Below are positions 1 to 64,000 of a DNA stretch of 64,000 nucleotides, piece by piece. The notes beneath the pieces were generated by a model. It saw nothing but the letters and a program-made list of their open reading frames with translations, was not told the origin of the DNA and searched no databases. Positions within the stretch are counted from its first letter, which is position 1. Every line of letters starts with the position of its first letter. This DNA is from a virus, in IMG/VR virus record IMGVR_UViG_3300022223_000004, positions 1 to 64,000 of that record; one strand, written 5' to 3'. The translations under genes were made by a program, and so were the position numbers.

Positions 1-410
1 TCCTCTTCATCATCCCAAGAAATGTACACATTGCAGGTTTGGTGCAATCCAGGATTATCGTCTTCCTCTCCAATGAGGATTTCATCATCATCCAAGTACG
101 TTAAAGAAAAGATTAAATTCGCTTTGTCGTCCCAGGTTTTAAACTCGGCACTGATAAAGCCCTCTTCAAAAAAGAAATAGCCTCCGTTCCTCAATGCCAG
201 CTTGACGAACCCTAATGCACCCTCTTCAGCCTTCTTCTGTACAATGTTTGGAGCAAAGTGCTCCACCATGGCAGCAATCTCTCCTGCAAGGCCTGGATTG
301 TTTGTTTGGTCTGAAAGAGCATTAACCATTTCAAACTTTTTCTCATTAGGGATTTCCATATTATCTATTATGGCCCGTGCTTGTGCTTTTAAACTCATTT
401 TATTTTCCAT
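1..410 (-). CDS. Hypothetical protein, C-terminus cut by window edge
   Basis: The frame opens with ATG at 410, preceded by the Shine-Dalgarno GGAGAAGG, and stays open to the left edge, giving 136 codons without a stop. The product starts MENKMSLKAQARAIIDN, has a helical N-terminal half and an acidic, Asp/Glu-rich end. I do not recognise the family. It is the first gene after the long structured non-coding stretch at 411-1140 and probably depends on the promoter near 1142-1171. Codon use and the ribosome site look like those of the other genes, so I take it as real. Its function is unknown. Confidence 0.75.
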   Translation of the reverse strand, partial: MENKMSLKAQARAIIDNMEIPNEKKFEMVNALSDQTNNPGLAGEIAAMVEHFAPNIVQKKAEEGALGFVKLALRNGGYFFFEEGFISAEFKTWDDKANLIFSLTYLDDDEILIGEEDDNPGLHQTCNVYISWDDEE

Positions 411-1140
411 TACCTTCTCCTGTTTGTTTAGTGGGAGTATCATCAGTGCCCGATACCACTATACGGACATACGGTCGGAGTGACCCGGCCGTTTCAACTA
501 TTAATCAATAACAGTTAAACAAAATCGGAAGCTACTTATCCTTGCCGATTTCTTTAAATGGGTTGTGCCCTTACCTTAACTCAGGTTACCTACTGGGTTG
601 TTTCATATTAATCTAGCTTGGATCATCCTACTGCCACGGTTTGTATCATCTGGGATACCTCTCGCCGTATTCATTTTATTTTGATGCAGGCTTTCCGATC
701 AGGAATGGCTACTCAACGCATCTCCATAAAATCAAGTTACTTTGATATCATACTTAACCTTATGAGTTTAGGTAGTTGTTCATCTATTGAAAGTCAGTTC
801 ACCAAACTGACCTATCATTGAATACAAACAAGTTAATCTTTTTGTCTATTGGGAAGTTTTTTTAAAATATTAAAAACCCAACTTGTTTGCATTCTTTGAT
901 CTTCATCCGTGAAGTCTCCGATGCCCCCGTGAATTTGTCTGCCCCTCCGGGTCGGGTTGCCTACTCTTAGTGTTCCGCTAGGCGTCGCGGGTCAATGTTT
1001 TGCCATTCAGGGACGTTATGAGTCTCCGCCCCGCTCGCTATCAGTTTAATATTTAACTTCGAGACGTTTTGTCTGCTGGGACTCTCGACTGAACCCATCT
1101 GATAGTTTGCATTGTAGTGTGTCTGTTTGTTCATGCTGAG
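411..1140 (-). ncRNA. Candidate long structured RNA or leader, about 730 nt
   Basis: No convincing ORF lies on either strand here. The stretch has its own promoter at its upstream end and many complementary arms: 1038-1044/1099-1105 (7 bp), 959-963/979-983 (5 bp), 901-905/910-914 (5 bp), 820-834/880-894 (15 bp with one wobble, continued inward by 851-853/877-879 and 859-865/870-876), 793-799/805-811 (7 bp), 522-528/545-551 plus 529-531/541-543, 472-478/485-491 (7 bp with one wobble), and 430-434/456-460 plus 438-441/452-455. This density of hairpins suggests a structured transcript: a large phage ncRNA or an unusually long leader for the gene at 1-410. I cannot assign it to a known RNA family by eye. 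Confidence 0.5.
820..894 (-). repeat. Long imperfect hairpin, about 25 paired bases
   Basis: The outer arms 820-834 and 880-894 match over 15 positions with one G-T wobble. The inner arms are GGG/CCC (851-853/877-879) and TTTTTAA/TTAAAAA (859-865/870-876) closing an AATA loop, with an unpaired bulge at 835-850. This is the strongest single stem in the left non-coding region. It has no terminal U-tract typical of a terminator on the transcribed strand, so a structural RNA or cruciform role is more likely. Confidence 0.6.
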
Positions 1141-1141
1141 A

Positions 1142-1171
1142 ATTATACAATGTCTAATATGACAAAGTAAA
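1142..1171 (-). promoter_or_regulatory. Sigma-70-type promoter candidate
   Basis: On the minus strand TTTACT (1171-1166) is followed 18 bases later by a perfect TATAAT (1147-1142). It points at the structured region and the gene at 1-410. A copy of the 27-bp direct repeat ends 6 bases upstream of the -35 element, so an activator or repressor could act there. This is the best promoter match I see in the window. Confidence 0.6.
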
Positions 1172-1176
1172 GCTCG

Positions 1177-1203
1177 TAAGTTATTGATTTTATTGAGGTT
1201 TTT
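1177..1203. repeat. 27-bp direct repeat, copy 1
   Basis: The unit starts TAAGTTATTGATTTTATTG and recurs at 1251-1277 with a single mismatch. The two starts are 74 bp apart, about seven helical turns. This copy abuts the promoter at 1142-1171, so a regulator-binding site is the simplest reading. Confidence 0.6.
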
Positions 1204-1250
1204 ACAAGATAGCTGAAATATTCAAAAAATCAGCGAATGCGTGATCCAGC

Positions 1251-1277
1251 TAAGTTATTGATTTTGTTGAGGTTTTT
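1251..1277. repeat. 27-bp direct repeat, copy 2
   Basis: Second copy of the unit at 1177-1203, differing at one base (G for A). It lies between the end of the small gene at 1310-1546 and the promoter. The pair may be operator sites. The sequence is unrelated to the Rep iterons at 2100-2189. Confidence 0.6.
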
Positions 1278-1309
1278 TAAAAAGTCTTAGCACTATACCT
1301 ATGTGGAAT

Positions 1310-1546
1310 CTAGTTAAAGTCTAACTCAGTCAATGAGCAATCATCATCATTATCTATCTGCCCATCTAAGTACATTTCCAAACACTGAGCGGCCAGCGTT
1401 TCGTCCTGCATCCCGAACCAAGACACGGTGTCTAAGCAATACCCGAGATACTCTGGGTCAATATCAGATATCTTATCAATTGTTTCCCCTTTATACTTTC
1501 CAAAAGTAAAAATCCAATCATTGGAAAATGCATTATCGTTATTCAT
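1310..1546 (-). CDS. Small ExoX C-terminal-like domain protein
   Basis: The 78-residue product contains a stretch (around residues 10-45, with FGKYKG followed by an acidic linker and EYLGYCL) that resembles the short C-terminal domain found after exonuclease X and as stand-alone phage proteins. The domain is probably a nucleic-acid or protein adaptor. No catalytic residues are visible. I chose ATG at 1546 because it overlaps the TGA of the upstream gene as ATGA. An ATG nine bases further upstream would put the ribosome site only one base from the start. The tail is acidic and Asn/Asp-rich. It is the last gene of the Rep-iteron block. Confidence 0.65.
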   Translation of the reverse strand: MNNDNAFSNDWIFTFGKYKGETIDKISDIDPEYLGYCLDTVSWFGMQDETLAAQCLEMYLDGQIDNDDDCSLTELDFN

Positions 1547-2070
1547 TCTTTCCATACTCCGATTTTAAATAATAAACTTTTTGATCCGTACCCAGGAAAA
1601 GAATTGTCCAAAATGTAACTCCCATTATTTATTAAATGATTGATAAAGGTTCCGAGAGTGATAGGAATATTGGTATTCTTTTCCATCGCATTCATTGCTC
1701 CAGTAAAAATCAAATTATAAAAAAGGGCTCTTTTGTTTTCTTTAAACTCCTTCCCTTCATTTTTAGTTATATCATCCAAAACAGATTCTAAAGTGGCATG
1801 GGCTATTTCTATTTTTTTATAGAGTTTTTTCCTTGTGCAAAAAATAACGTCCAAGGACCACCTGCTGGCTCCTATTCTGTTTTCAGAAATAAAAAAGTTG
1901 GAAAGGGCAGTAAAAAACCTCCGTAAACTCCTATCAATGTCAGATGAGGAAGCCTGAGGTATTTGATCAAACTGAAGCATCTGATCCAGCCCGTTTTTTA
2001 TTTGTATTTTTTCTTCTGTATTCCATGCAACCACTTCGGATAAAAGGGCCTGAACCCTGTTTTTTTCCAT
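1543..2070 (-). CDS. Hypothetical protein downstream of the iterons
   Basis: The 175-residue product is mostly helical and matches no family I know. ATG at 2070 has a very strong AAAGGAGG site. The gene starts 30 bp from the four iterons, so binding of Rep to them would probably also control this gene. Its stop overlaps the next start (ATGA at 1546-1543), giving a coupled pair. By position it could be a copy-control, partition or replication-accessory protein of the plasmid-like module, but nothing in the sequence shows this directly. Confidence 0.75.
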   Translation of the reverse strand: MEKNRVQALLSEVVAWNTEEKIQIKNGLDQMLQFDQIPQASSSDIDRSLRRFFTALSNFFISENRIGASRWSLDVIFCTRKKLYKKIEIAHATLESVLDDITKNEGKEFKENKRALFYNLIFTGAMNAMEKNTNIPITLGTFINHLINNGSYILDNSFPGYGSKSLLFKIGVWKE

Positions 2071-2099
2071 CTCAAATCCTCCTTTATTGTAAATCCAAA

Positions 2100-2189
2100 C
2101 TATCGTACCTCGGTGATAGCCACTACTATCGTACCTCGGTGACAGGACTATCGTACCTCGGTGACAGGACTATCGTACCTCGGTGACAG
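2100..2189. repeat. Four 20-bp iterons (putative Rep binding sites)
   Basis: The unit CTATCGTACCTCGGTGACAG occurs at 2126-2145, 2148-2167 and 2170-2189. A one-base variant (GATAG end) lies at 2100-2119. Starts are 26, 22 and 22 bp apart, so the last three sit on one face of the helix at two-turn spacing. Tandem repeats of this size beside a Rep-type gene and an AT-rich tract are the classic layout of an iteron-controlled plasmid origin. Function is inferred from arrangement. Confidence 0.85.
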
Positions 2190-2475
2190 TCGAAAAAATA
2201 GGAAGCAGGCTGCCTGTAGCTCCTAGCGCATTCCAACTCCTCTATAACCTTTTATAACCTTTTTATAATACCTTTTTTTCAAAAATCTTTTTCTAAATAA
2301 AAACTAAGTAAACCTAAAAAAAGGATACTTACTGGAATTTATTACTGCCTTTGGCAGCCTTCACCTATTGCTTCCTAGGACGGTTTTGCTTTTAAGCAGT
2401 GTGATCAGTCGCACGGAACTGAAAAACAACCGCTACCTATATAGGATTCACAGGTTTCTTGTGTTTGAGCACAAG
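2190..2475. other. AT-rich intergenic tract next to iterons, candidate origin
   Basis: About 285 bp without a gene. From 2225 to 2330 it is very AT-rich and holds a repeated TATAACCTTT unit (three near-copies), which fits a DNA unwinding element. Small hairpins occur: CTGCC-TTT-GGCAG around 2345-2357 and CTTGTG/CACAAG at 2458-2463/2470-2475 directly after the rep stop. I see no good DnaA box. Together with the iterons this is the best candidate for a plasmid-type replication origin. Confidence 0.55.
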
Positions 2476-3381
2476 TCAGGGTGTCTCTTTTGCTTTAATA
2501 AAAGAAACTATCTCTCCCCTTTTTGAGGAGGAAAAGGAACAGGAATAAACCTTTTTTCCTATACCTTTATTCACTTCCTGAATGGAGCTTTGAATCCTTG
2601 CTTTTATTCTAGAGGGTGGTTGGTTTGTGGCTGTAGGAAATACTATATCTGAAAAGCGTCCAATTTCCCTTTTTAAGGGCCTACTGGTCAACAAGAAATC
2701 AAAGCTTTTTAAATAGGAATATAGATTTATGGCACTTTCACTATTCAAGGATAATAGGATTTTATGCTCCAAAAAAACAGTATTCTCTCCAAATAACATT
2801 TCTAGAAAATCCATATCAAAAGAGATTTTCACTGGCCCTTTTTCTCCTTTGTTAGGAATCACAAAGCGGCTGATTACTCCAAAAACAGAGACATCCGTAC
2901 CTGCTCCGACTTTCAATTCATATTCTCCTATAAAATGTAATTGAAGACTGGTCCATTTCCAAAGAGATTTTATGACTTTATCATAGTTGGTACTTTTAGT
3001 GGAAATTCCTACCCTTTTCAGTAATGCATAGACTGAAGGAAACACCACTGTCCGCTCCTCCCCCAATGCACTGATCATTCCAGATAATACTTTTCTATCA
3101 AATTGGGTGGGCAAGTGATTAAAGAATACCTGTAATTTGAGAAAGGCTTCCACATGGCTTTTTCCATAATACCCTATGCAGTACATTCCTTTCCGTGTCT
3201 CTAATACTCTGCCTTTATATCCTCTATCTATTGGCCATTCTTTCTTTCTAGGGAACAAGATTCTTCCCTCTTCTGAAACGTCATACCTTAATAAAGGAAG
3301 CAATGGTGAAAAACATAATGGATGCTGGGCCAAAATGTTATGTAATCTGGCCGCTGGCCTTTTTCTTTCTTCTGTTTGCAT
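2476..3381 (-). CDS. Replication initiator-like protein (Rep/RepA type)
   Basis: The 301-residue protein resembles iteron-binding plasmid initiators. The second half (about residues 170-240) has the pattern of a winged-helix Rep domain, with a hydrophobic FDMDFLEMLF segment and then a SESAINLYSYLKSF helix like the 'IrLYelLks' helix of the Rep_3/RepA/TrfA group. A basic C-terminal region (KARIQSSIQEVNK) follows. ATG at 3381 has a good AAGGAGAGAG site and lies inside the end of the upstream HTH gene (44-base overlap), so the two are coupled. The downstream iterons support the assignment. The exact Rep family cannot be fixed by eye. Confidence 0.65.
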   Translation of the reverse strand: MQTEERKRPAARLHNILAQHPLCFSPLLPLLRYDVSEEGRILFPRKKEWPIDRGYKGRVLETRKGMYCIGYYGKSHVEAFLKLQVFFNHLPTQFDRKVLSGMISALGEERTVVFPSVYALLKRVGISTKSTNYDKVIKSLWKWTSLQLHFIGEYELKVGAGTDVSVFGVISRFVIPNKGEKGPVKISFDMDFLEMLFGENTVFLEHKILLSLNSESAINLYSYLKSFDFLLTSRPLKREIGRFSDIVFPTATNQPPSRIKARIQSSIQEVNKGIGKKVYSCSFSSSKRGEIVSFIKAKETP

Positions 3382-3643
3382 TTTTCTCTCTCCTTTTTTT
3401 AATGCTGATCCTAGTACCTGCGGTTTTCACTTCATGGATTCGAGCCCACTCCATTACTTTTCTTTTTTCAAATCGAACTGCCCTTCTGGCTCCAAATTCT
3501 TTTATTTCCTCATAGAACCAGGGAAGGTCTCTATTCTTTCTCCAGTTTAGTATGGTCAACCTGGCCACTCCAAAATAAGAGCAAAGGAATTCCGTATCTA
3601 CTATTTCAGGACTCCTTTTCTCAACTACCTTTTTCCTACGCAT
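3338..3643 (-). CDS. Small HTH DNA-binding protein (MerR/excisionase-like)
   Basis: The 101-residue basic protein has a helix-turn-helix near residues 15-60: EFLCSYFGVARLTILNWRK, a short wing with ARRAVRFEKRKV, then EWARIHE. This is the layout of MerR/excisionase-like or small-terminase-like winged HTH domains. The C-terminus is very rich in Lys/Arg. ATG at 3643 has AAAAGGAGG. It starts a unit just after the terminator at 3681-3710 and overlaps the Rep gene, so it is a candidate regulator or accessory factor of the replicon. Confidence 0.75.
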   Translation of the reverse strand: MRRKKVVEKRSPEIVDTEFLCSYFGVARLTILNWRKNRDLPWFYEEIKEFGARRAVRFEKRKVMEWARIHEVKTAGTRISIKKRREKNANRRKKKASGQIT

Positions 3644-3680
3644 TACTAATCCTCCTTTTTATATTGTATACCCTTTAACT

Positions 3681-3710
3681 AAAAAATAAGGGCAGTGACT
3701 GCCCTTATTT
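3681..3710 (-). terminator. Rho-independent terminator after the late operon
   Basis: Perfect 12-bp stem 3684-3695/3699-3710 with a 3-base loop. On the minus strand it is followed by a T-rich TTATTTTTT run. It ends the long structural/lysis transcript after the gene at 3734-4300. The A/T arms make it potentially bidirectional. The Rep block starts immediately after it. Confidence 0.85.
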
Positions 3711-3733
3711 ATATCCTATATTTTTGAATAAAT

Positions 3734-4300
3734 TTAATCAGTTTGTTCCTTGTCTTTACTATTCTTTTTCGTATCGGAGGTATTTGGAACAGGCAATGGA
3801 ATGTCCTGTGATACCGTTATCCAGACTTTGTTTCCTTTTTCCATGACCTCTAATACTTTTGCATACAACCTTTTATATGCTTTTCCAGAACTACCAACAT
3901 ATCCCACACCGCCAGCGTCCTCAACATTGGAAGACAATGAATCCCCTGTAAGCAGACACCCATCCGTGTGCTCATGTTTATTGCCGATATGGATATAAAT
4001 CCATTCAAACCCAGGAACATCTTGGAGCCATAACATTCCTTTATGCAGCTCTGGATACTTCTCAGAGTAGCTATCATTCATGGGACTGGCATCTTTCCTG
4101 AGTTTTACCTCATAGGTCCCTTCTGGAATTCTTGTTTTACCAGGGACCTTTACCTCCCTTTCTTCGTCTTCCAGAATGAAGCATTCGAATTTCCCATCTA
4201 AGAATAACAAAGAAAGGGTATCATCATTAGATTGGGAAAATCTGATAGCATGGAGGTGTGTCTCTCCTTTTATTTTTGTTCGGGCGGTGGTGATAGTCAT
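3734..4300 (-). CDS. DUF5675-family protein
   Basis: The 188-residue product matches the pattern of DUF5675 proteins common in phages and type VI/prophage loci: FECFILEDE, then GKTRIPEGTYEV, LWLQDVPGFEWIYIHIGN and HTDGCLL. The His/Asp/Cys cluster at HTDGCLLTG looks like a conserved active or metal site, but the family has no function known to me. I chose ATG at 4300 because AAGGAGAAAGACC precedes it; a longer TTG-started frame has no ribosome site. It is the last gene before the terminator and lies next to fibre genes, so it may be a tail or lysis accessory protein. Confidence 0.75.
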   Translation of the reverse strand: MTITTARTKIKGETHLHAIRFSQSNDDTLSLLFLDGKFECFILEDEEREVKVPGKTRIPEGTYEVKLRKDASPMNDSYSEKYPELHKGMLWLQDVPGFEWIYIHIGNKHEHTDGCLLTGDSLSSNVEDAGGVGYVGSSGKAYKRLYAKVLEVMEKGNKVWITVSQDIPLPVPNTSDTKKNSKDKEQTD

Positions 4301-4347
4301 GGTCTTTCTCCTTGGTCGTTTAATGGTGCACAAAACTTTTAAATAGT

Positions 4348-4686
4348 TTATGCGGTTGGTAAAAGGGCTTTGATATGGATTTTTCCATCAGATATAGGAA
4401 CCACATCCGAATTGGAATCGGTGACGATAGCCTGGTAGTCATAAACACCAGTCGCAACTGAGTCTAAATCCGCAGTTTGAAATTCTGCATCAATTATTCC
4501 AGAGGTTTCAGGTGCTTGTATTCCCATCACAATTGATTTTGTTAGGGTGCCGTTTTTGAGTGAGCCTATTCTAAATACTCCTGTGCCCAGGGTCAGGTTC
4601 TTAGCAATGCCATTTTCGTCCTTTACGGTAAATCGAAAAATTTTATCCGCACCTTTATACACTTCCAAATCTTGATGGATGGTCAT
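4348..4686 (-). CDS. Ig-like tail/fibre accessory protein (BppU-like fold)
   Basis: The 112-residue product has a beta-sandwich pattern (KGADKIFRFTVKDENG, then alternating hydrophobic strands and a GVYDYQAIVTDSNSDV segment) like N-terminal domains of baseplate upper or fibre-associated proteins. It follows repeat-rich and tailspike-like genes, so a structural role at the tail tip is likely. ATG at 4686 has GAGGAG. The exact family is uncertain. Confidence 0.6.
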   Translation of the reverse strand: MTIHQDLEVYKGADKIFRFTVKDENGIAKNLTLGTGVFRIGSLKNGTLTKSIVMGIQAPETSGIIDAEFQTADLDSVATGVYDYQAIVTDSNSDVVPISDGKIHIKALLPTA

Positions 4687-4687
4687 T

Positions 4688-5524
4688 TTATTTCTCCTCT
4701 ACTTTTATAAAACTGGCTGGAAGGGATTCCGTTAATAGGAATTCCCCTTGAAGTGTTTGAATTTTTATAAATTCCCCGGACAACTGCTCAATGGCTATTA
4801 CTGATCCAGCGCCTGCAACGGATAGAGTCCCTGTGGGGGATAGAAGGATTTGAGCCAATCCCTGTATCAAATCCTTGGTATCTACCACACCATTCACACT
4901 GATTAAAAGGCCCTTTGTTGCCTGTATTAAGATTTTCCCTACCGCATCCCCAGAAGGGGTTATTATTATATTTGATATCCCGTCCATTGTGCTTTTGCCG
5001 GACATTGCTCCTGAAGTTGATATGACCATACCTTCAGTGGCGGATATAGAGTCTTTGCCTGTTAATGGTGCTGAGGAAGAAAACAGTAAGGAACTAGATG
5101 CATTCAAACCCCCATCAATAGAAAGGCCCGCTATACTACTGAAAAGAATACTAGACAGGGCCTGTAGGTTATCTTTACCTGTTAATGGCGCTGAGGAAGA
5201 AAACAGTAAGGAACTAGATGCATTCAAAGAATCTTTACCTGTTGCCGCACCAGAGGAGGATAAAACCATTTCAACAACTGCGGACAAGGAATCTTTACCC
5301 GATATTGCCCCATTAGAGGAAACAATGACAGGGATATTTCCTGATAAAGAAGTGACTGCGGATAGAGGCGCTGAGGAAGATATCAGTAAAGAAGCGGAAG
5401 CAGATATAGCTCCACTGGCTGAAGGGAATTGGACAACATTCCCCACTCCAGGGAATACAATATTTGCCCCTGTTTCCTCATCTGTGACCGTGCCGACGCC
5501 CGGCAATACATAATTTTTAGCCAT
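4688..5524 (-). CDS. Repetitive fibre/surface structural protein
   Basis: The 278-residue product is built from about eight imperfect 28-40 residue repeats centred on LxASSSLLFSSSAPLTGKD, very rich in Ser, Ala and Gly and almost free of charged or aromatic residues. The N-terminus has two VLPGVG-type motifs. At DNA level 5052-5107 and 5172-5227 are nearly identical and lie 120 bp (40 codons) apart. Such repeats suggest an extended beta-structured shaft or surface coat. The start overlaps the upstream stop (TAATG). No known homologue is recognised. Confidence 0.75.
   Translation of the reverse strand: MAKNYVLPGVGTVTDEETGANIVFPGVGNVVQFPSASGAISASASLLISSSAPLSAVTSLSGNIPVIVSSNGAISGKDSLSAVVEMVLSSSGAATGKDSLNASSSLLFSSSAPLTGKDNLQALSSILFSSIAGLSIDGGLNASSSLLFSSSAPLTGKDSISATEGMVISTSGAMSGKSTMDGISNIIITPSGDAVGKILIQATKGLLISVNGVVDTKDLIQGLAQILLSPTGTLSVAGAGSVIAIEQLSGEFIKIQTLQGEFLLTESLPASFIKVEEK
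5052..5227 (-). repeat. In-gene direct repeats, 120-bp period
   Basis: The block at about 5052-5107 recurs at 5172-5227 with only two or three substitutions, including the run GAGGAAGAAAACAGTAAGGA. The period is 40 codons, so the frame is kept. Recent duplication or recombination inside the repetitive structural gene is the likely cause. Confidence 0.8.
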
Positions 5525-6849
5525 TATGAAATAATCATCCTAGGATTATAGAATAAAGATTTACCTGCCTCATACTTTCCTAAACATAATTCAGCAGAAA
5601 TAGGACCAGCTCTTCCTATCGTCAATCCACTAGCGACTAATTTAGCGGAACGTCCGGCAGGTTCTCCCGTCCAACTCGCGGCACCTGCTCCGGTTGTTAA
5701 ATTAGCAGGAGTGTCCGCCTCAAATACCCTTGTGTTGTTGAGAGAGGTGACAATGGTAGTCCCGTCCAGATAGGAAACTTTTAGCCAGACTTCATCATCC
5801 TGCAATGCAGTGGTAAAGGCGTCCCATACCTCAATGGTAATGGTGTAGGTTCCAGTTGTGCTTACCCATCCCCTCATCGGAGGGCCTATTATCGGAGTCT
5901 GCCTATGACAAGTGGATTTTGGTATTAACTCATAGGACAGGTTTGTTGATTGGTCCTCATCAACCCATGCGCCAGTGCCATTAAAGTAAGTGGTGGTATT
6001 ATCTTCCACTGTGCCTCTATAGGTTTCTTTATAATAATTATAAAGATCATCTCCACTACCGTCGGATAGCCAAACTTCTACCCGCTGGTCATCATTGCCA
6101 AAAGTGCCGTCTGTTATCGCAAAGCTTGTTGCAGGTGTTGGGAATTTGGTATCTATAAAATCAACCTCCACAACGGCATCACCCCAGTTACTGGTATCAC
6201 ATAGAACCAAAGATGTATTGGTTATTCCAGACATATCACATCCACGGAATCTGAAAATGCCCACCCTGTTGCTAACATGGCCAATTAATCCTGCGCTTCC
6301 AACAGCCCCTTTAAAAGTGCATTTATTATAATCCACACTAAAAGATCCCTCACCCGATATTCTAAGTCCAGCAGTACCTCCGTCGATGGTTGTATTTTCA
6401 AAGTAATAAGCACAATCAGAGTTTCCTATTCCAAACATATGTCCCTGGTTCACAACGGTATGCACTTCATAGCAATCAATAAATTTTAATGAATGCCCAG
6501 TCGATCCCCTTAAATATCCATTAATTGAAATATGAACACCAAACAGACAGAAACTTTCAAAAAGAACATGAGCATTTGCTCCTGTTGTTTCTATATTAAT
6601 AGTATCAGAACCAGTTGAGGGAGTATAAGCGCCTGTCGCCTTGTTTACCCTGAAAACAGGTATTAACTCTGAAGCAGTCCCACCAGTGTAGGAAAGGGCA
6701 GTTGCTGAGGTATTCTGATGGTCCTTATCCATCAAAATGAATTCACCAGAAACCCAAGCAGTAAATGCAGTCTGATTATCTGTATATGCATTAGCCCAAC
6801 TGGAGCCATCATTTAATCCAGTTGCAGCACTATCAAGATAGATTGCCAT
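5524..6849 (-). CDS. Beta-helix tailspike/fibre-like protein
   Basis: The 441-residue product begins MAIYLDSAATGLNDGSSWAN, the opening common to phage right-handed beta-helix proteins. The middle (about 90-240) has repeated short strands with Gly, Asn and Asp turns typical of a parallel beta-helix. The last part is a beta-rich domain. It is probably a receptor-binding or capsule-degrading spike; catalytic residues cannot be picked out by eye. Ribosome site GGAG lies 8 bases before ATG. It is in the distal tail gene cluster. Confidence 0.7.
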   Translation of the reverse strand: MAIYLDSAATGLNDGSSWANAYTDNQTAFTAWVSGEFILMDKDHQNTSATALSYTGGTASELIPVFRVNKATGAYTPSTGSDTINIETTGANAHVLFESFCLFGVHISINGYLRGSTGHSLKFIDCYEVHTVVNQGHMFGIGNSDCAYYFENTTIDGGTAGLRISGEGSFSVDYNKCTFKGAVGSAGLIGHVSNRVGIFRFRGCDMSGITNTSLVLCDTSNWGDAVVEVDFIDTKFPTPATSFAITDGTFGNDDQRVEVWLSDGSGDDLYNYYKETYRGTVEDNTTTYFNGTGAWVDEDQSTNLSYELIPKSTCHRQTPIIGPPMRGWVSTTGTYTITIEVWDAFTTALQDDEVWLKVSYLDGTTIVTSLNNTRVFEADTPANLTTGAGAASWTGEPAGRSAKLVASGLTIGRAGPISAELCLGKYEAGKSLFYNPRMIIS

Positions 6850-6851
6850 TA

Positions 6852-7349
6852 TTAAATCTCCATTCCTGAATAGGAATTAAATTCATTTTTTATGGACAAC
6901 ATTTTTGCCACCCTATTTCTTATTTGTGTTATTTTTTCCTCAGTCAAAGTAGGAAATAAATTTTGTAACTGGACATCTGAGATTCCATCTATCAAGGCCA
7001 TTCCGTTATATACAAACCTGTCACTAGGATCATTGATAGACACAATTCTTCTTATTAAAGAACGTAAAAGCTCCTGATTGGCATTAAATCTGGCAGGAGA
7101 GGTAAAAGGGTTTCTGCCTTCCTCAATTTCTCTAATATAGAAACACTCTTCCTGCTTCGCTAAAGAGTTTAGGGCCATTTCAGATAAAACTCCTTGAAGT
7201 GTGACTAAATTAGATACCCATAGTCCATTGATTTCGACATTGATTGATGCTCCGTCATTAGCTTGGACAGAGACCAGTGCCCTGCATTTAAACCCACCAC
7301 CATTTTGTGGCACCTCGCTAAAGACAGTTATAAGGGTAACGGTAGTCAT
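6852..7349 (-). CDS. Putative virion structural protein, unknown
   Basis: The 165-residue product has a beta-rich N-terminal half (about 1-60) and a helical C-terminal half containing RSLIRRIVSINDPSDRF. I recognise no family. The strong AGGAGG site and its place between spike and other tail genes suggest a structural protein or tail chaperone. Confidence 0.7.
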   Translation of the reverse strand: MTTVTLITVFSEVPQNGGGFKCRALVSVQANDGASINVEINGLWVSNLVTLQGVLSEMALNSLAKQEECFYIREIEEGRNPFTSPARFNANQELLRSLIRRIVSINDPSDRFVYNGMALIDGISDVQLQNLFPTLTEEKITQIRNRVAKMLSIKNEFNSYSGMEI

Positions 7350-7357
7350 AAATCCTC

Positions 7358-7915
7358 CTAAAAATGCTGTTTGCCTTCCCTAAAATTATCCTCTGCCTCT
7401 TCTGGTGTACAGGCGGCAGTAGAATAGATAGTACCATCCCTTTGAGAGTTTTTTGCCAATCGTGCATTTATCCTTAAGGCTTTCAAAAATATAGATGCCC
7501 TGTCCAACGTCATTGAAAGATGGAAATTCCCGGTAAGGAAAAAGGAAACCTGATTTTCCCGTACAGAGATGCCCATATATTCTTTCAAAAGGAAAGAAGG
7601 GTCCCGCAGGACAATAGCAGCCGACTCTTGGCTAATAGGTTTAATCGGCTTTCTAATAAATGCTTCCTCAGGATCACTAAGTATTCCAGATGCATTGATT
7701 TTTTTTGCAAGTCCAAGATTCTTCTTTGCAGTTTTTACCACTATCCGGCCCCAATGTAGGTAGCTGAATAGATCAGCATAATGGATCTTTCCTAAAAACC
7801 CGTTACTATCCATTTTTATTAAAACCAAAGGACCTTTATGATCCACCTTTATCCCATAAGGCATTGCCATGCCCTGGGTGGTGCCTTGTGTAGGTTGTGG
7901 GCGATTGTATATCAT
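7358..7915 (-). CDS. Putative virion-associated protein, unknown
   Basis: The 185-residue product has a Gln/Pro/Gly-rich N-terminus followed by a mixed alpha/beta domain. No motif is recognised and no signal peptide is present. ATG at 7915 has AAAGGAAAATAAA. It sits in the tail-fibre cluster with 8-11 bp spacing on both sides, so it is co-expressed with it. Confidence 0.7.
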   Translation of the reverse strand: MIYNRPQPTQGTTQGMAMPYGIKVDHKGPLVLIKMDSNGFLGKIHYADLFSYLHWGRIVVKTAKKNLGLAKKINASGILSDPEEAFIRKPIKPISQESAAIVLRDPSFLLKEYMGISVRENQVSFFLTGNFHLSMTLDRASIFLKALRINARLAKNSQRDGTIYSTAACTPEEAEDNFREGKQHF

Positions 7916-7926
7916 TTTATTTTCCT

Positions 7927-8370
7927 TTAGTCGATTGATATATCCAAAGCACCGGCGGCAAATTCAGGAGTGGTTCCAGTGGCTACTAAACGACTGGCAG
8001 TCAACGCTCCAAAGATTTGCAACACCCCACCACCTGTTAAAGCAAAACCAATTCCGAAGTCTGTCTCGGTCTCAGAGCCGCTAGTGGCTGTAGGGAAGGT
8101 GATGGCATTATCGTTATCTACCACTCCAGATGCCACAGTCCATTGTGCAATGGAACGGGCAACGGCTTGTCGGGCATAACTGCCATACGCAGCTTCAAAT
8201 TGGGATTGAAGTGTATGGGTTTCCAACAAGGTACCTGTATGCAGGCTAATATGTAAACTTCCTGCAACAGTGGATGGTTGTAGACCACTGGCATCCCCTA
8301 CATTGGGAAGTGCGACATTGGTAAAGTATAGATCCAACCAATCATCTTCAAATAAATCCGTAGCACTCAT
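7927..8370 (-). CDS. Tail fibre-like structural protein
   Basis: The 147-residue product follows a pattern shared by many small phage structural proteins: LHISLHTG, then YARQAVARS, WTVASGVVDN, ITFPTATSG, DFGIGFALTGG and a final beta strand pair FAAGALDI. These usually lie next to fibre genes and are thought to be fibre or decoration subunits. The start has GAAGGAGGTG, and its ATG overlaps the stop of the gene upstream (8370-8367). Confidence 0.7.
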   Translation of the reverse strand: MSATDLFEDDWLDLYFTNVALPNVGDASGLQPSTVAGSLHISLHTGTLLETHTLQSQFEAAYGSYARQAVARSIAQWTVASGVVDNDNAITFPTATSGSETETDFGIGFALTGGGVLQIFGALTASRLVATGTTPEFAAGALDISID

Positions 8371-8582
8371 TTTTCACCTCCTTCGATTTTAGTAATAATA
8401 TCTGCCAATTCTTTTGAGGTTTGTTGTCTTTTTCCCTCATCCGATTTCCTTTTAACCTCCAAATCGGCTATAGCTCTGTTTGTGGCCTTGGCTTCGTCAC
8501 TCTCAAGGTAATGCAACTTTTTGCTCACCCTATTAGCTTGGGCCATTTTTCTATCCAAGCGGCTGCCTGTTTTTTTGGACAT
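8367..8582 (-). CDS. Small coiled-coil protein
   Basis: The 71-residue product is highly charged and predicted almost wholly helical (DRKMAQANRVSKKLHYLESDEAKATNRA), with no hydrophobic segment. The TGA overlaps the next gene's ATG. It lies between the holin-like gene and fibre genes. It could be a small lysis or tail accessory protein, but nothing specific can be said. Confidence 0.65.
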   Translation of the reverse strand: MSKKTGSRLDRKMAQANRVSKKLHYLESDEAKATNRAIADLEVKRKSDEGKRQQTSKELADIITKIEGGEK

Positions 8583-8592
8583 GGTTTCCTCC

Positions 8593-9234
8593 TTATCCGT
8601 TAAGCATGTTATTTAATTTTCCTAAAAACCCTTCTGGTTGCGGGGGCCTTATAGGTTGATTGTATGCGGCCGCATACCGCATCTCCTTTTCACGGGTACG
8701 TAGGCCCATGTATCTGTTTACCCAAAGAACCAACGGTGCTATCAATGCGGCCATGCCAAGGCCAAAATTTAAAAAGGCATTTACCGTTTCTGGCTGGTTA
8801 CTATACAAAGCGGTTGCCCCTCCAATTGTCGCTATTAAAACATTGATGGCAACAATTATAAAAGAGCCTACAGCAATGAAGGGCCTCCATTGACTCCCTT
8901 TTGTTTCTGAATTATTCAAAGCTATCAGAGTCTTTGTTTCTTCCTGCTCAATTTTGGTTTCTTCCTGAATCCTCTTTGTGATTTCTTGTTGAATAAGAGC
9001 CTCCAATTCATTTTCTGATTTTTCCAATTCAACCCATTGTTCTGGTGTCATATTTTCCATCACGGCCTTGACTTCTTCCGATGGGGTGTTTTCATCAAAA
9101 GAATTACCAGTGGCTGAATTTATTTTCTCAATTATTTTTCCAGCAACACCAACTTGCGGAATAAAAGTTCCTATAACTTTCCCAATTGGTGAATTGGATG
9201 CTTTACTAAAAAATCCTAATATTTTCTTAAACAT
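8593..9234 (-). CDS. Holin of the 3-TM (GTA-holin) family
   Basis: The 213-residue product has an amphipathic N-terminus, a long charged helix (about 50-110), the SQWRPF motif at 114-119, and hydrophobic segments at about 118-142 and 152-174, ending in a basic tail. This is the layout of the 'holin of 3TMs, for gene-transfer release' family. Such holins sit in the inner membrane and let lysis enzymes reach the peptidoglycan. The adjacent gene at 9237-9668 resembles a spanin, supporting a lysis cassette. Confidence 0.8.
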   Translation of the reverse strand: MFKKILGFFSKASNSPIGKVIGTFIPQVGVAGKIIEKINSATGNSFDENTPSEEVKAVMENMTPEQWVELEKSENELEALIQQEITKRIQEETKIEQEETKTLIALNNSETKGSQWRPFIAVGSFIIVAINVLIATIGGATALYSNQPETVNAFLNFGLGMAALIAPLVLWVNRYMGLRTREKEMRYAAAYNQPIRPPQPEGFLGKLNNMLNG

Positions 9235-9236
9235 AA

Positions 9237-9668
9237 TTAATTTCCTGATTTAATGGTTCTATTCTCTTCCTGTAACAATTCAATGCGCCTTTTCTTTTTT
9301 TCTATCATTGCTCTTTCTAATTGACACCTTCCACATTGTTGAAATTGTATTTTCAATTCAAGCTCTGAAATTTCTTCATCCAAATCTTGAATCTTTTGGT
9401 CATTATTTGATAGCTCAATTTTATCCTCAACCATATCATCAATTTGGGATATCTGTTCTTGGATATCATCAATCTTTGATTGTGTTTGTAATTCAATATT
9501 TCGGTGTTCATCTTCGTCTATAAAAGTAGTATTAAGGTAATACGCGCCAGCACCAACAGCGGACGATCCAAGGAATAGCAAAATTCCAAAAACCATTTTT
9601 ATGTTATTTAATATCTCACTTATTGGCATTCCCATGATCCCTCCTACTGCTAAAAGAAACTTGTGCAT
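9237..9668 (-). CDS. Membrane-anchored coiled coil (spanin/Rz-like candidate)
   Basis: The 143-residue product has an N-terminal hydrophobic segment (about 24-48) followed by a long acidic coiled coil (about 50-135) with a CGRC pair near residue 112. One N-terminal membrane anchor and a periplasmic coiled coil match the form of inner-membrane spanins (Rz), which link the membranes during lysis of Gram-negative hosts. It sits directly upstream of the holin gene. No Rz1-like lipoprotein is seen, so the call rests on architecture only. Confidence 0.6.
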   Translation of the reverse strand: MHKFLLAVGGIMGMPISEILNNIKMVFGILLFLGSSAVGAGAYYLNTTFIDEDEHRNIELQTQSKIDDIQEQISQIDDMVEDKIELSNNDQKIQDLDEEISELELKIQFQQCGRCQLERAMIEKKKRRIELLQEENRTIKSGN

Positions 9669-9719
9669 TTCTATCTCCTTAAAAGTTAAAAAACCAATCC
9701 ATTGGTCTTTATATTCAGT

Positions 9720-10313
9720 TTACACTTTTATGAATTCCACTTTCAAATCCTTTACAATTTCAAACATGGTTTCCTCTATCCCAATGCTACCATCTTCAAG
9801 GACTTCCTTTTTAGAATGTGAAACAACATTGGCCCAAAATGTTTCCATATTTTTTCCAAAAATTTGTTCATGCAATGGAACAAGCCTTTCTTCAGGAAAA
9901 TCATCATTGCAACAATCCTCAATTGGAAATCTATTTTTTCCTGTTCCTTCTGGCAAAGGAACTTTCCCTTTGTTCCCTGTTTCAGAATTTTTAAATGGAC
10001 CCCTTGAAAATTCCATTACACAATTACATACATTTTTGTGTGTTATTTCATCAAGTTTACTAATTGCTTTTAATATTTTAAGGCAATCATAACAAGAAGT
10101 GATTTCGCTTTTTGATCCTAGATAATATAAAAATTCTTTATAGTTTGTTGTCGTTATTTTGTCTTTTCTTGTTTCACCACAAACTGGAATATTTATTTCA
10201 TCGCTATCACTTCCAGTAAATTCAAAATGGATCAAATTTGCTTTAACACTTTTTTCAAGTGTATCAATTGATAGATTTGAATTTTTATTTAACAAATTTT
10301 CTAATTCTTTCAT
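9720..10313 (-). CDS. Cys-rich hypothetical protein
   Basis: The 197-residue product contains three Cys pairs (SCYDC, NVCNC, EDCCND) that could bind zinc. It is otherwise acidic and soluble, without a signal peptide. It lies between the acetyltransferase-like gene and the lysis genes. Both it and the next gene are more AT-rich and have plainer codons than the tail genes around them, which hints that the pair is a later insertion (moron-like). Confidence 0.65.
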   Translation of the reverse strand: MKELENLLNKNSNLSIDTLEKSVKANLIHFEFTGSDSDEINIPVCGETRKDKITTTNYKEFLYYLGSKSEITSCYDCLKILKAISKLDEITHKNVCNCVMEFSRGPFKNSETGNKGKVPLPEGTGKNRFPIEDCCNDDFPEERLVPLHEQIFGKNMETFWANVVSHSKKEVLEDGSIGIEETMFEIVKDLKVEFIKV

Positions 10314-10327
10314 TTTTCATTCCTCCT

Positions 10328-10936
10328 TTAAAAAATTACAGTATAGGATATTTTTTGTTGGGGAGTTAAAGAATCATTAACTTCCTGCCATGTCAATTTA
10401 ATATCTTTAGTGTACATTCTACAAAATTCTGAAAATCCATTATCAATCCTTTCTGGAATTCTTGATAATGATTTTTGATAAACTGGATTCGATTCGTTCA
10501 AGTTATCTGGACTTTCTCCTTGCAATAAAACAGAATAAACACCTTCATCCGCTTTTAAAAATTGATTTGCAAACCACACAATTGATTCTTCTATTTTGTT
10601 TGTATAATGGCCAAGATTCCTTTTTGATGGATGGACAGACAAATGGTCAATTTTAAAACCTGATATTTGATAATTAAAATAATCCCATCTAAAAGCGGCA
10701 ATTGGGGTGTCATCGGATAAGCAAAAAATACTGTAGACGTTTTCAATTGTTGGTTTTGTTGTTTGTGAAATTTTCGAATTTATATTTGAATAAACCGTGT
10801 TTTTGATGGCCTTTTCTATTTGTGATGGTGAATGCGCCCCTGCTGGCCAGTCTTCCATGCATTCAATAACAAAAAGAATATCGGATTCGTTTGCTTCCCT
10901 GAAATAATGTTTCAAAATATTATGTTCAACTTTCAT
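10328..10936 (-). CDS. GNAT-like acetyltransferase
   Basis: The 202-residue product contains a probable GNAT core: strand IAAFRWDY, then HLSVHPSKRNLGHYTNKI, which matches the beta4-alpha3 acetyl-CoA loop (V-x-P-x-x-R-x-x-G), followed by the helix EESIVWFANQF. Assignment rests on this motif only. It starts right after the tail-tip stop (TAAATG) with GGAG in the stop region. An acetyltransferase between tail and lysis genes might modify a virion or host protein; the substrate is unknown. Its AT-rich codons resemble its neighbour at 9720-10313. Confidence 0.55.
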   Translation of the reverse strand: MKVEHNILKHYFREANESDILFVIECMEDWPAGAHSPSQIEKAIKNTVYSNINSKISQTTKPTIENVYSIFCLSDDTPIAAFRWDYFNYQISGFKIDHLSVHPSKRNLGHYTNKIEESIVWFANQFLKADEGVYSVLLQGESPDNLNESNPVYQKSLSRIPERIDNGFSEFCRMYTKDIKLTWQEVNDSLTPQQKISYTVIF

Positions 10937-13900
10937 TTATTTAACTCCTGCAACTCCCGGTGATGGTGCTATAACAACAGCGGGAATTTCAATAAACTTG
11001 CCAGTGGCTGTATGGGTAACTTTTATTGTGTACCCTGCTGAATTGCCGCCATAATTTGCCGATAAATATCTTTGGTATATTGATGATATTATAGTTCCAT
11101 CCCAAACTGATCTTCCTGTATTTGATCCTATGTCAACCGTAAAATCTCCAACAACCGCACCATATGAACTAGCAAAAGCATACCAGAATGAACGAATCTT
11201 TAAAGCAATATTTGTGCTTGATGTCTCTGAGCCATAATAAACAACATGGCGAAAAGTAAAAGTAGCAACAACAATCCCCCCTTCTTCAAAACGAATAGTG
11301 GATTCATTCCACAATTGTGTTGAATAGGTATAGGTCGCCAAATTGTCATATGTATAAATCATATAGCCGGTTCTTTTCGGCCCGTAATTTGTGCCATCGT
11401 ACTCAAATTGTATTTGTGGTGTTTGTACTGGTTGCAACGAAGATTTCTCAACCGATATTCCCGCTGAAATATAAGTTGCATCAAGGGAACTTTGTAATCT
11501 ACCGACTGAGCTTAAAGCGGTTGGAACTCGACCATCTGTTAATTCGGTTGGCCTGTTTGCAAGATACGTTGACCAATTGGCACCATACCCTGCTTGGTAG
11601 CTTGAGCCATTGTGACCGTAAAAAAATCTGTTTGTGCTATGGATCCATAAATCACCTGTATCGCCTGCTGGAGTTGTTGATTGTACAAAAATATTATTAT
11701 TGGTAGCTGAGGTTTCAATTCCAGAAAGCTTTGTATTTGCAGTGCCATCAAGATTCGCCAAACTTTTATTAATAACCTGAGTTATTAAGTCTGCCGAATT
11801 CTCTGTTGCTAATGCACCTGCATCAGAAATATTAGCCATTACATTATTGGTAACACTGGATGCCAAATCGGCCCCATTGCCTAGTTGATAACTGGAACCG
11901 TTATGACCATAAATATATTTATTGGTACTGTGGATCCAAATATCACCAGTGTCACCTGCTGGTGTACCAGTTTGGACAAAAATATTATTATTGGTTGCTG
12001 AGGTTTCAATTCCAGAAAGCTTTGTATTTGCAGTGGCGTCCACATTGGCTAAACTTTTATTTATAACTTCACCCGTGGATAAGTCCACATTATCTTTTGT
12101 CGCCAATGCACCTGAATCTGAAATATTAACCATTTGATTATTGGAAACGGAAGTTGCCAAATCAGCACCATTACCTATTTGGAAAGAGCTTCCATTATGC
12201 CCATAAATATATTTAGTGGTGCTGTGAATCCATATGTCGCCATTATCACCTGCTGGTGTACCAGTTTGTACGAATACCTGGTTTTTTGTTGCTCCTACAC
12301 TTGCAGGGTTAGGGGTAATTGGTGTCCAATTGGTCCAATCCCCCACCTCTCCATTTGCGTAGTATGATCGTATCCTATAATGTCGTGGTGCTGAGTCTGA
12401 CACATCATCTATAACCGCGGGTTCTACAAAGTTACGGGTTACTTCTGAAGCTCCTGGGGACCCAGCAGAATCCGCGGCCCTTTCATATTCATAATGGGAA
12501 ACGGCTGTTTGCCCCTCATCCTCTATCTCAAGTAGAATTCCATCTGGGATGGTTTTAAATGGCTTTAAAACTGGCTTTCTAGGTGTACTAGTTGGCACAG
12601 TTTCATCCGCTCCTGGAGTATTAAGGGATTCGCTACCTGTATCATATGTACCCGAATTAGCTTGTTCCATTACCAAAACAGGGAATCCATTTTCAAAGGA
12701 ATATTTTTTAATTCTATAAGTTCCAGAGATATCAGGAATATCAACGGTCACCATATCCCACCATCCAACTTGCAAGGCTTTCATGTTACATGGTATAGAA
12801 AGTATCTTTTGTTCCCTGGACCTCCTCTTTTCTATATTAGCGCGATACTGAGCACGGTATTCATTATCAATACCAGGACAATCTATCTCTATTATGATTT
12901 GATTGCCGCCGTCCGCTGTTTCGTATGAACTGTCAGTCATCAATTTACAGACTTCCTCTCTGTAATCCCTTGATGCACTTACATAGTTTACCTTCACAGC
13001 ATTATAAAGATCGCTAATCTGTTTTTTAGTTGTATAGGAAATAGGACCAGCTACCCAGGATTCATCTATAGTTATAGTTGGTGCGGTATATTCTCCAGCA
13101 TGGCATTTCCATGTTCCTGCTATAACGTCAAAATTAATGACTCCTGCCATACAAGCTTCCAGCATATCTATATTATCTTCCGGCTCAGAAGAGGCGAATG
13201 CTAAATTGGCTGTATATTTTTTAATGGTAGTGGTATCCGGAGCAAGGAAAGTGGTATCACATACATTGGCAGCGGCTGCAAAGGTATCCCAACCGTCCTG
13301 TGTAAAATCCTCATCTGGATCGGAACCGAGTCCACCATCTAATTCATCCATCACTATATAAGTAGCGGCTATCACCGCTGGGTTGTCGGACCATTCCCAT
13401 GTTGAGGGATCATTGGCCCTGTGCAACCCAGAGCCTCCCCTTGTGGTATCTTTCCGAACGTCATAGCATTTATTCCCTTTAATGAGCCTATTAAGCTCAG
13501 ATGGTTTTCCATTTGGAAAAGCTTTCTGGAATTTCTTCTCATTATCTGCACCCATAGGTCTTATTAATTTCAATACCGTATAGGGAATGCCTTTTAGTTT
13601 ATGGTTAACAGTCCAACCATCATATGCAGCCTCCAGCCATCCATTATAGGGCTGGGTATCTAATCCCTGATAGGATTGCAAGTATACCATAGGATTCGAG
13701 GAAGCATCTTTCCATTTGAATAGGTCAACGTAATGCACTATCCCAAGGTCCAGCACTATGTCCGCATCAGGTATTCTTTCACCATCAATCCAGAGGTCCT
13801 CTAGACCCTCAATTCCCCCTGTGTGTGTGATTCCATGAGCAATCCCCACATATAATTCTTCCTTTGATCCATCACCATCAACGTCCCTAGTTTTCACAGG

Positions 13901-14131
13901 CACTATATTTTTTCCACCAACCCTTACGGTGCCCCATAAAGATGGCAGTATCTCAATACCTCTGGTAGAGTTTACCCTTAACTGGGCCACAGTGAATGGT
14001 GGAATCTGAGGTGGCCTGGTCATTCCAGAAATTAAAAGACTAAAGCCCAGATTAGTCAGGTATGGATTTTTAGTGTATCCCCCAACTATAATAAGCGTGA
14101 GTCCTACAATTATTCGAACCGCCCTAGACAT
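10937..14131 (-). CDS. Central tail tip / host-specificity protein (lambda J-like)
   Basis: The 1064-residue protein has a hydrophobic N-terminus, an N-terminal half with features of phage tail-component proteins (SLWGTVRVGGKNIVP; DELDGGLGSDPDEDF), an Ig/FN3-like region near 520-600, then tandem repeats of about 97-99 residues (from about residue 612) with GDTGDIWIHSTNKYIYGHNG. A unique C-terminal domain of about 180 residues probably carries receptor specificity. It occupies the place of lambda J after NlpC/P60-like and minor tail genes. ATG at 14131 has AGGAGG and overlaps the previous stop. Confidence 0.8.
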   Translation of the reverse strand: MSRAVRIIVGLTLIIVGGYTKNPYLTNLGFSLLISGMTRPPQIPPFTVAQLRVNSTRGIEILPSLWGTVRVGGKNIVPVKTRDVDGDGSKEELYVGIAHGITHTGGIEGLEDLWIDGERIPDADIVLDLGIVHYVDLFKWKDASSNPMVYLQSYQGLDTQPYNGWLEAAYDGWTVNHKLKGIPYTVLKLIRPMGADNEKKFQKAFPNGKPSELNRLIKGNKCYDVRKDTTRGGSGLHRANDPSTWEWSDNPAVIAATYIVMDELDGGLGSDPDEDFTQDGWDTFAAAANVCDTTFLAPDTTTIKKYTANLAFASSEPEDNIDMLEACMAGVINFDVIAGTWKCHAGEYTAPTITIDESWVAGPISYTTKKQISDLYNAVKVNYVSASRDYREEVCKLMTDSSYETADGGNQIIIEIDCPGIDNEYRAQYRANIEKRRSREQKILSIPCNMKALQVGWWDMVTVDIPDISGTYRIKKYSFENGFPVLVMEQANSGTYDTGSESLNTPGADETVPTSTPRKPVLKPFKTIPDGILLEIEDEGQTAVSHYEYERAADSAGSPGASEVTRNFVEPAVIDDVSDSAPRHYRIRSYYANGEVGDWTNWTPITPNPASVGATKNQVFVQTGTPAGDNGDIWIHSTTKYIYGHNGSSFQIGNGADLATSVSNNQMVNISDSGALATKDNVDLSTGEVINKSLANVDATANTKLSGIETSATNNNIFVQTGTPAGDTGDIWIHSTNKYIYGHNGSSYQLGNGADLASSVTNNVMANISDAGALATENSADLITQVINKSLANLDGTANTKLSGIETSATNNNIFVQSTTPAGDTGDLWIHSTNRFFYGHNGSSYQAGYGANWSTYLANRPTELTDGRVPTALSSVGRLQSSLDATYISAGISVEKSSLQPVQTPQIQFEYDGTNYGPKRTGYMIYTYDNLATYTYSTQLWNESTIRFEEGGIVVATFTFRHVVYYGSETSSTNIALKIRSFWYAFASSYGAVVGDFTVDIGSNTGRSVWDGTIISSIYQRYLSANYGGNSAGYTIKVTHTATGKFIEIPAVVIAPSPGVAGVK
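11600..12290 (-). repeat. Tandem 291-bp in-frame repeats in the tail-tip gene
   Basis: Segments around 11600-11760, 11850-12050 and 12150-12290 are close copies. For example AGGTTTCAATTCCAGAAAGC occurs at 11710 and 12001, exactly 291 bp (97 codons) apart. The third copy is partial. They encode repeated fibre-like modules between the conserved body and the variable tip, and may allow length or specificity change by recombination. Confidence 0.8.
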
Positions 14132-14546
14132 GCCAGCACCTCCTAGCCAGGTTCAATGGCATTCGAACTAATCCATGGTCGGCTACTGCTACTACCCTAT
14201 GACTTTCTACAATTCCAAAACTTTCTCCATCACCCCAGTCTCCTAAAGCAATGTCTCCTGATAGCGCCTGTAATGGTGCTATAGGATCACCATAGAAATG
14301 GATCAATACATCCTCAAAAGGATTTGTAACTGTAATGTTTCGCTCTTTTAACCACTTAATTAGGATTTTAATTCCTCCCATTTCATCGGAATAGGTTCCA
14401 TTTATTCTCTCTAATAGTGTAAGAAGCTCAGAGTCATTGGTACGTCTATATAGATATTTTGCAGTAAAAATGGCACAGTCCATTTCTCCATACTGAAATG
14501 GTGTGTGTAATTCTTCTGTTAAAAAATCTATTAGGACTTTATCCAT
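14124..14546 (-). CDS. NlpC/P60-like tail assembly protein (DUF6950-type)
   Basis: The 140-residue product has HTPFQYGEMDCAIFTAKYLY near residues 14-33, with a Cys after a Met-Asp pair at the start of a helix, then SGDIALGD and SFGIVESHRVVAVADHGL. This is the circularly compact papain-like fold seen in phage NlpC/P60-type tail proteins, located before the tail-tip gene. It may cleave peptidoglycan or process tail proteins. ATG overlaps the upstream stop (TAATG). Confidence 0.7.
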   Translation of the reverse strand: MDKVLIDFLTEELHTPFQYGEMDCAIFTAKYLYRRTNDSELLTLLERINGTYSDEMGGIKILIKWLKERNITVTNPFEDVLIHFYGDPIAPLQALSGDIALGDWGDGESFGIVESHRVVAVADHGLVRMPLNLARRCWHV

Positions 14547-15169
14547 TACTTTTGCCTTGTTCTCTTAGAACCATCATAAGCTCCACCACCGCCTCCGGCT
14601 CTTATAGGTGTTCCGCCCCATTGATCACTTGAGTTTTCTATATGGAGTACCATGTTTAATCCAGTATCCCCAGGACGCCTATGCTGTTGGTCCGCATCGG
14701 AAGCACATACCCGGCGAGGTCTCAGGAGCAAGGCAGTATAGCTCTCCAAAGTCACATCCAATACAGCGGAGCCTTCATCAATATTCAGAGCGGCTTGGCT
14801 AAGATAAGGTCTTCCCGTCCTTATCAATGCATCCTCTAATGGCCTTAAATCCTCTTTTAAGAATGCAAAGGCTGTTTCCACTCTGCTAAATTGGTAGTTG
14901 CCTGCAAAGGCCGCTTTTAGATCGGCATCCGTTCCCGGAAGTTGGATCATTATCCTGCCCGGAACCCTCGATTCATTCACTTCCACCCCATCGGGATCAG
15001 TTATGGCCGCTGGAACGTAGGTAACGCTGGTACCAGGGTGCGTATACTCAAATGGCAAGGAACTATAAGCCTTAACCCCTGTTGGTGCTGGGAAAGTTAT
15101 TTTAAGGAATAAAGCTTTCCTATACGCAGGGTTTGTGGCTTCAGTCGTTTGTAGGGTAGTTAATGTCAT
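14546..15169 (-). CDS. Minor tail protein
   Basis: The 207-residue product has an N-terminal beta-rich domain and a C-terminal part with RRVCASDADQQHRRPGDTGL, which resembles the Cys/Asp/His motif of DUF2163/BR0599-like and lambda L-like minor tail proteins that bind metal at the tail tip. It lies between another minor tail gene and the NlpC/P60-like gene, the expected order. Family naming is tentative. Confidence 0.6.
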   Translation of the reverse strand: MTLTTLQTTEATNPAYRKALFLKITFPAPTGVKAYSSLPFEYTHPGTSVTYVPAAITDPDGVEVNESRVPGRIMIQLPGTDADLKAAFAGNYQFSRVETAFAFLKEDLRPLEDALIRTGRPYLSQAALNIDEGSAVLDVTLESYTALLLRPRRVCASDADQQHRRPGDTGLNMVLHIENSSDQWGGTPIRAGGGGGAYDGSKRTRQK

Positions 15170-15175
15170 TATTCA

Positions 15176-16216
15176 TCAAGCTCCGGGTGCCAATAAATCT
15201 TCTTCAAGGTAAATACTAAAACTGGATACAACTGGCTTGCTTATGCTTTCATCATTAGAGCCAGTACCCTCTGTAGGGAATATTCCATAGAATCTGGGCC
15301 TGTGTATCATAACAGGCGCACTATCTACTGGTGACGTATAAATCGGAATATCCAAATAAGCATACCCTATGCCTCCGGAATCACTGTCCAGGTTTGCTGT
15401 TAATTTTTTCAGTTCCATTTTAGGATTCTTCTTTGATCCTGTTACATCCGTTAAGATAGTAATGTACTCATTGGCTTTTAATATGCCATCCCTTGACGCT
15501 GGCAAATCCTTTAATTTTAAAACACTGCCAGTTTGGGAGGCCCCATCTACTCTGGCACATCTGGCAAAGGAAGCTCCAGAATAGAATAGATGATTACCCG
15601 CGGCGGCTACTCTCGATGCTAGGCGAATGGTGTGATTCCTAGTGACTGAAGGAATCGCCACCCCAACTAAAAAGCCTGGAGCATCTACGTCCAAAAGGAA
15701 TAGATCAACCGCACCAGTGTCATCCCTCACCTGCATTCTAGCCAAGGCATGAGTCCCTGGTTCCGCAACCACTATAAACAAATAAGGAACTCCCGCGGTC
15801 AGGCTTATGGTCTGGGAGGCAATCGCGGCATTGATTGCATCCGAATTTTGTACTTTAATTTTCCTAAGGGAATCTTTTAAACTTGCATTAGTAGCATTCC
15901 ATGATGCCGTGCCATCAAAAAAGGGATTGGCTAATAGTTCAACAAATTCCGCATTACTCCCAGAAGGACTCCTGGCTGCATTAAACATTTCACCAATAGT
16001 GTAGGAGTCTCCAGCACTAGCCGTATCCAGCCATCTGCTTATCTCTTGCCGATTATCATCTTGAGTCAGTTCCCAGGTTAAAGCTATTCCTCTTTTGTCA
16101 TTAGGGATCCTCTCCCTCTGGACAAAATTATAGGGGCCCTTCACTTCTCTATCTACCCTGACTAAGGATGCCCGGATAGAGGAGCTTAATACACTGGGTA
16201 ATGGGTAAAATTTCAT
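15176..16216 (-). CDS. Minor tail protein, distal-tail-like
   Basis: The 346-residue product is mostly beta-structured, with no transmembrane segment. Position directly after the tape measure gene is that of lambda M or Dit-like proteins which start the tail tip. ATG at 16216 follows GAGGTACATAAA. The sequence alone does not identify the family. Confidence 0.65.
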   Translation of the reverse strand: MKFYPLPSVLSSSIRASLVRVDREVKGPYNFVQRERIPNDKRGIALTWELTQDDNRQEISRWLDTASAGDSYTIGEMFNAARSPSGSNAEFVELLANPFFDGTASWNATNASLKDSLRKIKVQNSDAINAAIASQTISLTAGVPYLFIVVAEPGTHALARMQVRDDTGAVDLFLLDVDAPGFLVGVAIPSVTRNHTIRLASRVAAAGNHLFYSGASFARCARVDGASQTGSVLKLKDLPASRDGILKANEYITILTDVTGSKKNPKMELKKLTANLDSDSGGIGYAYLDIPIYTSPVDSAPVMIHRPRFYGIFPTEGTGSNDESISKPVVSSFSIYLEEDLLAPGA

Positions 16217-16217
16217 T

Positions 16218-18614
16218 TTATGTACCTCTCGCCATCATATCTCGGACCCTTGCAATGATTTTTTGTTCAAGTTTTGGCGCCATTTGCAAAAACACCGAAG
16301 CTGCCTCTTTTGTTGCACCTTGTGCATATATACTTATTGGGACAGAAACGCCTCCTTTGGCACCATTACTGCCCCCAATAGGTGTTACTGTAACATTCTC
16401 TCCACGGGTGACCGGCATCATTAACATATTTTTATCACGACCAGGTTTGCCTCCTATTCTGAAATCGGAACCGTGGTAAGAGGGTGGACCAAACATCCCA
16501 TTGGTTGTTTCGGAAAACCATCCATCTGAGAATGATCCACCTCCTCCTCCTCCTCCGGCAGTAGCTGTAGAAAATAACCCGCCTAAGAAACCTCCCAGAC
16601 CTCCTCCACTGTCGCCACTCTCCCCGAATATATTTTTTAGTATTTGAGCCGCGGCAGCTTCTGCTACCATTCTTTGGAGAGTTTTAAGGAATGACATAAG
16701 CATACCATCCAACCCTTTCTCAAAAGGATCAAACAAAAAGTCCGCAAAGGCAGATTGCATATTACGGGCGGCTTGGTCTGCAAATTGTTGCATACTGTCT
16801 GTATTTTTTTGCAACTTCCCATCCAATTCTTCCACTGACCTATTAAATGTCTCTTGGGATATTTTCCCATTGTCTAGTAATATTTTGAGTCTTTCTAATT
16901 CCGCATTGTACACCTCTAAAGGTTTCCTCATTTTTTCAGTGAGGGCCTGTCCCTCTAAGGTCATCATTAAATCCTTGACCAAGTCTGCTTGGGTTTTACT
17001 GGCACCCCTTGCACTAAGGGCAAACCTTTCGGCCTCAGCCGCAGCCTGCCCGTAGGTCTGGACCTGTATTTTCAGATTTTGGACAGTCTTTTCGATTTCT
17101 TCATTTAAGGCAATCTGTTCCTCTGTTAAAACTACAGGAGTCCCTCCTGCTTTGCCTTTAGTCCCATTAATAATTTCATTCATCTTGTCTGCATGTTGCT
17201 GGGCTTGTAACTGCTCCAATTCAAATTTTTCTTTCCTTAATTGGGCTTCAGCGGCGGCCGCTTCCCTTTTGGCTACTAATTCTTCGTTCCCTATTCTACG
17301 GAGTTCCGCATTCCTTCTTTTTCGTTCTTCCTCCAATCGGTCATATACCGTTTCCTCCCCGGACATAAGATTGTCATAAAATTGTGCCATCGCAGTGGGA
17401 TTGGCTGCCATATGTATGGCAGCACCTAAATGGGAAAATGCCGCTGTGGCGTTATTAAGGGTGGTCATCAAAGTTGTTTCTATTGTGGCAGAAATAACGT
17501 CTATATTTTCTATAAAAGAGGAAGTGGTGCCCACCAAAGATATGAGCCATTGGGTCATTTGCCTAAGCTCAGTCTTATTGGACTTCCCTATTTGGATTCT
17601 TAAATCCTCAGTGACAGACCCTAAAGTTTTAAGGTCCCCTCCCAAAGTATTCACCCTGGTTCTTTGCTGTTCTTGTGCTACGTTCGTACCAGTAAGGGCT
17701 TCGGTCAGTTTTTCTTGGGCATCTACGTTTGCTGCCAAAATGGAAGCGGCTGATATATTTTCTCTACCAAATATCTTGGCCATTCTGGTAGAATCTTTAG
17801 TTAGGTCCGTGAAGGCTGATAAGGATTTATTAATCCCCACTATCTTAGGATCTAAAGAGTCTCCCTGTTGTTGTAAGGATAATAAGACCCCTCTTAACTG
17901 GGTGCCCGCTATTGCTCCTTTAACACCATTTGCCGCTAATATCTGGATCAAGGAGTTTAATTGCTCATAGGATAATCCGGCCTGTTTAGCGATTACCCCT
18001 GATTTCTCAATGGCTGCGGCTGTGTCTGCTACCTCTGAGGCTCCATACTTTGATCCCGCCGCAAGAACATTAACATACCTAGCGGCTTGGTCTGCGCCAG
18101 CGGCAAACTGGTTTAGAGACAGGCCTACGGCATTGGCAGCACCTGCTAATTCTACTCCAGATGCCTCTGAAAGGGCAATCACCTCTTTGGTGACTTCTGA
18201 CAAAGCCACTGCATTGGACAGTAAATCAGGTTTGGCACTGGCAATCAGTTTAAAGGCACCAGCGGCTTCCGTTGCGGATAAGGTAGTTGTCTTACCAAAA
18301 ACCCTTGCTTGGTTTTCCAAGTATTCTAAAGAGGCTCCAGAGGCTCCAGTGATAGCCTGCAACTCAGCAATGGCATCCCCAAAATCCCTGGTAGTAGTGA
18401 TCACATCCTTCAGGAATAAACCAACTCCGAGAGATAGTAAGGCCCCTTTGATAGAAAAAATGGAACTTTTTAATCTATCAAATTCCTTTTTAGTGCCATT
18501 AACGGCAGTAGCGGCGGATCCTTTTAACTTACCAAAGGCCCTCTGTACCGCAGCCACCCCCTCTTTTGCGGAAGCAGGATCAACTTTCACTCCTAATATA
18601 GTTAATTCAGCCAT
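16218..18614 (-). CDS. Tail tape measure protein
   Basis: The 798-residue product has the TP901-type tape measure core: FGDAIAELQAITGASGASLEYLE, followed by Ala-rich helices (GVELAGAANAVGLSLNQ) and GLSYEQLNSLIQILAANGVKG, then coiled coils at about 430-640 and a Gly-rich C-terminal segment (FGGGG, GGKPGRDKNMLMMPVTRGE). It sets tail length; at about 1.5 angstrom per residue the tail would be near 120 nm. It follows the G/GT chaperones as in lambda-like phages. Confidence 0.9.
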   Translation of the reverse strand: MAELTILGVKVDPASAKEGVAAVQRAFGKLKGSAATAVNGTKKEFDRLKSSIFSIKGALLSLGVGLFLKDVITTTRDFGDAIAELQAITGASGASLEYLENQARVFGKTTTLSATEAAGAFKLIASAKPDLLSNAVALSEVTKEVIALSEASGVELAGAANAVGLSLNQFAAGADQAARYVNVLAAGSKYGASEVADTAAAIEKSGVIAKQAGLSYEQLNSLIQILAANGVKGAIAGTQLRGVLLSLQQQGDSLDPKIVGINKSLSAFTDLTKDSTRMAKIFGRENISAASILAANVDAQEKLTEALTGTNVAQEQQRTRVNTLGGDLKTLGSVTEDLRIQIGKSNKTELRQMTQWLISLVGTTSSFIENIDVISATIETTLMTTLNNATAAFSHLGAAIHMAANPTAMAQFYDNLMSGEETVYDRLEEERKRRNAELRRIGNEELVAKREAAAAEAQLRKEKFELEQLQAQQHADKMNEIINGTKGKAGGTPVVLTEEQIALNEEIEKTVQNLKIQVQTYGQAAAEAERFALSARGASKTQADLVKDLMMTLEGQALTEKMRKPLEVYNAELERLKILLDNGKISQETFNRSVEELDGKLQKNTDSMQQFADQAARNMQSAFADFLFDPFEKGLDGMLMSFLKTLQRMVAEAAAAQILKNIFGESGDSGGGLGGFLGGLFSTATAGGGGGGGSFSDGWFSETTNGMFGPPSYHGSDFRIGGKPGRDKNMLMMPVTRGENVTVTPIGGSNGAKGGVSVPISIYAQGATKEAASVFLQMAPKLEQKIIARVRDMMARGT

Positions 18615-18620
18615 GGCACT

Positions 18621-19378
18621 TTATTCCTTATCTTTGTCCTTATCCTTTATCTGGTATAAGGTATTGACGTAATGTATGTCAATTCTCCTAATCGTGTTTG
18701 TAAAATCTTGAACACCAACTATCCCAAACAAAGAACAATAATCCTTAATTTCGGAAAGAGGAATGTGGGAGATTACTCCAAAAGCCGATGCAGGTCTGCT
18801 GGCGTTTAGGAACAAAAAAGAATCCAATACACCTTTTTCGGATTCTTGTAACTCTGGCAATTCCTCCAATGCAGGAACTTCTATCCCACATTCCCTAGCA
18901 TTAAGTAAGTCTTGGTAAAACTCTCCCCATTCCAGATTCCACTGGAGAAAGTCTATAACTTTTTTGAAAGCTCTTCGGTATCTGCTAAAGCAAAATTGGC
19001 ACTATTCATGGAATGGATTTGGATAAAATTCCTAAAGGTTTCCATCTCTTCCATTTGTAGTATCTTTAATGCTAATTCATAGGAGTATTTTACCTCTTGA
19101 CCATTCAAGGTAATATCTTCCCAGTCCAGAATCAAAGTTTCTGCGGCCGCTCTGGTAGCCACTTCATCCCATTCAGCTTCCGTGAGGTTTTTACTGTCGT
19201 TAACCTCTCGTTTCATTTCCAAAGCATGGCGTTTCAAGGCATCATTGTATGCAGGACTTCCATAACGCCCTACTTTAATTCTACCTGGGACTCCCTCGGC
19301 ATCTGAAATATTAATCCAAACACCTTCTTTTAATTTTGCTGGGTCTTGAGCAAATTTGGTGAATAAATCCACACTCAT
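18621..19378 (-). CDS. Tail assembly chaperone GT fusion by -1 frameshift
   Basis: The G frame (start 19378) carries the slippery heptamer A-AAA-AAG at 18965-18959, two codons before its TAG. A -1 slip continues into a frame that reads VIDFLQWNLEWGEF and stays open to the stop at 18621, giving a fusion of about 252 residues. The T part has no good start of its own and no ribosome site. Programmed -1 frameshifting in this gene pair upstream of the tape measure gene is a conserved trait of long-tailed phages. The fusion recruits tape measure protein to the tail tube during assembly. Confidence 0.85.
18953..19378 (-). CDS. Tail assembly chaperone G
   Basis: The 141-residue unshifted product begins MSVDLFTKFAQDPAKLKEG and contains DDA/EEW-like patterns (LTEAEWDEVATRAAAETLILDW) seen in phage tail assembly chaperones. 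Start has AGGAGATAAAA. It ends right after the slippery site, so most ribosomes make G and a minority make GT. It lies between the tail tube gene and the tape measure gene, the canonical site. Confidence 0.85.
   Translation of the reverse strand: MSVDLFTKFAQDPAKLKEGVWINISDAEGVPGRIKVGRYGSPAYNDALKRHALEMKREVNDSKNLTEAEWDEVATRAAAETLILDWEDITLNGQEVKYSYELALKILQMEEMETFRNFIQIHSMNSANFALADTEELSKKL
18959..18965 (-). promoter_or_regulatory. Programmed -1 frameshift slippery heptamer A-AAA-AAG
   Basis: Minus-strand sequence TCA-AAA-AAG-TTA-TAG in the G frame. The heptamer A AAA AAG is an efficient bacterial slippery site. Moving one base back reads GTT ATA GAC and joins the open frame that ends at 18621. 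Confidence 0.85.
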
Positions 19379-19453
19379 TTTTATCTCCTTCTTTTAAGTA
19401 AAAAACGGGTGACAGTTTTTTAAAAGCCCCATCACCCAATCGCCCAGCAACCG

Positions 19454-20611
19454 TTATGCAGAGAATTTATCAATTTGGATGGTACAATCTAAATCCGGAT
19501 CCGCATAAGCGGTCCATTCCATTTCTGCCATAACGTCGGTATTTTTGCCGGACGTCAATATCTTTCCGTTTGTGAATTTAAGCCGTGGGAAACTGTATGC
19601 CATAGCGGCTCCGTTTGCATCTTGGACAATCATTGCCAAGGAGGATGCAACATCTCCCAGATACTTATCATACAGGGCATTGTTATGGAAATAGATAGTA
19701 GCCTTTCCTGTAATTGAAAGACTTCCATTTCCAAAGTCCACATTCTCCAGATTAGCAATAGCATCTCTGGGTCTGGCATTGTTCTTTAACTGGAAGTCCA
19801 AAGACTTGCAGTAAATGCCAGCGGCCAGGTCTGCGCCGCCCTCCTGGATCTTCACCACATTACTTGAAGCGTTAAGGATAGGATTGGTATTAGCCGCAAC
19901 TGGCGCTCCTGTTCCCACTGTGGACTGATCAAGCCCTCCAGAGAGTCCTACAAATCCGAATGACCCTGTTAAGACAGAACGGGAAGCAAAAGTCATGGAT
20001 AAAGTATCCACTAAACACCCTTTCAGATATTCAAATTGCACTTTATCTTGGAATTCCTTTTCTAAGGTAAAGGAACTCCTTACTACTCCATTCCTTATCA
20101 TAGTGCCCTTAATAGTGACACTATCTCCCGCAACTTCGTCTACCAGAGTACCACCAGATACTACTAATTTTGAAGCGGTCCGGGAAACTACTTTAAAGAA
20201 TCCGTTATTGGCTGTTTCAGTGAACCCAGATGATTTCACCCATTGCCCTACCACAAAAGCAGGAATGCCAGCTCCCGAATCATTAAAGGAGTTGTCCGCA
20301 CTGGCCGCGGATAGTGTTATAGCTGTTATGGTCAACTCAACTGGAAATGCTGCCGAATATAAAGCCGCTTCCAAATAGTCGTCATGGCTGGCATAGGAGG
20401 ACTCAAAATTAATTTCCCCCCCAACCATTTTCCCTGTACGAATGATATCCGACGTTTGGCGATCCTCCCGTATCTCCGCGGATTCTTCCGTTGTCATATC
20501 TTGACTAAGGGATTCTCCAGTAAACCTTATTGCCTCTAAAGGAGATGCAGGGGTTACCCCCAAGCTACTTTCTTTTATCCCCCTTAGTGCCACTCTATCC
20601 GAATCAGACAT
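19454..20611 (-). CDS. Major tail tube protein
   Basis: The 385-residue product begins with RVALRGIKESSLGVTPASP and LEAIRFTGESL, the pattern of Phage_tube_2-type tail tube proteins. It has an extra Ig-like insert near 90-170 (TLSAASADNSFNDSG). It polymerises into the tail tube around the tape measure. AAGGAGGCAATAAA precedes ATG at 20611. Neighbouring genes are the tail terminator and the tail chaperones, in the usual order. Confidence 0.85.
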   Translation of the reverse strand: MSDSDRVALRGIKESSLGVTPASPLEAIRFTGESLSQDMTTEESAEIREDRQTSDIIRTGKMVGGEINFESSYASHDDYLEAALYSAAFPVELTITAITLSAASADNSFNDSGAGIPAFVVGQWVKSSGFTETANNGFFKVVSRTASKLVVSGGTLVDEVAGDSVTIKGTMIRNGVVRSSFTLEKEFQDKVQFEYLKGCLVDTLSMTFASRSVLTGSFGFVGLSGGLDQSTVGTGAPVAANTNPILNASSNVVKIQEGGADLAAGIYCKSLDFQLKNNARPRDAIANLENVDFGNGSLSITGKATIYFHNNALYDKYLGDVASSLAMIVQDANGAAMAYSFPRLKFTNGKILTSGKNTDVMAEMEWTAYADPDLDCTIQIDKFSA

Positions 20612-20623
20612 TTTATTGCCTCC

Positions 20624-21070
20624 TTAAATGGTTATAAAAGAATCCCAATAAAAAGGAATCCGTACTACTCTCCGTATCCATCCCTCACTCTTGGTAGAAT
20701 CATCATCGTTGCCAATAATGGCTCCCACTCCACAAGTGATAGTGGTACTTCCAGATTTGAATTGTTTTAATTCAAAAATTGCTTTGGCTTTATCACCCAA
20801 GGTAAGACATTTAAATACTCCCATACCTGCAGGGTAATACACACCTACATATACTATTCCAACATTCCGGGCCATCACAGTATCACCCCCACCCTTTCCT
20901 GCCACATCTCCTTCAGAGCCGATTTGGAGAGTAATCACAGCATAAGGGACACCATCATCCTTGTTAGGTGTGTTAAACTCTACGCCTGGCCATTTGACCA
21001 TACAATCATCCGTTTCATTCCATCCAGACTCGAAAGCTTCCAATAATGTTTTTTCTACAACCAGGCTCAT
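20624..21070 (-). CDS. Tail terminator-like protein (DUF4128 type)
   Basis: The 148-residue product has the small alpha/beta layout of phage tail terminators: N-terminal helix LLEAFESGWNE, the strand VPYAVITLQIGSEGD, and a C-terminal strand pair RRVVRIPFYWD. Such proteins cap the tail tube and join it to the head. ATG overlaps the upstream TGA (GCATGA). Placement between the head-tail connectors and the tube protein fits. Confidence 0.75.
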   Translation of the reverse strand: MSLVVEKTLLEAFESGWNETDDCMVKWPGVEFNTPNKDDGVPYAVITLQIGSEGDVAGKGGGDTVMARNVGIVYVGVYYPAGMGVFKCLTLGDKAKAIFELKQFKSGSTTITCGVGAIIGNDDDSTKSEGWIRRVVRIPFYWDSFITI

Positions 21071-21486
21071 GCGTTTTTATCCAAAAAGGTTTGCACTTCC
21101 TCTAAAGTTAAAGCCACCATACCATTCGGTGATTGGTCTGAGGATCCATTCTCTAGTGGCTCAATGTATGGCAAACTACTTGTTATATAAATCGCAGAAT
21201 AAGGATTGCTATCATCCTTAAATCGGGACAATTTAGAAATAGCCGCAGCGGTTGCCTGCGATTTACTTTTCCCCTCTGCATCTTTTGGAGGTACTGAAGT
21301 ATCAGGCTCTCCGTAATTTATATTCCACGATCCCCTAGCCCTTCCCGTATCCACTGGAGTCTTGGCTATGATCCCACTGAATATGTCAAATGCCAATTTC
21401 CGTTTCAGAGCATTTACATCAACTCCCAGCTTCCTAACGAAACGGTCTAGGCCTCTTCCAAACTCTGTCAATTCCTTATCTGCCAT
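21067..21486 (-). CDS. Head-tail joining protein, HK97 gp10-like
   Basis: The 139-residue product contains AFDIFSGIIAKTPVDTGRARGSWN, the signature of HK97 gp10-like and minor head-tail proteins (helix followed by TPVDTGRARGSW). Start chosen at ATG 21486, two bases after the upstream stop; the frame is open further upstream but those codons overlap the previous gene. The protein likely helps joining of tail to head. Confidence 0.8.
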   Translation of the reverse strand: MADKELTEFGRGLDRFVRKLGVDVNALKRKLAFDIFSGIIAKTPVDTGRARGSWNINYGEPDTSVPPKDAEGKSKSQATAAAISKLSRFKDDSNPYSAIYITSSLPYIEPLENGSSDQSPNGMVALTLEEVQTFLDKNA

Positions 21487-21488
21487 TT

Positions 21489-21890
21489 TTAAAACTCTGT
21501 AACAATGGACAAAACAGTGGCCCGCCTTACATGCAATATCCATAAAGCTTGAACAGGATCAGTGGCCACTCCCTCTACCTTCCATTGCTCTGTGGAAGAA
21601 ACCTCTAGTCTGTCTCCATTTTTAGGCACAGTTGAAAGGTCCAAAGAGGCAATTAAAACCTTTTTATCTTCCTTTTTAACCTTATCCCCATCAATCTCCT
21701 CTTGTTTGAATTCCATCTCAACAAAAGATATAGACAGCCAAGGGGTTCCTTTATTGACTATTTCATCTTTAGAAGGAGAGTATCCGCTACCAGAGGTAGA
21801 CATACTCCAATAGGTGCAAACTCCTAGGGCATCCCCAGTGGCTTTCATTGCCGTTTGGGCCGCTTTCTGTACCACACTTTTCAGTCCCAT
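21489..21890 (-). CDS. Head closure / head-tail connector protein
   Basis: The 133-residue product has a helical N-terminus and a beta-barrel-like C-terminal half (GDRLEVSSTEQWKVEGVATDP) similar in form to phage head closure proteins. It lies between the adaptor and gp10-like genes. Family assignment rests on position and shape, not on a diagnostic motif. Confidence 0.65.
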   Translation of the reverse strand: MGLKSVVQKAAQTAMKATGDALGVCTYWSMSTSGSGYSPSKDEIVNKGTPWLSISFVEMEFKQEEIDGDKVKKEDKKVLIASLDLSTVPKNGDRLEVSSTEQWKVEGVATDPVQALWILHVRRATVLSIVTEF

Positions 21891-21893
21891 TTT

Positions 21894-22421
21894 TTACACC
21901 CTAACTAAGGAGACAGTTCCTGCTGGTGCATTGTCACCAGCTTTTCTGCTACCTAAGTCTTTTATCATTCCATAAATTCCATCAGGTATTAAAGAGATTT
22001 GGTCAAATTTGTCTATCTCCAAAGAGATAGGACCAACAGTTATCTTTTTAAATCCTATGGTATCCCTGTCTGCCGCACGATCTGCATCAATCAATAATTG
22101 AGCTAGGTCTGCTGTGGCATGCTCAATAGCTTCCGGAATGGAAGCATTATCCACAATTCTGCCTTCTTTGTCTGTGACTCCCGACCGGGGCCACCCTAAA
22201 GCTTGGCTATAGTCAACAATATTTCCTTTCCAGTCCATATTATTATCTAAAATATTCGTGGCCCAAATTAATGCGGCCTTTTTGGTATCATCTGTCACCG
22301 TGGCATCATTCCAAGTGTCGGAATGCAGGCGATGGCTAGTATGGTAATGGTCCGCCTCTTGGGTTGTCACATAGGACGTAGAGGCGGAACCTCCCACGGT
22401 TGTGTCAAAATCGTGAGCCAT
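21894..22421 (-). CDS. Head-tail adaptor (DnaT_2-like family)
   Basis: The 175-residue product has a pattern common to phage adaptor proteins: SYVTTQEADHYHTSH near residue 16, DDTKKAALIWATNILD, GWPRSGVTD and IPEAIEHATADLAQLL. Databases often label this family 'DnaT-like ssDNA-binding', but its fixed place after the coat gene makes it a head-tail connector. AAGGGAGACGGTA precedes the ATG. Confidence 0.75.
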   Translation of the reverse strand: MAHDFDTTVGGSASTSYVTTQEADHYHTSHRLHSDTWNDATVTDDTKKAALIWATNILDNNMDWKGNIVDYSQALGWPRSGVTDKEGRIVDNASIPEAIEHATADLAQLLIDADRAADRDTIGFKKITVGPISLEIDKFDQISLIPDGIYGMIKDLGSRKAGDNAPAGTVSLVRV

Positions 22422-22432
22422 TACCGTCTCCC

Positions 22433-22756
22433 TTATTTATAGGTATGAATAAGGAAGTCCCACTCACCGGCGCCTGGCGTCAAAGCGCCTGCTGTGGGAT
22501 TAACAAAACGGATTGCAATAGTATCATCCGCTTTCACTCTTACACCCACAACACCTGTGGCATTACCAAAGTCAGGGTTTTGCACTCCGACAATTTTATC
22601 ACCAGCTTTCACACCGGTGACGGTAAAGTCCTGCTCTGCAACCGTGTTAACGGCAACGGAGGCAGGTGTCAATGTGGGGCTGTATCTCCGAATTTTGGTT
22701 ATCACAGGGTTCGCATTGGAATCCCGGGAATTCGGATACATTCTTGGGTCACTCAT
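22433..22756 (-). CDS. Small capsid-associated (decoration-like) protein
   Basis: The 107-residue product is a single beta-rich domain: VAEQDFTVTGVKAGDKIVGV, RVKADDTIAIRFVNPTAG and ending EWDFLIHTYK. This pattern recurs in small phage proteins next to coat genes and resembles Ig/beta-tulip decoration proteins. It probably stabilises or decorates the capsid. Start has AAGGAGAGGG. Confidence 0.65.
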   Translation of the reverse strand: MSDPRMYPNSRDSNANPVITKIRRYSPTLTPASVAVNTVAEQDFTVTGVKAGDKIVGVQNPDFGNATGVVGVRVKADDTIAIRFVNPTAGALTPGAGEWDFLIHTYK

Positions 22757-22829
22757 AATCCCTCTCCTTACTTTTATCTCAAAAAAGAAACGAAACCTTC
22801 CCTAGAGTCTAGTCTGTTTAACCCTATGT

Positions 22830-23072
22830 CTATGTCTCGTCGGAGGTACTAGCACCCGTTTCCGGATCGCCAGTTTCTGGAGTATCACCAGGTACTTCAC
22901 CCTCATCTCCAAGGGCAGATAGGTCAAGGGCCGTTCTGGATATTGAAGCAGACTCATGGAGATTTTCATCATAATCAGATGCATTGATAATAAAATCCCC
23001 ATACTCGGCAGCTTTCTTTCCTTCAGGCCCATCTTTTCGGTACCGGACTTTCTTTGTAGGTAATCGTGACAT
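22830..23072 (-). CDS. Small basic/acidic protein after the coat gene
   Basis: The 80-residue product has a basic N-terminus (MSRLPTKKVRYRKDG) and a Thr/Asp/Glu-rich tail. No family is recognised. I place the start at ATG 23072 with GGAG nine bases upstream; a GTG two codons earlier lies too close to the ribosome site. Its place right after the coat gene suggests a head component. Confidence 0.65.
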   Translation of the reverse strand: MSRLPTKKVRYRKDGPEGKKAAEYGDFIINASDYDENLHESASISRTALDLSALGDEGEVPGDTPETGDPETGASTSDET

Positions 23073-23147
23073 TTCCACTTTCTCCTTTATTTACTTATGG
23101 ATAAAATCTAGGAGGAAGAGAATTCCCTTCCTCCAGATCATTAAAGG

Positions 23148-24272
23148 TTAACCGGCGAGTCTGGCAGCCAGTTCCCTGCGGGCGAGTGCGGCACCGTACA
23201 GCATATCAAACGACCAACGGTATCTCTTATGCTCTCTGGTGAGTTCCAGGCGCATTGTAAGACCTGACACAGGGTCAGTAGCTGATTGAATGATAGACCC
23301 CAACCCTTGGGATTGGAGATCAAGCAACGGACGGGAAGCAAACGCAAAGGCATCACGATGGAAGGCAAGGTTCACAGTGTGGCTATCTTTAAAAGTAATG
23401 GCCGCATTGTCTGCCCAGGCTACCTGTATAGCAGGCTCAAAAGTCATGGCTGTGATTGGGCCAGCACCTGTGACACCTGTAATGGTGTAGGTTTGGCTAT
23501 CACCAGCAACCGTGAATATATCCCCAGTAACAGGAACTCCCGCGCCAGTATCCACTGAAACGGATTTAACCCCAGTCACAACGGCTGCATCATTTACCAG
23601 ATACCCTGTAGCACCACCGGCCGTATGTACAGGAATGTCCTGGTCCATGAACCAATCGAAACCCAGCTTACGGTTGATTTTACCGTCACGGATCGCGGCA
23701 GCGTCACCACTGAAGGACATATCTTGAAAGGCCCTCAGGTCCAGCGCATTTGCTTCCGCTTCAGTATCAAAAACCAATCGGCGATCCTGTAAAGGAGCCA
23801 ATTGCTGGTTGAGGATCTTTCTGACCTGTGTGGCATCAGTAGTACCAGAACCGAATGGTGTAGTACCAGGAGTACCGTAGAACCCATAGATGCCTTTATA
23901 CTGGGCCATAATATGGGCATTAACGGCATTGGCAATAGATTTTACTGCCTCTGAAGCCTGCATCGGGATAACACCGTTAACCGCTTCCTTCAAGTCCTTA
24001 TCAGATAGATAGAAAGGAGCTTCCTTCCACTGATCAAGGGGTACGGATACGGTAGTGGGTGCGATGTCCGCAGTGACCGGTGGGGTTGCCGCCGGAGACA
24101 CATCTTGAGCCGCGATTGCGGAAGGGATCGGAACATCAACTGAGTTTCCCTTCTCTTTGGCTTCCTCAGAATAATCCGAGTTAACCAAAGCGGGCATAAC
24201 TACGTTTTCTCGTAATGCCATCAGACCTTGTGCAAGTATCTGAGGAATTACTTCAGCTAAGGTATTAGCCAT
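23148..24272 (-). CDS. Major capsid protein, P22 coat-like
   Basis: The 374-residue product matches P22 gene 5-type coat proteins: N-terminal ALRENVVMPALVNSDY, GNSVDVPIP, then KEAPFYLSDKDL, and a conserved GLTMRLELTREHKRYRWSFDMLYG near the C-terminus. An insertion-like domain (about 220-290, GDSQTYTITGVTG) sits in the middle, as in P22. It forms the HK97-fold shell. A scaffold gene lies just upstream. GGAGGAAATCCA precedes the start. Confidence 0.9.
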   Translation of the reverse strand: MANTLAEVIPQILAQGLMALRENVVMPALVNSDYSEEAKEKGNSVDVPIPSAIAAQDVSPAATPPVTADIAPTTVSVPLDQWKEAPFYLSDKDLKEAVNGVIPMQASEAVKSIANAVNAHIMAQYKGIYGFYGTPGTTPFGSGTTDATQVRKILNQQLAPLQDRRLVFDTEAEANALDLRAFQDMSFSGDAAAIRDGKINRKLGFDWFMDQDIPVHTAGGATGYLVNDAAVVTGVKSVSVDTGAGVPVTGDIFTVAGDSQTYTITGVTGAGPITAMTFEPAIQVAWADNAAITFKDSHTVNLAFHRDAFAFASRPLLDLQSQGLGSIIQSATDPVSGLTMRLELTREHKRYRWSFDMLYGAALARRELAARLAG

Positions 24273-24484
24273 TGGATTTCCTCCATTAGTTTCAAGTTTT
24301 AAACAAGGCCCGAGGAGATGAATAATACATCACTTGAGGACCACATGGTATATTGCGGTCCCCCCGGGACTCATATAAAACTCCAACACCGTTGGAGGTT
24401 AATTATGTTTTTGTGAGGCAGTCCCTTTTATTCAGGACTGCCAAACAAGGGAATAATTTACCCTAAAAGTATTTCCCGTTCCAT
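24273..24484 (-). promoter_or_regulatory. Scaffold-coat spacer with two stem-loops
   Basis: A 212-bp gap without a gene. On the minus strand CTCCAAC/GTTGGAG (24381-24387/24391-24397) forms a 7-bp hairpin followed by TTTTATAT, a weak terminator-like signal. GGCAGTCC/GGACTGCC (24417-24424/24435-24442) forms an 8-bp hairpin. They may act as attenuator or RNase-protection elements that set coat over scaffold expression. No good promoter is visible. Confidence 0.45.
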
Positions 24485-25288
24485 TTAGGCAGCGGGGGTA
24501 ACTTTAATCTCACCTTTAGCGATTTTTTCCAAATTGGAGCTAATTGCTTGGCTATCATTAGACAGGACAGTTCCTTGCTGGCCACCACCTCTATGTCCCT
24601 GAGAGCCATCACCACCAGCACCACCACCTTGAGAACCCTCAAACAAGAATGGAGCCTCCTCTGCCAGAGAAGAACACCATTCGGTGATGGATAGAGGATT
24701 TTTCCCATCAGACCCATACAGCACAGTGCCGTCTGGGCCTATAGGAGTAACTTCTCCCTCCCTCAATTGGAATACGCTTCTGGCTCTTGCCAAAACGTCC
24801 TTCATGGCATTCTGCCGTACCGTTCCGATAGCAGAGACCCCCTGCTGGACTTCGGAATCAATAACCACAGTGGCCAGTTTACCTTCCACAGTAGTTTTAT
24901 CGGCAGTGGCCTTTGCCAAATTTTCTTCAATCTTTTTAATGCGACCCTCATAGTCTGACCGCATTCGTTCCGTTCTGCTCTCTACCAACTTCTCCACATC
25001 ACCAGCCTCGAGGAGTTGTTTTTCCTCAATAGCCCGTAACTTCTCTTGGTATTCGGAATACTTTTCAGGATCAATTCCTTTAAACTTCTCCATTTCTTTT
25101 TGGAGTTGTTCCCGTTCTTGTGCCAACTTGATATTGTTATTCCTGAATTCCCCCAATTTATCCTTAAAGGATGAATCGTCTTGGTCCAGAATATAGCCAT
25201 CAACGTCATTCCCTGCCTCTTTATAATGCTCCTTAAGGGCATCGGGCAATTTGGCATAGTCGTCTTTACTGATTAAGGTTTTTAACAT
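24485..25288 (-). CDS. Capsid scaffolding protein
   Basis: The 267-residue product is a charged, mostly helical protein with a coiled coil at about 45-140 and a Gly/Gln-rich linker near 218-238, followed by a short basic tail. It starts LISKDDYAKLPDALKEHYKE, a typical opening of phage scaffold proteins encoded just before the coat gene. It guides procapsid assembly and then leaves. Confidence 0.8.
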   Translation of the reverse strand: MLKTLISKDDYAKLPDALKEHYKEAGNDVDGYILDQDDSSFKDKLGEFRNNNIKLAQEREQLQKEMEKFKGIDPEKYSEYQEKLRAIEEKQLLEAGDVEKLVESRTERMRSDYEGRIKKIEENLAKATADKTTVEGKLATVVIDSEVQQGVSAIGTVRQNAMKDVLARARSVFQLREGEVTPIGPDGTVLYGSDGKNPLSITEWCSSLAEEAPFLFEGSQGGGAGGDGSQGHRGGGQQGTVLSNDSQAISSNLEKIAKGEIKVTPAA

Positions 25289-25504
25289 TTTGGTTTTTAC
25301 TCCCCGAGTAAATTAAATTTTAGGCGATTATGAAAAGGTACTGCTATCAGTAAGAATTATATCTGGGTGGTTGGGTATTCAGTCCGAAATGGACACCATA
25401 TGGAGTTTCTTTCCAAATACACTATGCAGAGCGCATAAAAAGTGGAAGAGGGATGGATATGCATGTGGGTTGTGTTTTTTGATTTTTTAAAAAGAAAAAA
25501 GGGG
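25289..25504 (-). promoter_or_regulatory. Non-coding gap, weak promoter candidate
   Basis: A 216-bp gap before the 72-residue gene and after the scaffold start. On the minus strand a TATAAT lies at 25361-25356, but no convincing -35 box is present. A small GTCC/GGAC hairpin lies at 25382-25394. I see no gene. It may carry a head-gene promoter, and nothing else can be supported. Confidence 0.3.
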
Positions 25505-25723
25505 TTACCTCCGCTTTTTCTTTTGATTCCATTTATCATTGACAATCAATCCTCTTTTTACTGCCATCCTATATAATGGCCCTTTTTTAAATTCAGTCAA
25601 AGTGATCCCCTTATCAGATAAATACTGGTGAAATTCAGGCGTCCTGTATGCAGGCAAGTTCCACTCACCATGTAACCAATTTGCATTTCTGGGATTTTCG
25701 TCTAAGTTAATCTGGGAAGACAT
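25505..25723 (-). CDS. Small basic protein after the MuF-ART gene
   Basis: The 72-residue product has a compact central part (TPEFHQYLSDKGITLTEFKKG) and a Lys/Arg-rich end. The ATG overlaps the stop of the MuF-ART gene by one base, with AAAGGAG upstream, so the two are tightly coupled. No family is recognised. As the partner directly behind a putative toxin domain it is a candidate immunity or chaperone protein, but a plain head protein is equally possible. Confidence 0.65.
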   Translation of the reverse strand: MSSQINLDENPRNANWLHGEWNLPAYRTPEFHQYLSDKGITLTEFKKGPLYRMAVKRGLIVNDKWNQKKKRR

Positions 25724-27843
25724 TAGTCATCTCCTTTGTCTAGTAATTTAAAAATAGCCTCTTCATTAGCTCCAGAGCCTTTTTCATAAAATGAAAACTT
25801 TTTCGGATCGTATACCACTGCTGTCACTTCATCCACACCCCCAAGAATGACTAATTCTGATTGCCACCCCTCCCCTAATGTATCTGCGGAAGTGCTGAAT
25901 ATCCTTGTAGCGGGAATCTTGGAAGCGAAAATGGAAGCAGAGGCAGCATTTTCCGTACTTTCTGCAAAATCAATGGCAATTCCAAAATCAGTGGTCCATG
26001 AATTTAAAGGCTGAGTGCTGGCCTCCACTCTTATAGTGGGCTGTCTTTCCACTCCTCCCTTCTTATTGGCTTTATTTTGTAAATAGGTAGGAGTTTTAGT
26101 ATATGTGGCTCCTCGGTAGGCATATACTTCATTAATTCCATTAGCTTTTAAAAGGTCTTGGGTATTGTTATATACCGCCCGAACAAACAAACTGGCTCCT
26201 TTTGATATGCTTTTATCCTCTAAGACCCTTACTGCCTTTTTATACTCCAAAGATGATTCCAAATGGGACACAATAGAAGAAGATAGCCCCATTTCTTTCC
26301 TAACCGCTAATTGCAATATTAGGGATTGCACAGAGCCCGTCGAACTGGAGCCCCAGGCTATAGCTACCTCATTGAGGGCCTCTAAAAGATAATCATCAAG
26401 GTTCTCTAATAACAGGTTCCAATCCAAGAGTCCTTGCGATTCTGCCGATTCCATAGATTTAAAAAAATTAAATAAATCCTCTCTGTCTTTGGACTCTAAA
26501 ACTGCTTTAAGTTTCCCTCTAAATTCTTTCCTACTTGCTCCTGGAAAAGCCTCTTCACTCATGTATTTGGACATTTTATTAGTAGGTTTATGTTTTAGCA
26601 GTTTATTCTTCCTATCTAAAAGACTTTCCCCTTTTATATCAAAAGGCTTTAAAGAAGCCATCTCTTTCACGACCTTTTCAATGGTATCGGAAGGACCCTC
26701 TATTTTCATCCTCAATTCTGCTAAGGACAATGGACGCCCTGTTTGGTGATCAATTAAATCCTTTAATTTTAATTCCCCTTTTGTAAACATTTTATATTTT
26801 TCATTCCCTAATACCTGTTTTTGGAAGGATTTAGGTTTTGTTTTCAACCAGGATTCATAGTTTAAGGATTGGGATACTTGACCATCCATGCTGGCCTGAG
26901 TGGATGGGGGAATCTCCCCCACTTTCTTTTTAAGTTTTTTGCCTGATTCTTCCGCAAGCTCCTGAAATGTTTTTGTGATCGGAACAAAAGTAGAACGGCA
27001 ATTATAATGCCAAGGAGGAGGTCCCGGAAAAGGTTCATCGTGCCCCACTGGATTCCCTGTTGCTAATTCCCAAACTAGCCCTGATCTGGCTATACAGATT
27101 GGTGTTGTCCTATTATCTAATGATGCCAATGTTTGGATTTTACTTATGACATCCGAATTAGCTTTGTAGGTTTCCATTCTAGCCAGATTAGCCACGTTTT
27201 GGACAGAGGTTCTGACCAAAGCCTTTGCCTGATGGCTGGGAATGTCCATCAACCCTCCTACAAACTCTCTATACTTTTTCTTTACCCCATCAATCTCATA
27301 AGTAATGAATTTCCCTGTGGCAGTTCCTCTTAACCTTTGAACCAATTGTCCATTAGTTTCTCCCTGTAACACCCCTAAGGTCATCTGATCATTAAACTTT
27401 TGGCGCAAACCTGCTGCCTGCCTTGACCACCATTCCGCGGCGGGTGACCCTTCTATTAGAGATCCTCTGGCCAATTGTTTAAGGGTTTGGAGAGGAACTG
27501 CCGTTGAGGCAAGCTCAACCTTAAAAGCTTTATTCAAAGCGTTTCTGGAATACTTTTCTTCTATCTGAGACAATTCCACAAGGTCATCATTCAATATTTT
27601 TTTATTCTTTGAATAGAAATTTTTAATAGAGGCAGAGGTTTGGTCTTTTAGCTTTTCCAGGCGCCCCAGTTTATAAGACCCGGATACGGATTCGGTATCA
27701 ATACTCCCGATCTTTTGGACAAGCTCATGTTCCAATGCCTTTAACTGTCCAAGAATTTTCTTAGCCGTAGCGGCCTCAACCCTCATAAGGTCTACCGAGT
27801 GTCCTGTAAGCTCATCGGACATTAAATCAGAAATGGATGCCAT
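25723..27843 (-). CDS. MuF-type head protein with C-terminal ADP-ribosyltransferase-like domain
   Basis: The 706-residue protein has two parts. Residues about 100-305 carry the Mu gpF head-morphogenesis pattern, ending in TTPICIARSG and PPPWHYNCRSTF, as in minor head proteins bound to the portal. Residues about 555-700 look like an ADP-ribosyltransferase: YRGAT (Arg 577), LNSWTTDFG (Ser615-x-Thr617) and WQSELVILGG (Gln661-x-Glu663), the R-S-E triad of the R-S-E clade. Such fusions are known among MuF polymorphic toxins of temperate phages and could be ejected with the DNA. The NADAR and NDT-like genes upstream make the ADP-ribose link stronger. Confidence 0.8.
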   Translation of the reverse strand: MASISDLMSDELTGHSVDLMRVEAATAKKILGQLKALEHELVQKIGSIDTESVSGSYKLGRLEKLKDQTSASIKNFYSKNKKILNDDLVELSQIEEKYSRNALNKAFKVELASTAVPLQTLKQLARGSLIEGSPAAEWWSRQAAGLRQKFNDQMTLGVLQGETNGQLVQRLRGTATGKFITYEIDGVKKKYREFVGGLMDIPSHQAKALVRTSVQNVANLARMETYKANSDVISKIQTLASLDNRTTPICIARSGLVWELATGNPVGHDEPFPGPPPWHYNCRSTFVPITKTFQELAEESGKKLKKKVGEIPPSTQASMDGQVSQSLNYESWLKTKPKSFQKQVLGNEKYKMFTKGELKLKDLIDHQTGRPLSLAELRMKIEGPSDTIEKVVKEMASLKPFDIKGESLLDRKNKLLKHKPTNKMSKYMSEEAFPGASRKEFRGKLKAVLESKDREDLFNFFKSMESAESQGLLDWNLLLENLDDYLLEALNEVAIAWGSSSTGSVQSLILQLAVRKEMGLSSSIVSHLESSLEYKKAVRVLEDKSISKGASLFVRAVYNNTQDLLKANGINEVYAYRGATYTKTPTYLQNKANKKGGVERQPTIRVEASTQPLNSWTTDFGIAIDFAESTENAASASIFASKIPATRIFSTSADTLGEGWQSELVILGGVDEVTAVVYDPKKFSFYEKGSGANEEAIFKLLDKGDD

Positions 27844-27872
27844 CGTATTAGGCTCCTTTTAAATTTGAAAAT

Positions 27873-28100
27873 TTAGGAAATGAAATCATTACAAAGTTTT
27901 TGCCATTTTGCCTGAAGGGAGATAATCGTTCTTTCCCAATTGTCTTCTCCATACACCTCAATACATTGGCGTTTCCAAACGTGATTCCCTTTAAAAATAG
28001 GGTCTCGTTCTTCATTAGGAGGTATTCCTAAATACCTCATTGCATCCATTGGCAGGTTTGTATTTGCATATTCTTTGGATGAAGGGGTAGTAAATGCCAT
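27873..28100 (-). CDS. Small hypothetical protein
   Basis: The 75-residue product begins MAFTTPSSKEYANTN and contains HVWKRQCIEVYGEDNWERTI, a compact helical region. ATG at 28100 is preferred because AAGGAG lies at the right distance; the upstream in-frame ATG overlaps the ribosome site. No family is recognised. Confidence 0.65.
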   Translation of the reverse strand: MAFTTPSSKEYANTNLPMDAMRYLGIPPNEERDPIFKGNHVWKRQCIEVYGEDNWERTIISLQAKWQKLCNDFIS

Positions 28101-28120
28101 ATTCATCTCCTTACTATTAA

Positions 28121-28501
28121 TTAACCTTCTGAATGTCTTGGGGTTGCCAACATAGCTTGGTACTGGTCATAATCATCTTGGGTCCAGTCTGCAAAATCCA
28201 ATGGGTGTGACTCACACCCTAAAATGGATCCTTTTCTATGAGGAAAAGGAATATGCCCACAACGGCAGGTATCTTGTTTACTTACTTCCTTTTGCCTATT
28301 AGCTTCATCTGACCGGACTCTAGTAGACTTGCAGATTGGACATTTAACACCCTTTTTATACTTTTCTGGGTGTTTTTTTATTGTGAATCTTCCTCTAGGA
28401 GTATAAGAGGAAGATTTGGCTCGCCATGCTCTTAGGTATTTCTGATAACAGTCCAGGCAATGCATTCGGTGCCTGTTGACATTAGTTCCTCCTTTAGGCA
28501 T
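28121..28501 (-). CDS. Multi-Cys zinc-ribbon-like protein
   Basis: The 126-residue product has several Cys pairs: CLDC at 15-18, CPIC near 54-57 and CRCGH near 79-83, which suggests two or more zinc knuckles. The middle is basic. The ATG at 28501 has no clear ribosome site; an AAAGGAGG lies inside the frame about 9 bases after the ATG and points to an out-of-frame ATG, so the true start is uncertain. Probable nucleic-acid or adaptor role. Confidence 0.6.
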   Translation of the reverse strand: MPKGGTNVNRHRMHCLDCYQKYLRAWRAKSSSYTPRGRFTIKKHPEKYKKGVKCPICKSTRVRSDEANRQKEVSKQDTCRCGHIPFPHRKGSILGCESHPLDFADWTQDDYDQYQAMLATPRHSEG

Positions 28502-28508
28502 TTAAGGA

Positions 28509-28715
28509 TTAAGAAGGAAATCTTGTATCGGGATGAATAAGTTTCTTTTCCCATCCTTCCCTTGGAGGTGTTAAATTATTTACCTCTATAAACTTCGCCA
28601 CCAACTCAGCTACCGGGGAACAATCGGAGTAAGCTCCTACAATGGTTTCTTCTTCCCTTGTGGTAAGCCATCCCATAAAACCATTAATTGCCTCACTTGC
28701 ATTTATTTCCTTCAT
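28509..28715 (-). CDS. Small hypothetical protein
   Basis: The 68-residue product contains INGFMGWLTTREEETIVGAY and SPVAELVAKFIEVNNL, resembling a small helical adaptor seen in phages, possibly related to host-response proteins; I do not name a family. AGGAGATTAAAA precedes ATG. It follows the NADAR gene by two bases. Confidence 0.65.
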   Translation of the reverse strand: MKEINASEAINGFMGWLTTREEETIVGAYSDCSPVAELVAKFIEVNNLTPPREGWEKKLIHPDTRFPS

Positions 28716-28717
28716 TT

Positions 28718-29200
28718 TTAATCTCCTAGGTTGTTTTTTACTTTGGTTAAAAGGTGTTGCCTCACTTCCATCAGAGCGATACCCAATCTATTCTCCCCTT
28801 TGCGGTTACATACACCCCAATAGGTGTCTCCCCAAGTATTCCCTTCAATCAGTTTGCTTTGTCCTGTTCCTAATAATTGCTCCTGCAGTCCGTCGTCATC
28901 CCCTGAAAACTTCCTCAATAGCAAAGCCCACATTATGTCATATTTAATGGCATCCCATCCAGACTTAATGCTCAACCCCTTTGATGCCCTTTTAACCTCT
29001 CCGGGAGTCTCTAGGGATTGTAGGTATATTTTCTCTTTAAGGGAATCAGTCTTTGTGGCCTGATAGGCATGTTCCACTGACCGGTATGCCAGACCCTCCC
29101 ATTCAATTTCTACCAACCAGAAATTGGAAAGAAACCTGAAACGTCCTGTAAAGGACGTTATGGGCGTTTGGCAGGGATCATACAAAAGTAGATCAGTCAT
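28718..29200 (-). CDS. NADAR-family enzyme (YbiA-like)
   Basis: The 160-residue product matches the NADAR fold: RFRFLSNFW near residue 20, YRSVEHAYQATK, WDAIKYDIMWALLLRKF, then TGQSKLIEGNTWGDTYWGVC and RLGIALMEVRQ. NADAR proteins act on N-glycosidic bonds of ADP-ribose-like or riboflavin-pathway substrates, and some remove ADP-ribose from guanine bases. It starts in the last codons of the NDT-like gene (8-base overlap), two genes before the MuF-ART gene. A role in ADP-ribose metabolism or reversal of ADP-ribosylation is plausible. Confidence 0.85.
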   Translation of the reverse strand: MTDLLLYDPCQTPITSFTGRFRFLSNFWLVEIEWEGLAYRSVEHAYQATKTDSLKEKIYLQSLETPGEVKRASKGLSIKSGWDAIKYDIMWALLLRKFSGDDDGLQEQLLGTGQSKLIEGNTWGDTYWGVCNRKGENRLGIALMEVRQHLLTKVKNNLGD

Positions 29201-29726
29201 TCTGGGTCTCCTGTAAATCCTGTAAGTATCTTTCCCTGTATTTCATAACAGCAGGGTTCAAATGGTAGTTGACGCAGGATGTATTTATACTCTCTATGGT
29301 CCTTTCCTGTAATGGAGCGATATTGTGAGCAAAGCACACCAAAAAGTCTTTTATAGAAAGGAACCTATGCACTGATCCCACAGAATGGAAAATGGTTTCT
29401 TCTGGACCTATTATAGTTATGAATTTTTGCAAAGCCAGAGCATACCCAAATTCCACATGCCTCCCTCCTCTAGAGTCTCCTCTGGGATTTTCCATTAAGA
29501 AAATGCACCAATGGCTGTTTTCGATATCTTGTAAATCTTGGAGAGCATGTTCCTTATCGGATAAGGCGCTGGTACTTTCCCTATGCTGGGGGTGTATCCA
29601 ACTACTCATAATTTGGAAGCCATCTTTCTCTAAGTATTGACCTAATTCGAATAAGGACTCCCTGCGCCTATAGCGTCCGCCCAAGTAAACCTTTTCTACG
29701 GAGGCTGGAGGGTGTACTAGCTTCAC
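29193..29726 (-). CDS. Nucleoside 2-deoxyribosyltransferase-like protein
   Basis: The 177-residue product has the NDT-like pattern: VYLGGRYRRRESLFELGQYL at the N-terminus, DLQDIENSHWCIFLMENP, and GRHVEFGYALALQKFITIIG with the likely catalytic Glu in HVEFGYA. These enzymes transfer or hydrolyse (deoxy)ribosyl groups. I start it at GTG 29726, which overlaps the upstream stop as GTGA and has AAGGAG at good distance; the longer frame runs into the previous gene. It is coupled to NADAR. Confidence 0.8.
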   Translation of the reverse strand: MKLVHPPASVEKVYLGGRYRRRESLFELGQYLEKDGFQIMSSWIHPQHRESTSALSDKEHALQDLQDIENSHWCIFLMENPRGDSRGGRHVEFGYALALQKFITIIGPEETIFHSVGSVHRFLSIKDFLVCFAHNIAPLQERTIESINTSCVNYHLNPAVMKYRERYLQDLQETQND

Positions 29727-30160
29727 TTTGGATCTCCTTTTTGTTTTTCTTCCTTTTGCATATCCTCTATGGGAGGGTATTGAAAAGAAGGATCCGGAAC
29801 TGGTATCGTTTCTACCCAAACAGAGGACAAAAGGGAGTCAATTATTTTTTCTAAAGGCCTTCTTTTCTGCATTCCCTCGCTCAATTCTTTCAATACGGAG
29901 ATCATTGCTTCCACTGATTTGTAGTTTTCAAACTCCAGGGCGAGCAACTGTCTGCCTATTGGAACACTATTCGCACTGCCCATAGGCCCGAACCTTATTC
30001 CCTTTTGTTCCTTTTTAGGAATATCATAGATACAGAATTCCCCTTTTCCTGTTTTATACACTGCACCATGAACCAATTTAGTGGGTGTATTCTTAAAGAG
30101 TATTTTAAAAGCTTTTCGCTGGAAACAAGTTTTCGATAAACTTAGTAAAAATTTAAACAT
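29723..30160 (-). CDS. Hypothetical protein
   Basis: The 145-residue product has a basic N-terminus (KTCFQRKAFKILFKNT), a central strand KGIRFGPMGSANSVPIGRQLLALEFEN and a helical end. No family is recognised. ATG at 30160 follows AAGGGGGAAATAAA. It leads the small unit with the NDT-like and NADAR genes and overlaps the former. Confidence 0.65.
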   Translation of the reverse strand: MFKFLLSLSKTCFQRKAFKILFKNTPTKLVHGAVYKTGKGEFCIYDIPKKEQKGIRFGPMGSANSVPIGRQLLALEFENYKSVEAMISVLKELSEGMQKRRPLEKIIDSLLSSVWVETIPVPDPSFQYPPIEDMQKEEKQKGDPK

Positions 30161-30181
30161 TTTATTTCCCCCTTGTTATCT

Positions 30182-30331
30182 TCAGTTTTGGAGTATTTTC
30201 CTTTCAATGGTGTTTAATCTCTTTTCAATGTCTTGGAGTCTTTTTTGGTTCTTTTGAACGTTTAAAAAAATTTTCGACACCTTGAGTGGATCAAAAAAAT
30301 TAAATAATGAGGTTTGGTAAGGGATTGGCAT
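30182..30331 (-). CDS. Short coiled-coil protein, 49 residues
   Basis: A short frame with ATG at 30331 sharing its A with the TGA of the protease gene (TGATG), which implies coupled translation. The product starts MPIPYQTSLFNFFDPLKV and ends in a heptad-like helix (QKRLQDIEKRLNTIERKI). It fills what otherwise would be a 170-bp gap in a compact operon. No family known; possibly a small head or protease-linked factor. Confidence 0.65.
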   Translation of the reverse strand: MPIPYQTSLFNFFDPLKVSKIFLNVQKNQKRLQDIEKRLNTIERKILQN

Positions 30332-30939
30332 CATAAGCTTTTCCCATCCCATACATCATAGCAATAGGAGAGTCCGCCTGTGTAAATATCTACCAAAGAG
30401 GCAATATGAATTGCCTCAGGTGCTGTGGCACCTCCGAGTAAAGCTCCCATGGCGATATCGGTTCCTGATCCTATAGCGACGCAATGTTCTTTCCGTGCCT
30501 CAGCTAAAGCCTTCCAATACCCCTTCCGTTCTTCAATGTCCGCAGTGGCCGAAAGGGTATCTTTTGCTATAGTCTTCCGTACACAAGGAATGGAATCAAA
30601 AAGGTCGAATATCTCTATCTCCAATGTCTGGGCACCATTGCACTTTACAGATATGGATAGGAATTTCCCTCTTGGCAAGGCAGTAGAATCTTCCAGGTCT
30701 GAAAGCATTTTAGGGAATTCAGGGTTTTTCCCTAACACGGTATCCTTATACCATTTAGTAAACCGCAGGACATTAGTACGGAGTCCCGTCCCCCCAGTAT
30801 AGTGAAATAACTCTCCTTCACCCTTAGGGTAATGGGAAAATATCTGTAACTTATTCATAGACCCTAAAAGGACAGTATCCCCTGAGGTGAATTGCCCGTC
30901 TGAAGCAAGTATCCGTCCGTCAAAAGCAATGGTGGTCAT
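30331..30939 (-). CDS. HslV/proteasome-like Ntn-hydrolase protease
   Basis: The 202-residue product begins MTTIAFDGRILASDGQ. After Met removal it has Thr1, Asp13 and Lys29, which align with the Thr1, Asp17 and Lys33 active site of HslV with a four-residue gap. FHYTGGTG and AIGSGTDIAMGALLGGAT match the HslV/proteasome beta core. No HslU-like unfoldase is in the window. Directly after the portal, where many phages keep a head maturation protease, this may be the prohead protease. ATG has AAAGGAG. Confidence 0.8.
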   Translation of the reverse strand: MTTIAFDGRILASDGQFTSGDTVLLGSMNKLQIFSHYPKGEGELFHYTGGTGLRTNVLRFTKWYKDTVLGKNPEFPKMLSDLEDSTALPRGKFLSISVKCNGAQTLEIEIFDLFDSIPCVRKTIAKDTLSATADIEERKGYWKALAEARKEHCVAIGSGTDIAMGALLGGATAPEAIHIASLVDIYTGGLSYCYDVWDGKSL

Positions 30940-30996
30940 TTTATTTCTCCTTTATAGTTTAATCTTGTTTACTCACCTGTTTTTAATTATATCCCC

Positions 30997-32589
30997 TTAT
31001 TCCTTTTCTTCCTCTTCCTCTTCCTCCTCATCATCATCTATTTCCTCCTCATCTTTTTCTAATTCCATCCCACTGCCTGATGGGGTGCCCATCGGTAAAG
31101 GATCTCCCTCTAGGATCAATTGAAGCTCTTCCTCAATTGTCATATCTTCGGGGTACAATTCACCCTTTTTCAAATTATGAGCAAAAGTGCGCCAACTCAT
31201 TTTATTGGTCTGTACCAGCATAACCAATGCCGTAAGCATTTGAGGATCCAGCATCCTGGGCATATAGTCTTTATTAAAAATGCATTCTATTCCCAATGCT
31301 TTCTCTGGAGTTATTCCATACCACTGAGCTACCCACCTTAGTATTTGAGAAAAGCCAGATTCAACGGAAGCCGCAACGGAGGCTAAGGCACTGGTTTCAG
31401 CCGCCTGCCTTCTCTCCAGTGTTTCGGCTGCCTCAACAGCTTTTTTCGGTGCTTCTAAAATTCTGGCACCTAGTATTGCCATCTGGGCCTCTTTTTGTTC
31501 CAAGGCTCTTTCAATTGCAGACAAACCTTGGCCGGTGTATTCAAGATACTTTGCATCGGCTCCGGTTTGCTCTGATACCCAAGCAATTGCTGATCCTATT
31601 TTCAATCTGGTCTCTTTAGGAAACCCTGTAACAAAGGCAGTGGGCAAGGCAGTGAAATGTCTTCCATGTTCCAGATCAGCAGATGACCTGTAATGGCTAA
31701 AATTCACATCTATCAGGTCTTCCAAAACAGGACTCTGCACCTTTGCTGTGGGTGTATCTGGTCCAAAGAATTGAAACGGAATATAATCCAGATATTTTCC
31801 TCTGATGGATACCTCAATATGCCGTTTCAATATGTATTCAGATTTATCAGCACCCTTTTGTCCATTAGGAGCCTTTTCATATAGTGAAACCAGATAGTAT
31901 CTTTTCTCCAGCCTCTCATGTTCCTCCTTCCTTCTCCTTTCTGCCTCTTCCAGAGTTTCTTCCTCTGGAGACTCCATAGCCTCCTCTGGCAACTTCAATA
32001 GTTGGTTGATTTTCCATAAAGGCAATAATTGCAATACCCTTATCCGTTCTTTGACCACGGTAGTGAATGGGTCAGCACTATCAGGCTCTTCCGCTATCTC
32101 TGTTAAGACTACCATTGAGAGTTTCCATTCCCCTTCTACCTCTTCAGACTTCCAATTGATAATGGATTTAGGTCCATAAGATACTAGATAAGGGGCCACA
32201 TCACTGGTGGTTTCCTTATTGTCTAAAAGGACACCCTGTCTTCCTTTAGACAAAATATCAGAGAAGGTTTCCCTGGCGAAGGACTCAAAAGAAATATTTT
32301 CCTTTCCTACTCTGTCTAGGAATCCTTTACGGGATTCAGGGAATCCTATTACCTCAGGAGGTTTTCTAAAAACAATACCAACAAGCCCTCCCAATGTCCT
32401 GCCTGATGCATTGTAATAAGAGGCTCGCATTTTATAGGCATCATATTCCTGGGAATCCTGATCAGATAGCAATGGCAGTATTGCGATGCCGGCTTTCTTC
32501 ACAGCCCGCTCACCAGCCACGGCAATTTCACATTTCTCCCAAACATCCAAATTGGCTGTATATTCCTTATGCTTAGTTTCAACTGGCAT
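30997..32589 (-). CDS. Portal protein (DUF4055 type)
   Basis: The 530-residue protein fits the DUF4055 family of phage portals: ASGRTLGGLVGIVFRKPP at about 60-80, RQGVLLDN, PFQFFG near 275, FSHYRSSADLEHGRHFTALP and a helical C-terminal stem with LGARILEAP. It forms the dodecameric DNA channel at one vertex. The last 25 residues are almost all Asp/Glu. It follows TerL by 12 bases with AAAGGAGAAATACC. Confidence 0.85.
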   Translation of the reverse strand: MPVETKHKEYTANLDVWEKCEIAVAGERAVKKAGIAILPLLSDQDSQEYDAYKMRASYYNASGRTLGGLVGIVFRKPPEVIGFPESRKGFLDRVGKENISFESFARETFSDILSKGRQGVLLDNKETTSDVAPYLVSYGPKSIINWKSEEVEGEWKLSMVVLTEIAEEPDSADPFTTVVKERIRVLQLLPLWKINQLLKLPEEAMESPEEETLEEAERRRKEEHERLEKRYYLVSLYEKAPNGQKGADKSEYILKRHIEVSIRGKYLDYIPFQFFGPDTPTAKVQSPVLEDLIDVNFSHYRSSADLEHGRHFTALPTAFVTGFPKETRLKIGSAIAWVSEQTGADAKYLEYTGQGLSAIERALEQKEAQMAILGARILEAPKKAVEAAETLERRQAAETSALASVAASVESGFSQILRWVAQWYGITPEKALGIECIFNKDYMPRMLDPQMLTALVMLVQTNKMSWRTFAHNLKKGELYPEDMTIEEELQLILEGDPLPMGTPSGSGMELEKDEEEIDDDEEEEEEEEKE

Positions 32590-32601
32590 GGTATTTCTCC
32601 T

Positions 32602-33936
32602 TTAGTGTCCTAACAATCTATTGGTCTTAATTTCAGGTTTGTACGCGGGGAATAGCCTATGTACTGGATACCCCACAGAGTCCAATAAGTGACTCATTGC
32701 TTTATGATCCTTTCGGTTCTTTTTCTCATGGGTGTATTTATTCATGTACCCAATTAATTTTTTACACTCAGGGTCTATTGTCAGGGTGACCTCTTTGCTT
32801 CCTGAATAAAGTTTTCCATTCACTGAATTTTCCCTATCCCTCACATTGGGGTTGGCCTCTGGTGCATCAATTTTCCATCCAAAAGATTCAATAATAGTGA
32901 AATCGGTTCTACCATATTCGGCTGAGGTCTTTCTAGCTTTTCCTGTAGCATCAGGAAAAACCGTAGTGATACGGCACTCTCCTTCTCTGGGGTGTCCTCT
33001 AGGGAATACTTGTTTCTCCCTTATTTTATCACACATGGCATAGGTATCAGCATTAGGCAATTCATACTCAGCGACTATATGCATGTGGTTACCAGACGTC
33101 CAAAAAACTACTGCGGACATAGGATCCACATTGAAGTCCATTCCTACTCCGTAATGCGTACCAGGATCAGGCAGCTTCCTTATGTTCCTTTGCCTATCAA
33201 AAGAGTAATAAACCCTCCCGCCTGTTAAGTTTACAAAATTCCCTTGCACCAGTGCCTCAACGGCTAAGGGATCAAAAGCTTTTTCCAGAGTCTCTGCATA
33301 TGATTTATCTAATGCCAAATTGGCTCTGGTTGAGGCATGAATGACACCTAAATCATAATCATCCTTTCTTTCCCCCTCACATATATCATAGCCCCAGTTT
33401 AATTCTTCAGGAGTTCCAGTAAGTATCAACTCCCTCAGGCTGGCTTGTCTATCCCGTACCCTTGCTATCGACTCCTGCAAAACCTGTCCATCTTGGATAA
33501 AAGGTTCATCTATCCATGCCGCTCCAATGTTAGGACCTTTTAATGAGTTAGGTTCTTCCCCTGAAGCTACCCAGATGGTTCCTATTCTTCCTCTAAAGTT
33601 TATCGTAAATTGGTGTTCCGATTTATTGAATTTATATCGAAGGTCTCTATGGATTGTTTTCTTACCATCTAGCAGGTTTTGGATTGTAGGTATGATTGTC
33701 CTTTTCGCCATCTTGTATGTTGGGGATATGGCAAGATAAGGGGCTGGAGCATTATGCAATGTTACCGCTATTGCTCTTTTGGCCCCTGCTAGGGTTTTTC
33801 CCGCTCCAAAACCAGCTACCAAACCTTTAATAAAATTTTTCTGATTCCAAAAGGCTCTCTGGTGAGGGAACATGCCCCCTTTTATAATAGTTCCGTCAGG
33901 GGCTATTTCTGGATCTTCTTCTCGCCAAAACTTCAT
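32602..33936 (-). CDS. terL: Terminase large subunit
   Basis: The 444-residue motor has Walker A GFGAGKT at 42-48, Walker B AAWIDEP with Asp143/Glu144, motif III ILTGTP at 171-176, and an RNase H-like nuclease domain from about 260 (GVGMDFNVDP with Asp267; final acidic site in HLLDSVGYP near 420). It pumps and cuts DNA at the portal. AAGGAAATCGC precedes the ATG. Gene order TerS, unknown, TerL, portal is slightly unusual because of the inserted 502-residue gene. Confidence 0.93.
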   Translation of the reverse strand: MKFWREEDPEIAPDGTIIKGGMFPHQRAFWNQKNFIKGLVAGFGAGKTLAGAKRAIAVTLHNAPAPYLAISPTYKMAKRTIIPTIQNLLDGKKTIHRDLRYKFNKSEHQFTINFRGRIGTIWVASGEEPNSLKGPNIGAAWIDEPFIQDGQVLQESIARVRDRQASLRELILTGTPEELNWGYDICEGERKDDYDLGVIHASTRANLALDKSYAETLEKAFDPLAVEALVQGNFVNLTGGRVYYSFDRQRNIRKLPDPGTHYGVGMDFNVDPMSAVVFWTSGNHMHIVAEYELPNADTYAMCDKIREKQVFPRGHPREGECRITTVFPDATGKARKTSAEYGRTDFTIIESFGWKIDAPEANPNVRDRENSVNGKLYSGSKEVTLTIDPECKKLIGYMNKYTHEKKNRKDHKAMSHLLDSVGYPVHRLFPAYKPEIKTNRLLGH

Positions 33937-33948
33937 GCGATTTCCTTA

Positions 33949-35457
33949 TTATTTAATGATTATGGTTCTCCCAGCGCCCCTACCATGCACAGGTACCAAT
34001 GTGGCATCTGGTACCCTTATGGATTCTTGTGCAACCTTTTCTGGAATGTCTTTGTAATAATGTTTCGCATTCTCCTTAATCCATTCTACCTGTTCCCTAT
34101 AGGTCAATTTTACATTGCCCTTAAACTGATTACGGATCCTTAAAGCAATCCCAGCAGACACGTCCCTAGACAGTGAAGGGCCTTTTTTGTTTCCATCAGA
34201 AAACATAATTCCTATCTCGGCAAAGGTTAAAAGGAATTTTATCTCCTCTATATTCATAGCCAGAACCACATTGGCCTCTGGAGATAAAAACTGAAGTCCT
34301 TTTTTACAATGAGGGCAGGGGAGGACTGTATCTAATAGGTGCCCACCTCTGAGTTCCAGAGGCACAATGTCTCCCAAAATAAAATAACCTCCACAGCGTA
34401 TGCACCAGACTTCCTTTTCCAGAGTTTCTTCACTCCAAGTTCCTGTCGTCACTATTTCCAGCACATGGGGTGGCGTCCATTCCGTATAGGGGATTTCTTG
34501 TAATGTTGATGGGTCATCAAAGGTATCCACAAAGAGGTTTTCATCCTTGATCGGAGCAAAGTTGTCCATTTGAAATTTTAGGAGATCAGTTGTGGTTTCC
34601 AGAAGGTGGTACAGAAAGCTCCTACCCCTGGTATCGCTCCAGTCTATATCTTTTCCCTCTATCAGGGCTTTAGAGGTCTGGGATAATACTTGGAGCAATT
34701 GATTAGGAGCATCGGGCAATTTAGAGGAAGAATGCAACCAATCATGTAAAAAACCTATAAGGTCTTTTGCATTAGTGTTTGTGTCATCCTGATAATGCTG
34801 ATAACGGGTGACCCTAATTGGAGGCAGGCGATGGCTTTTAGGTAAGTCGGTTGTTTTACCTGCTAAGTATTGCTCCAACCTATCTTTTAAATACATTTCA
34901 GACCCTTCAGGAAAACCTAAAGGCAAATATTTCACAAAAGTCTCCACCCTTTTAAGGGCCATTGTCCGTAAGTAATTAAAAGAGACCCTTCTGTTCCTGA
35001 GGTCCATATCCATTTCCTCAATCATCCGATTAAGGAATCCCTCCAGTGATTTTATTTGCCAAGGCTCACAATCTTGTAAAGGATCTGGAGTGGAATCAAT
35101 CTCTGGCAGGACTTCACTCCCTTTTGGTATTTTCAATTGCTCCCGCATACTGGTTAAAATCATAGCGGAATCATGGGTAAGGTCTGCTATATGTGATCTG
35201 AAGTCCTCTAAGGGTTTGTCTCCACAGAGGCACTCAGCATTCAAATCTACCAAATTGGTTATAAGGGTATCCACTGTATCAGGTAGGTCACTAATGCCTA
35301 AGGGTGTATTGGGGCTATCTGCTTTCATACGCCAAACATTTTCAAATAGGTCCACAATCTGGGCCAGTTTCTCTGGCTCTGCTAGGTAGACTCTGATAAT
35401 GTCTTGGAAAATGTACAGTAATCTGGACAATAGGGAATGGGTTGTTTCCTGGTTCAT
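33949..35457 (-). CDS. Large unknown protein between TerS and TerL
   Basis: The 502-residue protein is mainly helical with a zinc-ribbon-like pair near 366-398 (CIRCGG and CPHCKK). The C-terminus is basic and Gly-rich (VPVHGRGAGRTIIIK). I recognise no family. It sits between the terminase genes with tight spacing and strong ribosome sites, so a packaging role (DNA recognition, TerS partner or processing factor) is suggested by place only. Confidence 0.75.
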   Translation of the reverse strand: MNQETTHSLLSRLLYIFQDIIRVYLAEPEKLAQIVDLFENVWRMKADSPNTPLGISDLPDTVDTLITNLVDLNAECLCGDKPLEDFRSHIADLTHDSAMILTSMREQLKIPKGSEVLPEIDSTPDPLQDCEPWQIKSLEGFLNRMIEEMDMDLRNRRVSFNYLRTMALKRVETFVKYLPLGFPEGSEMYLKDRLEQYLAGKTTDLPKSHRLPPIRVTRYQHYQDDTNTNAKDLIGFLHDWLHSSSKLPDAPNQLLQVLSQTSKALIEGKDIDWSDTRGRSFLYHLLETTTDLLKFQMDNFAPIKDENLFVDTFDDPSTLQEIPYTEWTPPHVLEIVTTGTWSEETLEKEVWCIRCGGYFILGDIVPLELRGGHLLDTVLPCPHCKKGLQFLSPEANVVLAMNIEEIKFLLTFAEIGIMFSDGNKKGPSLSRDVSAGIALRIRNQFKGNVKLTYREQVEWIKENAKHYYKDIPEKVAQESIRVPDATLVPVHGRGAGRTIIIK

Positions 35458-35482
35458 TTTTTCTCTCCTCTATTTTATTTTA

Positions 35483-36124
35483 TTATAAGAATGCCTCATC
35501 TGGATCATACGCATCTTCCGTAGTCAATCCTACGTCGGTTGCCTTGGCCCAAGTATTCTTATCCCGTCTTTCAAGTATAGTTATATCCCGTACCCAGGTA
35601 GGAACAAACTTATCTGGAGCCAAACTTCTGGTGATTATTTTCTTTCTGAATAACGCTAAGGCCCTGTTTATCGCCAAATAATAATATGCATATTTTTTAT
35701 GAGATTTGGACGCCTTCTCTTCCCAGTCATCCTCATAAGATGCCACAAAATCCTTTCCTGCCTTCATCCAGCGGTAATGGGTATTTTCAAATATGCCCAA
35801 TAGGAAACAGGCGTCATGGACTGGAATAAAATGGCTCAGATAAAAACACATTACTCGGCATAACTCTGGGGAACATTCTGCGGGGGACCCTACGGGAAGG
35901 AAAAAGTTTTCTGCCTCTTCCAAAGTGGCTGTACGCATATACTCTCGGAATAGGGTATCTTCTAATGGTTTAGCACCTTTCGGCTTTTTGCTGATTTTTA
36001 TCCGTTTCCCCTGTGGAGTCCTTTTTTGGTAGGTTTTTAATTTAATTCTTTTCGGTTCTGGAATACCTTTCCCTTCTTTCTTTTTCTGGGACTTCGGTTT
36101 TCTTTTAATTTTGATCATAGGCAT
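35483..36124 (-). CDS. terS: Terminase small subunit-like protein
   Basis: The 213-residue product has a very basic N-terminal 60 residues, then an HTH-like segment (ACFLLGIFENTHYRWMKAGKDF) and a helical domain ending VRDITILERRDKNTW. This matches small terminases that bind the packaging site. Start chosen at ATG 36124, 11 bases after GGAGG. That GGAGG lies in a CCTCC-AAAA-GGAGG hairpin (36149-36136), which may limit translation. The five-hairpin array just upstream may be its binding site. Confidence 0.75.
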   Translation of the reverse strand: MPMIKIKRKPKSQKKKEGKGIPEPKRIKLKTYQKRTPQGKRIKISKKPKGAKPLEDTLFREYMRTATLEEAENFFLPVGSPAECSPELCRVMCFYLSHFIPVHDACFLLGIFENTHYRWMKAGKDFVASYEDDWEEKASKSHKKYAYYYLAINRALALFRKKIITRSLAPDKFVPTWVRDITILERRDKNTWAKATDVGLTTEDAYDPDEAFL

Positions 36125-36135
36125 CAGAAACAGCA

Positions 36136-36149
36136 CCTCCTTTTGGAGG
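36136..36149 (-). promoter_or_regulatory. Hairpin enclosing the terS ribosome site
   Basis: On the minus strand CCTCC-AAAA-GGAGG forms a perfect 5-bp stem with a 4-base loop; its 3' arm is the Shine-Dalgarno for terS. Pairing would hide the site, so terS may be translated at a low level or controlled by a factor. Confidence 0.55.
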
Positions 36150-36220
36150 AAACTAACAAAGTCCACGTTGGAGTCGAATTTTTCTGGAATATATTATATT
36201 TAATTGGCATCCACATTCCT

Positions 36221-36250
36221 ATTATAAAAGGCAAAGGTTTATTTTGATCA
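36221..36250 (-). promoter_or_regulatory. Promoter candidate for the head operon
   Basis: On the minus strand TGATCA (36250-36245) and TATAAT (36226-36221) are 18 bases apart. The -10 is perfect and the -35 poor (3 of 6). A second TATAAT-like box lies near 36195. Either could start the packaging/head transcript just after the hairpin array. Confidence 0.4.
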
Positions 36251-36256
36251 GTAAAT

Positions 36257-36481
36257 GAAGAAAGGGAGGAAGCCGGACTGATTGAAAGCCCAAGGGAAAC
36301 TTCCTCCCCTTTCTTCTGGTGATAAGACCTCTGGGTATCAGGCGTTTTAGGTCTTATCACCTACCCCCCAAATAATAGCCAGGAAACCATTATTTGGGTT
36401 CTCTCGAAAAGGTAAAGCGATTTGGGAAACCTTACCTTTTCTATACCACTCGAATAGGCTCGGTGTACCTATTCTAAGTGG
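36257..36481. other. Array of five consecutive stem-loops before terS
   Basis: No credible ORF is present. Five hairpins follow each other: A 36257-36272/36300-36316 (16 bp, one bulge), B 36318-36330/36349-36361 (13 bp, perfect), C 36367-36376/36389-36398 (10 bp), D 36406-36415/36432-36441 (10 bp), E 36446-36450+36452-36458/36468-36474+36477-36481 (12 bp, small internal loop). Loops of A, C and D end in GGAAAC just before the right arm. None has a U-tract, so they are not terminators. Options are a terS-recognised packaging site, a structured RNA, or a protein-binding array. Confidence 0.75.
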
Positions 36482-36585
36482 CAGACCCTATCGTTAATTG
36501 AGGTTCTTTTGTGTTTGAAAGGATTTACCCTCTCCGTTTCATAGATCACCTCCTTTTTGCCTATTTAATTAAATAAATTCAGCAC
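36482..36585. other. Short non-coding stretch before the hairpin array
   Basis: About 100 bp with no gene. It contains a CACCTCCTTT segment that would be a Shine-Dalgarno on the minus strand, but no start codon follows in a useful frame. A palindromic AT-rich patch (TTTAATTAAATAAA) lies near 36564. Nothing more can be supported. Confidence 0.35.
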
Positions 36586-37011
36586 CTAAGTATATATCTC
36601 CTTTTCTGGCTTAATTTCCAAAATTATCCTTTTCTTTTTAGTCGCATACCTCATGGTAGCCCAGGTTCCTGACCTTTTCATTTCCTTCATGGTATTAGGA
36701 ACTGCTATCAATGCTTCCGTTTGGTTCACTATTTCCTTATTCCTTTCTAGGAAATGCCTGGGTGGTTCTGAAACATCATAAGGAGCATAGGCCCTAAATT
36801 CAGTATTAATAGGAGGGTGCTGGTGTATTCTGAATCCTAAATGTTTTGCAATAGCCGCGGCATCTTCATCTGCCCCTATACAATCCCCATGGTGGAATAC
36901 CCTAAATCCCATACCCCATAATTCCCTTAAAGTTTGCTTTAACAGAGTTAATTGCCTTGCAGTCATTCCTTTTCTGGATCCTGTAAATCCTACGTGCCTG
37001 TCTTGGAACAT
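36586..37011 (-). CDS. SLOG-superfamily protein (LOG/DprA-like)
   Basis: The 141-residue product has the Rossmann-like SLOG pattern: VGFTGSRKGMTARQ at the N-terminus, FHHGDCIGADEDAAAIAKHLGF, HPP, then ERNKEIVNQTEALIAVP and GTWATMRYATKKKR. SLOG domains bind nucleotides or NAD-derived ligands and appear in DprA, LOG and defence proteins. In phages they are often single-domain proteins of unknown role. ATG has AGGAGAGTGAT and follows the small TM gene. Confidence 0.8.
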   Translation of the reverse strand: MFQDRHVGFTGSRKGMTARQLTLLKQTLRELWGMGFRVFHHGDCIGADEDAAAIAKHLGFRIHQHPPINTEFRAYAPYDVSEPPRHFLERNKEIVNQTEALIAVPNTMKEMKRSGTWATMRYATKKKRIILEIKPEKEIYT

Positions 37012-37012
37012 A

Positions 37013-37141
37013 TCACTCTCCTACTTTCTGCTGGTTTTTTCTTCGTTTATTTAGTTTAGGAAATAAATCAAAAAGGACAATAATGTTCACCAAAGCCACA
37101 TATGCCATCAGTGCTACAAATACTACCAAATTCTCAATCAC
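37013..37141 (-). CDS. Short membrane protein, 42 residues
   Basis: GTG at 37141 lies inside the end of the preceding short frame with AGGAAGAAG upstream. The product has one hydrophobic helix (NLVVFVALMAYVALVNIIVLF) and a basic C-terminus (KLNKRRKNQQK), the inside-positive form of a small inner-membrane protein. The stop is one base before the next ATG, so the unit is coupled. Role unknown. Confidence 0.55.
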   Translation of the reverse strand: MIENLVVFVALMAYVALVNIIVLFDLFPKLNKRRKNQQKVGE

Positions 37142-37307
37142 CTTCTTCCTCTCCTGTTTTTATCAATATTCCGTCCATCCATGCCTCTATAGATTCCTCT
37201 ATATCGGTTGGTTTTTCTAGGCAATGAGATATTCCAATAGCCTTTTGCATATCCTTTTTCAGGGACTCTGGTATAACTTCCTTGTTTTCTTTCTCGTCCT
37301 CTTCCAT
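37134..37307 (-). CDS. Short acidic protein, 57 residues
   Basis: ATG at 37307 follows GAGGAAAAGGA. The product is acidic and soluble (MEEDEKENKEVIPESL; IEESIEAWMDGILI). It overlaps the next short membrane protein by 8 bases. The pair fills an otherwise empty 300-bp stretch, and both have proper ribosome sites. No family is known. Confidence 0.6.
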   Translation of the reverse strand: MEEDEKENKEVIPESLKKDMQKAIGISHCLEKPTDIEESIEAWMDGILIKTGEEEGD

Positions 37308-37317
37308 TTCCTTTTCC

Positions 37318-37611
37318 TCACAACTTTTCTATCTGATTCAATTTTTTCTTGGCATACATTACAGGATCCTTCACAGACCCATTGGCTATCCTCTTTAATG
37401 CTGCCGTGGCAAGTCCTAAAGACTTAAATGGCCTTTCATGCCTTTTCCTTTTTTCTAGGTACTTGGCTTCCTGCTCCTCTTGTCGTTTGGCAACCGTTTC
37501 TGGAGAATGCTGTTTACAGTAACCTCCCATAACAGCCTTTCTGGAACACCGATGCTGGCGATAAGTGCCGTAACCCCATACTAATTGCACACATTGGTCA
37601 TTTCTACTCAT
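37318..37611 (-). CDS. Small Cys/His basic protein
   Basis: The 97-residue product has a Cys/His group (CVQLVWGYGTYRQHRCSRKAVM, then GGYCKQH) followed by a strongly basic helix (AKYLEKRKRHERPFKSL). The first part looks like a small zinc-binding module common in phage accessory genes. ATG at 37611 overlaps the previous TGA (ATGA) and has TAGGAG; the longer frame upstream overlaps the previous gene. Role unknown. Confidence 0.7.
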   Translation of the reverse strand: MSRNDQCVQLVWGYGTYRQHRCSRKAVMGGYCKQHSPETVAKRQEEQEAKYLEKRKRHERPFKSLGLATAALKRIANGSVKDPVMYAKKKLNQIEKL

Positions 37612-37853
37612 ATTAAAGCTCCTAACCATTTTAATATGGCAAAACAATTCTCCCCACTAGGCATTTGTCCTTTCTTCATCCTAGAAATTGTGGATTCGTT
37701 TACCCCCATCTGGACACAGGCATCTTTTATGGTAATCCCATCCACCAGTGCCTTTCTTTTAATATGGGCATATATGTTTTCCAAGTTTTCTTCCTCTGAC
37801 AATGGTGGAAGACTTGGTATTGGTGTGTTATAGTTGTTATCCTGCTTGTTCAT
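37608..37853 (-). CDS. XRE/Cro-like HTH protein
   Basis: The 81-residue product has a Pro-rich start and then an HTH core: IKRKALVDGITIKDACVQM, then GVNESTISRMKKGQMPSGEN, typical of Cro/C1-type repressors (TISRMKKG recognition helix). It may be a Cro-like or plasmid-type repressor. It lies in the accessory operon downstream of the LexA-like box region, so it could take part in the lysis-lysogeny switch; a full CI-like repressor is not visible here. Confidence 0.75.
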   Translation of the reverse strand: MNKQDNNYNTPIPSLPPLSEEENLENIYAHIKRKALVDGITIKDACVQMGVNESTISRMKKGQMPSGENCFAILKWLGALI

Positions 37854-38084
37854 CTATCTACCCTCTATTGGGATGGCTGACTCACTTAGCATAGGCCCAG
37901 CGGTTATGACTACCGTTGAACGTATCCCCGCCTCAACCATCCTTTTTGACATGCAGTGTATGCACAAGATTCCACCTCCTTCTTCGTTTGGCGCAATCTT
38001 TTCCCAAACTTCATCTGGGACGACGGCTTCAACCCAATCCGGTCTGTTGTAGTTGTACCCGCAATCGTAGCAACTCAATACCAT
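37854..38084 (-). CDS. Phage zinc-ribbon protein
   Basis: The 76-residue product has CYDCGYNYNRPDWVEAVVPDE and, after a short spacer, GGGILCIHCMSKRM: a two-CxxC zinc ribbon widespread among phage accessory genes. ATG at 38084 is nine bases after GGAGG; an ATG three codons earlier overlaps the ribosome site. Function unknown. Confidence 0.75.
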   Translation of the reverse strand: MVLSCYDCGYNYNRPDWVEAVVPDEVWEKIAPNEEGGGILCIHCMSKRMVEAGIRSTVVITAGPMLSESAIPIEGR

Positions 38085-38105
38085 ATCTATCATCCTCCAG
38101 TGCTG

Positions 38106-38537
38106 TTAGCCTGAAAACTGTTCTAAGACGCTATTGCAAAGTCTATTGATCTCTGGATCTTCTCCGTTAAGAGAGTAAACCTCTCTGATAACGTCAAGTA
38201 ATTTTCGTATGATTTCCTGTTGGTCAGATATTTCACCTAAATACATCTGTTCTTTAACTTTATGCTCTGTTGGATGCCATGTTGTTGCTGTATCTTTCAG
38301 AAACTCATCCACTTGAATCTCTAAAGACTCCATGTGTTCTACTGCCCGACATTCGTCGAAGTCAGTCTCTGAATCAAACCTTGCTCTCTCCAAGTGTTCT
38401 TGCGCTTCCCTGAATGACCTAAGCAAAGAGACGGCTTTGTCCTCTGCTGGGTGCCATGTGGATATAGGCTCAAAATAACTTGTTCCTTCATCGCTATGGA
38501 CTACTCTTGATAAACCGCAAGGGCATTTATCTGTCAT
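38106..38537 (-). CDS. Hypothetical protein with duplicated WHP motif
   Basis: The 143-residue product starts CPCGLSRVVHS, a zinc-like knuckle, and has two related segments (STWHPAEDKAVSLLRS and TTWHPTEHKVKEQM) about 60 residues apart, each followed by a coiled coil. This suggests internal duplication. ATG overlaps the previous gene (38537-38534) with AGGAGG upstream. No family known. Confidence 0.7.
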   Translation of the reverse strand: MTDKCPCGLSRVVHSDEGTSYFEPISTWHPAEDKAVSLLRSFREAQEHLERARFDSETDFDECRAVEHMESLEIQVDEFLKDTATTWHPTEHKVKEQMYLGEISDQQEIIRKLLDVIREVYSLNGEDPEINRLCNSVLEQFSG

Positions 38538-38881
38538 TGGGTATCCTCCTGAGCTAATTTGTTAAGCACATATGACCCACCATGTTTACCACAAAAATAT
38601 TTTCCATCTATTTTAAAAGATGCCGCTAGATCACAAGTTTCCTTGCCTTTGGGATTCCCTGGTCTGCCTCTGCCATGCCAAAATTTTCTAGTAGCAAGGG
38701 ATAGCATGGCTCCACACTTAGGAAAAGACAATCTATCCGACTTTATCCTGATTACTTTTGTTGGAAGCTCCGACCCCTCTTGGCTTTCTTCCTCACCGTA
38801 CAAAACCTTTTTCATTGTCTCATTACGGTCATGTATGTAATCCATCCAATCTTCTTCATCTTCTTCAAAGTCATTATCCAT
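38534..38881 (-). CDS. Hypothetical Cys/His protein
   Basis: The 115-residue product has an acidic N-terminus and a C-terminal part with FPKCGAMLSLATRKFW, CDLAASFKIDGKYFCGKH. The Cys/His set suggests zinc binding. ATG at 38881 follows AGGAGGAAGAG. It begins right after the tRNA-like element on the same strand. Confidence 0.7.
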   Translation of the reverse strand: MDNDFEEDEEDWMDYIHDRNETMKKVLYGEEESQEGSELPTKVIRIKSDRLSFPKCGAMLSLATRKFWHGRGRPGNPKGKETCDLAASFKIDGKYFCGKHGGSYVLNKLAQEDTQ

Positions 38882-38915
38882 CTCTTCCTCCTTTTGGATT
38901 AAAATCCCTCATTGT

Positions 38916-39114
38916 TGGCGGCTGGGGCAGGATTCGAACCTGCATGGAACGGCTGGCACTTTTGATAGGGGAGCATAACCGCATTCCACTCCTATCTCCT
39001 GTCAATTCAGGTCTACCGATGACTAATGCCTTATAAGGGTATGTCGTCTTAACCCCCTTCACCACTGGCCGTATGCTCTACACCAGTTGCGTCTTCCAAT
39101 TCCGCCACCCAGCC
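38916..39114 (-). tRNA. tRNA-like element (Leu-type ends) with about 140-nt insert
   Basis: Minus strand: acceptor arms GGCTGGG (39114-39108) and CCCAGCC (38926-38920) pair perfectly, followed by G and an encoded CCA (38918-38916). The T arm GCAGG-TTCGAAT-CCTGC is perfect. The D arm TGGCGGAATTGGAAGACGCA matches tRNA-Leu. Between D and T arms, where a tRNA-Leu has about 32 bases, there are roughly 140. A 5-bp ACTGG/CCAGT stem follows the D arm but encloses 14 bases, not a 7-base loop. A CTTATAA loop and a GATAGG/CCTATC stem lie further in. It could be a broken tRNA, one with an insert, or a tRNA mimic. Confidence 0.5.
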
Positions 39115-39121
39115 ATAAAAC

Positions 39122-39568
39122 CTAAAAAGCTTTGCCTCCTTCGGATTGCCTTTCTTCCCTCTTATGGTCACTCCGTACTTTATTATATGCCATTTTTTCT
39201 ACAATGGTCCCGGATACGTCAAAACCCTTAGCACCCATATAATCCAAAAGGCGGATCAGTAGGTCCAAACATTCTACCTCTTCCGCACTTCTGTGCGGCA
39301 GATGATCATCTGGTAGTCCTTTCCTACTTCCTTCTAAAATCTCGGAAGCTTCGGAATGTATCAGGGCCAGTTTAGTGGCAAAGAAATAGGGTAAAGCTTC
39401 AGGACAAACTTTCTCAAAAAGGTCATAATCATCCCACCACCCTGCCTCTCTATTTATTCTGTGGACCTTTTTAGCCAAATCGGTTAAATTTTCAAATCCT
39501 GAGTATTGAGGATCCGAGTGGGCAATTTTAATTAATTCACTTAAATGCATACCGATATTGGATGCCAT
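39122..39568 (-). CDS. MazG-like nucleotide pyrophosphohydrolase
   Basis: The 148-residue product has the MazG-like helix pattern: KLALIHSEASEILEGSRKG with ExxE metal-binding acids, then VECLDLLIRLLDYMGAKGFD with a further ExxD, and MAYNKVRSDHK. These enzymes hydrolyse (d)NTPs to monophosphates and may change nucleotide pools or alarmone levels. It is the first gene after the regulatory region at 39569-39826, so it may be SOS-responsive. Confidence 0.85.
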   Translation of the reverse strand: MASNIGMHLSELIKIAHSDPQYSGFENLTDLAKKVHRINREAGWWDDYDLFEKVCPEALPYFFATKLALIHSEASEILEGSRKGLPDDHLPHRSAEEVECLDLLIRLLDYMGAKGFDVSGTIVEKMAYNKVRSDHKREERQSEGGKAF

Positions 39569-39659
39569 TTTATTTCTCCTATTAGCGTTTATCTTCTACT
39601 GATATCTATATCAGTGAGTCTTGGGTATTCACAGTATTTTGACTTAATTTTATGGAAAA

Positions 39660-39675
39660 CTGTATATACATACAG
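39660..39675. promoter_or_regulatory. LexA-type operator, CTGT-N8-ACAG
   Basis: CTGTATATACATACAG fits the E. coli-type SOS box (CTGT, 8 AT-rich bases, ACAG) exactly. It overlaps the -10 of a plus-strand promoter candidate and lies about 90 bp upstream of the MazG start. It suggests control by host LexA and hence response to DNA damage. Confidence 0.65.
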
Positions 39676-39745
39676 TCTTTTTAACGCATCCTACTTCGAT
39701 TTGAGCGGATATCATGCATATGCGTTATGTTATACGCTGATACTG

Positions 39746-39774
39746 TAAAAACCCGCTAGGATCTTAAATCCTAG
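39746..39774 (-). terminator. Terminator after the cupin gene
   Basis: On the minus strand CTAGGAT-TTAAG-ATCCTAG (39774-39756) forms a 7-bp stem followed by CGGGTTTTT. It would end the replication/accessory transcript that finishes with the gene at 39827-40462, just ahead of the regulatory region. Confidence 0.6.
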
Positions 39775-39826
39775 TGACAGGATTGATTTCAAGTAAATGC
39801 AGACAGTCAGTGTCCTTATAACTGTA

Positions 39827-40462
39827 TCAGGTCGATTTTTTCAGTATTTTATTAAAAATACCCGACAGAAAATCTCTAGCGGTTTTGTATGACAACCTGA
39901 TGGGCTTCCGTTCCGTATCAATATAATATGACCATAGGATCCGGTTTCGGGCCATTGTCCGTAATGGAAGAAAAAGATTTCCAGAAGAGACAATGGAAAA
40001 ATCTTTATAGTCTTTTATAAAAAACCAAGATCCTTTTATTGTCTTAGTAGGACCAGTTATGAATAAAGTCCAAGCAGGTCCCTCTAATACTGCTATCCTG
40101 TGATAAGTGCTATGCTCTCTTTTGATTATTCCACTTTCTTTGGAAATACCCCTACTACACAACATGGTGGCATTGATGGTGCCACCATCCTCTCCCGAAA
40201 TGTGGAAGAAAGCTTCGCTTGCGGGTGAACAATACTCCTCCCACAATACCCCTTTTAAACATATTGACCAAGAATCCCAGGGATGGTTATGCATCACCCC
40301 CTCCCTATCATCCCCAGTAAACCGGTGGAGATAGATATTTGGAAGCCACGGACTTTTGTTCCGGGGAAATAAATGCCATCTGGTAAGGTACCCAGGTATC
40401 CAGAATTTGGGAATGGATAAATAAATAATAAACAGCACTAATAAAATATAAAATAAAGTCAT
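39827..40462 (-). CDS. Membrane-anchored cupin protein
   Basis: The 211-residue product has an N-terminal transmembrane segment (about 2-18, FYILLVLFIIYLSI) followed by a cupin-like domain: YLHRFTGDDREGVMHNHPWDSWSICLKG has the His-x-His metal motif and HRIAVLEGPAWTLFITG the second motif. ATG at 40462 follows AAGGAGAAATAAAA; upstream codons lack a ribosome site. Cupins of this kind occur in many phages without a known role. Confidence 0.75.
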   Translation of the reverse strand: MTLFYILLVLFIIYLSIPKFWIPGYLTRWHLFPRNKSPWLPNIYLHRFTGDDREGVMHNHPWDSWSICLKGVLWEEYCSPASEAFFHISGEDGGTINATMLCSRGISKESGIIKREHSTYHRIAVLEGPAWTLFITGPTKTIKGSWFFIKDYKDFSIVSSGNLFLPLRTMARNRILWSYYIDTERKPIRLSYKTARDFLSGIFNKILKKST

Positions 40463-40507
40463 TTTTATTTCTCCTTGAAATATTCCATTTGAAAGAATCA
40501 TGGCCCT

Positions 40508-40903
40508 TCAAGACCATTTTAGCGTGTCTGCAATCCAAACTTTAAATTTGGTCCAACTAGATTGCTGAGGTTTTGGGACCGGGAATTCTGGTGGTATGAG
40601 TGGTCCATAAGAAATGGAAAACTTCTCCATGGATCTGTCTGCCTCCTCAATGGATGGATACCTACTGGAAATTGCCTGTGAAGCCCTTGCCGTGGCTTTG
40701 GTTGCCTCCTCAGTGGAAGTAATCAGTTTATGGAATGCTTTCAAAGGTGCCTCTTCATTAATAGGGAGTTCGGCTGCCTTCTCTAAAATAATTTCCCTCC
40801 TAAAAGGATTTTCCTTGAAAGCCTGTCCACATCCCTTTTTTGCAAGTTTGCGTCTCCTGTGTCGAATGGCTTTCTTTGATGGCTTTTTTAAAAGTTTTTT
40901 CAT
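40508..40903 (-). CDS. Basic hypothetical protein
   Basis: The 131-residue product has a very basic N-terminus (KKLLKKPSKKAIRHRRRKLAKK), a helical middle and a Pro-rich end. No family is recognised. Its ATG overlaps the stop of the zinc-ribbon gene (TAATG), with AGGAGG upstream. Confidence 0.65.
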   Translation of the reverse strand: MKKLLKKPSKKAIRHRRRKLAKKGCGQAFKENPFRREIILEKAAELPINEEAPLKAFHKLITSTEEATKATARASQAISSRYPSIEEADRSMEKFSISYGPLIPPEFPVPKPQQSSWTKFKVWIADTLKWS

Positions 40904-41136
40904 TATAGTTTCCTCCTTCTCTCCTCTTTAACAAAAGAGGATATTAATAAAACCAATTTATTAAAGATTAAACTTTCCTTACTCATAATCCTATAATCTG
41001 ATTGGAGCACCTCTCTAGTGGTATACCTAAGTCCACACCCAGTACATTCTCTCCTCCTCCGAATAGTCCCTTCCTTTTTAGAAAGTCTGGTTTCCAAAAC
41101 AGATGAAAGGGTGTGTTTACAGTATGGACATTGCAT
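40903..41136 (-). CDS. NrdR-like zinc ribbon protein
   Basis: The 77-residue product begins MQCPYCKHTLSSVLETR and continues IRRRRECTGCGLRYTTRE, nearly identical in pattern to the N-terminal zinc ribbon of the ribonucleotide-reductase repressor NrdR. The ATP-cone domain is missing. It may bind DNA as a stand-alone ribbon or interfere with host NrdR control. Start at ATG 41136 after AGGAGAAAGGAC. Confidence 0.8.
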   Translation of the reverse strand: MQCPYCKHTLSSVLETRLSKKEGTIRRRRECTGCGLRYTTREVLQSDYRIMSKESLIFNKLVLLISSFVKEERRRKL

Positions 41137-41147
41137 GTCCTTTCTCC

Positions 41148-41651
41148 TCAATCAAATAAAGTTTTTGGACGGGATAGCTCTTTCACATACTCAAACATCT
41201 CAATATCCCCCTGCCTTACGGTATTCATTTTTTTGTAATTCATTTTTTTCCTTAAAGAGATGATCGGGACATTATCTGTCCTCAGTTGGGTAATTATCCT
41301 AAGACACCCTAACTCCTTTGCGAGCTTTTCAGCCCTTTTTGTCAGAGTTGCCGCAATCCCTTGTCTTTTATAATCATCGGACACGGCAGTGTACTTTATT
41401 TGGAAATCCCCTTTAGTGATTAAAGAAGGTGGCTTGCCCTTTACCTTTCTGTGGTTCCACACAAGGAATCCCATCACTTCCCCAGTCTCAGAATATTCAA
41501 TAATTACCCGATTGTCCTCAATGGCATTGGCTAAAAAAATTGTCTGGACATGCCCCAAAAAAAGCTTAGTAGAAGGCTGTTGGAGTATCTTCATAAGTAT
41601 TTTAGCCAAGTCCCTTGCAGACATTTTAATGGGACGTTTTTTGAGTTTCAT
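41148..41651 (-). CDS. GNAT-family N-acetyltransferase
   Basis: The 167-residue product has a clear GNAT core: EVMGFLVWNHRK strand, FQIKYTAVSDDYKRQGIAATL with the Q/R-x-x-G-x-A acetyl-CoA loop, and DNVPIISLRKKMNYKKM. ATG at 41651 is preferred because GGAGG lies about 11 bases upstream. Substrate unknown. Confidence 0.8.
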   Translation of the reverse strand: MKLKKRPIKMSARDLAKILMKILQQPSTKLFLGHVQTIFLANAIEDNRVIIEYSETGEVMGFLVWNHRKVKGKPPSLITKGDFQIKYTAVSDDYKRQGIAATLTKRAEKLAKELGCLRIITQLRTDNVPIISLRKKMNYKKMNTVRQGDIEMFEYVKELSRPKTLFD

Positions 41652-42378
41652 TGTTTTTATTTCCTCCATAGATCAAATTATCGAAATCCACAAAAATGGA
41701 AAGTAATTTTTTAAATGACCTCTCCAAAAAAGATATTGACTGGGTTTCAATACCATCATTGGAGATAGTCAACGTCAAAACCCTTTGACCTTCCTCCGGA
41801 GAGGATCCAACCAAATGGGAAGTGATGGTAGAAGTGAAGTCCTCTTCCTTATAATTAAGAAACTTTAAACTATTTCTCTCCAAAGCGGCGGACATCATAT
41901 TAAAGAAATCCTCTCTGTTTAATTCCTCTCCACCGGAGAGGTATTCCTCAAAGTAAGAGAACAATAGACCCCCTTTAGCATGATAATCCAAATCACTAAA
42001 ATGGAGATAATCGGTATCTCTGGGGAAATGGAGAACGAACATACTTGGAAGGTCCTCTTCCTCTAAAGGAAACTCCTTTGCCAATTCTTGTATTTTACCT
42101 TCCATGAGTGGACTACTATAAGAGGCCTTAGATACAGTCCTATGCAAAGTAAGAATTCCAGAACAGTCTATACCACCCAAGAAATAGCATCTCATGTGCT
42201 CTAGGAGCATTCCACAACTTGCCACAAATAGGTAATATTTTCTGGAACAGAAAGGGCATTTATATATTAATAATTCAGGATCCTTTATTGGCTCCAAAGT
42301 CTCAGACGAATCGGGAATACTGATAAATCTATCCCCATTATCAACTCTGTACCCTCTAAAAGTGGTTCTGGTAATCAT
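41626..42378 (-). CDS. Hypothetical protein with CxxC motif
   Basis: The 250-residue product has CPFCSRKYYLF near residues 41-51 and two further Cys in the next 30 residues, so a zinc ribbon is possible near the N-terminus. The rest is mixed alpha/beta and acidic. The 3' end overlaps the GNAT start by 26 bases. No family is recognised. Confidence 0.65.
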   Translation of the reverse strand: MITRTTFRGYRVDNGDRFISIPDSSETLEPIKDPELLIYKCPFCSRKYYLFVASCGMLLEHMRCYFLGGIDCSGILTLHRTVSKASYSSPLMEGKIQELAKEFPLEEEDLPSMFVLHFPRDTDYLHFSDLDYHAKGGLLFSYFEEYLSGGEELNREDFFNMMSAALERNSLKFLNYKEEDFTSTITSHLVGSSPEEGQRVLTLTISNDGIETQSISFLERSFKKLLSIFVDFDNLIYGGNKNNETQKTSH

Positions 42379-42644
42379 CTTAATCTCCTTCTTTTTCTCA
42401 ATATAGGTTTTTCCGTTAATGGTCTTTTTGCCAAAAGGCTATCACTGCTATCACTCTTTAAAAAATCAACAATAAAAGGACGTGGTTGGTAGGTAGGCTC
42501 TATAATAACTTTCCTTTCCTCTACCACTCGGGTATAGATAGACTGCATCAATTGGTATAGGTCTATTAAATATTCAGCCACATCGGAAGGAACGTCATAG
42601 ACTTTACCTCCTATGTCTACCTTTTTCATTTCTTTTTTATCCAT
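42375..42644 (-). CDS. Small hypothetical protein
   Basis: The 89-residue product has a helical core (PSDVAEYLIDLYQLMQSIYTRVV) and ends in RKRRRLR. The ATG at 42644 overlaps the stop of the SbcC-like gene; ATG 42629 is an alternative. Stop overlaps the next start (ATGA). Function unknown. Confidence 0.6.
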   Translation of the reverse strand: MDKKEMKKVDIGGKVYDVPSDVAEYLIDLYQLMQSIYTRVVEERKVIIEPTYQPRPFIVDFLKSDSSDSLLAKRPLTEKPILRKRRRLR

Positions 42645-44505
42645 GCTGGCCCCATTCAAAATGTGATCCATATTTGTCTTTTACCACAGTAACCATGTCA
42701 TCAAAATTTCCATACTCCAAGAATCTTTGATCTGCCACCCATATCTGTTTATTTTCTTGGATACTATGCATTGATAGTGTTTCCAATAAATCCAAAATGC
42801 CTTCTTCTGATAACCAAGAGGAAGGTTCATCCCAGACTTCCAAATTGGAACTGACTCCATATCTATCAAAAATCAAATTGGACAATCCAATACTACTGGA
42901 GAGTAGGAGTCTTTGCATTTCTCCTCCTGACCAAGACTCCCACGGAACAGGCTTTTTATTATAAGGACTCTGTACCATCACAGAAAATCCTTTGGAAACT
43001 GTTTTCGATTTGGTCTCTGTCTCCACATCAAAAGATAATCCCCATTTTTCCATTCCTAATTTACTCAAATAATTATTAGCCTCTATCTCAAACTGGGTCA
43101 GGAATTCAGATACTAAAAACAATCTCACTTCCCTAAAACCCTTTTCCCAGTATTTGGAATATTCCAAATCTCTTTCTAAGTGAGAAATTGCTCGGTCCAT
43201 GACCGCACTACTTTTTTTCAGAATGTTCATTTCTTTTAGAGTGGTTTTTATTTCCTCTTTAAAAGGATTCTTTTGTTCTTGTACCTCCTGCAAATCATTA
43301 AGGGTTTCCTTTTTCTTTTTTTCTAGGTCCCTTAAGCGCCTATTGGCAGAATGGTAGTCAGACTTAATCCCATCAACCTCTCTTAAATGGTTATTGGTTT
43401 TTCTGTCCAAAATGGATAGTTTATTTTTTATTTTTTGAATTTTCTCTTCCAACTCCTCCCTCTCTACTAAAAGGGCAGGAACTGCCTTTGATGCCTTCTT
43501 CCATTTGTCTTTCAATTTCCTTAATCGGGAATTGTAGTGGTCTTTGTCTATAATTTGCATACAGGATCCACAACGGCTTTTCTTTCCAGAGGACTCAAAT
43601 CTCCTAAACTCTGAATAATCTTCCTTAGCGGCATCTTTCTCTCCCAATGCCTGGCCTATCTTTTTATTAAGAATATCCAACCTATTAGTTTTTTTACCCA
43701 GTGTCCTATATTCCTCTCCTCTTATGCCAAGCAATTCCCTCCCCACATCATCTAAAGATTCCAAATGGTTTTGTAAGTGGGTTAAATCTTTTTTATTTTT
43801 TTTGATTTCCTTTTCCGTTGCACTTAATTCATCCTTTAAAACCCTAACTCTGGATTCTTTTGACTTGCCCCAATCTGCATGGAATTTCTGAGTCTTGCCT
43901 AAGGACTTTTTTAATTCTTCCTGCTTGCCTTTAATATAGGATAGATCCTCAGTCAGGTCTCTTTTGGTTTCCCTAGCCTCTGCATGGCTTGAGGAGGCTT
44001 TTTTACTTCTCAGTAACCAATCATCCAAGTTTAAAATATCAGTGAACAATTTTAATTTGGCTGCAGGCAGTAAATCAAAAAACTTTTGGTTTTTTTGTCC
44101 AAAGATTATTGAATACACAAAAGAATCAAAAGGGATTCGGATAGCCTCTAAAATCTCCTCCTGTGTGACCATTTTATCATCCAATAGTATTTTATTGGGC
44201 TCCATACTCCTATATATGTTTCTTTCTTTTCCCTCTTCATCCAAAAAAGTCAATGAACCATAAAAAGGCTTTTTTGCCTTCCAAGATTTAATATTGCCAG
44301 CTTTCATGCCCCTCAATGTTTTTCCATATAGAGTCCATGTCACTGTATCCCATAAACTGGATTTCCCTGCGGCATTGGAACCCATCCTGGGTTCGCTTTC
44401 ATTCCTTCCAAACATAAAATAAAGTCCTGGCTTACTGGGAAACTTAAAGGTCCTTTCCTCAGAAAAAGATTTTATTCCTGCCATTTTTTGTTCTTTAAAA
44501 ATCAT
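42637..44505 (-). CDS. SbcC/gp46-like recombination ATPase
   Basis: The 622-residue SMC-type protein has Walker A SNAAGKSS at 43-50, long coiled coils around a zinc-hook-like CGSC near residue 310, the ABC signature SGGEMQRLLLS near 525, and Walker B LEVWDEPSSWLSEEG. It forms a complex with the nuclease encoded just upstream to process DNA ends for recombination-dependent replication (as T4 gp46/47). Start overlaps the nuclease stop (ATGA). Confidence 0.9.
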   Translation of the reverse strand: MIFKEQKMAGIKSFSEERTFKFPSKPGLYFMFGRNESEPRMGSNAAGKSSLWDTVTWTLYGKTLRGMKAGNIKSWKAKKPFYGSLTFLDEEGKERNIYRSMEPNKILLDDKMVTQEEILEAIRIPFDSFVYSIIFGQKNQKFFDLLPAAKLKLFTDILNLDDWLLRSKKASSSHAEARETKRDLTEDLSYIKGKQEELKKSLGKTQKFHADWGKSKESRVRVLKDELSATEKEIKKNKKDLTHLQNHLESLDDVGRELLGIRGEEYRTLGKKTNRLDILNKKIGQALGEKDAAKEDYSEFRRFESSGKKSRCGSCMQIIDKDHYNSRLRKLKDKWKKASKAVPALLVEREELEEKIQKIKNKLSILDRKTNNHLREVDGIKSDYHSANRRLRDLEKKKKETLNDLQEVQEQKNPFKEEIKTTLKEMNILKKSSAVMDRAISHLERDLEYSKYWEKGFREVRLFLVSEFLTQFEIEANNYLSKLGMEKWGLSFDVETETKSKTVSKGFSVMVQSPYNKKPVPWESWSGGEMQRLLLSSSIGLSNLIFDRYGVSSNLEVWDEPSSWLSEEGILDLLETLSMHSIQENKQIWVADQRFLEYGNFDDMVTVVKDKYGSHFEWGQHG

Positions 44506-45521
44506 AGTAAATCAATTCCATATTTTAATAAGTCCCTTCCAAGCCTCTCTTTACTAGAAAACTTCTCCAAGACAGACAATTCGGTTGATGATGAAATGGG
44601 GTTTTTTACTCTCCGCTCCTCCTTATGCTGAACCTCCCTTCTCTTTATTTCCTTAATTTCAATACCCTTTACCTTTATTTTTCTATAAGCCAATTCCTGA
44701 AGGACTTCCGATTTAATTTCTTTCCATACAGGAAAGTCGGATCTTGGTAATAGATATTTCACCTTAATATAATCCCCTTCTTTTGCTTCCAAATCCCCTA
44801 AACAATCCTTTAAATGTTCCAAAGACTTGATGGTAATGCTGATCTTTGAAGGGTATCCAGTAGAAGGAATCATTTTAACTTTATTTTTTTTGACATCCAA
44901 AAGCATAATTCTGGGATTGAATACATCTCCAAAATGAACAGCATAAGGAGTCCCCACATAAGTAATGCCTCCCACAGTCTGAGGAACATGAATATCCCCA
45001 GAGAATACCCTGCCTTTAAATCCTAAATCCCTAAAAAAATGTCTAGGGAATCCTTCTAGTTTCATTCCATTAGATGCAACGGCTCCGTCAACTGATTGAT
45101 GGATAAAAATAGAATGAATTCCTGTATAGTCCAAATCCTTCCATTCGGTTATAGGATCTCTAGTATGAGGCAAAAAAAGTAAATCCTTGCCTTCTATTTC
45201 CAATATTAAAGGAGAGGACACAAAAGAAATGCCTTCCATTTTATCTAAAAATCGCATAAAAGGATTTTCTGGATCAATATAGTCGTGGTTGCCTTTTAAT
45301 ATAAAAATAGGAATTTTCTGGGCTAGACTAAAAAGTGTATCGGAGATTCTATTAACCAATTCTGAGGAATGCCTATCCTTATCATGGGTTAAATCTCCTA
45401 AAATAAAAAGATATTTGACTCCATGATCAACTACCTTCCTTTTAAGTCTATTCATAAAAGTCCACCTATACCTGTCGTCTTCCCTTAGGTTTAAATGGAG
45501 GTCTGTGGTTATCAATATCAT
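44502..45521 (-). CDS. SbcD/gp47-like nuclease
   Basis: The 339-residue metallophosphoesterase has all motifs: TTDLHL (Asp7, His9), FILGDLTHD (Asp43), LKGNHDY, IHQSVDG and FSGDIHVPQ. Its C-terminal third is basic and helical and likely binds the ATPase partner. AAAGGGAAAATAGA precedes ATG. Together with the next gene it forms the phage Mre11-Rad50 equivalent. Confidence 0.9.
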   Translation of the reverse strand: MILITTDLHLNLREDDRYRWTFMNRLKRKVVDHGVKYLFILGDLTHDKDRHSSELVNRISDTLFSLAQKIPIFILKGNHDYIDPENPFMRFLDKMEGISFVSSPLILEIEGKDLLFLPHTRDPITEWKDLDYTGIHSIFIHQSVDGAVASNGMKLEGFPRHFFRDLGFKGRVFSGDIHVPQTVGGITYVGTPYAVHFGDVFNPRIMLLDVKKNKVKMIPSTGYPSKISITIKSLEHLKDCLGDLEAKEGDYIKVKYLLPRSDFPVWKEIKSEVLQELAYRKIKVKGIEIKEIKRREVQHKEERRVKNPISSSTELSVLEKFSSKERLGRDLLKYGIDLL

Positions 45522-45522
45522 T

Positions 45523-46038
45523 CTATTTTCCCTTTTTATACTTCCAAGAATACAATGCCATTAAGGTTGCGTCTGCCCTATCTATATCCTTTTTTCTGGA
45601 AAAGAAATGCCGATGGTCAGGAAACATTTTACATACCAAATCCCTAGCGGCATCTTTATCTTTGTTAAGAAGGGAAAAGGATTTTTTCCAAATCGCTGGA
45701 GTAGTCATAATATAAGGAATATTATTATAGGCTAATGCCATTTCCAACATCCCTGCTGCCTTGCCAAAACTAAACATGGAAGTCACCCCTTGGCGGGGCA
45801 TAGCTCCTACTTGTTCCATCATCCCAAATTTAATCTCATACGTTCCAGAAATAGTGCCAAACAATTGTAGGAGTTTGCTGGCATCTAGTTGATTGCCTTT
45901 TCCGCTACTCTTTGCAATTATTGGAAAATCAAAAACATCAAATAAGTCTCCTTCTTCAGAAACAAGGGATACCGCTCCTTTTAATCCAGGATCCAATCCT
46001 AAGTATGCAGGAATTTTTATGAGTTGTTTTCTATCCAT
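45523..46038 (-). CDS. RuvC-like Holliday junction resolvase
   Basis: The 171-residue product has an RNase H fold: YLGLDPGLKGAVSLV gives the first catalytic Asp, MMEQVGAMPRQGVTSMFSFGKAAG the second acidic residue, and KKDIDRADATLMALYSW the last Asp pair. Such enzymes cut branched DNA before packaging. ATG 46038 overlaps the previous stop by 8 bases with AGGG upstream; ATG 46062 is an alternative with GGAG closer. Confidence 0.85.
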   Translation of the reverse strand: MDRKQLIKIPAYLGLDPGLKGAVSLVSEEGDLFDVFDFPIIAKSSGKGNQLDASKLLQLFGTISGTYEIKFGMMEQVGAMPRQGVTSMFSFGKAAGMLEMALAYNNIPYIMTTPAIWKKSFSLLNKDKDAARDLVCKMFPDHRHFFSRKKDIDRADATLMALYSWKYKKGK

Positions 46039-47212
46039 CAAGAATCCCTGAATGTTTCCCATAAGACTCCAATAAAAGTTTGTATAAATCCTCCTCTATT
46101 ATTGTGTCTATTACTAAATGAACCCTGACAGACTTCCCATTGTTTACCGCTTGATGTGGTTTATGGATTTCTAAGTAATATAATTTTCCTGCCTCCATGT
46201 GGTGTTTTTGTTTTCCTCCTTCCATATCCCATGTGGTAAACCAAACCTTGTTATTAGTGACCAAAGGGATATGCAATCGAGCAATGCCCTTTTTAGCGAA
46301 TTTAACCTCCTTGCCCATCTTATCCGTGTGTCTACCTAGCTCTCCTCCCCCAGGAGTTAAAAACATAAATCGAATCCTATCCTTTTTCCCTGGTATGCTA
46401 TTGCATAGCCTTTGCACTAAAGGAAATTTTTTCATCAAAGGGGTGTCTTTGCATTTTGCATCCAATAGATTTTCATTTTCTTTTTTCCATTTTCTAGGCA
46501 TAGAGGAGGGCTTTATAATGAATCTTTCATCCCCATATCCTCGCAGACTCAAAGCTGACCAAGAATTTCCTTTATTGTAATTACTCCAATGATTTGCTCC
46601 TTGCAATTCAGAAACCTGTTTAGCCAACTTCCGCGCATCTTTTTTAAAGGAGTCACTAATCGAAATTGGAAAACAATCCAATCTATCTGGATAAAAAGCC
46701 TCAGGCTCATTTAAGTTAAAGATCACATTGGGTCCTGCTTTTACAAAGACTCCTATAACATCTGCAAAGGCCGTCACCTTTGAAGTGGCATGGAAATACC
46801 CTCTAGTATTTAAAGGAGACAAAAGCTTATGACTATCCTCTCCTAAAGGAAGTTCCAATACCAAAGGGTTTTTCTGTTTAATGATTTCCCTCAAAAGGTG
46901 GATCCTCATTTTACAACTATCCCCTTTCATAGCAAAATAATCCAAACGGGTGTAAGGACCTATGATCTTTGCTACAGGGAATCCTGCAATATTTTGTATC
47001 AAGGTGGTTCTCCTATTCAAGGAGGATAGTTTGCCGAATGCCACCATTCTTTTATCCTTGTGCATAGTAAAGGATAAAGCAGGATCCATTCCGTTCAATT
47101 TATGCTTATTCATTTTCCTAAATGGATCTTTTAAAACCCTGCTCTCTTCCTCTCCACATATAGAAAGGATTTTTTTCATATTAGACTTTTTTAGGGGAAT
47201 GATAACAGTCAT
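46031..47212 (-). CDS. 2OG-Fe(II) oxygenase (Asp/Asn hydroxylase-like) with N-terminal extension
   Basis: The 393-residue protein ends in a jelly-roll oxygenase domain (about 270-375): GRHTD gives the His295-x-Asp297 iron site, KPHQAVNN the distal His353, and SVRVHLVID the Arg363 that would bind 2-oxoglutarate. The N-terminal 160 residues form another alpha/beta domain that looks vaguely GNAT-like. Start overlaps the RecA stop (ATGA). Substrate unknown; nucleotides, DNA or a protein side chain are all possible. Confidence 0.8.
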   Translation of the reverse strand: MTVIIPLKKSNMKKILSICGEEESRVLKDPFRKMNKHKLNGMDPALSFTMHKDKRMVAFGKLSSLNRRTTLIQNIAGFPVAKIIGPYTRLDYFAMKGDSCKMRIHLLREIIKQKNPLVLELPLGEDSHKLLSPLNTRGYFHATSKVTAFADVIGVFVKAGPNVIFNLNEPEAFYPDRLDCFPISISDSFKKDARKLAKQVSELQGANHWSNYNKGNSWSALSLRGYGDERFIIKPSSMPRKWKKENENLLDAKCKDTPLMKKFPLVQRLCNSIPGKKDRIRFMFLTPGGGELGRHTDKMGKEVKFAKKGIARLHIPLVTNNKVWFTTWDMEGGKQKHHMEAGKLYYLEIHKPHQAVNNGKSVRVHLVIDTIIEEDLYKLLLESYGKHSGILDG

Positions 47213-48147
47213 TGGTATTTCCTCTTAGCAGGCATAAAGGAAGTCTCTATCTCTCTCCATTTTTTATGTACCAATTCCCTGGTCCTTTTGTGATTGGCAG
47301 GAGCCTTAACCCCAATTTCCTTTAAAAAATGGGCACAGGCTGTTTCATCATCCATTCCATAGTTAAATAAGATAGGGAATTCACACTGCCTATAAGGCAG
47401 TCCCACTTTATTTTTTTCATTCTTGGCAATTACCTGGATTCCAATATTCCTTTTCTGTTTTTTTATTGTTTGGTTGATTTTCTTCTTTTCGGCAAGCCAG
47501 ACAATCTGTGCCGCATAAAAATCTAATGCTTTGCCTCCTGACCTTTTATGCTTTTTCCCAAACATAACTCCAATATTATCCCTGATTTGAGAAATGATCA
47601 GGAAAAAGACATTATGCCTTTCTAATCTATCCTCTAACCTCCTCAAAGCCTCCCCCACTTTCTTAGCCTTTGTTCCATAAGAACCATCATCAATCTTTCT
47701 TTTTCTTTCACCTTCATCGGAGATGGCATCTAAAGAATCCAAAATATAAACCGTAGGACCTTTGTCTTTTTTTCCTAAACAATTTTCCTCCAGATGGGAG
47801 TAAACTTCCTCTATAGTCCCTAAGGTAGTCAATGTGGCATCTTTAGGAAAACCCAGAGATCGGGCATAAGGGACATCAAAAGTTTCTCCACCACCCACAG
47901 TATAGAAGATTTTTCCATCAGGAAAAAGTTTTCTGAAATTGGCAGTAAGCTCAATGGCAATCAATGTTTTTCCTGTAGACTTATCTCCTACAAGATTAGC
48001 GAGTCTGCCTAAAGCCCAGCCTCCTCCTAAAATGCAATCCAACAAAGCACATCCCGAAGGAATATAAGTTATATCCACTTCGTCCTCAAAGTAGAAATTC
48101 TTAGGGGATACTTTCCTAAGACTTCCGGCTAATGCTCTTTTCTTCAT
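47209..48147 (-). CDS. RecA/UvsX-like recombinase
   Basis: The 312-residue ATPase has Walker A GDKSTGKT at 54-61, Walker B TVYILDSLD with Asp137, and a C-terminal region with KNEKNKVGLPYRQ. It likely forms filaments on ssDNA for strand invasion. It follows the SSB gene and precedes the oxygenase; an 8-bp GAAA-capped hairpin lies just before its AAGGAG site. Confidence 0.88.
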   Translation of the reverse strand: MKKRALAGSLRKVSPKNFYFEDEVDITYIPSGCALLDCILGGGWALGRLANLVGDKSTGKTLIAIELTANFRKLFPDGKIFYTVGGGETFDVPYARSLGFPKDATLTTLGTIEEVYSHLEENCLGKKDKGPTVYILDSLDAISDEGERKRKIDDGSYGTKAKKVGEALRRLEDRLERHNVFFLIISQIRDNIGVMFGKKHKRSGGKALDFYAAQIVWLAEKKKINQTIKKQKRNIGIQVIAKNEKNKVGLPYRQCEFPILFNYGMDDETACAHFLKEIGVKAPANHKRTRELVHKKWREIETSFMPAKRKYQ

Positions 48148-48161
48148 TACTATCTCCTTCA

Positions 48162-48181
48162 GGCTGGGGTTTCCCCCAGCC
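48162..48181 (-). other. GAAA-capped hairpin between ssb and recA
   Basis: On the minus strand GGCTGGGG-GAAA-CCCCAGCC forms a perfect 8-bp stem with a GNRA tetraloop, ending just before the recA ribosome site (TGAAGGAG). There is no U-tract, so it is not a classic terminator. It may stabilise the ssb mRNA end or act as a protein site. Confidence 0.6.
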
Positions 48182-48206
48182 AGATGACCATCACAAAAAA
48201 CTCAAT

Positions 48207-49373
<1,167 letters not shown>

Positions 49374-49444
49374 TTTAATACTCCTTACTTTGATTAATAA
49401 AAATATTAAGAGGGCTTTATAGTCTCCCAAAGACTTTTAAACGA

Positions 49445-49543
49445 TTAAAAAAGGAATACCGAAATCCAGTAAATAGAGAATAGGAATATGGCAGTAATCA
49501 ATATCATTTTTAAAATCGTATAGATCACTTCCATCATCTCCAT
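49445..49543 (-). CDS. Short membrane protein, 32 residues
   Basis: ATG at 49543 shares its A with the stop of the previous gene (TAATG), with GGGGGAGACGG upstream. The product is one hydrophobic helix (MILITAIFLFSIYWISVFLF region) after a short acidic start. Size and coupling suggest a real single-pass membrane peptide, though such short frames can occur by chance. Confidence 0.5.
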   Translation of the reverse strand: MEMMEVIYTILKMILITAIFLFSIYWISVFLF

Positions 49544-50082
49544 TACCGTCTCCCCCTTCCTATGCCCTTTCTGTCTACCGGGGGTCTTTGGTATTCATTA
49601 GATGAATCCTTGCTGTAATATTGGGCAATATACAATTCCGCAAGTTTGTTCACCATAAACCCCCGTTGTCTAAAAGACTCCTGCATAATCTCCCATTGGG
49701 AAGCTTCCATTTTAGCAGTCCTATAAACATCGTATGCCTTGACCACCCTGGAATCACTCCTGACCTCTGCCTTTATGGCATAGTCAGTTGGTGCTTTTTC
49801 TTTTGTTCCCTTTTTGGAATAAGCATCTTTCTTTTCCTGGTAAACCTCTGCCTCTACCCTTTCCAATTCATCTTTAGCCCTGTCCCTGGCGCTCTGGGCA
49901 AATACACATTCCTCTCCTATTTTTTGCATTGTAGGGGAATGCTCAATCAGTTCCTCATCCAATTCATTTTTATTTATTTTAAGAGTATCTGGAGCAGAGT
50001 CCAGGGTTAAGGATCTTTTCCGTAAAGGAACCTCCCTTTCTTTTTTCCTACTACTTACTTTTAATTTTCTTTTTAGCGCCAT
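49543..50082 (-). CDS. Helical replication-module protein
   Basis: The 179-residue product has a pattern found in many phage replication blocks: INKNELDEELIEHSPTMQKIGEECV, then a coiled coil (RDRAKDELERVEAEVYQEKKD), RSDSRVVKAYDVYRTAKMEASQW and ESFRQRGFMVNKLAELY. The basic ends suggest DNA binding. Next to SSB and RecA it may be a recombination mediator, but that is inference. Confidence 0.7.
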   Translation of the reverse strand: MALKRKLKVSSRKKEREVPLRKRSLTLDSAPDTLKINKNELDEELIEHSPTMQKIGEECVFAQSARDRAKDELERVEAEVYQEKKDAYSKKGTKEKAPTDYAIKAEVRSDSRVVKAYDVYRTAKMEASQWEIMQESFRQRGFMVNKLAELYIAQYYSKDSSNEYQRPPVDRKGIGRGRR

Positions 50083-50144
50083 CTTTTCCCTCCTTTATAA
50101 ATATCAAACTCATTATAACTATATCAAAAAATAACTCCTAAAAC

Positions 50145-51071
50145 TTAAAGCAAAAGCCTGCCTAGTGCTAATATCAACGGAGCCAATTTATCACTTTCCT
50201 GAAAAGGAGTTTCAAACTCCTCTAAAATAGCCAAAAGTTTTTCAGTTCCTTTTCTAGGGTTTTTCAATAGGCAGGCGGCGGCATAATTTACCATGATGAT
50301 ACGGACAGACTCTGGATTTATTCCATCCTTAAAAGAATTAACAATGGAAATGGCATCGGAAAAATCAATCTTTTCCCAGGCTAGTTTTCTAACCAATTCT
50401 ATTACCTCGGCATTCTCATAACCTGTTTTTAGCAAATCCCTAGCATCATCCGCAGTTTTGGCAGATTTACATAGAGATAGATAGGAAAGCGCCTGTCTAG
50501 GACATCCTTGTGAGGCCCGCACAATGATATCCAAAACACTATTGGGAGTTTCATACTCCTCTTCCTCGATAACTTCTTCCAAAAGGTCTCGAATCATTCC
50601 AGGAGGCACTTCATGCAAGGCGTAGTCATGGCAACGGGTACGGATGGTTTTAGGAACCTTAGAGACTTCCGTAGTGCAAAAGATCCAATAAAAGTTTTTA
50701 GGGGAATCCTCAATAGGTTTTAGTAGGGCTTGCCATGCCTGTTTTGATAAAGAATGGCATTCATCCAGTATGACCACACGGGCCTTGGATACCAGAGAAT
50801 TGAATCCTTGATGGGACGTGAGATTCCTCACCCCTTCTACTCCAGAGGAAGTGGCAGCATCCACCTCTATCAATTCAGAAGGATGGCACCCCAACTCCGA
50901 TGCAAGTATCCTAGCAATGGTAGTCTTTCCTACTCCAGAAGGTCCATGAAAAAGAAAAGCTGAAGGAATCTTTCCTGGACCTTCTTCCAATTTAGACTGC
51001 AAAGAGGCAATAACCTTTTCCTGTCCTAAAACCTCTTCAAAGGTCTCTGGTCTGTAATCTGTGGTTAGCAT
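50145..51071 (-). CDS. Clamp loader ATPase (gp44/DnaX-like)
   Basis: The 308-residue AAA+ protein starts TTDYRPETFEEVLGQE and has Walker A GPSGVGKT at 43-50, Walker B VILDECHSLSK (103-106 DECH) and the sensor motif TRCHDY at 145-150 (SRC variant). It opens and loads the sliding clamp encoded two genes upstream. TAGGAGATAAAC precedes ATG. Confidence 0.9.
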   Translation of the reverse strand: MLTTDYRPETFEEVLGQEKVIASLQSKLEEGPGKIPSAFLFHGPSGVGKTTIARILASELGCHPSELIEVDAATSSGVEGVRNLTSHQGFNSLVSKARVVILDECHSLSKQAWQALLKPIEDSPKNFYWIFCTTEVSKVPKTIRTRCHDYALHEVPPGMIRDLLEEVIEEEEYETPNSVLDIIVRASQGCPRQALSYLSLCKSAKTADDARDLLKTGYENAEVIELVRKLAWEKIDFSDAISIVNSFKDGINPESVRIIMVNYAAACLLKNPRKGTEKLLAILEEFETPFQESDKLAPLILALGRLLL

Positions 51072-51086
51072 GTTTATCTCCTATTG

Positions 51087-53681
51087 TTATTCAAAGTCAG
51101 TGGATGAAACCACCAGTAAAGTTTTTTGGTCTGCCCAATTATCCCCCACTTCAAACTCAGCGATCAGTGGCACATTAATAAAGTCAAGGTCAGGGAAAAC
51201 CATTATCTCTCCTATCAACAATACATCATCCTTATAGGTATCTGCATTTAAGTAAAAACCTATTTCATCATGGGTATTAAGTATTTGGGCAAAATCAGTT
51301 TCCGCATCAAGCCTATTCTGTGCATCAATGGTAATATCTGATGCCAACCCTTGGATACCAGTATTAATCACCTCATTATATTTGATAGGACCTTGACGGC
51401 GCCGACCTAATAATGATTCCACATATCCAAACTGGTGATAGTCCCTCAGTGTTTTATTTTGCCAATCTTTCAATCCTGGATGCTCTTCCCAAAACTCTCC
51501 TGCTAATTCAAAAGCCAGATCGGTTGTGCATTTCATATACCTTGCCAAAGAGGGAGGGGCTGCTCCATAAATTAACGGGAAAACCCATCCATTCTTTGCG
51601 GCATGTCTGGCTTGTTTTATTAAAAGTTTTTTATCCTCAATTTTGTATTCTTCATAGATTCTTTCCAGAAATCCTTTATCCTCTTCCATGAAACGATTTG
51701 CCCAGGTCTGGTGTACATCCATTCCCCCATTTAAAGACTCCACCAATTTTTCATCCCTAGATGCCATAGCCGCACAACGGAACTCAATAGCACCATAATC
51801 TCCTAAAACCATTTTCATCCCTTTCGGTGCCTTTATAACCTTCCTTATGTATTTATTTTTATGTTTAGGGTAGTTCTGGAGATTCGGATCGGAGCTACTT
51901 AGCCTCCCCGTAGTGGTAAATTTATCATTATAATTAGGATGAATTCTTCCATCGTCTGCGGTATAGGTATAAATAGCCTCTAGGTTGGTTCCTTTTCTGG
52001 AGTTTAATGACCTATACTCTATAATTAAATGAGGAGATTTATACTCATTTTCAGGGATGGATAGTAATGCCTTTTCATCCGTTGATTCCAACACCTCCTT
52101 CCTTTTCAAAACATCTCTAAAAAGGAAAGAAACATCTTGGGTGGATTCAGGATTAAAATCTGACTTCCCAGACATTCTTTTGAATTTTTTAAGCTCAGAG
52201 GTTTTGTCCAATTCTTTCTTGATTTCAGAGAGCCTCTTGGTAATCTTTTTATCCAATCTCTTGGTTTCTTTAAGATCAGGAACTAATCCTTTAATAGATA
52301 GGGAAGAAAGGGTACGACTAGTCCTTATATGATGTGGATAAACAAAGTCTAAAAGCCTCCTGTTTTCCTTTCTTAATAAAACCTTGCGCTGTTGTTCAAA
52401 TAGCAAATAGGTCATTTTGGCATCGGCTCCATTATATAACAGTACCTCTTCCAAATCCTCTCCAATCATATTTGTTTTATCTAAAGGGAAAAAGGATTTC
52501 ATTCTAATTCCAAAATACTGGAAAACTAAAGAGTCTAAATCCAATCCAGTTTTTCCTTTCTTCCTGGGACGCTGGTCTAGGCAATAGGCTTGGGACATGG
52601 TATCTTCCCATCGCACCTCATCTTGTCTCCTTTTTAGGTAGAGTGTGCCTATACCAAATACACTACCAGACCATTCCATTTCCATATTAGCATTATGGGC
52701 AATCTTATTTCCTGATTTAGACAAAAAGCTTTTAAACTTTTTCTTAACCTTCTCCCTTAGTTTAATTGGCCATCCTCTAGGGTGTAATAAAGGAAAAGAG
52801 TAAGTCTCCTCTCCATCAGATATGGAAGCTGTGAGTAGACAAGAATCAGAGAAGTAAGGGCGCAGTCGTTGAGTTTCATAATCAATTGCAAACTCCTCCT
52901 TTTCTGCAAATCTATCCAAAACCTTGCAGAATTTTTTATATCCTTTTTCTGAATAGTCAGACAAAACCTTAACGCCATCCAGCACCTGTTCCTTATCCTC
53001 AAAAAATGGAATAGGAATTTTTCTTTTGGACTCCCTTTTATGCTCCTTATGGATTTTTTTTAATTCTAATGTAAAAATATGCTCCTCAGGGGATTCTCTG
53101 TACCCTCCTCTTTTATCATGTATCCCAGAATCTACCAAAGAGTTTAACGAAGGTAAGCAATAATACCAGCAAGTATGCTTTCCAATCCTAATTGGAAATC
53201 TTTTGCCTCGCCAAATCATCAGATTGCTCTCACCAGAAAATCTTTTTAATGGAGTGCTACCCAACCCTATCACTGCCCAAGGCTTTCTTTTCTCTATGTC
53301 CTTTTCTATCCGAGAATGGCAACAATTTACCTCTACCTCAGTGGGGTCCCTGTCTGAGGGAGTAACACATTTTATTACATTGGAAAACCCTGCTGATCTT
53401 TTCATCTCCCTGGGCAAAGAATCGAACAGGTACTCCTGATCATCTAAACTCAGTGGATGTCCATTCATATCGGCGGAGATGGAAGGTGCTGGTCCTACAA
53501 AATAGAAAATAGGGTGTTTAGCACCTGCATCCTCCATTTTGGGATTTTCCATTTTTTTATTCCTGTCTAAGGGACAGGCTTTACACCCATACCCCCAAAG
53601 GTCCTCTAAAGGGATTTTTCTTAAATCCCTAACAGAGGCTTTTTTGGAAGCAATGGAATCCTGCTTAAAGAAAAAAGACAT
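51087..53681 (-). CDS. Family A DNA polymerase with N-terminal UDG-like domain
   Basis: The 864-residue protein has three parts. Residues about 20-200 resemble family 4 uracil-DNA glycosylases: Cys33-x2-Cys36 (CKACPLD), IFYFVGPAPS, NVIKCVTPSDRD (Cys105) and WAVIGLGSTPLKRF, fit for a 4Fe-4S cluster. Residues 260-460 are a 3'-5' exonuclease (AIDYETQ, Asp267/Glu269). The polymerase has motif A GDYGAIEFR (Asp628), motif B RHAAKNGWVFPLIYG (Arg692, Lys696) and motif C HDE at 804-806. It is the replicative enzyme. Start overlaps the clamp stop. Confidence 0.9.
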   Translation of the reverse strand: MSFFFKQDSIASKKASVRDLRKIPLEDLWGYGCKACPLDRNKKMENPKMEDAGAKHPIFYFVGPAPSISADMNGHPLSLDDQEYLFDSLPREMKRSAGFSNVIKCVTPSDRDPTEVEVNCCHSRIEKDIEKRKPWAVIGLGSTPLKRFSGESNLMIWRGKRFPIRIGKHTCWYYCLPSLNSLVDSGIHDKRGGYRESPEEHIFTLELKKIHKEHKRESKRKIPIPFFEDKEQVLDGVKVLSDYSEKGYKKFCKVLDRFAEKEEFAIDYETQRLRPYFSDSCLLTASISDGEETYSFPLLHPRGWPIKLREKVKKKFKSFLSKSGNKIAHNANMEMEWSGSVFGIGTLYLKRRQDEVRWEDTMSQAYCLDQRPRKKGKTGLDLDSLVFQYFGIRMKSFFPLDKTNMIGEDLEEVLLYNGADAKMTYLLFEQQRKVLLRKENRRLLDFVYPHHIRTSRTLSSLSIKGLVPDLKETKRLDKKITKRLSEIKKELDKTSELKKFKRMSGKSDFNPESTQDVSFLFRDVLKRKEVLESTDEKALLSIPENEYKSPHLIIEYRSLNSRKGTNLEAIYTYTADDGRIHPNYNDKFTTTGRLSSSDPNLQNYPKHKNKYIRKVIKAPKGMKMVLGDYGAIEFRCAAMASRDEKLVESLNGGMDVHQTWANRFMEEDKGFLERIYEEYKIEDKKLLIKQARHAAKNGWVFPLIYGAAPPSLARYMKCTTDLAFELAGEFWEEHPGLKDWQNKTLRDYHQFGYVESLLGRRRQGPIKYNEVINTGIQGLASDITIDAQNRLDAETDFAQILNTHDEIGFYLNADTYKDDVLLIGEIMVFPDLDFINVPLIAEFEVGDNWADQKTLLVVSSTDFE

Positions 53682-54832
53682 TATTTTGAATCCTTATTTT
53701 CTGGGAACACCACCTCTCGGGTAGCCAATAGGTGCAAATGATTTGCATCCGACTTAAACAAAAGGGCCTTTGGAGATATATCCCAAAAAGTATTATTTTT
53801 GAAAGCCCTTAAAGCCAATGAAGGAGTTACCATGAATTCAGTGGTTTTCATGGAAAGCTCCTCTTTCAGTATTATTTTTTCCCTTATCTCGCCTGCAACG
53901 GAAGAGGAACGAAGTTTTAATACCTTGCCTTGCAGGGAAAAGATAACTCCAGGTCCTATAGCTGTTTCATTTTTAAGGATAATGGAAGCCCTTTCCAAAG
54001 CCTTCACTATGATAGGAGAGACTGGAGTTTGAACCGCACTCCCTTTCCCTAAATTATGTTTTATCACATCCTCATAGGGCACTTCCTTCTCCACAAAAAC
54101 AGTTTTGGATGCCATCAAGAAATCCTCTTTGGGAAAGGGTATTTTTGGAGAAATCACCCCCGCATAGTCACCATTCTTGGACAAAACCAGTTTCCCTTTT
54201 TCAAGATCCTTTTTCATTGAAAGGATTTGAAAACAGAATTTTTTTGAAAGAGTGAAGGAGTGTCTCTTTGCTTTTTTAAACACCTTGTCAGGAGCTTTGA
54301 AATGGTATTTGGAAATGGATACATTATCTGTGGAATACATAGTGTATTTTCCTTCCTTCTCCCTAATAAATGTTATCCCTGTGGTGCCTTGTGAAAGGTT
54401 TTGAGGAGTTCCATCATTGATGGAGACTAAACATTTCTCCAAACCCTTGAAAAAAGATCCAGTCAGAGAAAAGGATAGGGTCCTTTTATCTGGAGGGAAA
54501 GAATCTGATTCTAATATAAATTTTGATTTAGGAAGTAAACCTGTTTTAAATTGACTCCTTCCAGCTTTGATTTGGAAAATATCTGAATCTCCTGAAATCT
54601 CTACCTCCTTTACCGAGAGGGAATTTACTATCTTGTATAGGGAATCCCCCTCCACTCCTCCCTCTATCCCAGTTTTAAAAGGATACTGGATTACCATAAC
54701 CCCATCATAGGCATATACCCTATTTTTGTTAAAGCAATAACAGACAGTGGTTTCTATAAAATTGTCCGTAGCAAGGGCAGGTTTTAAAGCCTGTAATACC
54801 CTTTTAAATTCATCCTTTTTAATTTTACTCAT
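53681..54832 (-). CDS. Sliding clamp (DnaN-like)
   Basis: The 383-residue product has the repeated-domain layout of a beta clamp: LQALKPALATDNFIETTVCY at the start, NRVYAYDGVMVIQYPF, then two further domains with KGLEKCLVSIND and SLALRAFKNNTFW. It encircles DNA and tethers the polymerase encoded next. ATG overlaps the previous stop (TAATG). Confidence 0.8.
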   Translation of the reverse strand: MSKIKKDEFKRVLQALKPALATDNFIETTVCYCFNKNRVYAYDGVMVIQYPFKTGIEGGVEGDSLYKIVNSLSVKEVEISGDSDIFQIKAGRSQFKTGLLPKSKFILESDSFPPDKRTLSFSLTGSFFKGLEKCLVSINDGTPQNLSQGTTGITFIREKEGKYTMYSTDNVSISKYHFKAPDKVFKKAKRHSFTLSKKFCFQILSMKKDLEKGKLVLSKNGDYAGVISPKIPFPKEDFLMASKTVFVEKEVPYEDVIKHNLGKGSAVQTPVSPIIVKALERASIILKNETAIGPGVIFSLQGKVLKLRSSSVAGEIREKIILKEELSMKTTEFMVTPSLALRAFKNNTFWDISPKALLFKSDANHLHLLATREVVFPENKDSK

Positions 54833-56076
54833 TAGTGCGTGCTCCCAGTTTTAAAATTATTAATAATATTACCTAAACTATCCATACTGTCTTTTTCCTT
54901 TTTCCACACCCAAATTGGTTCCACAAAAATATGTTTTTGTCCTGACTCATTCCTTTTATCTATACTGGTACTGGGTCTCGCAGAGAGGCGCAGTCCCAAA
55001 CAACCCAAATAATGTGCATCTTTAAAAGTGGATATCCAATCATTCATTGGATCACAAATATCTGAGGACTTATAAGAAACTCCCAAATCGGCAATATTCA
55101 ATGCCATTATTCCACCTGGCTTTAATGAATACCATATCCTCTCTACGGTCTCAAACAGATAGTCATTAAGCCACGTTTCTACTTTTCCATAACGGACCCA
55201 AGACTGTCCCTTATCCTTTTTGCTTCCATACCTTTCAGTTTCAAAATAAGGGGGAGAGGTAAAAGAAAAATCGAAAAACTCCTTGGGATAAGATCCATCC
55301 TCTGAAGGGGACAAATTAAAGGCAAACTCTCTTCCCTCCCCATATAAAGAGATTTGTTTTTTATACCCTTCATGTAATCGGAAATTAGGATCAAACCCCA
55401 TGTACCTCTCCCCTTTTTCAGAAAAACAAAAGCCCGCCAATCTATCTCCCCACCCCATAGAGGTATCCAATACTTTCTTGGCTCCAAACAAATCATAAAT
55501 AGTCTTTGCCGTGACTGGTCTAAATTGGGAAGCCACATACTGCCTCAAAGCCAAACAATTATGGAGAGAGGTACTGTCTACCTTATCTAATTTCATAGAC
55601 CATAAAGCATTTAAACAGTACGCCAGTTTCTCCTTATCGTTCCATGCATCATAAGGAGATACAAATTTAAAAGTACCACATTTCATTCTATTGTCCCTGT
55701 GGTAGTAGTCAGACACTAAATTTGCTTTGGAGTTTGACTCTAGGTAATAATTGGAAAGTCCATACCTGTACTTTTTCCTTAAAAATATCCTGTCTGGAGC
55801 CTCCTTAACCAAACTCCTAGTATCTAAGGTCTTTATATAGGAAATGGCTCTATGCAAGTTCCTGGAATGGTCTCCTTTATCTGAGGAAGGCACTGGCAAT
55901 TTATGCCTATTCACAACATCCACTATTGCCCTTTTAATTTCTTCCTTGGAAAAGCTTTGATTAATTTTACTCCAATGGTCCTTATCAATATGCAGAAACT
56001 TAGGAGAGGAAACTATGAATTCATCCAAAAACAATTTTTTATTTTTGATGAAGTTGGTTTGTATTAAAAGAGACAT
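54832..56076 (-). CDS. Orphan DNA methyltransferase (SPPY type)
   Basis: The 414-residue protein has motif I VLDTSMGWGDRLAGF near 198 and motif IV FTSPPYFETERYG near 270, typical of N4-cytosine/N6-adenine methyltransferases. The N-terminal 190 residues include DHSRNLHRAISYIKTL and may bind the target. No restriction enzyme gene is near, so it likely protects phage DNA or marks it. It is embedded between primase and clamp genes. Confidence 0.85.
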   Translation of the reverse strand: MSLLIQTNFIKNKKLFLDEFIVSSPKFLHIDKDHWSKINQSFSKEEIKRAIVDVVNRHKLPVPSSDKGDHSRNLHRAISYIKTLDTRSLVKEAPDRIFLRKKYRYGLSNYYLESNSKANLVSDYYHRDNRMKCGTFKFVSPYDAWNDKEKLAYCLNALWSMKLDKVDSTSLHNCLALRQYVASQFRPVTAKTIYDLFGAKKVLDTSMGWGDRLAGFCFSEKGERYMGFDPNFRLHEGYKKQISLYGEGREFAFNLSPSEDGSYPKEFFDFSFTSPPYFETERYGSKKDKGQSWVRYGKVETWLNDYLFETVERIWYSLKPGGIMALNIADLGVSYKSSDICDPMNDWISTFKDAHYLGCLGLRLSARPSTSIDKRNESGQKHIFVEPIWVWKKEKDSMDSLGNIINNFKTGSTH

Positions 56077-57053
56077 TCTATTAAATTCCTTATCTGTTTT
56101 GGATTCAAATCCCCAGGGTCCTTCACCCCTTTAGGTAGGGTACCTATACTTATATCTTTATGGAAAGGAAATAATTCCTGATAAATATCATCGCCTTTCT
56201 CCTCCATTCCTTTATCTAAAATAATCACCACCTTCTCAAAAAGTGGGAGCAATTCAGATAAGATATTCCTTTGTTTCTTTTCCATATTCATGTTAAAAAG
56301 TGCAACGGCCCTGGCTCCTAAATCTTTCCCATACCAATCAAGTTTTAATGCATCAAAAGGACCCTCAACTAAGAATAAAACTTTTCCTCCAGAGCATGCC
56401 AAATCAAAATTGTATACGGTCTCTTTTACAGATATGGAAGACTTTCCTTTCTCTAGGGATAGATACCTCAAGTCTGAATTGGTTATGCTCCTGGCAGTGT
56501 ATGTCACTATACAGTTTTTATACCTAACAGGCATGATTATTCTATTCCTGAAATCCTCCTTAACCGTATAATAGAATCCATAATACTTAGCCAACTGAAT
56601 TGGGTTCTTAAAACCCCTTTCATATTGGAGGTAGTGTAGATGATGGGTACAGGCTATATCCTTTTTCATTAACCTGAAATGCGGCGGAAGTAATATCGCC
56701 CTTGCGGACATGGGCTTCACTCTTTTTTTCTCCATTGATAGTTCCTCTATTATTGCTTCCAGAGAGTCCTCATCATGGACGTATGCCTTTTTTTCCTCTC
56801 CAAGTAGACTGACTGCCTGTCTATGTGAGATACCTAAAAGTTTTTGAAAAAGGAAAACTAAACTTTTGCCCCTATGCTTACTTGATCTCCAACAGCCCCA
56901 CACTCCAGAAGATAATTTAATTCCTAAATGCTCAGACTTATCCGAAGGTCCACAAAAAGGACATTTAATATTGACGTTCCCCTTTGCGACATTGGGTCCA
57001 GATGCCACATATTTGATTCCATGTTCCTCTAATAGTGAAATTATATCTACCAT
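56064..57053 (-). CDS. DnaG-like primase
   Basis: The 329-residue product has an N-terminal zinc site (Cys31, Cys34, Cys54 and His60: CPFCGPSDKSEH, VWGCWRSSKHRGKS) and a TOPRIM domain with LFLVEGPFDALKLD near 230-243 and VVIILDKGMEEKGDD near 272. It makes RNA primers and works with the helicase two genes upstream. The first codons overlap the SNF2-like stop. Confidence 0.88.
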   Translation of the reverse strand: MVDIISLLEEHGIKYVASGPNVAKGNVNIKCPFCGPSDKSEHLGIKLSSGVWGCWRSSKHRGKSLVFLFQKLLGISHRQAVSLLGEEKKAYVHDEDSLEAIIEELSMEKKRVKPMSARAILLPPHFRLMKKDIACTHHLHYLQYERGFKNPIQLAKYYGFYYTVKEDFRNRIIMPVRYKNCIVTYTARSITNSDLRYLSLEKGKSSISVKETVYNFDLACSGGKVLFLVEGPFDALKLDWYGKDLGARAVALFNMNMEKKQRNILSELLPLFEKVVIILDKGMEEKGDDIYQELFPFHKDISIGTLPKGVKDPGDLNPKQIRNLIECLF

Positions 57054-58618
57054 AGGAAATCTTCCTGAGACATCCGCCCCTCAATTAAGCATTTGAATAA
57101 ATCCTCACCCTCTGCAATAGATGCCAGAATTTTGGACTCAATAGAAATTGGATGATTTACCGCAAGGTCATAAATGAATGTCTTCCTTTTTTGGTTGGTT
57201 CTATGAATCCTTTTAATGCATTGCTTCCTTTCAAGGGGTGATACAGGACTTTCATAAAAAGTACAATAATTCCCTACTTGGAAATTCCCTCCTTTAGAGG
57301 CACTCTTCCAATTGGCCACTAATATCCTTTTCTCTGGATTATTTTTCCATTCTTTAATATTCTTGACGTTCCCCCCTTTCTTATTCCCTCCCCTTACCAC
57401 TGAATAGGGTACTTTATTTTCCAAAAGGTTTTTCTCTATCAAATCACCACTAGGATTAAACTCATAAAAAACTATCATCTTCCTTTCTTCTGGCATTGCC
57501 AATATCAATTCCTGTAATGCGAGAATCTTTGGATTCTCCTTAAAGAAAATGTATTCCTTTTTATGGCTATCCACTATTAAGAACCCAGAGGATACTTGCC
57601 TCAATTTGTTAAATCTATTTTCCACTGCCTTCTTTTTCTTATCTTTCTTTCCTAAATAGGACATCCCCTCCAATGCCTTTTCATAGTATTCCCTATTCAC
57701 TTCAGGCAAAGTATAGCGAATTACCTGCATTTTCTTTTCAGGAAGATCGGAGCACTCCCTATCCTCATACCTAAGGGATTTATTCTGTATCCTTTTATGC
57801 AATAAATTTTTACGCCGTTTTCTTATCTCCCATTTCCTATACCCGGAAGGAGTTATAGTCTCTTTAAAAAATGCCTTTCTTAGTACCCCCATTGTGGGTC
57901 CCAGAGTCTCTCCTCTGTCTATTAAATAAAACTGGGCCCATAAATCTGCGGGGTCTCTTCCAAAAGGTGTTCCAGTCAATAGATAGGCATACTTAAAATA
58001 TGCCATTGCCTTATTCAGCATTTTAAAGGTAAGGGATTCTGGATTTTTTGTTTCATGGCATTCATCCAAGATGATCGCATCAAAATGGGACAAAACCTCT
58101 TCCATTTTCTTTTTATCAATGGTAAAAGTATTCTTATTCTTTTTAGGATTAAATTTTAAGGTGCACACCAAATGCATAAGACCTATGTAAGTCAAAAGGA
58201 AAAATTGAGCCTCCTCTGCCAATAGTTGTTTCCTCTCTTGGGTTGTTCCATACAATGGACAAGGAACCAGAGAAGAATGGATACCGATTTCTTCCTCCCA
58301 GCCCTCCACATTCACATCCGTAGGAACCAGAATCAGAGCCTTTTTAACTTGTTTTCTATTATACCTGTACCCTAGGATATCCAATGCTACCTTTGTTTTC
58401 CCTAATCCCATATCCAAGAAAAACAAAAAAGAAGGGAGACAGGCCCCTATGTAAAAACATGCCAATTGGTGTAAAAAAGGCTTAGTTTTTGAAATGTATT
58501 CTCCCTTCAGGGCCTTTATGTTTCCTGTTAATTCTTTTCTAGATACCTTTTTAATGAAGGAGTAGTCTTCCAATTCCTCAGACAAGAAAGCCTGTATGGC
58601 CTTTTTTGAAATAATCAT
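57047..58618 (-). CDS. SNF2/DEAD-like helicase
   Basis: The 523-residue protein has the two-lobe superfamily 2 layout: DMGLGKTKVALDIL (Walker A), ILVPTDVNVEGW (Ia), IILDECHETKN (motif II), YLLTGTPFGRDP (III), FNPSGDL, ILVANWKSASKGGNFQ (V) and CIKRIHRTNQKR (VI with the Arg finger). Such helicases remodel DNA-protein complexes or branched DNA in phage replication. GGAGAGAGGACTGAT precedes ATG. Confidence 0.88.
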   Translation of the reverse strand: MIISKKAIQAFLSEELEDYSFIKKVSRKELTGNIKALKGEYISKTKPFLHQLACFYIGACLPSFLFFLDMGLGKTKVALDILGYRYNRKQVKKALILVPTDVNVEGWEEEIGIHSSLVPCPLYGTTQERKQLLAEEAQFFLLTYIGLMHLVCTLKFNPKKNKNTFTIDKKKMEEVLSHFDAIILDECHETKNPESLTFKMLNKAMAYFKYAYLLTGTPFGRDPADLWAQFYLIDRGETLGPTMGVLRKAFFKETITPSGYRKWEIRKRRKNLLHKRIQNKSLRYEDRECSDLPEKKMQVIRYTLPEVNREYYEKALEGMSYLGKKDKKKKAVENRFNKLRQVSSGFLIVDSHKKEYIFFKENPKILALQELILAMPEERKMIVFYEFNPSGDLIEKNLLENKVPYSVVRGGNKKGGNVKNIKEWKNNPEKRILVANWKSASKGGNFQVGNYCTFYESPVSPLERKQCIKRIHRTNQKRKTFIYDLAVNHPISIESKILASIAEGEDLFKCLIEGRMSQEDFLW

Positions 58619-58619
58619 A

Positions 58620-60044
58620 TCAGTCCTCTCTCCTAAGGGAAGGTCTTTTTTCTATTTCTTTCCAATACTCCTCTCCGTCGGCTCCAGTTATGTGGACACT
58701 GTCTGAAATAAATTGTCCAAAAGGAATCCCCTGTGTAGTCAAAACAGTGCCAGAGTCCTCCTCATCCCTGTTTTTAGCAACAAAGAGTCTACACAATCCT
58801 AAACTCCTCTCCAAAGGAGTCTGACAGATGGAAACTACCATATCCGAAGTTGCCGCCTTAGAGTAGTCCTCTGCCATGTGTTTCATGGTCACCCATTTAC
58901 TCTCTGAGGATTCTCTATTACTTTGGGAAGCGGTAACCCCTGCCAAATTCCTTTCTATCATCAAACCCCTTAAATTTCTAAAAACCTGTCCGGTCTCCAC
59001 CCTGATATTTTTATAATCCAAATGCATTAAATCCGCATAGTCCACAATCAAAACGTCTGGAATGAATTTATATTCCCTTTCTATATTATCCAAATATGTT
59101 TCCAATTGTTTAATAGTCAAAGACCCAGTTGGGAATTGTTTAACCAAAAGTCTGTACCTGTTTAGCACAGAAGGCATCCTCCCCTGAATGAATGATGCCA
59201 ATCCCTTATTCCTGAAAGTAGGTCGGGTAATTTTTGTAAATTCTATTCCATCAAAATTATTTGATTTATTTCTTTTTAAAATAGCAACTTTATTCCTTGC
59301 CTTTCTCCTTGAGATAGAAAATAGGGATTGGTAGTACCTAGTCATTATTTTTTCTTCTGACATTTCCAAAGAGATATGCAATACATTCTTCCTACGGAGT
59401 AGGCATTGCTTTCCTATATGAACCATAAACCACGTCTTTCCCCTAGAAGGAGGGGCCAAGATGGTTATAATCTCTTTAGGAGCAGGACCCAAACTGATCG
59501 AATCAAAGTAAGGGATTCCCATAGGGATAAAAGGCGATGATGTCCTTAAATGGTTAAGGACTTTAGAAGGACTCTCACTCAAAAACATTCCATGATCAAA
59601 GGAATGCAATTTCCCTGATTTAGTGGCAGACAGGATAATAGACTCTGCCTCCTCTACGTTCCCATCTTTTAAAAATTTTGCGGCTTCGGCGATCCCTTTA
59701 GTCAACCTCCTTTCTTTAAGAAAAACCGAAAGGGAGGAAAGAATGTATTCCTTATTAATGGAATCTTTTGTACTATATAGATTTTTAAAAACCTGCCTAT
59801 ACATTGAAGCTTGCCTTTGATCGGATCCATTTAGCACCTCCTCAAAAACGTCTGGAAGGTGCTCCCCTATTGGGGTATTAAATGTCTCAAAAAAATCTGC
59901 GGCCTCAAAAGCGATCTCCCTGAAAATGGATGAAGAATACATTCCTACCTCAACCGTGTTCTTAATAATGCTGGCTGAAGATGGATCAAAACAAAGCAAA
60001 GTCAAAAGGTTTTCTTGTAATACACCAGAAAAATTATTTTCCAT
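58620..60044 (-). CDS. DnaB-like replicative helicase
   Basis: The 474-residue protein has an N-terminal helical domain and a RecA-fold domain from about 165: Walker A APPSRGKT, DVLHISLEMSEEKI-type motif (VLHISLEMSEEKIMTRYYQ), Walker B DVLIVDYADLMHL and ASQSNRESS-type motif (TASQSNR). This is the DnaB/gp41 pattern. It unwinds DNA ahead of the polymerase. AGGGGAAATA precedes ATG. Confidence 0.9.
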   Translation of the reverse strand: MENNFSGVLQENLLTLLCFDPSSASIIKNTVEVGMYSSSIFREIAFEAADFFETFNTPIGEHLPDVFEEVLNGSDQRQASMYRQVFKNLYSTKDSINKEYILSSLSVFLKERRLTKGIAEAAKFLKDGNVEEAESIILSATKSGKLHSFDHGMFLSESPSKVLNHLRTSSPFIPMGIPYFDSISLGPAPKEIITILAPPSRGKTWFMVHIGKQCLLRRKNVLHISLEMSEEKIMTRYYQSLFSISRRKARNKVAILKRNKSNNFDGIEFTKITRPTFRNKGLASFIQGRMPSVLNRYRLLVKQFPTGSLTIKQLETYLDNIEREYKFIPDVLIVDYADLMHLDYKNIRVETGQVFRNLRGLMIERNLAGVTASQSNRESSESKWVTMKHMAEDYSKAATSDMVVSICQTPLERSLGLCRLFVAKNRDEEDSGTVLTTQGIPFGQFISDSVHITGADGEEYWKEIEKRPSLRRED

Positions 60045-60063
60045 TATTTCCCCTACTACTCAA

Positions 60064-60915
60064 CTACAACTGGTCATTTGCATCCCTAAAAAAGGAAGAA
60101 AAGGATATTCCATATTTGGAGAGGTACCGAATTAACTCTTTTTCAGAAGGCTTATCTCCTCCCTTTTCTTCTAGGAAGACCTCACTCCATTCCCTTAGTT
60201 TATAATAAGGAAGGCGAGTCAACCTTCTGTTTAATAATATCAAATTTTTATTGTTAATTAATAATTCTTTTTTCTTTTCCCTGAATTCAGGCTCTTTTAT
60301 TATCCTTAAAGCTGTTTTAATTCCTATCCCTTTAATGCCTGGCAATCCATTATGTCCACCGGTCATGGAAGTAACTTCATTCCACGAATGGGGGGTGATA
60401 CCGAATTCCTCAAAAAAATCCTTGGCGGTGTAAAAACCTTTTTTAGTCCCCTTATATAAGGAAAATTTTAAGTGTATAAATAATTGATAGAGGTCAGAGT
60501 CATTGGACATTGCCACCACCTCTCCATAATCATGGCTTAAATGGGTATAGATGGCTATTAAATCATCTGCTTCCAATCCCTCCCTAACAGCATAGCAGGC
60601 ACCAGACATCCTCAAATAATCCATACAAATCTTTTTTGATCTATTTATATGGTCTATGACCTCTGCCTCTTCCTCAGTGAGTTGGCTTTGTTCTTTGTGG
60701 TGTTTATAGTCTCCGCAGTCAGCATACCTATGGTACGGAGGAGAATCTAAGCAATAGACCACTTTGTCTGGACGGATTTCTTTTATTCCAGTGGCAGTTT
60801 GCATTATTATTCCAAATAATGCTCCAGTAGGTTTGCCTTTATAGGACAAATCAGAATAAGCATGAAGGCTTTTATGGAATAAACTACTAAAATCAATCAA
60901 TAATAATTTTTTCAT
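60064..60915 (-). CDS. 5'-3' flap exonuclease (FEN/T5 D15-like)
   Basis: The 283-residue product has the FEN pattern: LLLIDFSSLFHKSL with the first metal Asp, YCLDSPPYHRY, EGLEADDLIAIY, AMSNDSDLYQLF and MTGGHNGLPGIKGIGIKTA (helix-hairpin-helix). It removes RNA primers and flaps. Start chosen at ATG 60915 after AAGGGAAAAGA; the upstream part of the frame runs through the terminator. It is the first gene after the strong terminator. Confidence 0.88.
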   Translation of the reverse strand: MKKLLLIDFSSLFHKSLHAYSDLSYKGKPTGALFGIIMQTATGIKEIRPDKVVYCLDSPPYHRYADCGDYKHHKEQSQLTEEEAEVIDHINRSKKICMDYLRMSGACYAVREGLEADDLIAIYTHLSHDYGEVVAMSNDSDLYQLFIHLKFSLYKGTKKGFYTAKDFFEEFGITPHSWNEVTSMTGGHNGLPGIKGIGIKTALRIIKEPEFREKKKELLINNKNLILLNRRLTRLPYYKLREWSEVFLEEKGGDKPSEKELIRYLSKYGISFSSFFRDANDQL

Positions 60916-60931
60916 TCTTTTCCCTTGATAC

Positions 60932-60970
60932 AAAAAAAATCCCAGTAGGTAGGAAAACCTACCCACTGGG
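60932..60970 (-). terminator. Strong Rho-independent terminator
   Basis: On the minus strand a 13-bp stem (60970-60958/60953-60941, one mismatch) with a TTTT loop is followed by ATTTTTTTT. It lies between the KOW-repeat gene and the flap nuclease gene. No promoter is visible after it, so the replication operon may need antitermination or read-through. Confidence 0.85.
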
Positions 60971-61028
60971 GGTGCTTCGGCATACCGCAAACAGGAGAGA
61001 AATAGGTATGCCAGAAGTCTATAGGGCC

Positions 61029-62510
61029 CTATTTCATAAAGCCGTTCTCTTTCAGCAAAGATATAATCCGATGGACACGCTCAAACACCACAGACACTGT
61101 GGTGTCATTGACATCCAGTTTGGATTTCTTCAGAAGGGACCTGATTTTCTTTTCAGAGGCTTTTGGATTTTTACAGATGATTTCCATAACTTGTGAAGTG
61201 GCAGATGACTCCTCATCTTCACCATCTTCATCATCCTCTTCCTCAGCCTCCTCTTCCCCTTCAGAGGATGAAAGATAGGCAGTGTCAATGTCTGCAAACT
61301 TCACAGTTACGATGCCATCATCCCCCTCTACCTTAAGGGCTTTCTTGGAGACTTTAACCACCTCCCCCTCAGCTAAGGTTTCTTCATCTTCATCCAGGAG
61401 AACAACTTCCATGCCTTCTTCAATGTCAGAAGGATCAATTTCTTCCCCTTCTACCTCATCGGCATCATCCTCCTCGGAATCATCCTCCTCACCTTCTTCT
61501 ACCTCATCGGCATCATCATCGTAAGAAGGTTCAGGCAAAAGGGCGGCTGTGTCAATGTCCTTTACCTTGACAGTTTTAACATCACCATCCTCACCTTCTA
61601 CTTTGATAGACTTCTTGGAGATTTTAATCACCTCCCCCTCAGCCAGGACCTCTTCATCTTCATCCAGGAGGACAACTTCCATGCCAATTTCGATATCAGA
61701 AGGATCAATTTCTTCCCCTTCTACCTCATCGGCATCATCCTCCTCGGAATCATCTTCCTCATCGGAATCATCGGCATCGGCATCAGTTGGATGATATACC
61801 AGTACATGGTCAATGTCTGATTTCTCAGCCTCTACCTTATCCCCATCTTCATCTTCCAGGATGACCTTTTTCTTGGTCACTTTAAGGACCTTGCCAGTGG
61901 CCAATAGCTCGGAATCGGAATCGTAAAGCTCAACTTCCATGTCAACTTCAATATCAGAAGGATCAATTTCTTCCTCATCGGAATCATCTTCCTCATCGGA
62001 ATCATCTTCCTCTTCCTCCTCACCTTCTTCCTCTTCCTCCTCGCCTTCTTCTTCCTCTTCCTCTTCCTCACCGGAAGAAAGGAGCTTTTTCTTCCATTCC
62101 TCAGGATCGAATTCAGCAAAAAGGACAGGTGATTTTTTGGAATTCACCAGGTCTACTGCGGCATTATGCCAAACCTGTGCGCCCTCTGACAATCGGTCCC
62201 AATCATCATCACCCAATTCAGCTATTTCCACTACCAGTCTTTTCAGATAGGCCTTCTCCGATTCTTTCTCGCCGCGAGGATCAGCACCGGTGACCTTCAG
62301 GATGGATTCTTCAATCACATTCCCAGGTTTTCCTTTTGCTTTCCCCTTCGCAGGTGCCTTTTTGGAAGACTTTTTGGCTGGAGCTTCTTTCTTGCCTTTG
62401 CTCTTTTTATTATCAGGTTTCTTTTTTGTGGCCGCTTTCTTCACAGGTGCCTTTTTACTACCAGCCTTACCCTTTTTTGTGGCCGCTTTCTTTTTGGCTT
62501 TTGTACTCAT
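61029..62510 (-). CDS. Histone-like/SH3-repeat/winged-helix acidic protein
   Basis: The 493-residue protein has four parts. Residues 1-65 are Lys/Ala/Pro-rich like histone H1 tails (KKAPVKKAATKKK). Residues 66-140 form a small helical domain. Residues 145-430 hold three repeats of about 50 residues (EIDPSDIEIGMEVVLLDEDEE ending in a KVTKKKVILEDEDGDKV-like strand), similar to SH3/KOW modules, joined by Asp/Glu-rich linkers. The last 60 (SQVMEIICKNPKASEKKIRSL) look like a winged helix. It may be a chromatin-like or transcription factor. It follows a sigma-like gene. Confidence 0.7.
   Translation of the reverse strand: MSTKAKKKAATKKGKAGSKKAPVKKAATKKKPDNKKSKGKKEAPAKKSSKKAPAKGKAKGKPGNVIEESILKVTGADPRGEKESEKAYLKRLVVEIAELGDDDWDRLSEGAQVWHNAAVDLVNSKKSPVLFAEFDPEEWKKKLLSSGEEEEEEEEGEEEEEEGEEEEEDDSDEEDDSDEEEIDPSDIEVDMEVELYDSDSELLATGKVLKVTKKKVILEDEDGDKVEAEKSDIDHVLVYHPTDADADDSDEEDDSEEDDADEVEGEEIDPSDIEIGMEVVLLDEDEEVLAEGEVIKISKKSIKVEGEDGDVKTVKVKDIDTAALLPEPSYDDDADEVEEGEEDDSEEDDADEVEGEEIDPSDIEEGMEVVLLDEDEETLAEGEVVKVSKKALKVEGDDGIVTVKFADIDTAYLSSSEGEEEAEEEDDEDGEDEESSATSQVMEIICKNPKASEKKIRSLLKKSKLDVNDTTVSVVFERVHRIISLLKENGFMK
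61270..62080 (-). repeat. In-gene repeats and acidic low-complexity tract
   Basis: Segments at about 61360-61470 and 61600-61740 are near copies (240-bp period, sharing TCATCTTCATCCAGGAG), a third diverged copy lies near 61900-61980, and 61960-62075 is made of simple TCC/TTC triplets encoding Glu/Asp runs. They mark duplicated SH3-like modules. Confidence 0.75.
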
Positions 62511-62531
62511 AATATTTCTCCGTTTGTTTCA

Positions 62532-63110
62532 TTATAAAAAATAATCCCTCACTGATTGAATTAAATCAACCTGATCAGAATCATATCCTAACAATGCGCC
62601 TAAATGACGATTGTGTTCCGCTTTTCTCAGTCCTTGATTTTTCCAAGACTCCGTTATCTTTTCCAATAATTCCCTGGGTGCCTCTAAGAATAAACTTAAA
62701 ACCGCCCTGACCTCTGGAGGAGCTTTCTCTAATAAGGAAAGCATTTCCCCCTCATTATGGGTCTTATGGATGCCTATAACATGAGAATCAGAAATATCCT
62801 CTTCCATGAAAATTTCAACACCAAACCTCTCGGTTTTTGTATTGGACAACTTATTAATATAATTAATCAAGGCCACTTTATATAGTGCCATAAACCATTT
62901 AGGATTATCTACCTTTCTGTACATTCCCTTCATTTTTAGGAATAGACAGTGGGCCTCCTGTAACAAATCCTCCCTGTCAAATATATTAGAATCCACCCGC
63001 CAAAAGTTTTTTGTTATATAATTAACAGCAAAACCCTCCAACGGACCCTCAAAGACAGGAATGTATTTTTGTTTCCTGTCAGTTAATTTTCTCCTTTTAA
63101 GTTTACCCAC
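62532..63110 (-). CDS. Sigma-70-like factor
   Basis: The 192-residue product has a region-2-like part: FAVNYITKNFW, then DREDLLQEAHCLFLKMKG (core-binding DLLQEA), WFMALYKVALINYINKLS. A region-4-like C-terminus with GLRKAEHNRHLGALLGYD follows. It may redirect host RNA polymerase to phage promoters. I start it at GTG 63110 after AGGAGG with 7-base spacing. It overlaps the previous gene by eight bases. Confidence 0.7.
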   Translation of the reverse strand: MGKLKRRKLTDRKQKYIPVFEGPLEGFAVNYITKNFWRVDSNIFDREDLLQEAHCLFLKMKGMYRKVDNPKWFMALYKVALINYINKLSNTKTERFGVEIFMEEDISDSHVIGIHKTHNEGEMLSLLEKAPPEVRAVLSLFLEAPRELLEKITESWKNQGLRKAEHNRHLGALLGYDSDQVDLIQSVRDYFL

Positions 63111-63534
63111 GAACAAGCCTCCTTCTCCTTGCCTTCGGGTTGGTTTTCTTTTTCTTAGTATCCACTTTTAAAGGGATCCTTTTCATAGGCCTATCATGTG
63201 AGGGCCTCCACCCCACAGGCATGATTCGCACTAATACTATCCCCGAAGGAGTTGGAGTGCGCCGCACTCTGATATTATATGGTTCATCTCCTTCTGGAAT
63301 GGGATGGATCTTATGGTTTAGGTACCAAGATTTAGGATTCACTTGGCAGTTACCATTAGGCTCCAAAACCCCATAGGTGGTGTAAGGACCTCCAGGCATT
63401 TCATATAGCTCACTCCATTTTTTTGTATACTTTAACCAAACTCTTCCAACAACTTTACACTCCCTCATAAAGCTGTTCATATGTTTCCTTACCACATGCC
63501 TTGGAGGAGCCTTTAGTAGTGTATTACGCCTCAT
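63103..63534 (-). CDS. Hypothetical basic protein
   Basis: The 143-residue product is basic, with a beta-rich middle (YNIRVRRTPTPSGIVLVRIMPVGW) and a Lys/Arg tail. No family is recognised. CAGGAGAAAAAGA precedes ATG at 63534. It precedes the sigma-like gene and may be DNA- or RNA-binding. Confidence 0.65.
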   Translation of the reverse strand: MRRNTLLKAPPRHVVRKHMNSFMRECKVVGRVWLKYTKKWSELYEMPGGPYTTYGVLEPNGNCQVNPKSWYLNHKIHPIPEGDEPYNIRVRRTPTPSGIVLVRIMPVGWRPSHDRPMKRIPLKVDTKKKKTNPKARRRRLVRG

Positions 63535-63577
63535 TCTTTTTCTCCTGTTTATTTTGAATGAAATGGAATATAAAACT

Positions 63578-64000
63578 TTAGGGCCTTAATGCGCCGGATC
63601 TTTTTAAATGTGCCAGTCTTTTCAAAAGTTTATCCAACTCCTTATACGCCGAATTCATCATTGTTGGGGGTTTTCTACTCCTATCAAAACGGCTCTTTTT
63701 GGAAGCAACCTCAAACAGGAGCTCCCTTGCTCTTTTTCCTGAAAGTTTCGTTCGGGTCAATGAAGCTTGGTCATCTGAAAGGGAAGCGGCAGCCTCTGAG
63801 GCACCTTTTTTCTTTTTCTCCTTTTTATGTTTTTTCAGAAGCTGGGTTTGGACGTCTTTGTCTTTGGAAGTCCTCACAATTCTATTTACCAGGCTCACTG
63901 TCACCGTTCCCTCTTCTAATCCCTTTTTCAAAGCGGGTGCAGCATCTATTAATGCAAGCCTAGTCCTTATTGTCGTTACAGACTTTCCGGTTGCCGCCAT
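63578..64000 (-). CDS. ParB-like HTH protein, N-terminus cut by window edge
   Basis: The visible 140 residues start at the window edge, where an ATG happens to sit; the true start is probably outside. The first 60 (GKSVTTIRTRLALIDAAPALKKGLEEGTVTVSLVNRIVRTS) match the HTH of ParB/KorB/Spo0J-like proteins, followed by a charged linker and a basic C-terminal domain. It could be a partition or silencing factor for the plasmid-like state, or a phage regulator. No ParA is visible in this window. Confidence 0.65.
   Translation of the reverse strand: MAATGKSVTTIRTRLALIDAAPALKKGLEEGTVTVSLVNRIVRTSKDKDVQTQLLKKHKKEKKKKGASEAAASLSDDQASLTRTKLSGKRARELLFEVASKKSRFDRSRKPPTMMNSAYKELDKLLKRLAHLKRSGALRP

What the first reader, a model, noticed from the sequence alone, without database searches (positions are those of the whole stretch)
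411..1140. About 730 nt of promoter-driven, densely structured non-coding DNA
The sequence shows no credible ORF, a TTTACT-N18-TATAAT promoter at its upstream end, and at least seven stems (5 to 15 bp, one long imperfect hairpin at 820-894). Large ornate phage RNAs such as GOLLD and ROOL (about 600-800 nt, prophage/phage-borne) are the closest concept in size and setting, but I see no motif that assigns this RNA to them. It could be a new large ncRNA class or a long regulatory leader.
Basis: partly seen in the sequence, partly recalled or inferred. Interest (0 to 1): 0.75.

Follow-up and report, generated by a model that had tools for sequence, protein, structure and literature searches.

The report
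Self-cutting ribozyme ends phage leader RNA
A 0.7-kb stretch without genes at the head of a phage's gene series appears to be made as a long, partly folded RNA that ends in a hammerhead ribozyme, a small RNA that would cut the long RNA away from the phage messenger RNA just before the first gene.

Summary
Window 411-1309 is non-coding in all six frames. The promoter (TTTACT-N18-TATAAT) lies on the minus strand at 1171-1142, so any RNA runs from about 1135 to 411, toward the gene at 410-3. Only the central part (964-686) folds clearly better than background. No Rfam family reaches its cut-off and no relative was found, so covariation could not be tested.

Positions 499-429 (minus strand) have the anatomy of a type II hammerhead ribozyme: the invariant core, stems I and III, a short stem II opening with a U-U mismatch (reported in natural hammerheads), and the type II hallmark pseudoknot (6 Watson-Crick pairs, loop I to 3' tail). 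In 1200 shuffles of the window, 4 chance cores arose, none with a pseudoknot above 4 pairs. Cleavage is predicted between 470 and 469, just upstream of the first gene's ribosome site. Best reading: a partly structured leader RNA of about 0.67 kb is cut from the downstream mRNA by its own ribozyme. Cleavage is untested, the Rfam score is below cut-off, and the predicted minimum-energy fold hides the ribozyme.

The parts
411..1135 (-). non-coding leader RNA, from inferred transcription start (about 1135) to the first gene
   Evidence: no coding signal in six frames; promoter just upstream; the start site is inferred, not measured
1142..1171 (-). sigma-70-like promoter TTTACT-N18-TATAAT
   Evidence: 10 of 12 matches; not above chance on its own
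1177..1277 (.). two 27-bp direct repeats (1177-1203, 1251-1277) upstream of the -35; possible regulator sites
   Evidence: found nowhere else in the record
686..964 (-). stable central domain closed by a long-range helix (964-959/691-686, 955-952/698-695, 948-945/705-702)
   Evidence: z -4.96; -3.85 on an unselected window
820..894 (-). long imperfect hairpin inside the domain (14 bp outer stem)
429..499 (-). type II hammerhead ribozyme; predicted cleavage between 470 and 469
   Evidence: criteria from PMC3088659
429..461 (-). hallmark pseudoknot: loop I 461-456 UAGUGG with 3' tail 434-429 CCACUA, 6 Watson-Crick pairs
493..519 (-). competing hairpin that hides stem II and three core bases
   Evidence: p 0.95; -8.1 kcal/mol
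417..437 (-). weak hairpin pairing the Shine-Dalgarno GGAG (420-417) with CUCC (437-434); excludes the active ribozyme fold
   Evidence: p 0.55; -2.0 kcal/mol
3..410 (-). first gene of the series, unknown family; runs on across the junction of the circular record
   Evidence: coding score 0.35 bits/codon

Best explanation
The stretch is a non-coding leader of about 0.7 kb at the head of a phage gene series. It is transcribed on the minus strand from the promoter at 1171-1142 and ends in a type II hammerhead ribozyme. Once transcribed, the ribozyme (499-429) can fold and cut the chain between 470 and 469. This frees an RNA of about 666 nt (1135-470) that carries the structured domain and ends in a 2',3'-cyclic phosphate, and leaves the downstream mRNA with a 5'-hydroxyl end 59 nt before its start codon. 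Shown by computation: non-coding, minus-strand promoter match, stable central domain, complete hammerhead anatomy with pseudoknot. Inferred: transcription, cleavage, and a stable freed RNA. The end chemistry is established knowledge of hammerheads, not tested here. The most likely use is processing of the long transcript, separating a structured RNA from the mRNA; the exclusive hairpins at 519-493 and 437-417 could let folding set both cleavage and access to the ribosome site.
For: Core letters GAAA, NUH (GUA) and CUGAUGA are all present in type II order, with closed stems I (6 bp) and III (7 of 8 positions paired). Loop I UAGUGG pairs with CCACUA in the tail, one base after stem II, 6 Watson-Crick pairs. 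PMC3088659 reports this pseudoknot as common in type II, natural stems II of only 1-2 bp, the U10.1-U11.1 mismatch in natural hammerheads, and phage intergenic examples (passages and sections read). Chance: 1200 shuffles of the 64-kb window, both strands, gave 4 cores with stems, pseudoknot lengths 2, 3, 3, 4 and none of 5 or more; 153 other fetched loci (1,671,076 bases, partly overlapping) gave 0. The real window gives exactly one, on the strand of the genes, inside its longest non-coding stretch, at the boundary with the first gene. Non-coding and promoter. Structured domain.
Against: The Rfam model gives 19.2 bits against a gathering score of 37; E is 0.47 over all families in 941 bases and 0.008 for this one family in the record. 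The usually conserved 10.1-11.1 pair is a U-U mismatch and stem II has only 3 pairs, +0.8 kcal/mol on its own. Plain folding prefers other structures: for 505-417, -21.8 against -14.3 kcal/mol for the nested hammerhead, before about -6.4 for the isolated pseudoknot helix; the hairpin 519-493 hides part of the core at p 0.95. The descriptor was written after the hit was seen. No homologue, hence no covariation. The promoter match is not above chance by itself. The related phage with a match to the Rep protein, G003, has only a 286-nt gap at this place and no descriptor hit.
Confidence: 0.68

Rival explanations
1. An ordinary long untranslated leader or attenuator of the gene series, possibly of the P4/P1/N15 antisense-immunity kind; the hammerhead letters are accidental or inactive.
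For: Leader position and promoter; a Rep3-like initiator and iterons nearby suggest a plasmid-like life; P1, P7, N15 and P4 use RNAs with complementarity to gene leaders (passage in PMC7567579); plain folding prefers non-hammerhead states.
Against: No Rfam antisense family at E up to 10. Duplex search of the leader against 13 start regions: 1 of 13 was below all 100 shuffles, the other 12 ranged from 4 to 98 of 100, so no general antisense pattern. Chance does not readily give the pseudoknotted hammerhead.
Confidence: 0.17
2. A stable large ncRNA of the GOLLD/ROOL/ICP1 sort with its own function, its 3' end made by a terminator or host RNases and not by a ribozyme.
For: Size; strong central domain; precedent of the abundant ~800-nt ICP1 transcript in an orf-less space without tRNAs (passage in PMC7567579).
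Against: No match to the Rfam models; no terminator-like site on the minus strand in 1-2500; most of the stretch is no more structured than background; the ribozyme supplies a 3' end.
Confidence: 0.09
3. A DNA element (replication origin, packaging site or spacer) whose inverted repeats act in DNA or mean nothing.
For: Inverted repeats fold well on both strands; the stretch lies near the replication genes.
Against: The iterons lie apart, at 2099-2190 beside the Rep gene, where an origin is likelier; the only DnaA-box-like site (1 mismatch allowed) in 1-4400 is at 3817, outside the stretch; the fold is better on the minus strand than on the plus (z -4.96 against -4.00); the hammerhead is strand-specific.
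Confidence: 0.06

Closest known systems
Type II hammerhead ribozyme (Rfam RF02276; PMC3088659)
   Same: Core letters, order of the stems, closed stems I and III, pseudoknot between loop I and 3' tail, phage intergenic setting
   Different: U-U at 10.1-11.1 (a reported rarity), weak stem II, score below the Rfam cut-off, a single copy at the end of a 0.7-kb leader
ICP1 abundant non-coding transcript (~800 nt; PMC7567579, passage read)
   Same: Phage, orf-less space of about 1 kb, next to a gene cluster, no tRNAs, no assigned class
   Different: No similar DNA found (ICP1 should be among the phage records, but this was not checked by name); ICP1's RNA is shown by RNA-seq, this one is not; no ribozyme is mentioned in the passages read
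GOLLD and ROOL RNAs (PMC12286853, passages read)
   Same: Phage-borne, 0.6-0.8 kb, structured, unknown function
   Different: No match to the covariance models, no tRNA neighbours, structure concentrated in one domain
Theta (HDV-like) ribozymes of gut phages (PMC10879173, passages read)
   Same: A small self-cleaving ribozyme that trims a phage non-coding RNA
   Different: Other ribozyme class; cuts beside tRNAs

Membership tests
Type II hammerhead ribozyme | Invariant core: CUGANGA, GAAA, NUH with A15.1-U16.1 | tested here: met
   446-440 CUGAUGA, 495-492 GAAA, 472-470 GUA, A492-U471
Type II hammerhead ribozyme | Stems I and III closed by loops | tested here: met
   stem I 469-464/452-447; stem III 492-485/478-471 with one C-A mismatch
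Type II hammerhead ribozyme | Stem II, normally opening with a G10.1-C11.1 pair | tested here: inconclusive
   U439-U496 mismatch then 3 pairs; the mismatch and 1-2-bp stems II occur in natural hammerheads (PMC3088659)
Type II hammerhead ribozyme | Loop I / 3' tail pseudoknot of 4 or more pairs (most type II) | tested here: met
   6 Watson-Crick pairs
Type II hammerhead ribozyme | Score over the Rfam RF02276 gathering cut-off (a curators' threshold, not a defining trait) | tested here: not met
   19.2 of 37 bits; the match stops at 5-56 of 66 positions, without stem II, and a covariance model does not score the pseudoknot
Type II hammerhead ribozyme | Site-specific self-cleavage | not testable with these tools
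   needs in vitro transcription
GOLLD / ROOL | Match to the Rfam covariance model | tested here: not met
GOLLD / ROOL | Frequent tRNA neighbourhood | tested here: not met
   no tRNA in the window or the record's end
GOLLD / ROOL | Homo-oligomeric RNA complex | not testable with these tools
   needs cryo-EM or native gels
Phage-plasmid antisense leader RNA (P4/P1/N15 kind) | Complementarity between the leader RNA and gene leaders | tested here: not met
   1 of 13 start regions beyond all 100 shuffles, no shared pattern

The most novel reading that the evidence does not exclude
A new kind of phage leader: a large structured RNA whose 3' end is made by its own hammerhead ribozyme, freed from the transcript of the gene series as a stable 0.67-kb RNA, with mutually exclusive folds (hairpin 519-493, Shine-Dalgarno hairpin 437-417) that couple ribozyme cutting to translation of the first gene, so that folding of the leader sets when the genes are switched on.
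Probability: 0.2. Interest if true: 0.82.

Novelty: new variant of a known kind. Interest (0 to 1): 0.6.

Why it matters
Bacterial and phage hammerheads are numerous, but PMC3088659 (section 6) calls their precise biological functions unclear. Here the setting suggests one: separating a long structured RNA from the mRNA of the first gene. It is a small, easily tested construct. It also shows that an RNA-family scan at default cut-offs passes over a ribozyme that the pseudoknot makes convincing.

Tried and rejected
Homologue hunts that led nowhere: blastn of 411-1300 against phages, plasmids and 26 related phage records (only 17-20-nt matches), and of 425-500 against phages; neighbour proteins in viral contigs, genome contigs and phage records; five short exact patterns in viral contigs, whose hits did not extend beyond the seed; a single-sequence covariance model of 686-964 over 84 sources, 27 handles, 101 genomes and 25 loci, which found only the window itself apart from one 47-base match at E 8.6 (L154).

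Rejected: gaps in G015 at 7009-8822, which look like genes on the other strand (by eye); the weak hammerhead score in G003 at 7493-7572 (16.4 bits), which lies within that record's match to a window gene and fails the descriptor; types I and III hammerheads in the record: none; a coding reading of the 55-aa ORF; Rfam matches at E up to 10 to snoRNAs, opuB and DUF805b, taken as chance. I first judged the hammerhead match accidental (after, where a looser descriptor gave 1 in the window and 2 in 40 shuffles) and changed my mind on reading PMC3088659.

Full report
SETTING. The window is bases 1-64000 of a 70,498-base virus record. The record ends with its own first 15 bases and the gene at 3-410 runs on across the junction, so the genome is probably circular. 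Nearly all genes lie on the minus strand. The phage has a P22-type coat protein, a family A DNA polymerase and a RecA-like protein, a DnaB-type helicase, a ParB-like protein, SbcC/SbcD-like proteins and a Rep3-like initiator just below Pfam's cut-off near four 22-bp iterons at 2099-2190. The best listed terminase match among named phages is a Vibrio phage at 48.7% identity; the best IMG/VR relative has 58%. The host is unknown.

OBSERVATION. The stretch 411-1309 shows no coding signal in any frame and holds the longest gap of the window. The promoter hexamers lie on the minus strand at 1171-1142, so the RNA would run from about 1135 (inferred) to 411 and into the gene at 410-3. Two 27-bp direct repeats found nowhere else in the record stand upstream of the -35. 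Fold energy: the whole stretch has z about -3 on both strands. The part 964-686 has z -4.96 on the minus and -4.00 on the plus strand, 0 of 200 shuffles each, but its limits were chosen from the fold. On a fixed grid the best region window reaches -3.85 on the minus strand; 1 of 89 control windows is lower, and 7 of 89 are at -3 or below. So one domain is notable and the rest is ordinary. The domain is closed by a helix of 6+4+4 pairs (964-959/691-686, 955-952/698-695, 948-945/705-702).

NO RELATIVES. Rfam gives nothing at gathering in 64 kb. No similar DNA was found in 50,697 phage records, 72,556 plasmids or 26 related phage records. G003, the only one of 26 related records with a match to the Rep protein, has like-spaced iterons but only 286 nt at the corresponding place, so the leader is not shared even there.

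THE RIBOZYME. A sub-threshold Rfam match (Hammerhead_II, 495-440 minus, 19.2 bits, cut-off 37) first looked accidental, because position 10.1-11.1 is U-U. PMC3088659 (sections 6, 7 and 8 read; other passages) reports that natural hammerheads can open stem II with exactly this mismatch, that stem II is often 2 bp and in one case 1 bp, and that most type II motifs have a potential pseudoknot of 4 or more pairs between loop I and the bases just after stem II. The window sequence has it: loop I UAGUGG (461-456) and tail CCACUA (434-429), six Watson-Crick pairs, one base after stem II. In that paper, cutting such a pseudoknot from six to four pairs lowered the rate about 20-fold. A descriptor with core and stems finds one site in the window, with a 6-pair pseudoknot, and 4 in 1200 shuffles, with pseudoknots of 2, 3, 3 and 4 pairs; in 153 other loci it finds none. 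The descriptor was written after the hit, so these figures are supportive and not a blind test. A looser form had given 1 in the window and 2 in 40 shuffles. No type I or III hammerhead lies in the record.

MECHANISM. Predicted cleavage between 470 and 469 would free about 666 nt of leader and leave 59 nt upstream of the start codon on the mRNA. Two local hairpins exclude the active fold: 519-493 (p 0.95; -8.1 kcal/mol) buries stem II and three core bases, and 437-417 (p 0.55; -2.0 kcal/mol) ties up the Shine-Dalgarno with bases of stem II and the pseudoknot. Either the ribozyme is slow, or folding order or a factor controls it. The nested energy model counts against the active form (-14.3 against -21.8 kcal/mol for 505-417) but cannot score the pseudoknot (about -6.4 as an isolated duplex) or tertiary contacts. 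The same Shine-Dalgarno element stands before two further genes of the series.

COMPARISON. PMC3088659 notes that hammerheads flank single genes or short gene blocks in prophages and suggests processing of long phage transcripts; this case fits that idea. GOLLD and ROOL are not met by sequence or tRNA context. The ICP1 transcript of about 800 nt (passage of PMC7567579) is the nearest precedent for an unclassified long phage RNA. My searches for hammerheads together with GOLLD or with long non-coding phage RNAs listed no paper on such a pairing (listings and abstract starts only, open-licence PMC library); that is not proof of absence.

VERDICT. Probably a type II hammerhead ribozyme at the 3' end of an unclassified, partly structured phage leader RNA. 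Structure and position are supported by computation; transcription, cleavage and function are inferred.

Noticed in passing
2099-2190 (and L089 7778-7848): Iterons ACTATCGTACCTCGGTGACAG (4 copies) near a Rep3-like gene; the related phage G003 has 3 iterons with another core but the same first 9 bases and the same 26/22 spacing: probably a plasmid-type origin in a phage.
   Followed up: partly
1177-1203 and 1251-1277: Two 27-bp direct repeats upstream of the leader promoter, unique in the record; possible regulator sites.
   Followed up: partly
425, and record positions 70385 and 69915: The same Shine-Dalgarno element AAACAGGAGAAGGT precedes three successive genes of the series.
   Followed up: partly
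28141-28420: Fold energy unusually low on both strands (z -4.7 and -4.1) within a small ORF (28121-28501); not examined.
   Followed up: no
4688-5524: Repetitive Ser/Ala-rich protein with recurring segments (such as SLLFSSSAPLTGKD), perhaps a tail-fibre or surface repeat.
   Followed up: no

What the first reader, a model, noticed from the sequence alone, without database searches (positions are those of the whole stretch)
36257..36481. Five consecutive stem-loops upstream of the small terminase
Stems of 16, 13, 10, 10 and 12 bp follow one another with almost no spacer in 225 bp that codes for nothing. Chance cannot explain this. Three loops share GGAAAC before the right arm, and a fourth GGAAAC follows the terS ribosome-site hairpin. 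No U-tract is present, so they are not terminators. A terS-bound packaging (pac/cos-like) site, a packaging RNA or a phage ncRNA are candidates.
Basis: partly seen in the sequence, partly recalled or inferred. Interest (0 to 1): 0.78.

Follow-up and report, generated by a model that had tools for sequence, protein, structure and literature searches.

The report
Phage late-operon five-hairpin RNA leader
Just ahead of the packaging and capsid genes of an uncultured phage lies a 225-base non-coding stretch that folds, as RNA on the gene-sense strand, into five back-to-back hairpins behind the strongest ribosome-docking sequence of the genome; it looks like a structured RNA leader for the late genes rather than a DNA packaging site, but no relative found carries it, so its function is not proven.

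Summary
The five hairpins are real: 36257-36483, non-coding, no U-tracts. One of 1000 shuffles gave five strong hairpins, and no other of 2,810 windows of the 70.5-kb genome does. The G-U asymmetry points to RNA on the gene-sense strand rather than a DNA site. Just upstream on the same strand sits the genome's strongest Shine-Dalgarno (13 nt, duplex -22.1 kcal/mol) in front of a five-codon reading frame; the terS ribosome site lies in its own small hairpin. The array fills the junction between a DprA/SLOG-like gene and terS, TerL and portal. No Rfam family, phage, plasmid or viral contig matched. Related terS genes (46% identity at best) lack it, so covariation is untestable. My preferred reading, inferred only, is a structured leader of the late mRNA acting in cis on its stability and translation, like STAB-SD/aprE leaders. 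A separate small RNA or a put-like antiterminator are live rivals. A TerS-bound pac site is less likely. The origin is more likely at iterons 2099-2189.

The parts
36444..36483 (-). hairpin A (first transcribed), 16 pairs, one bulge, 7-nt loop
   Evidence: -20.5 kcal/mol on -, -13.6 on +; 3 G-U pairs on -, none on +
36406..36441 (-). hairpin B, 13 pairs; GGUUUCC spans the end of the left arm and the loop
   Evidence: -15.1 on -, -11.3 on +; 2 G-U pairs
36367..36398 (-). hairpin C, 14 pairs, 4-nt loop; GGUUUCC at the end of the left arm
   Evidence: -17.9 on -, -10.3 on +; 3 G-U pairs
36318..36361 (-). hairpin D, 13 perfect pairs plus 3 inside
   Evidence: -21.8 on -, -21.7 on +
36257..36316 (-). 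hairpin E, long stem with one bulge and an inner helix, 23 pairs; GUUUCCC at the end of the left arm
   Evidence: -31.4 on -, -25.0 on +; 3 G-U pairs
36544..36556 (-). AAAGGAGGTGATC, 13-nt Shine-Dalgarno, strongest anti-SD complement of the genome
   Evidence: only copy; duplex -22.1 kcal/mol, next best -19.2
36525..36542 (-). five-codon reading frame ATG AAA CGG AGA GGG TAA behind that Shine-Dalgarno
   Evidence: sequence
36193..36226 (-). two TATAAT hexamers between the array and terS (possible promoter, weak)
   Evidence: such matches are common in this genome
36136..36149 (-). small hairpin CCTCC-AAAA-GGAGG that holds the terS ribosome site
   Evidence: region not more stable than shuffles, z -0.9
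35483..36124 (-). terS, small terminase (213 aa)
   Evidence: phrog_4102, E 7e-9
36586..37011 (-). SLOG/DprA-like gene, last gene before the array

Best explanation
A structured RNA leader, transcribed from the - strand, that works in cis on the late (packaging and capsid) mRNA. Shown: five hairpins predicted on the gene-sense strand far beyond chance, preceded by a uniquely strong Shine-Dalgarno with a five-codon frame and followed by terS, whose ribosome site can form a small hairpin. Inferred: a transcript from the upstream genes or from a promoter near 36600 runs through the array; a ribosome docked on the strong Shine-Dalgarno and the hairpins shield the RNA from exonucleases and separate the late message from the upstream one; terS translation is kept low by its own hairpin.
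For: Sense-strand folding bias, z -8.2 against -2.85 and 11 against 2 G-U pairs; uniqueness in the genome; position at the junction to the late genes, all on one strand; strongest SD of the genome directly upstream; no U-tract, so transcription can pass through. Leaders with a strong SD, even without a start codon, and with a 5' stem-loop are known to stabilise whole mRNAs (PMC3997798, citing STAB-SD and aprE work).
Against: No transcript data. Possible -10 boxes lie downstream of the array, in which case the late mRNA would start after it. The leader SD is predicted to be mostly paired (open probability 0.02 for 8 nt). No relative found shares the array, so no covariation supports the pairs.
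Confidence: 0.42

Rival explanations
1. A separate phage small RNA of about 250-330 nt, made from its own promoter or cut out of the upstream transcript, acting in trans by binding a protein or ribosomes through its hairpins and GUUUCC segments.
For: Compact, highly structured, non-coding; three of five hairpins share GUUUCC at the end of the left arm.
Against: No convincing promoter or terminator bounds it; arms do not recur elsewhere in the genome; no Rfam match.
Confidence: 0.22
2. A nascent-RNA element that modifies RNA polymerase so that it reads through terminators in the late operon, as HK022 put does.
For: Consecutive stem-loops at the start of a long one-strand operon; put RNAs are two stem-loops in about 70 nt (PMC9378689).
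Against: Five hairpins, not two; no sequence or Rfam match; put lies downstream of early promoters.
Confidence: 0.13
3. A DNA packaging (pac or cos-like) site bound by TerS, the palindromes being DNA landmarks.
For: Lies directly upstream of terS; pac sites are often in or near terS (general knowledge); four GGAAAC copies could be binding repeats.
Against: G-U pairs favour one RNA strand, which DNA binding does not explain; absent in phages with related TerS.
Confidence: 0.11
4. A structured end or barrier of the upstream transcript that stops 3' exonucleases or polymerase without a U-tract.
For: Lies immediately after the last upstream gene; hairpins without U-tract.
Against: One hairpin usually suffices; does not explain the strong SD before it.
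Confidence: 0.08
5. Origin of replication or recombination element.
For: Hairpin cluster beside an AT-rich stretch.
Against: Four 22-bp iterons beside a Rep3-like gene lie at 2099-2189; no GC-skew change here.
Confidence: 0.04

Closest known systems
STAB-SD / aprE-type 5' mRNA stabilisers (Bacillus)
   Same: Strong Shine-Dalgarno upstream of the first real gene plus stem-loop structure in the leader
   Different: Five hairpins, placed after the SD; in a phage; stabilisation untested
HK022 put RNA
   Same: Consecutive stem-loops with almost no spacer at the head of a phage operon
   Different: Five hairpins, no shared sequence, before late rather than early genes
phi29-type packaging RNA
   Same: Phage-encoded structured RNA, here next to packaging genes
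   Different: No Rfam match; this phage has TerS and TerL and a family A polymerase
pac/cos sites beside terS
   Same: Position
   Different: RNA-strand bias; not shared by phages with related TerS

Membership tests
Intrinsic terminator | GC-rich stem followed by U-tract | tested here: not met
   no terminator-like site in the array on either strand
Known Rfam RNA, phi29-type packaging RNA included | match to a covariance model of Rfam 15 | tested here: not met
HK022 put RNA | two stem-loops in about 70 nt downstream of an early promoter | tested here: not met
   five hairpins in 227 nt before late genes; description from PMC9378689
HK022 put RNA | antitermination without a protein factor | not testable with these tools
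   needs a transcription assay
STAB-SD 5' stabiliser | strong Shine-Dalgarno in the untranslated leader | tested here: met
   with the caveats that a five-codon frame follows it and that the transcript start is unknown
STAB-SD 5' stabiliser | prolongs mRNA life in cis | not testable with these tools
   needs half-life measurement
pac/cos site | packaging starts there | not testable with these tools
   needs virion end mapping
pac/cos site | site shared by phages with related TerS | tested here: not met
   relatives are distant (46% identity at best), so a weak test
Conserved structured RNA | compensatory changes in relatives | tested here: inconclusive
   no homologous array in 30 related records or by sequence searches
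Iteron origin | direct repeats beside an initiator gene | tested here: not met
   no such repeats at the array; they lie at 2099-2189

The most novel reading that the evidence does not exclude
A new kind of phage RNA in which a maximal Shine-Dalgarno with a dummy five-codon frame captures ribosomes and a five-hairpin tail holds or protects them, acting as a switch from host and early to late translation.
Probability: 0.07. Interest if true: 0.7.

Novelty: new variant of a known kind. Interest (0 to 1): 0.4.

Why it matters
If it is a cis leader, it shows how a phage with nearly all genes on one strand may set apart its late messages by RNA structure and ribosome docking instead of, or in addition to, a promoter switch. 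It also shows that palindromes next to terS should be tested for strand bias before being called packaging sites.

Tried and rejected
TerS itself and the 502-aa gene between terS and terL as baits found no relative; a TerS alignment found 16 distant ones. Exact hairpin patterns in viral contigs gave only hits without the rest of the array: hairpin D in one contig, in a stretch without neighbouring hairpins of this kind, hairpin B in 60 contigs with at best E 0.39 to the three-hairpin model. The SD plus mini-frame pattern had no match. Covariance models of A-B-C and D-E found nothing in 30 related records. Paper searches found no described five-hairpin element before terS. A shared promoter motif among intergenic regions was not found. 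Taking the + strand as the acting strand was rejected on stability and G-U counts.

Full report
Setting. The window is bases 1-64000 of a 70,498-base viral record. Nearly all genes read on the - strand. Downstream of the finding (in - direction) come terS (phrog_4102), a 502-aa gene of unknown family, TerL, and a DUF4055 portal; upstream lies a 141-aa SLOG/DprA-like gene. The best TerL relative is 58% identical; named phages stay below 49% (Vibrio phages of the MAR10/SSP002 kind), so the phage is far from anything described.

The observation. Five hairpins lie at 36257-36483. Folding the 311-nt region gives -119.7 kcal/mol on - (z -8.2) and -96.3 on + (z -2.85). Each hairpin is as stable or more stable on -; the minimum-energy structures hold 11 G-U pairs on - and 2 on +, the latter within hairpin D. 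A G-U pair on one strand is an A-C mismatch on the other, so this asymmetry is what selection for an RNA on the - strand would leave; it was counted on predicted structures, whose method treats both strands alike. In 1000 dinucleotide shuffles one had five hairpins of -10 kcal/mol or better, and none reached the observed energy. In the whole genome only this place has five hairpins of -13 or better in 250 nt, and in 14,292 windows including 28 relatives' loci it has the lowest energy for its G+C content.

Surroundings. On the - strand, 60 bases before hairpin A, ends AAAGGAGGTGATC, the only 13-nt complement of the usual 16S 3' end in the genome and the strongest one by duplex energy (-22.1 against -19.2 for the next). 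It is followed at short spacing by ATG AAA CGG AGA GGG TAA. The terS ribosome site AAAAGGAGGTG repeats 11 bases of it and sits in CCTCC-AAAA-GGAGG. That hairpin region is not unusual by itself (z -0.9). Two TATAAT boxes lie between array and terS, but such matches are frequent in this AT-rich genome.

Relatives. TerS relatives were found in L003, L004, L014, L082 and others; the closest, L082, is 46% identical over residues 80-213, the aligned L003, L004 and L014 proteins 31-39%. L014 even keeps the SLOG-terS order, with two strong hairpins in a 149-nt gap. None has an array like this one, single-sequence covariance models found nothing in 30 related records, and blastn found nothing in phages or plasmids. 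Very near records may be hidden from these tools, so absence of close kin is not proof of uniqueness. With no homologue, pairing cannot be tested by covariation.

Function. RNA-strand bias, position between upstream genes and the late genes, the exceptional SD and absence of U-tracts fit best with a structured leader acting in cis. Strong SDs without a real gene, and 5' stem-loops, are established mRNA stabilisers in Bacillus (PMC3997798). The mechanism here is inference. The rivals are a separate small RNA, a put-like antiterminator (PMC9378689), a structured transcript end, and a pac site. The origin of replication is better placed at the iterons 2099-2189 beside a Rep3-like gene, itself a sub-threshold Pfam match.

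Verdict. A real and statistically outstanding structured element, most likely RNA, lineage-specific in present data, function open.

Noticed in passing
window 2099-2189 and 2476-3381: Four 22-bp tandem repeats (ACTATCGTACCTCGGTGACAGG) near a gene with a weak, sub-threshold Rep_3 initiator match (E 9e-4): possibly a plasmid-like iteron origin in a tailed phage.
   Followed up: partly
window 24273-24484; L002:7771-8120; L004:13214-13443: The gap between scaffold and coat genes is also strongly structured, and L002 and L004 share TCCCGGTGGGA there (window: TCCCGGGGGGA): a possible conserved leader of the coat gene.
   Followed up: partly
window 36525-36556: Maximal Shine-Dalgarno before a five-codon frame MKRRG; could be a minigene or a decayed gene start.
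   Followed up: partly
window 1135-1309: Near-identical direct repeat AAAACCTCAAYAAAATCAATAACTTA twice, close to a good sigma-70-like promoter (TTTACT-18-TATAAT).
   Followed up: no
window 51087-53681: Family A DNA polymerase with an N-terminal uracil-DNA-glycosylase-like domain and a 3'-5' exonuclease domain in one protein.
   Followed up: no
window 30331-30939: HslV-family peptidase relative (phrog_1040) among the late genes.
   Followed up: no
window 11643-12268: 294-bp tandem duplication (79% matches) inside the 1064-aa gene.
   Followed up: no
record G000, bases 1-15 and 70484-70498: The first and last 15 bases of the record are identical: an assembly overlap of a circular or permuted genome, or a very short end repeat.
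   Followed up: no
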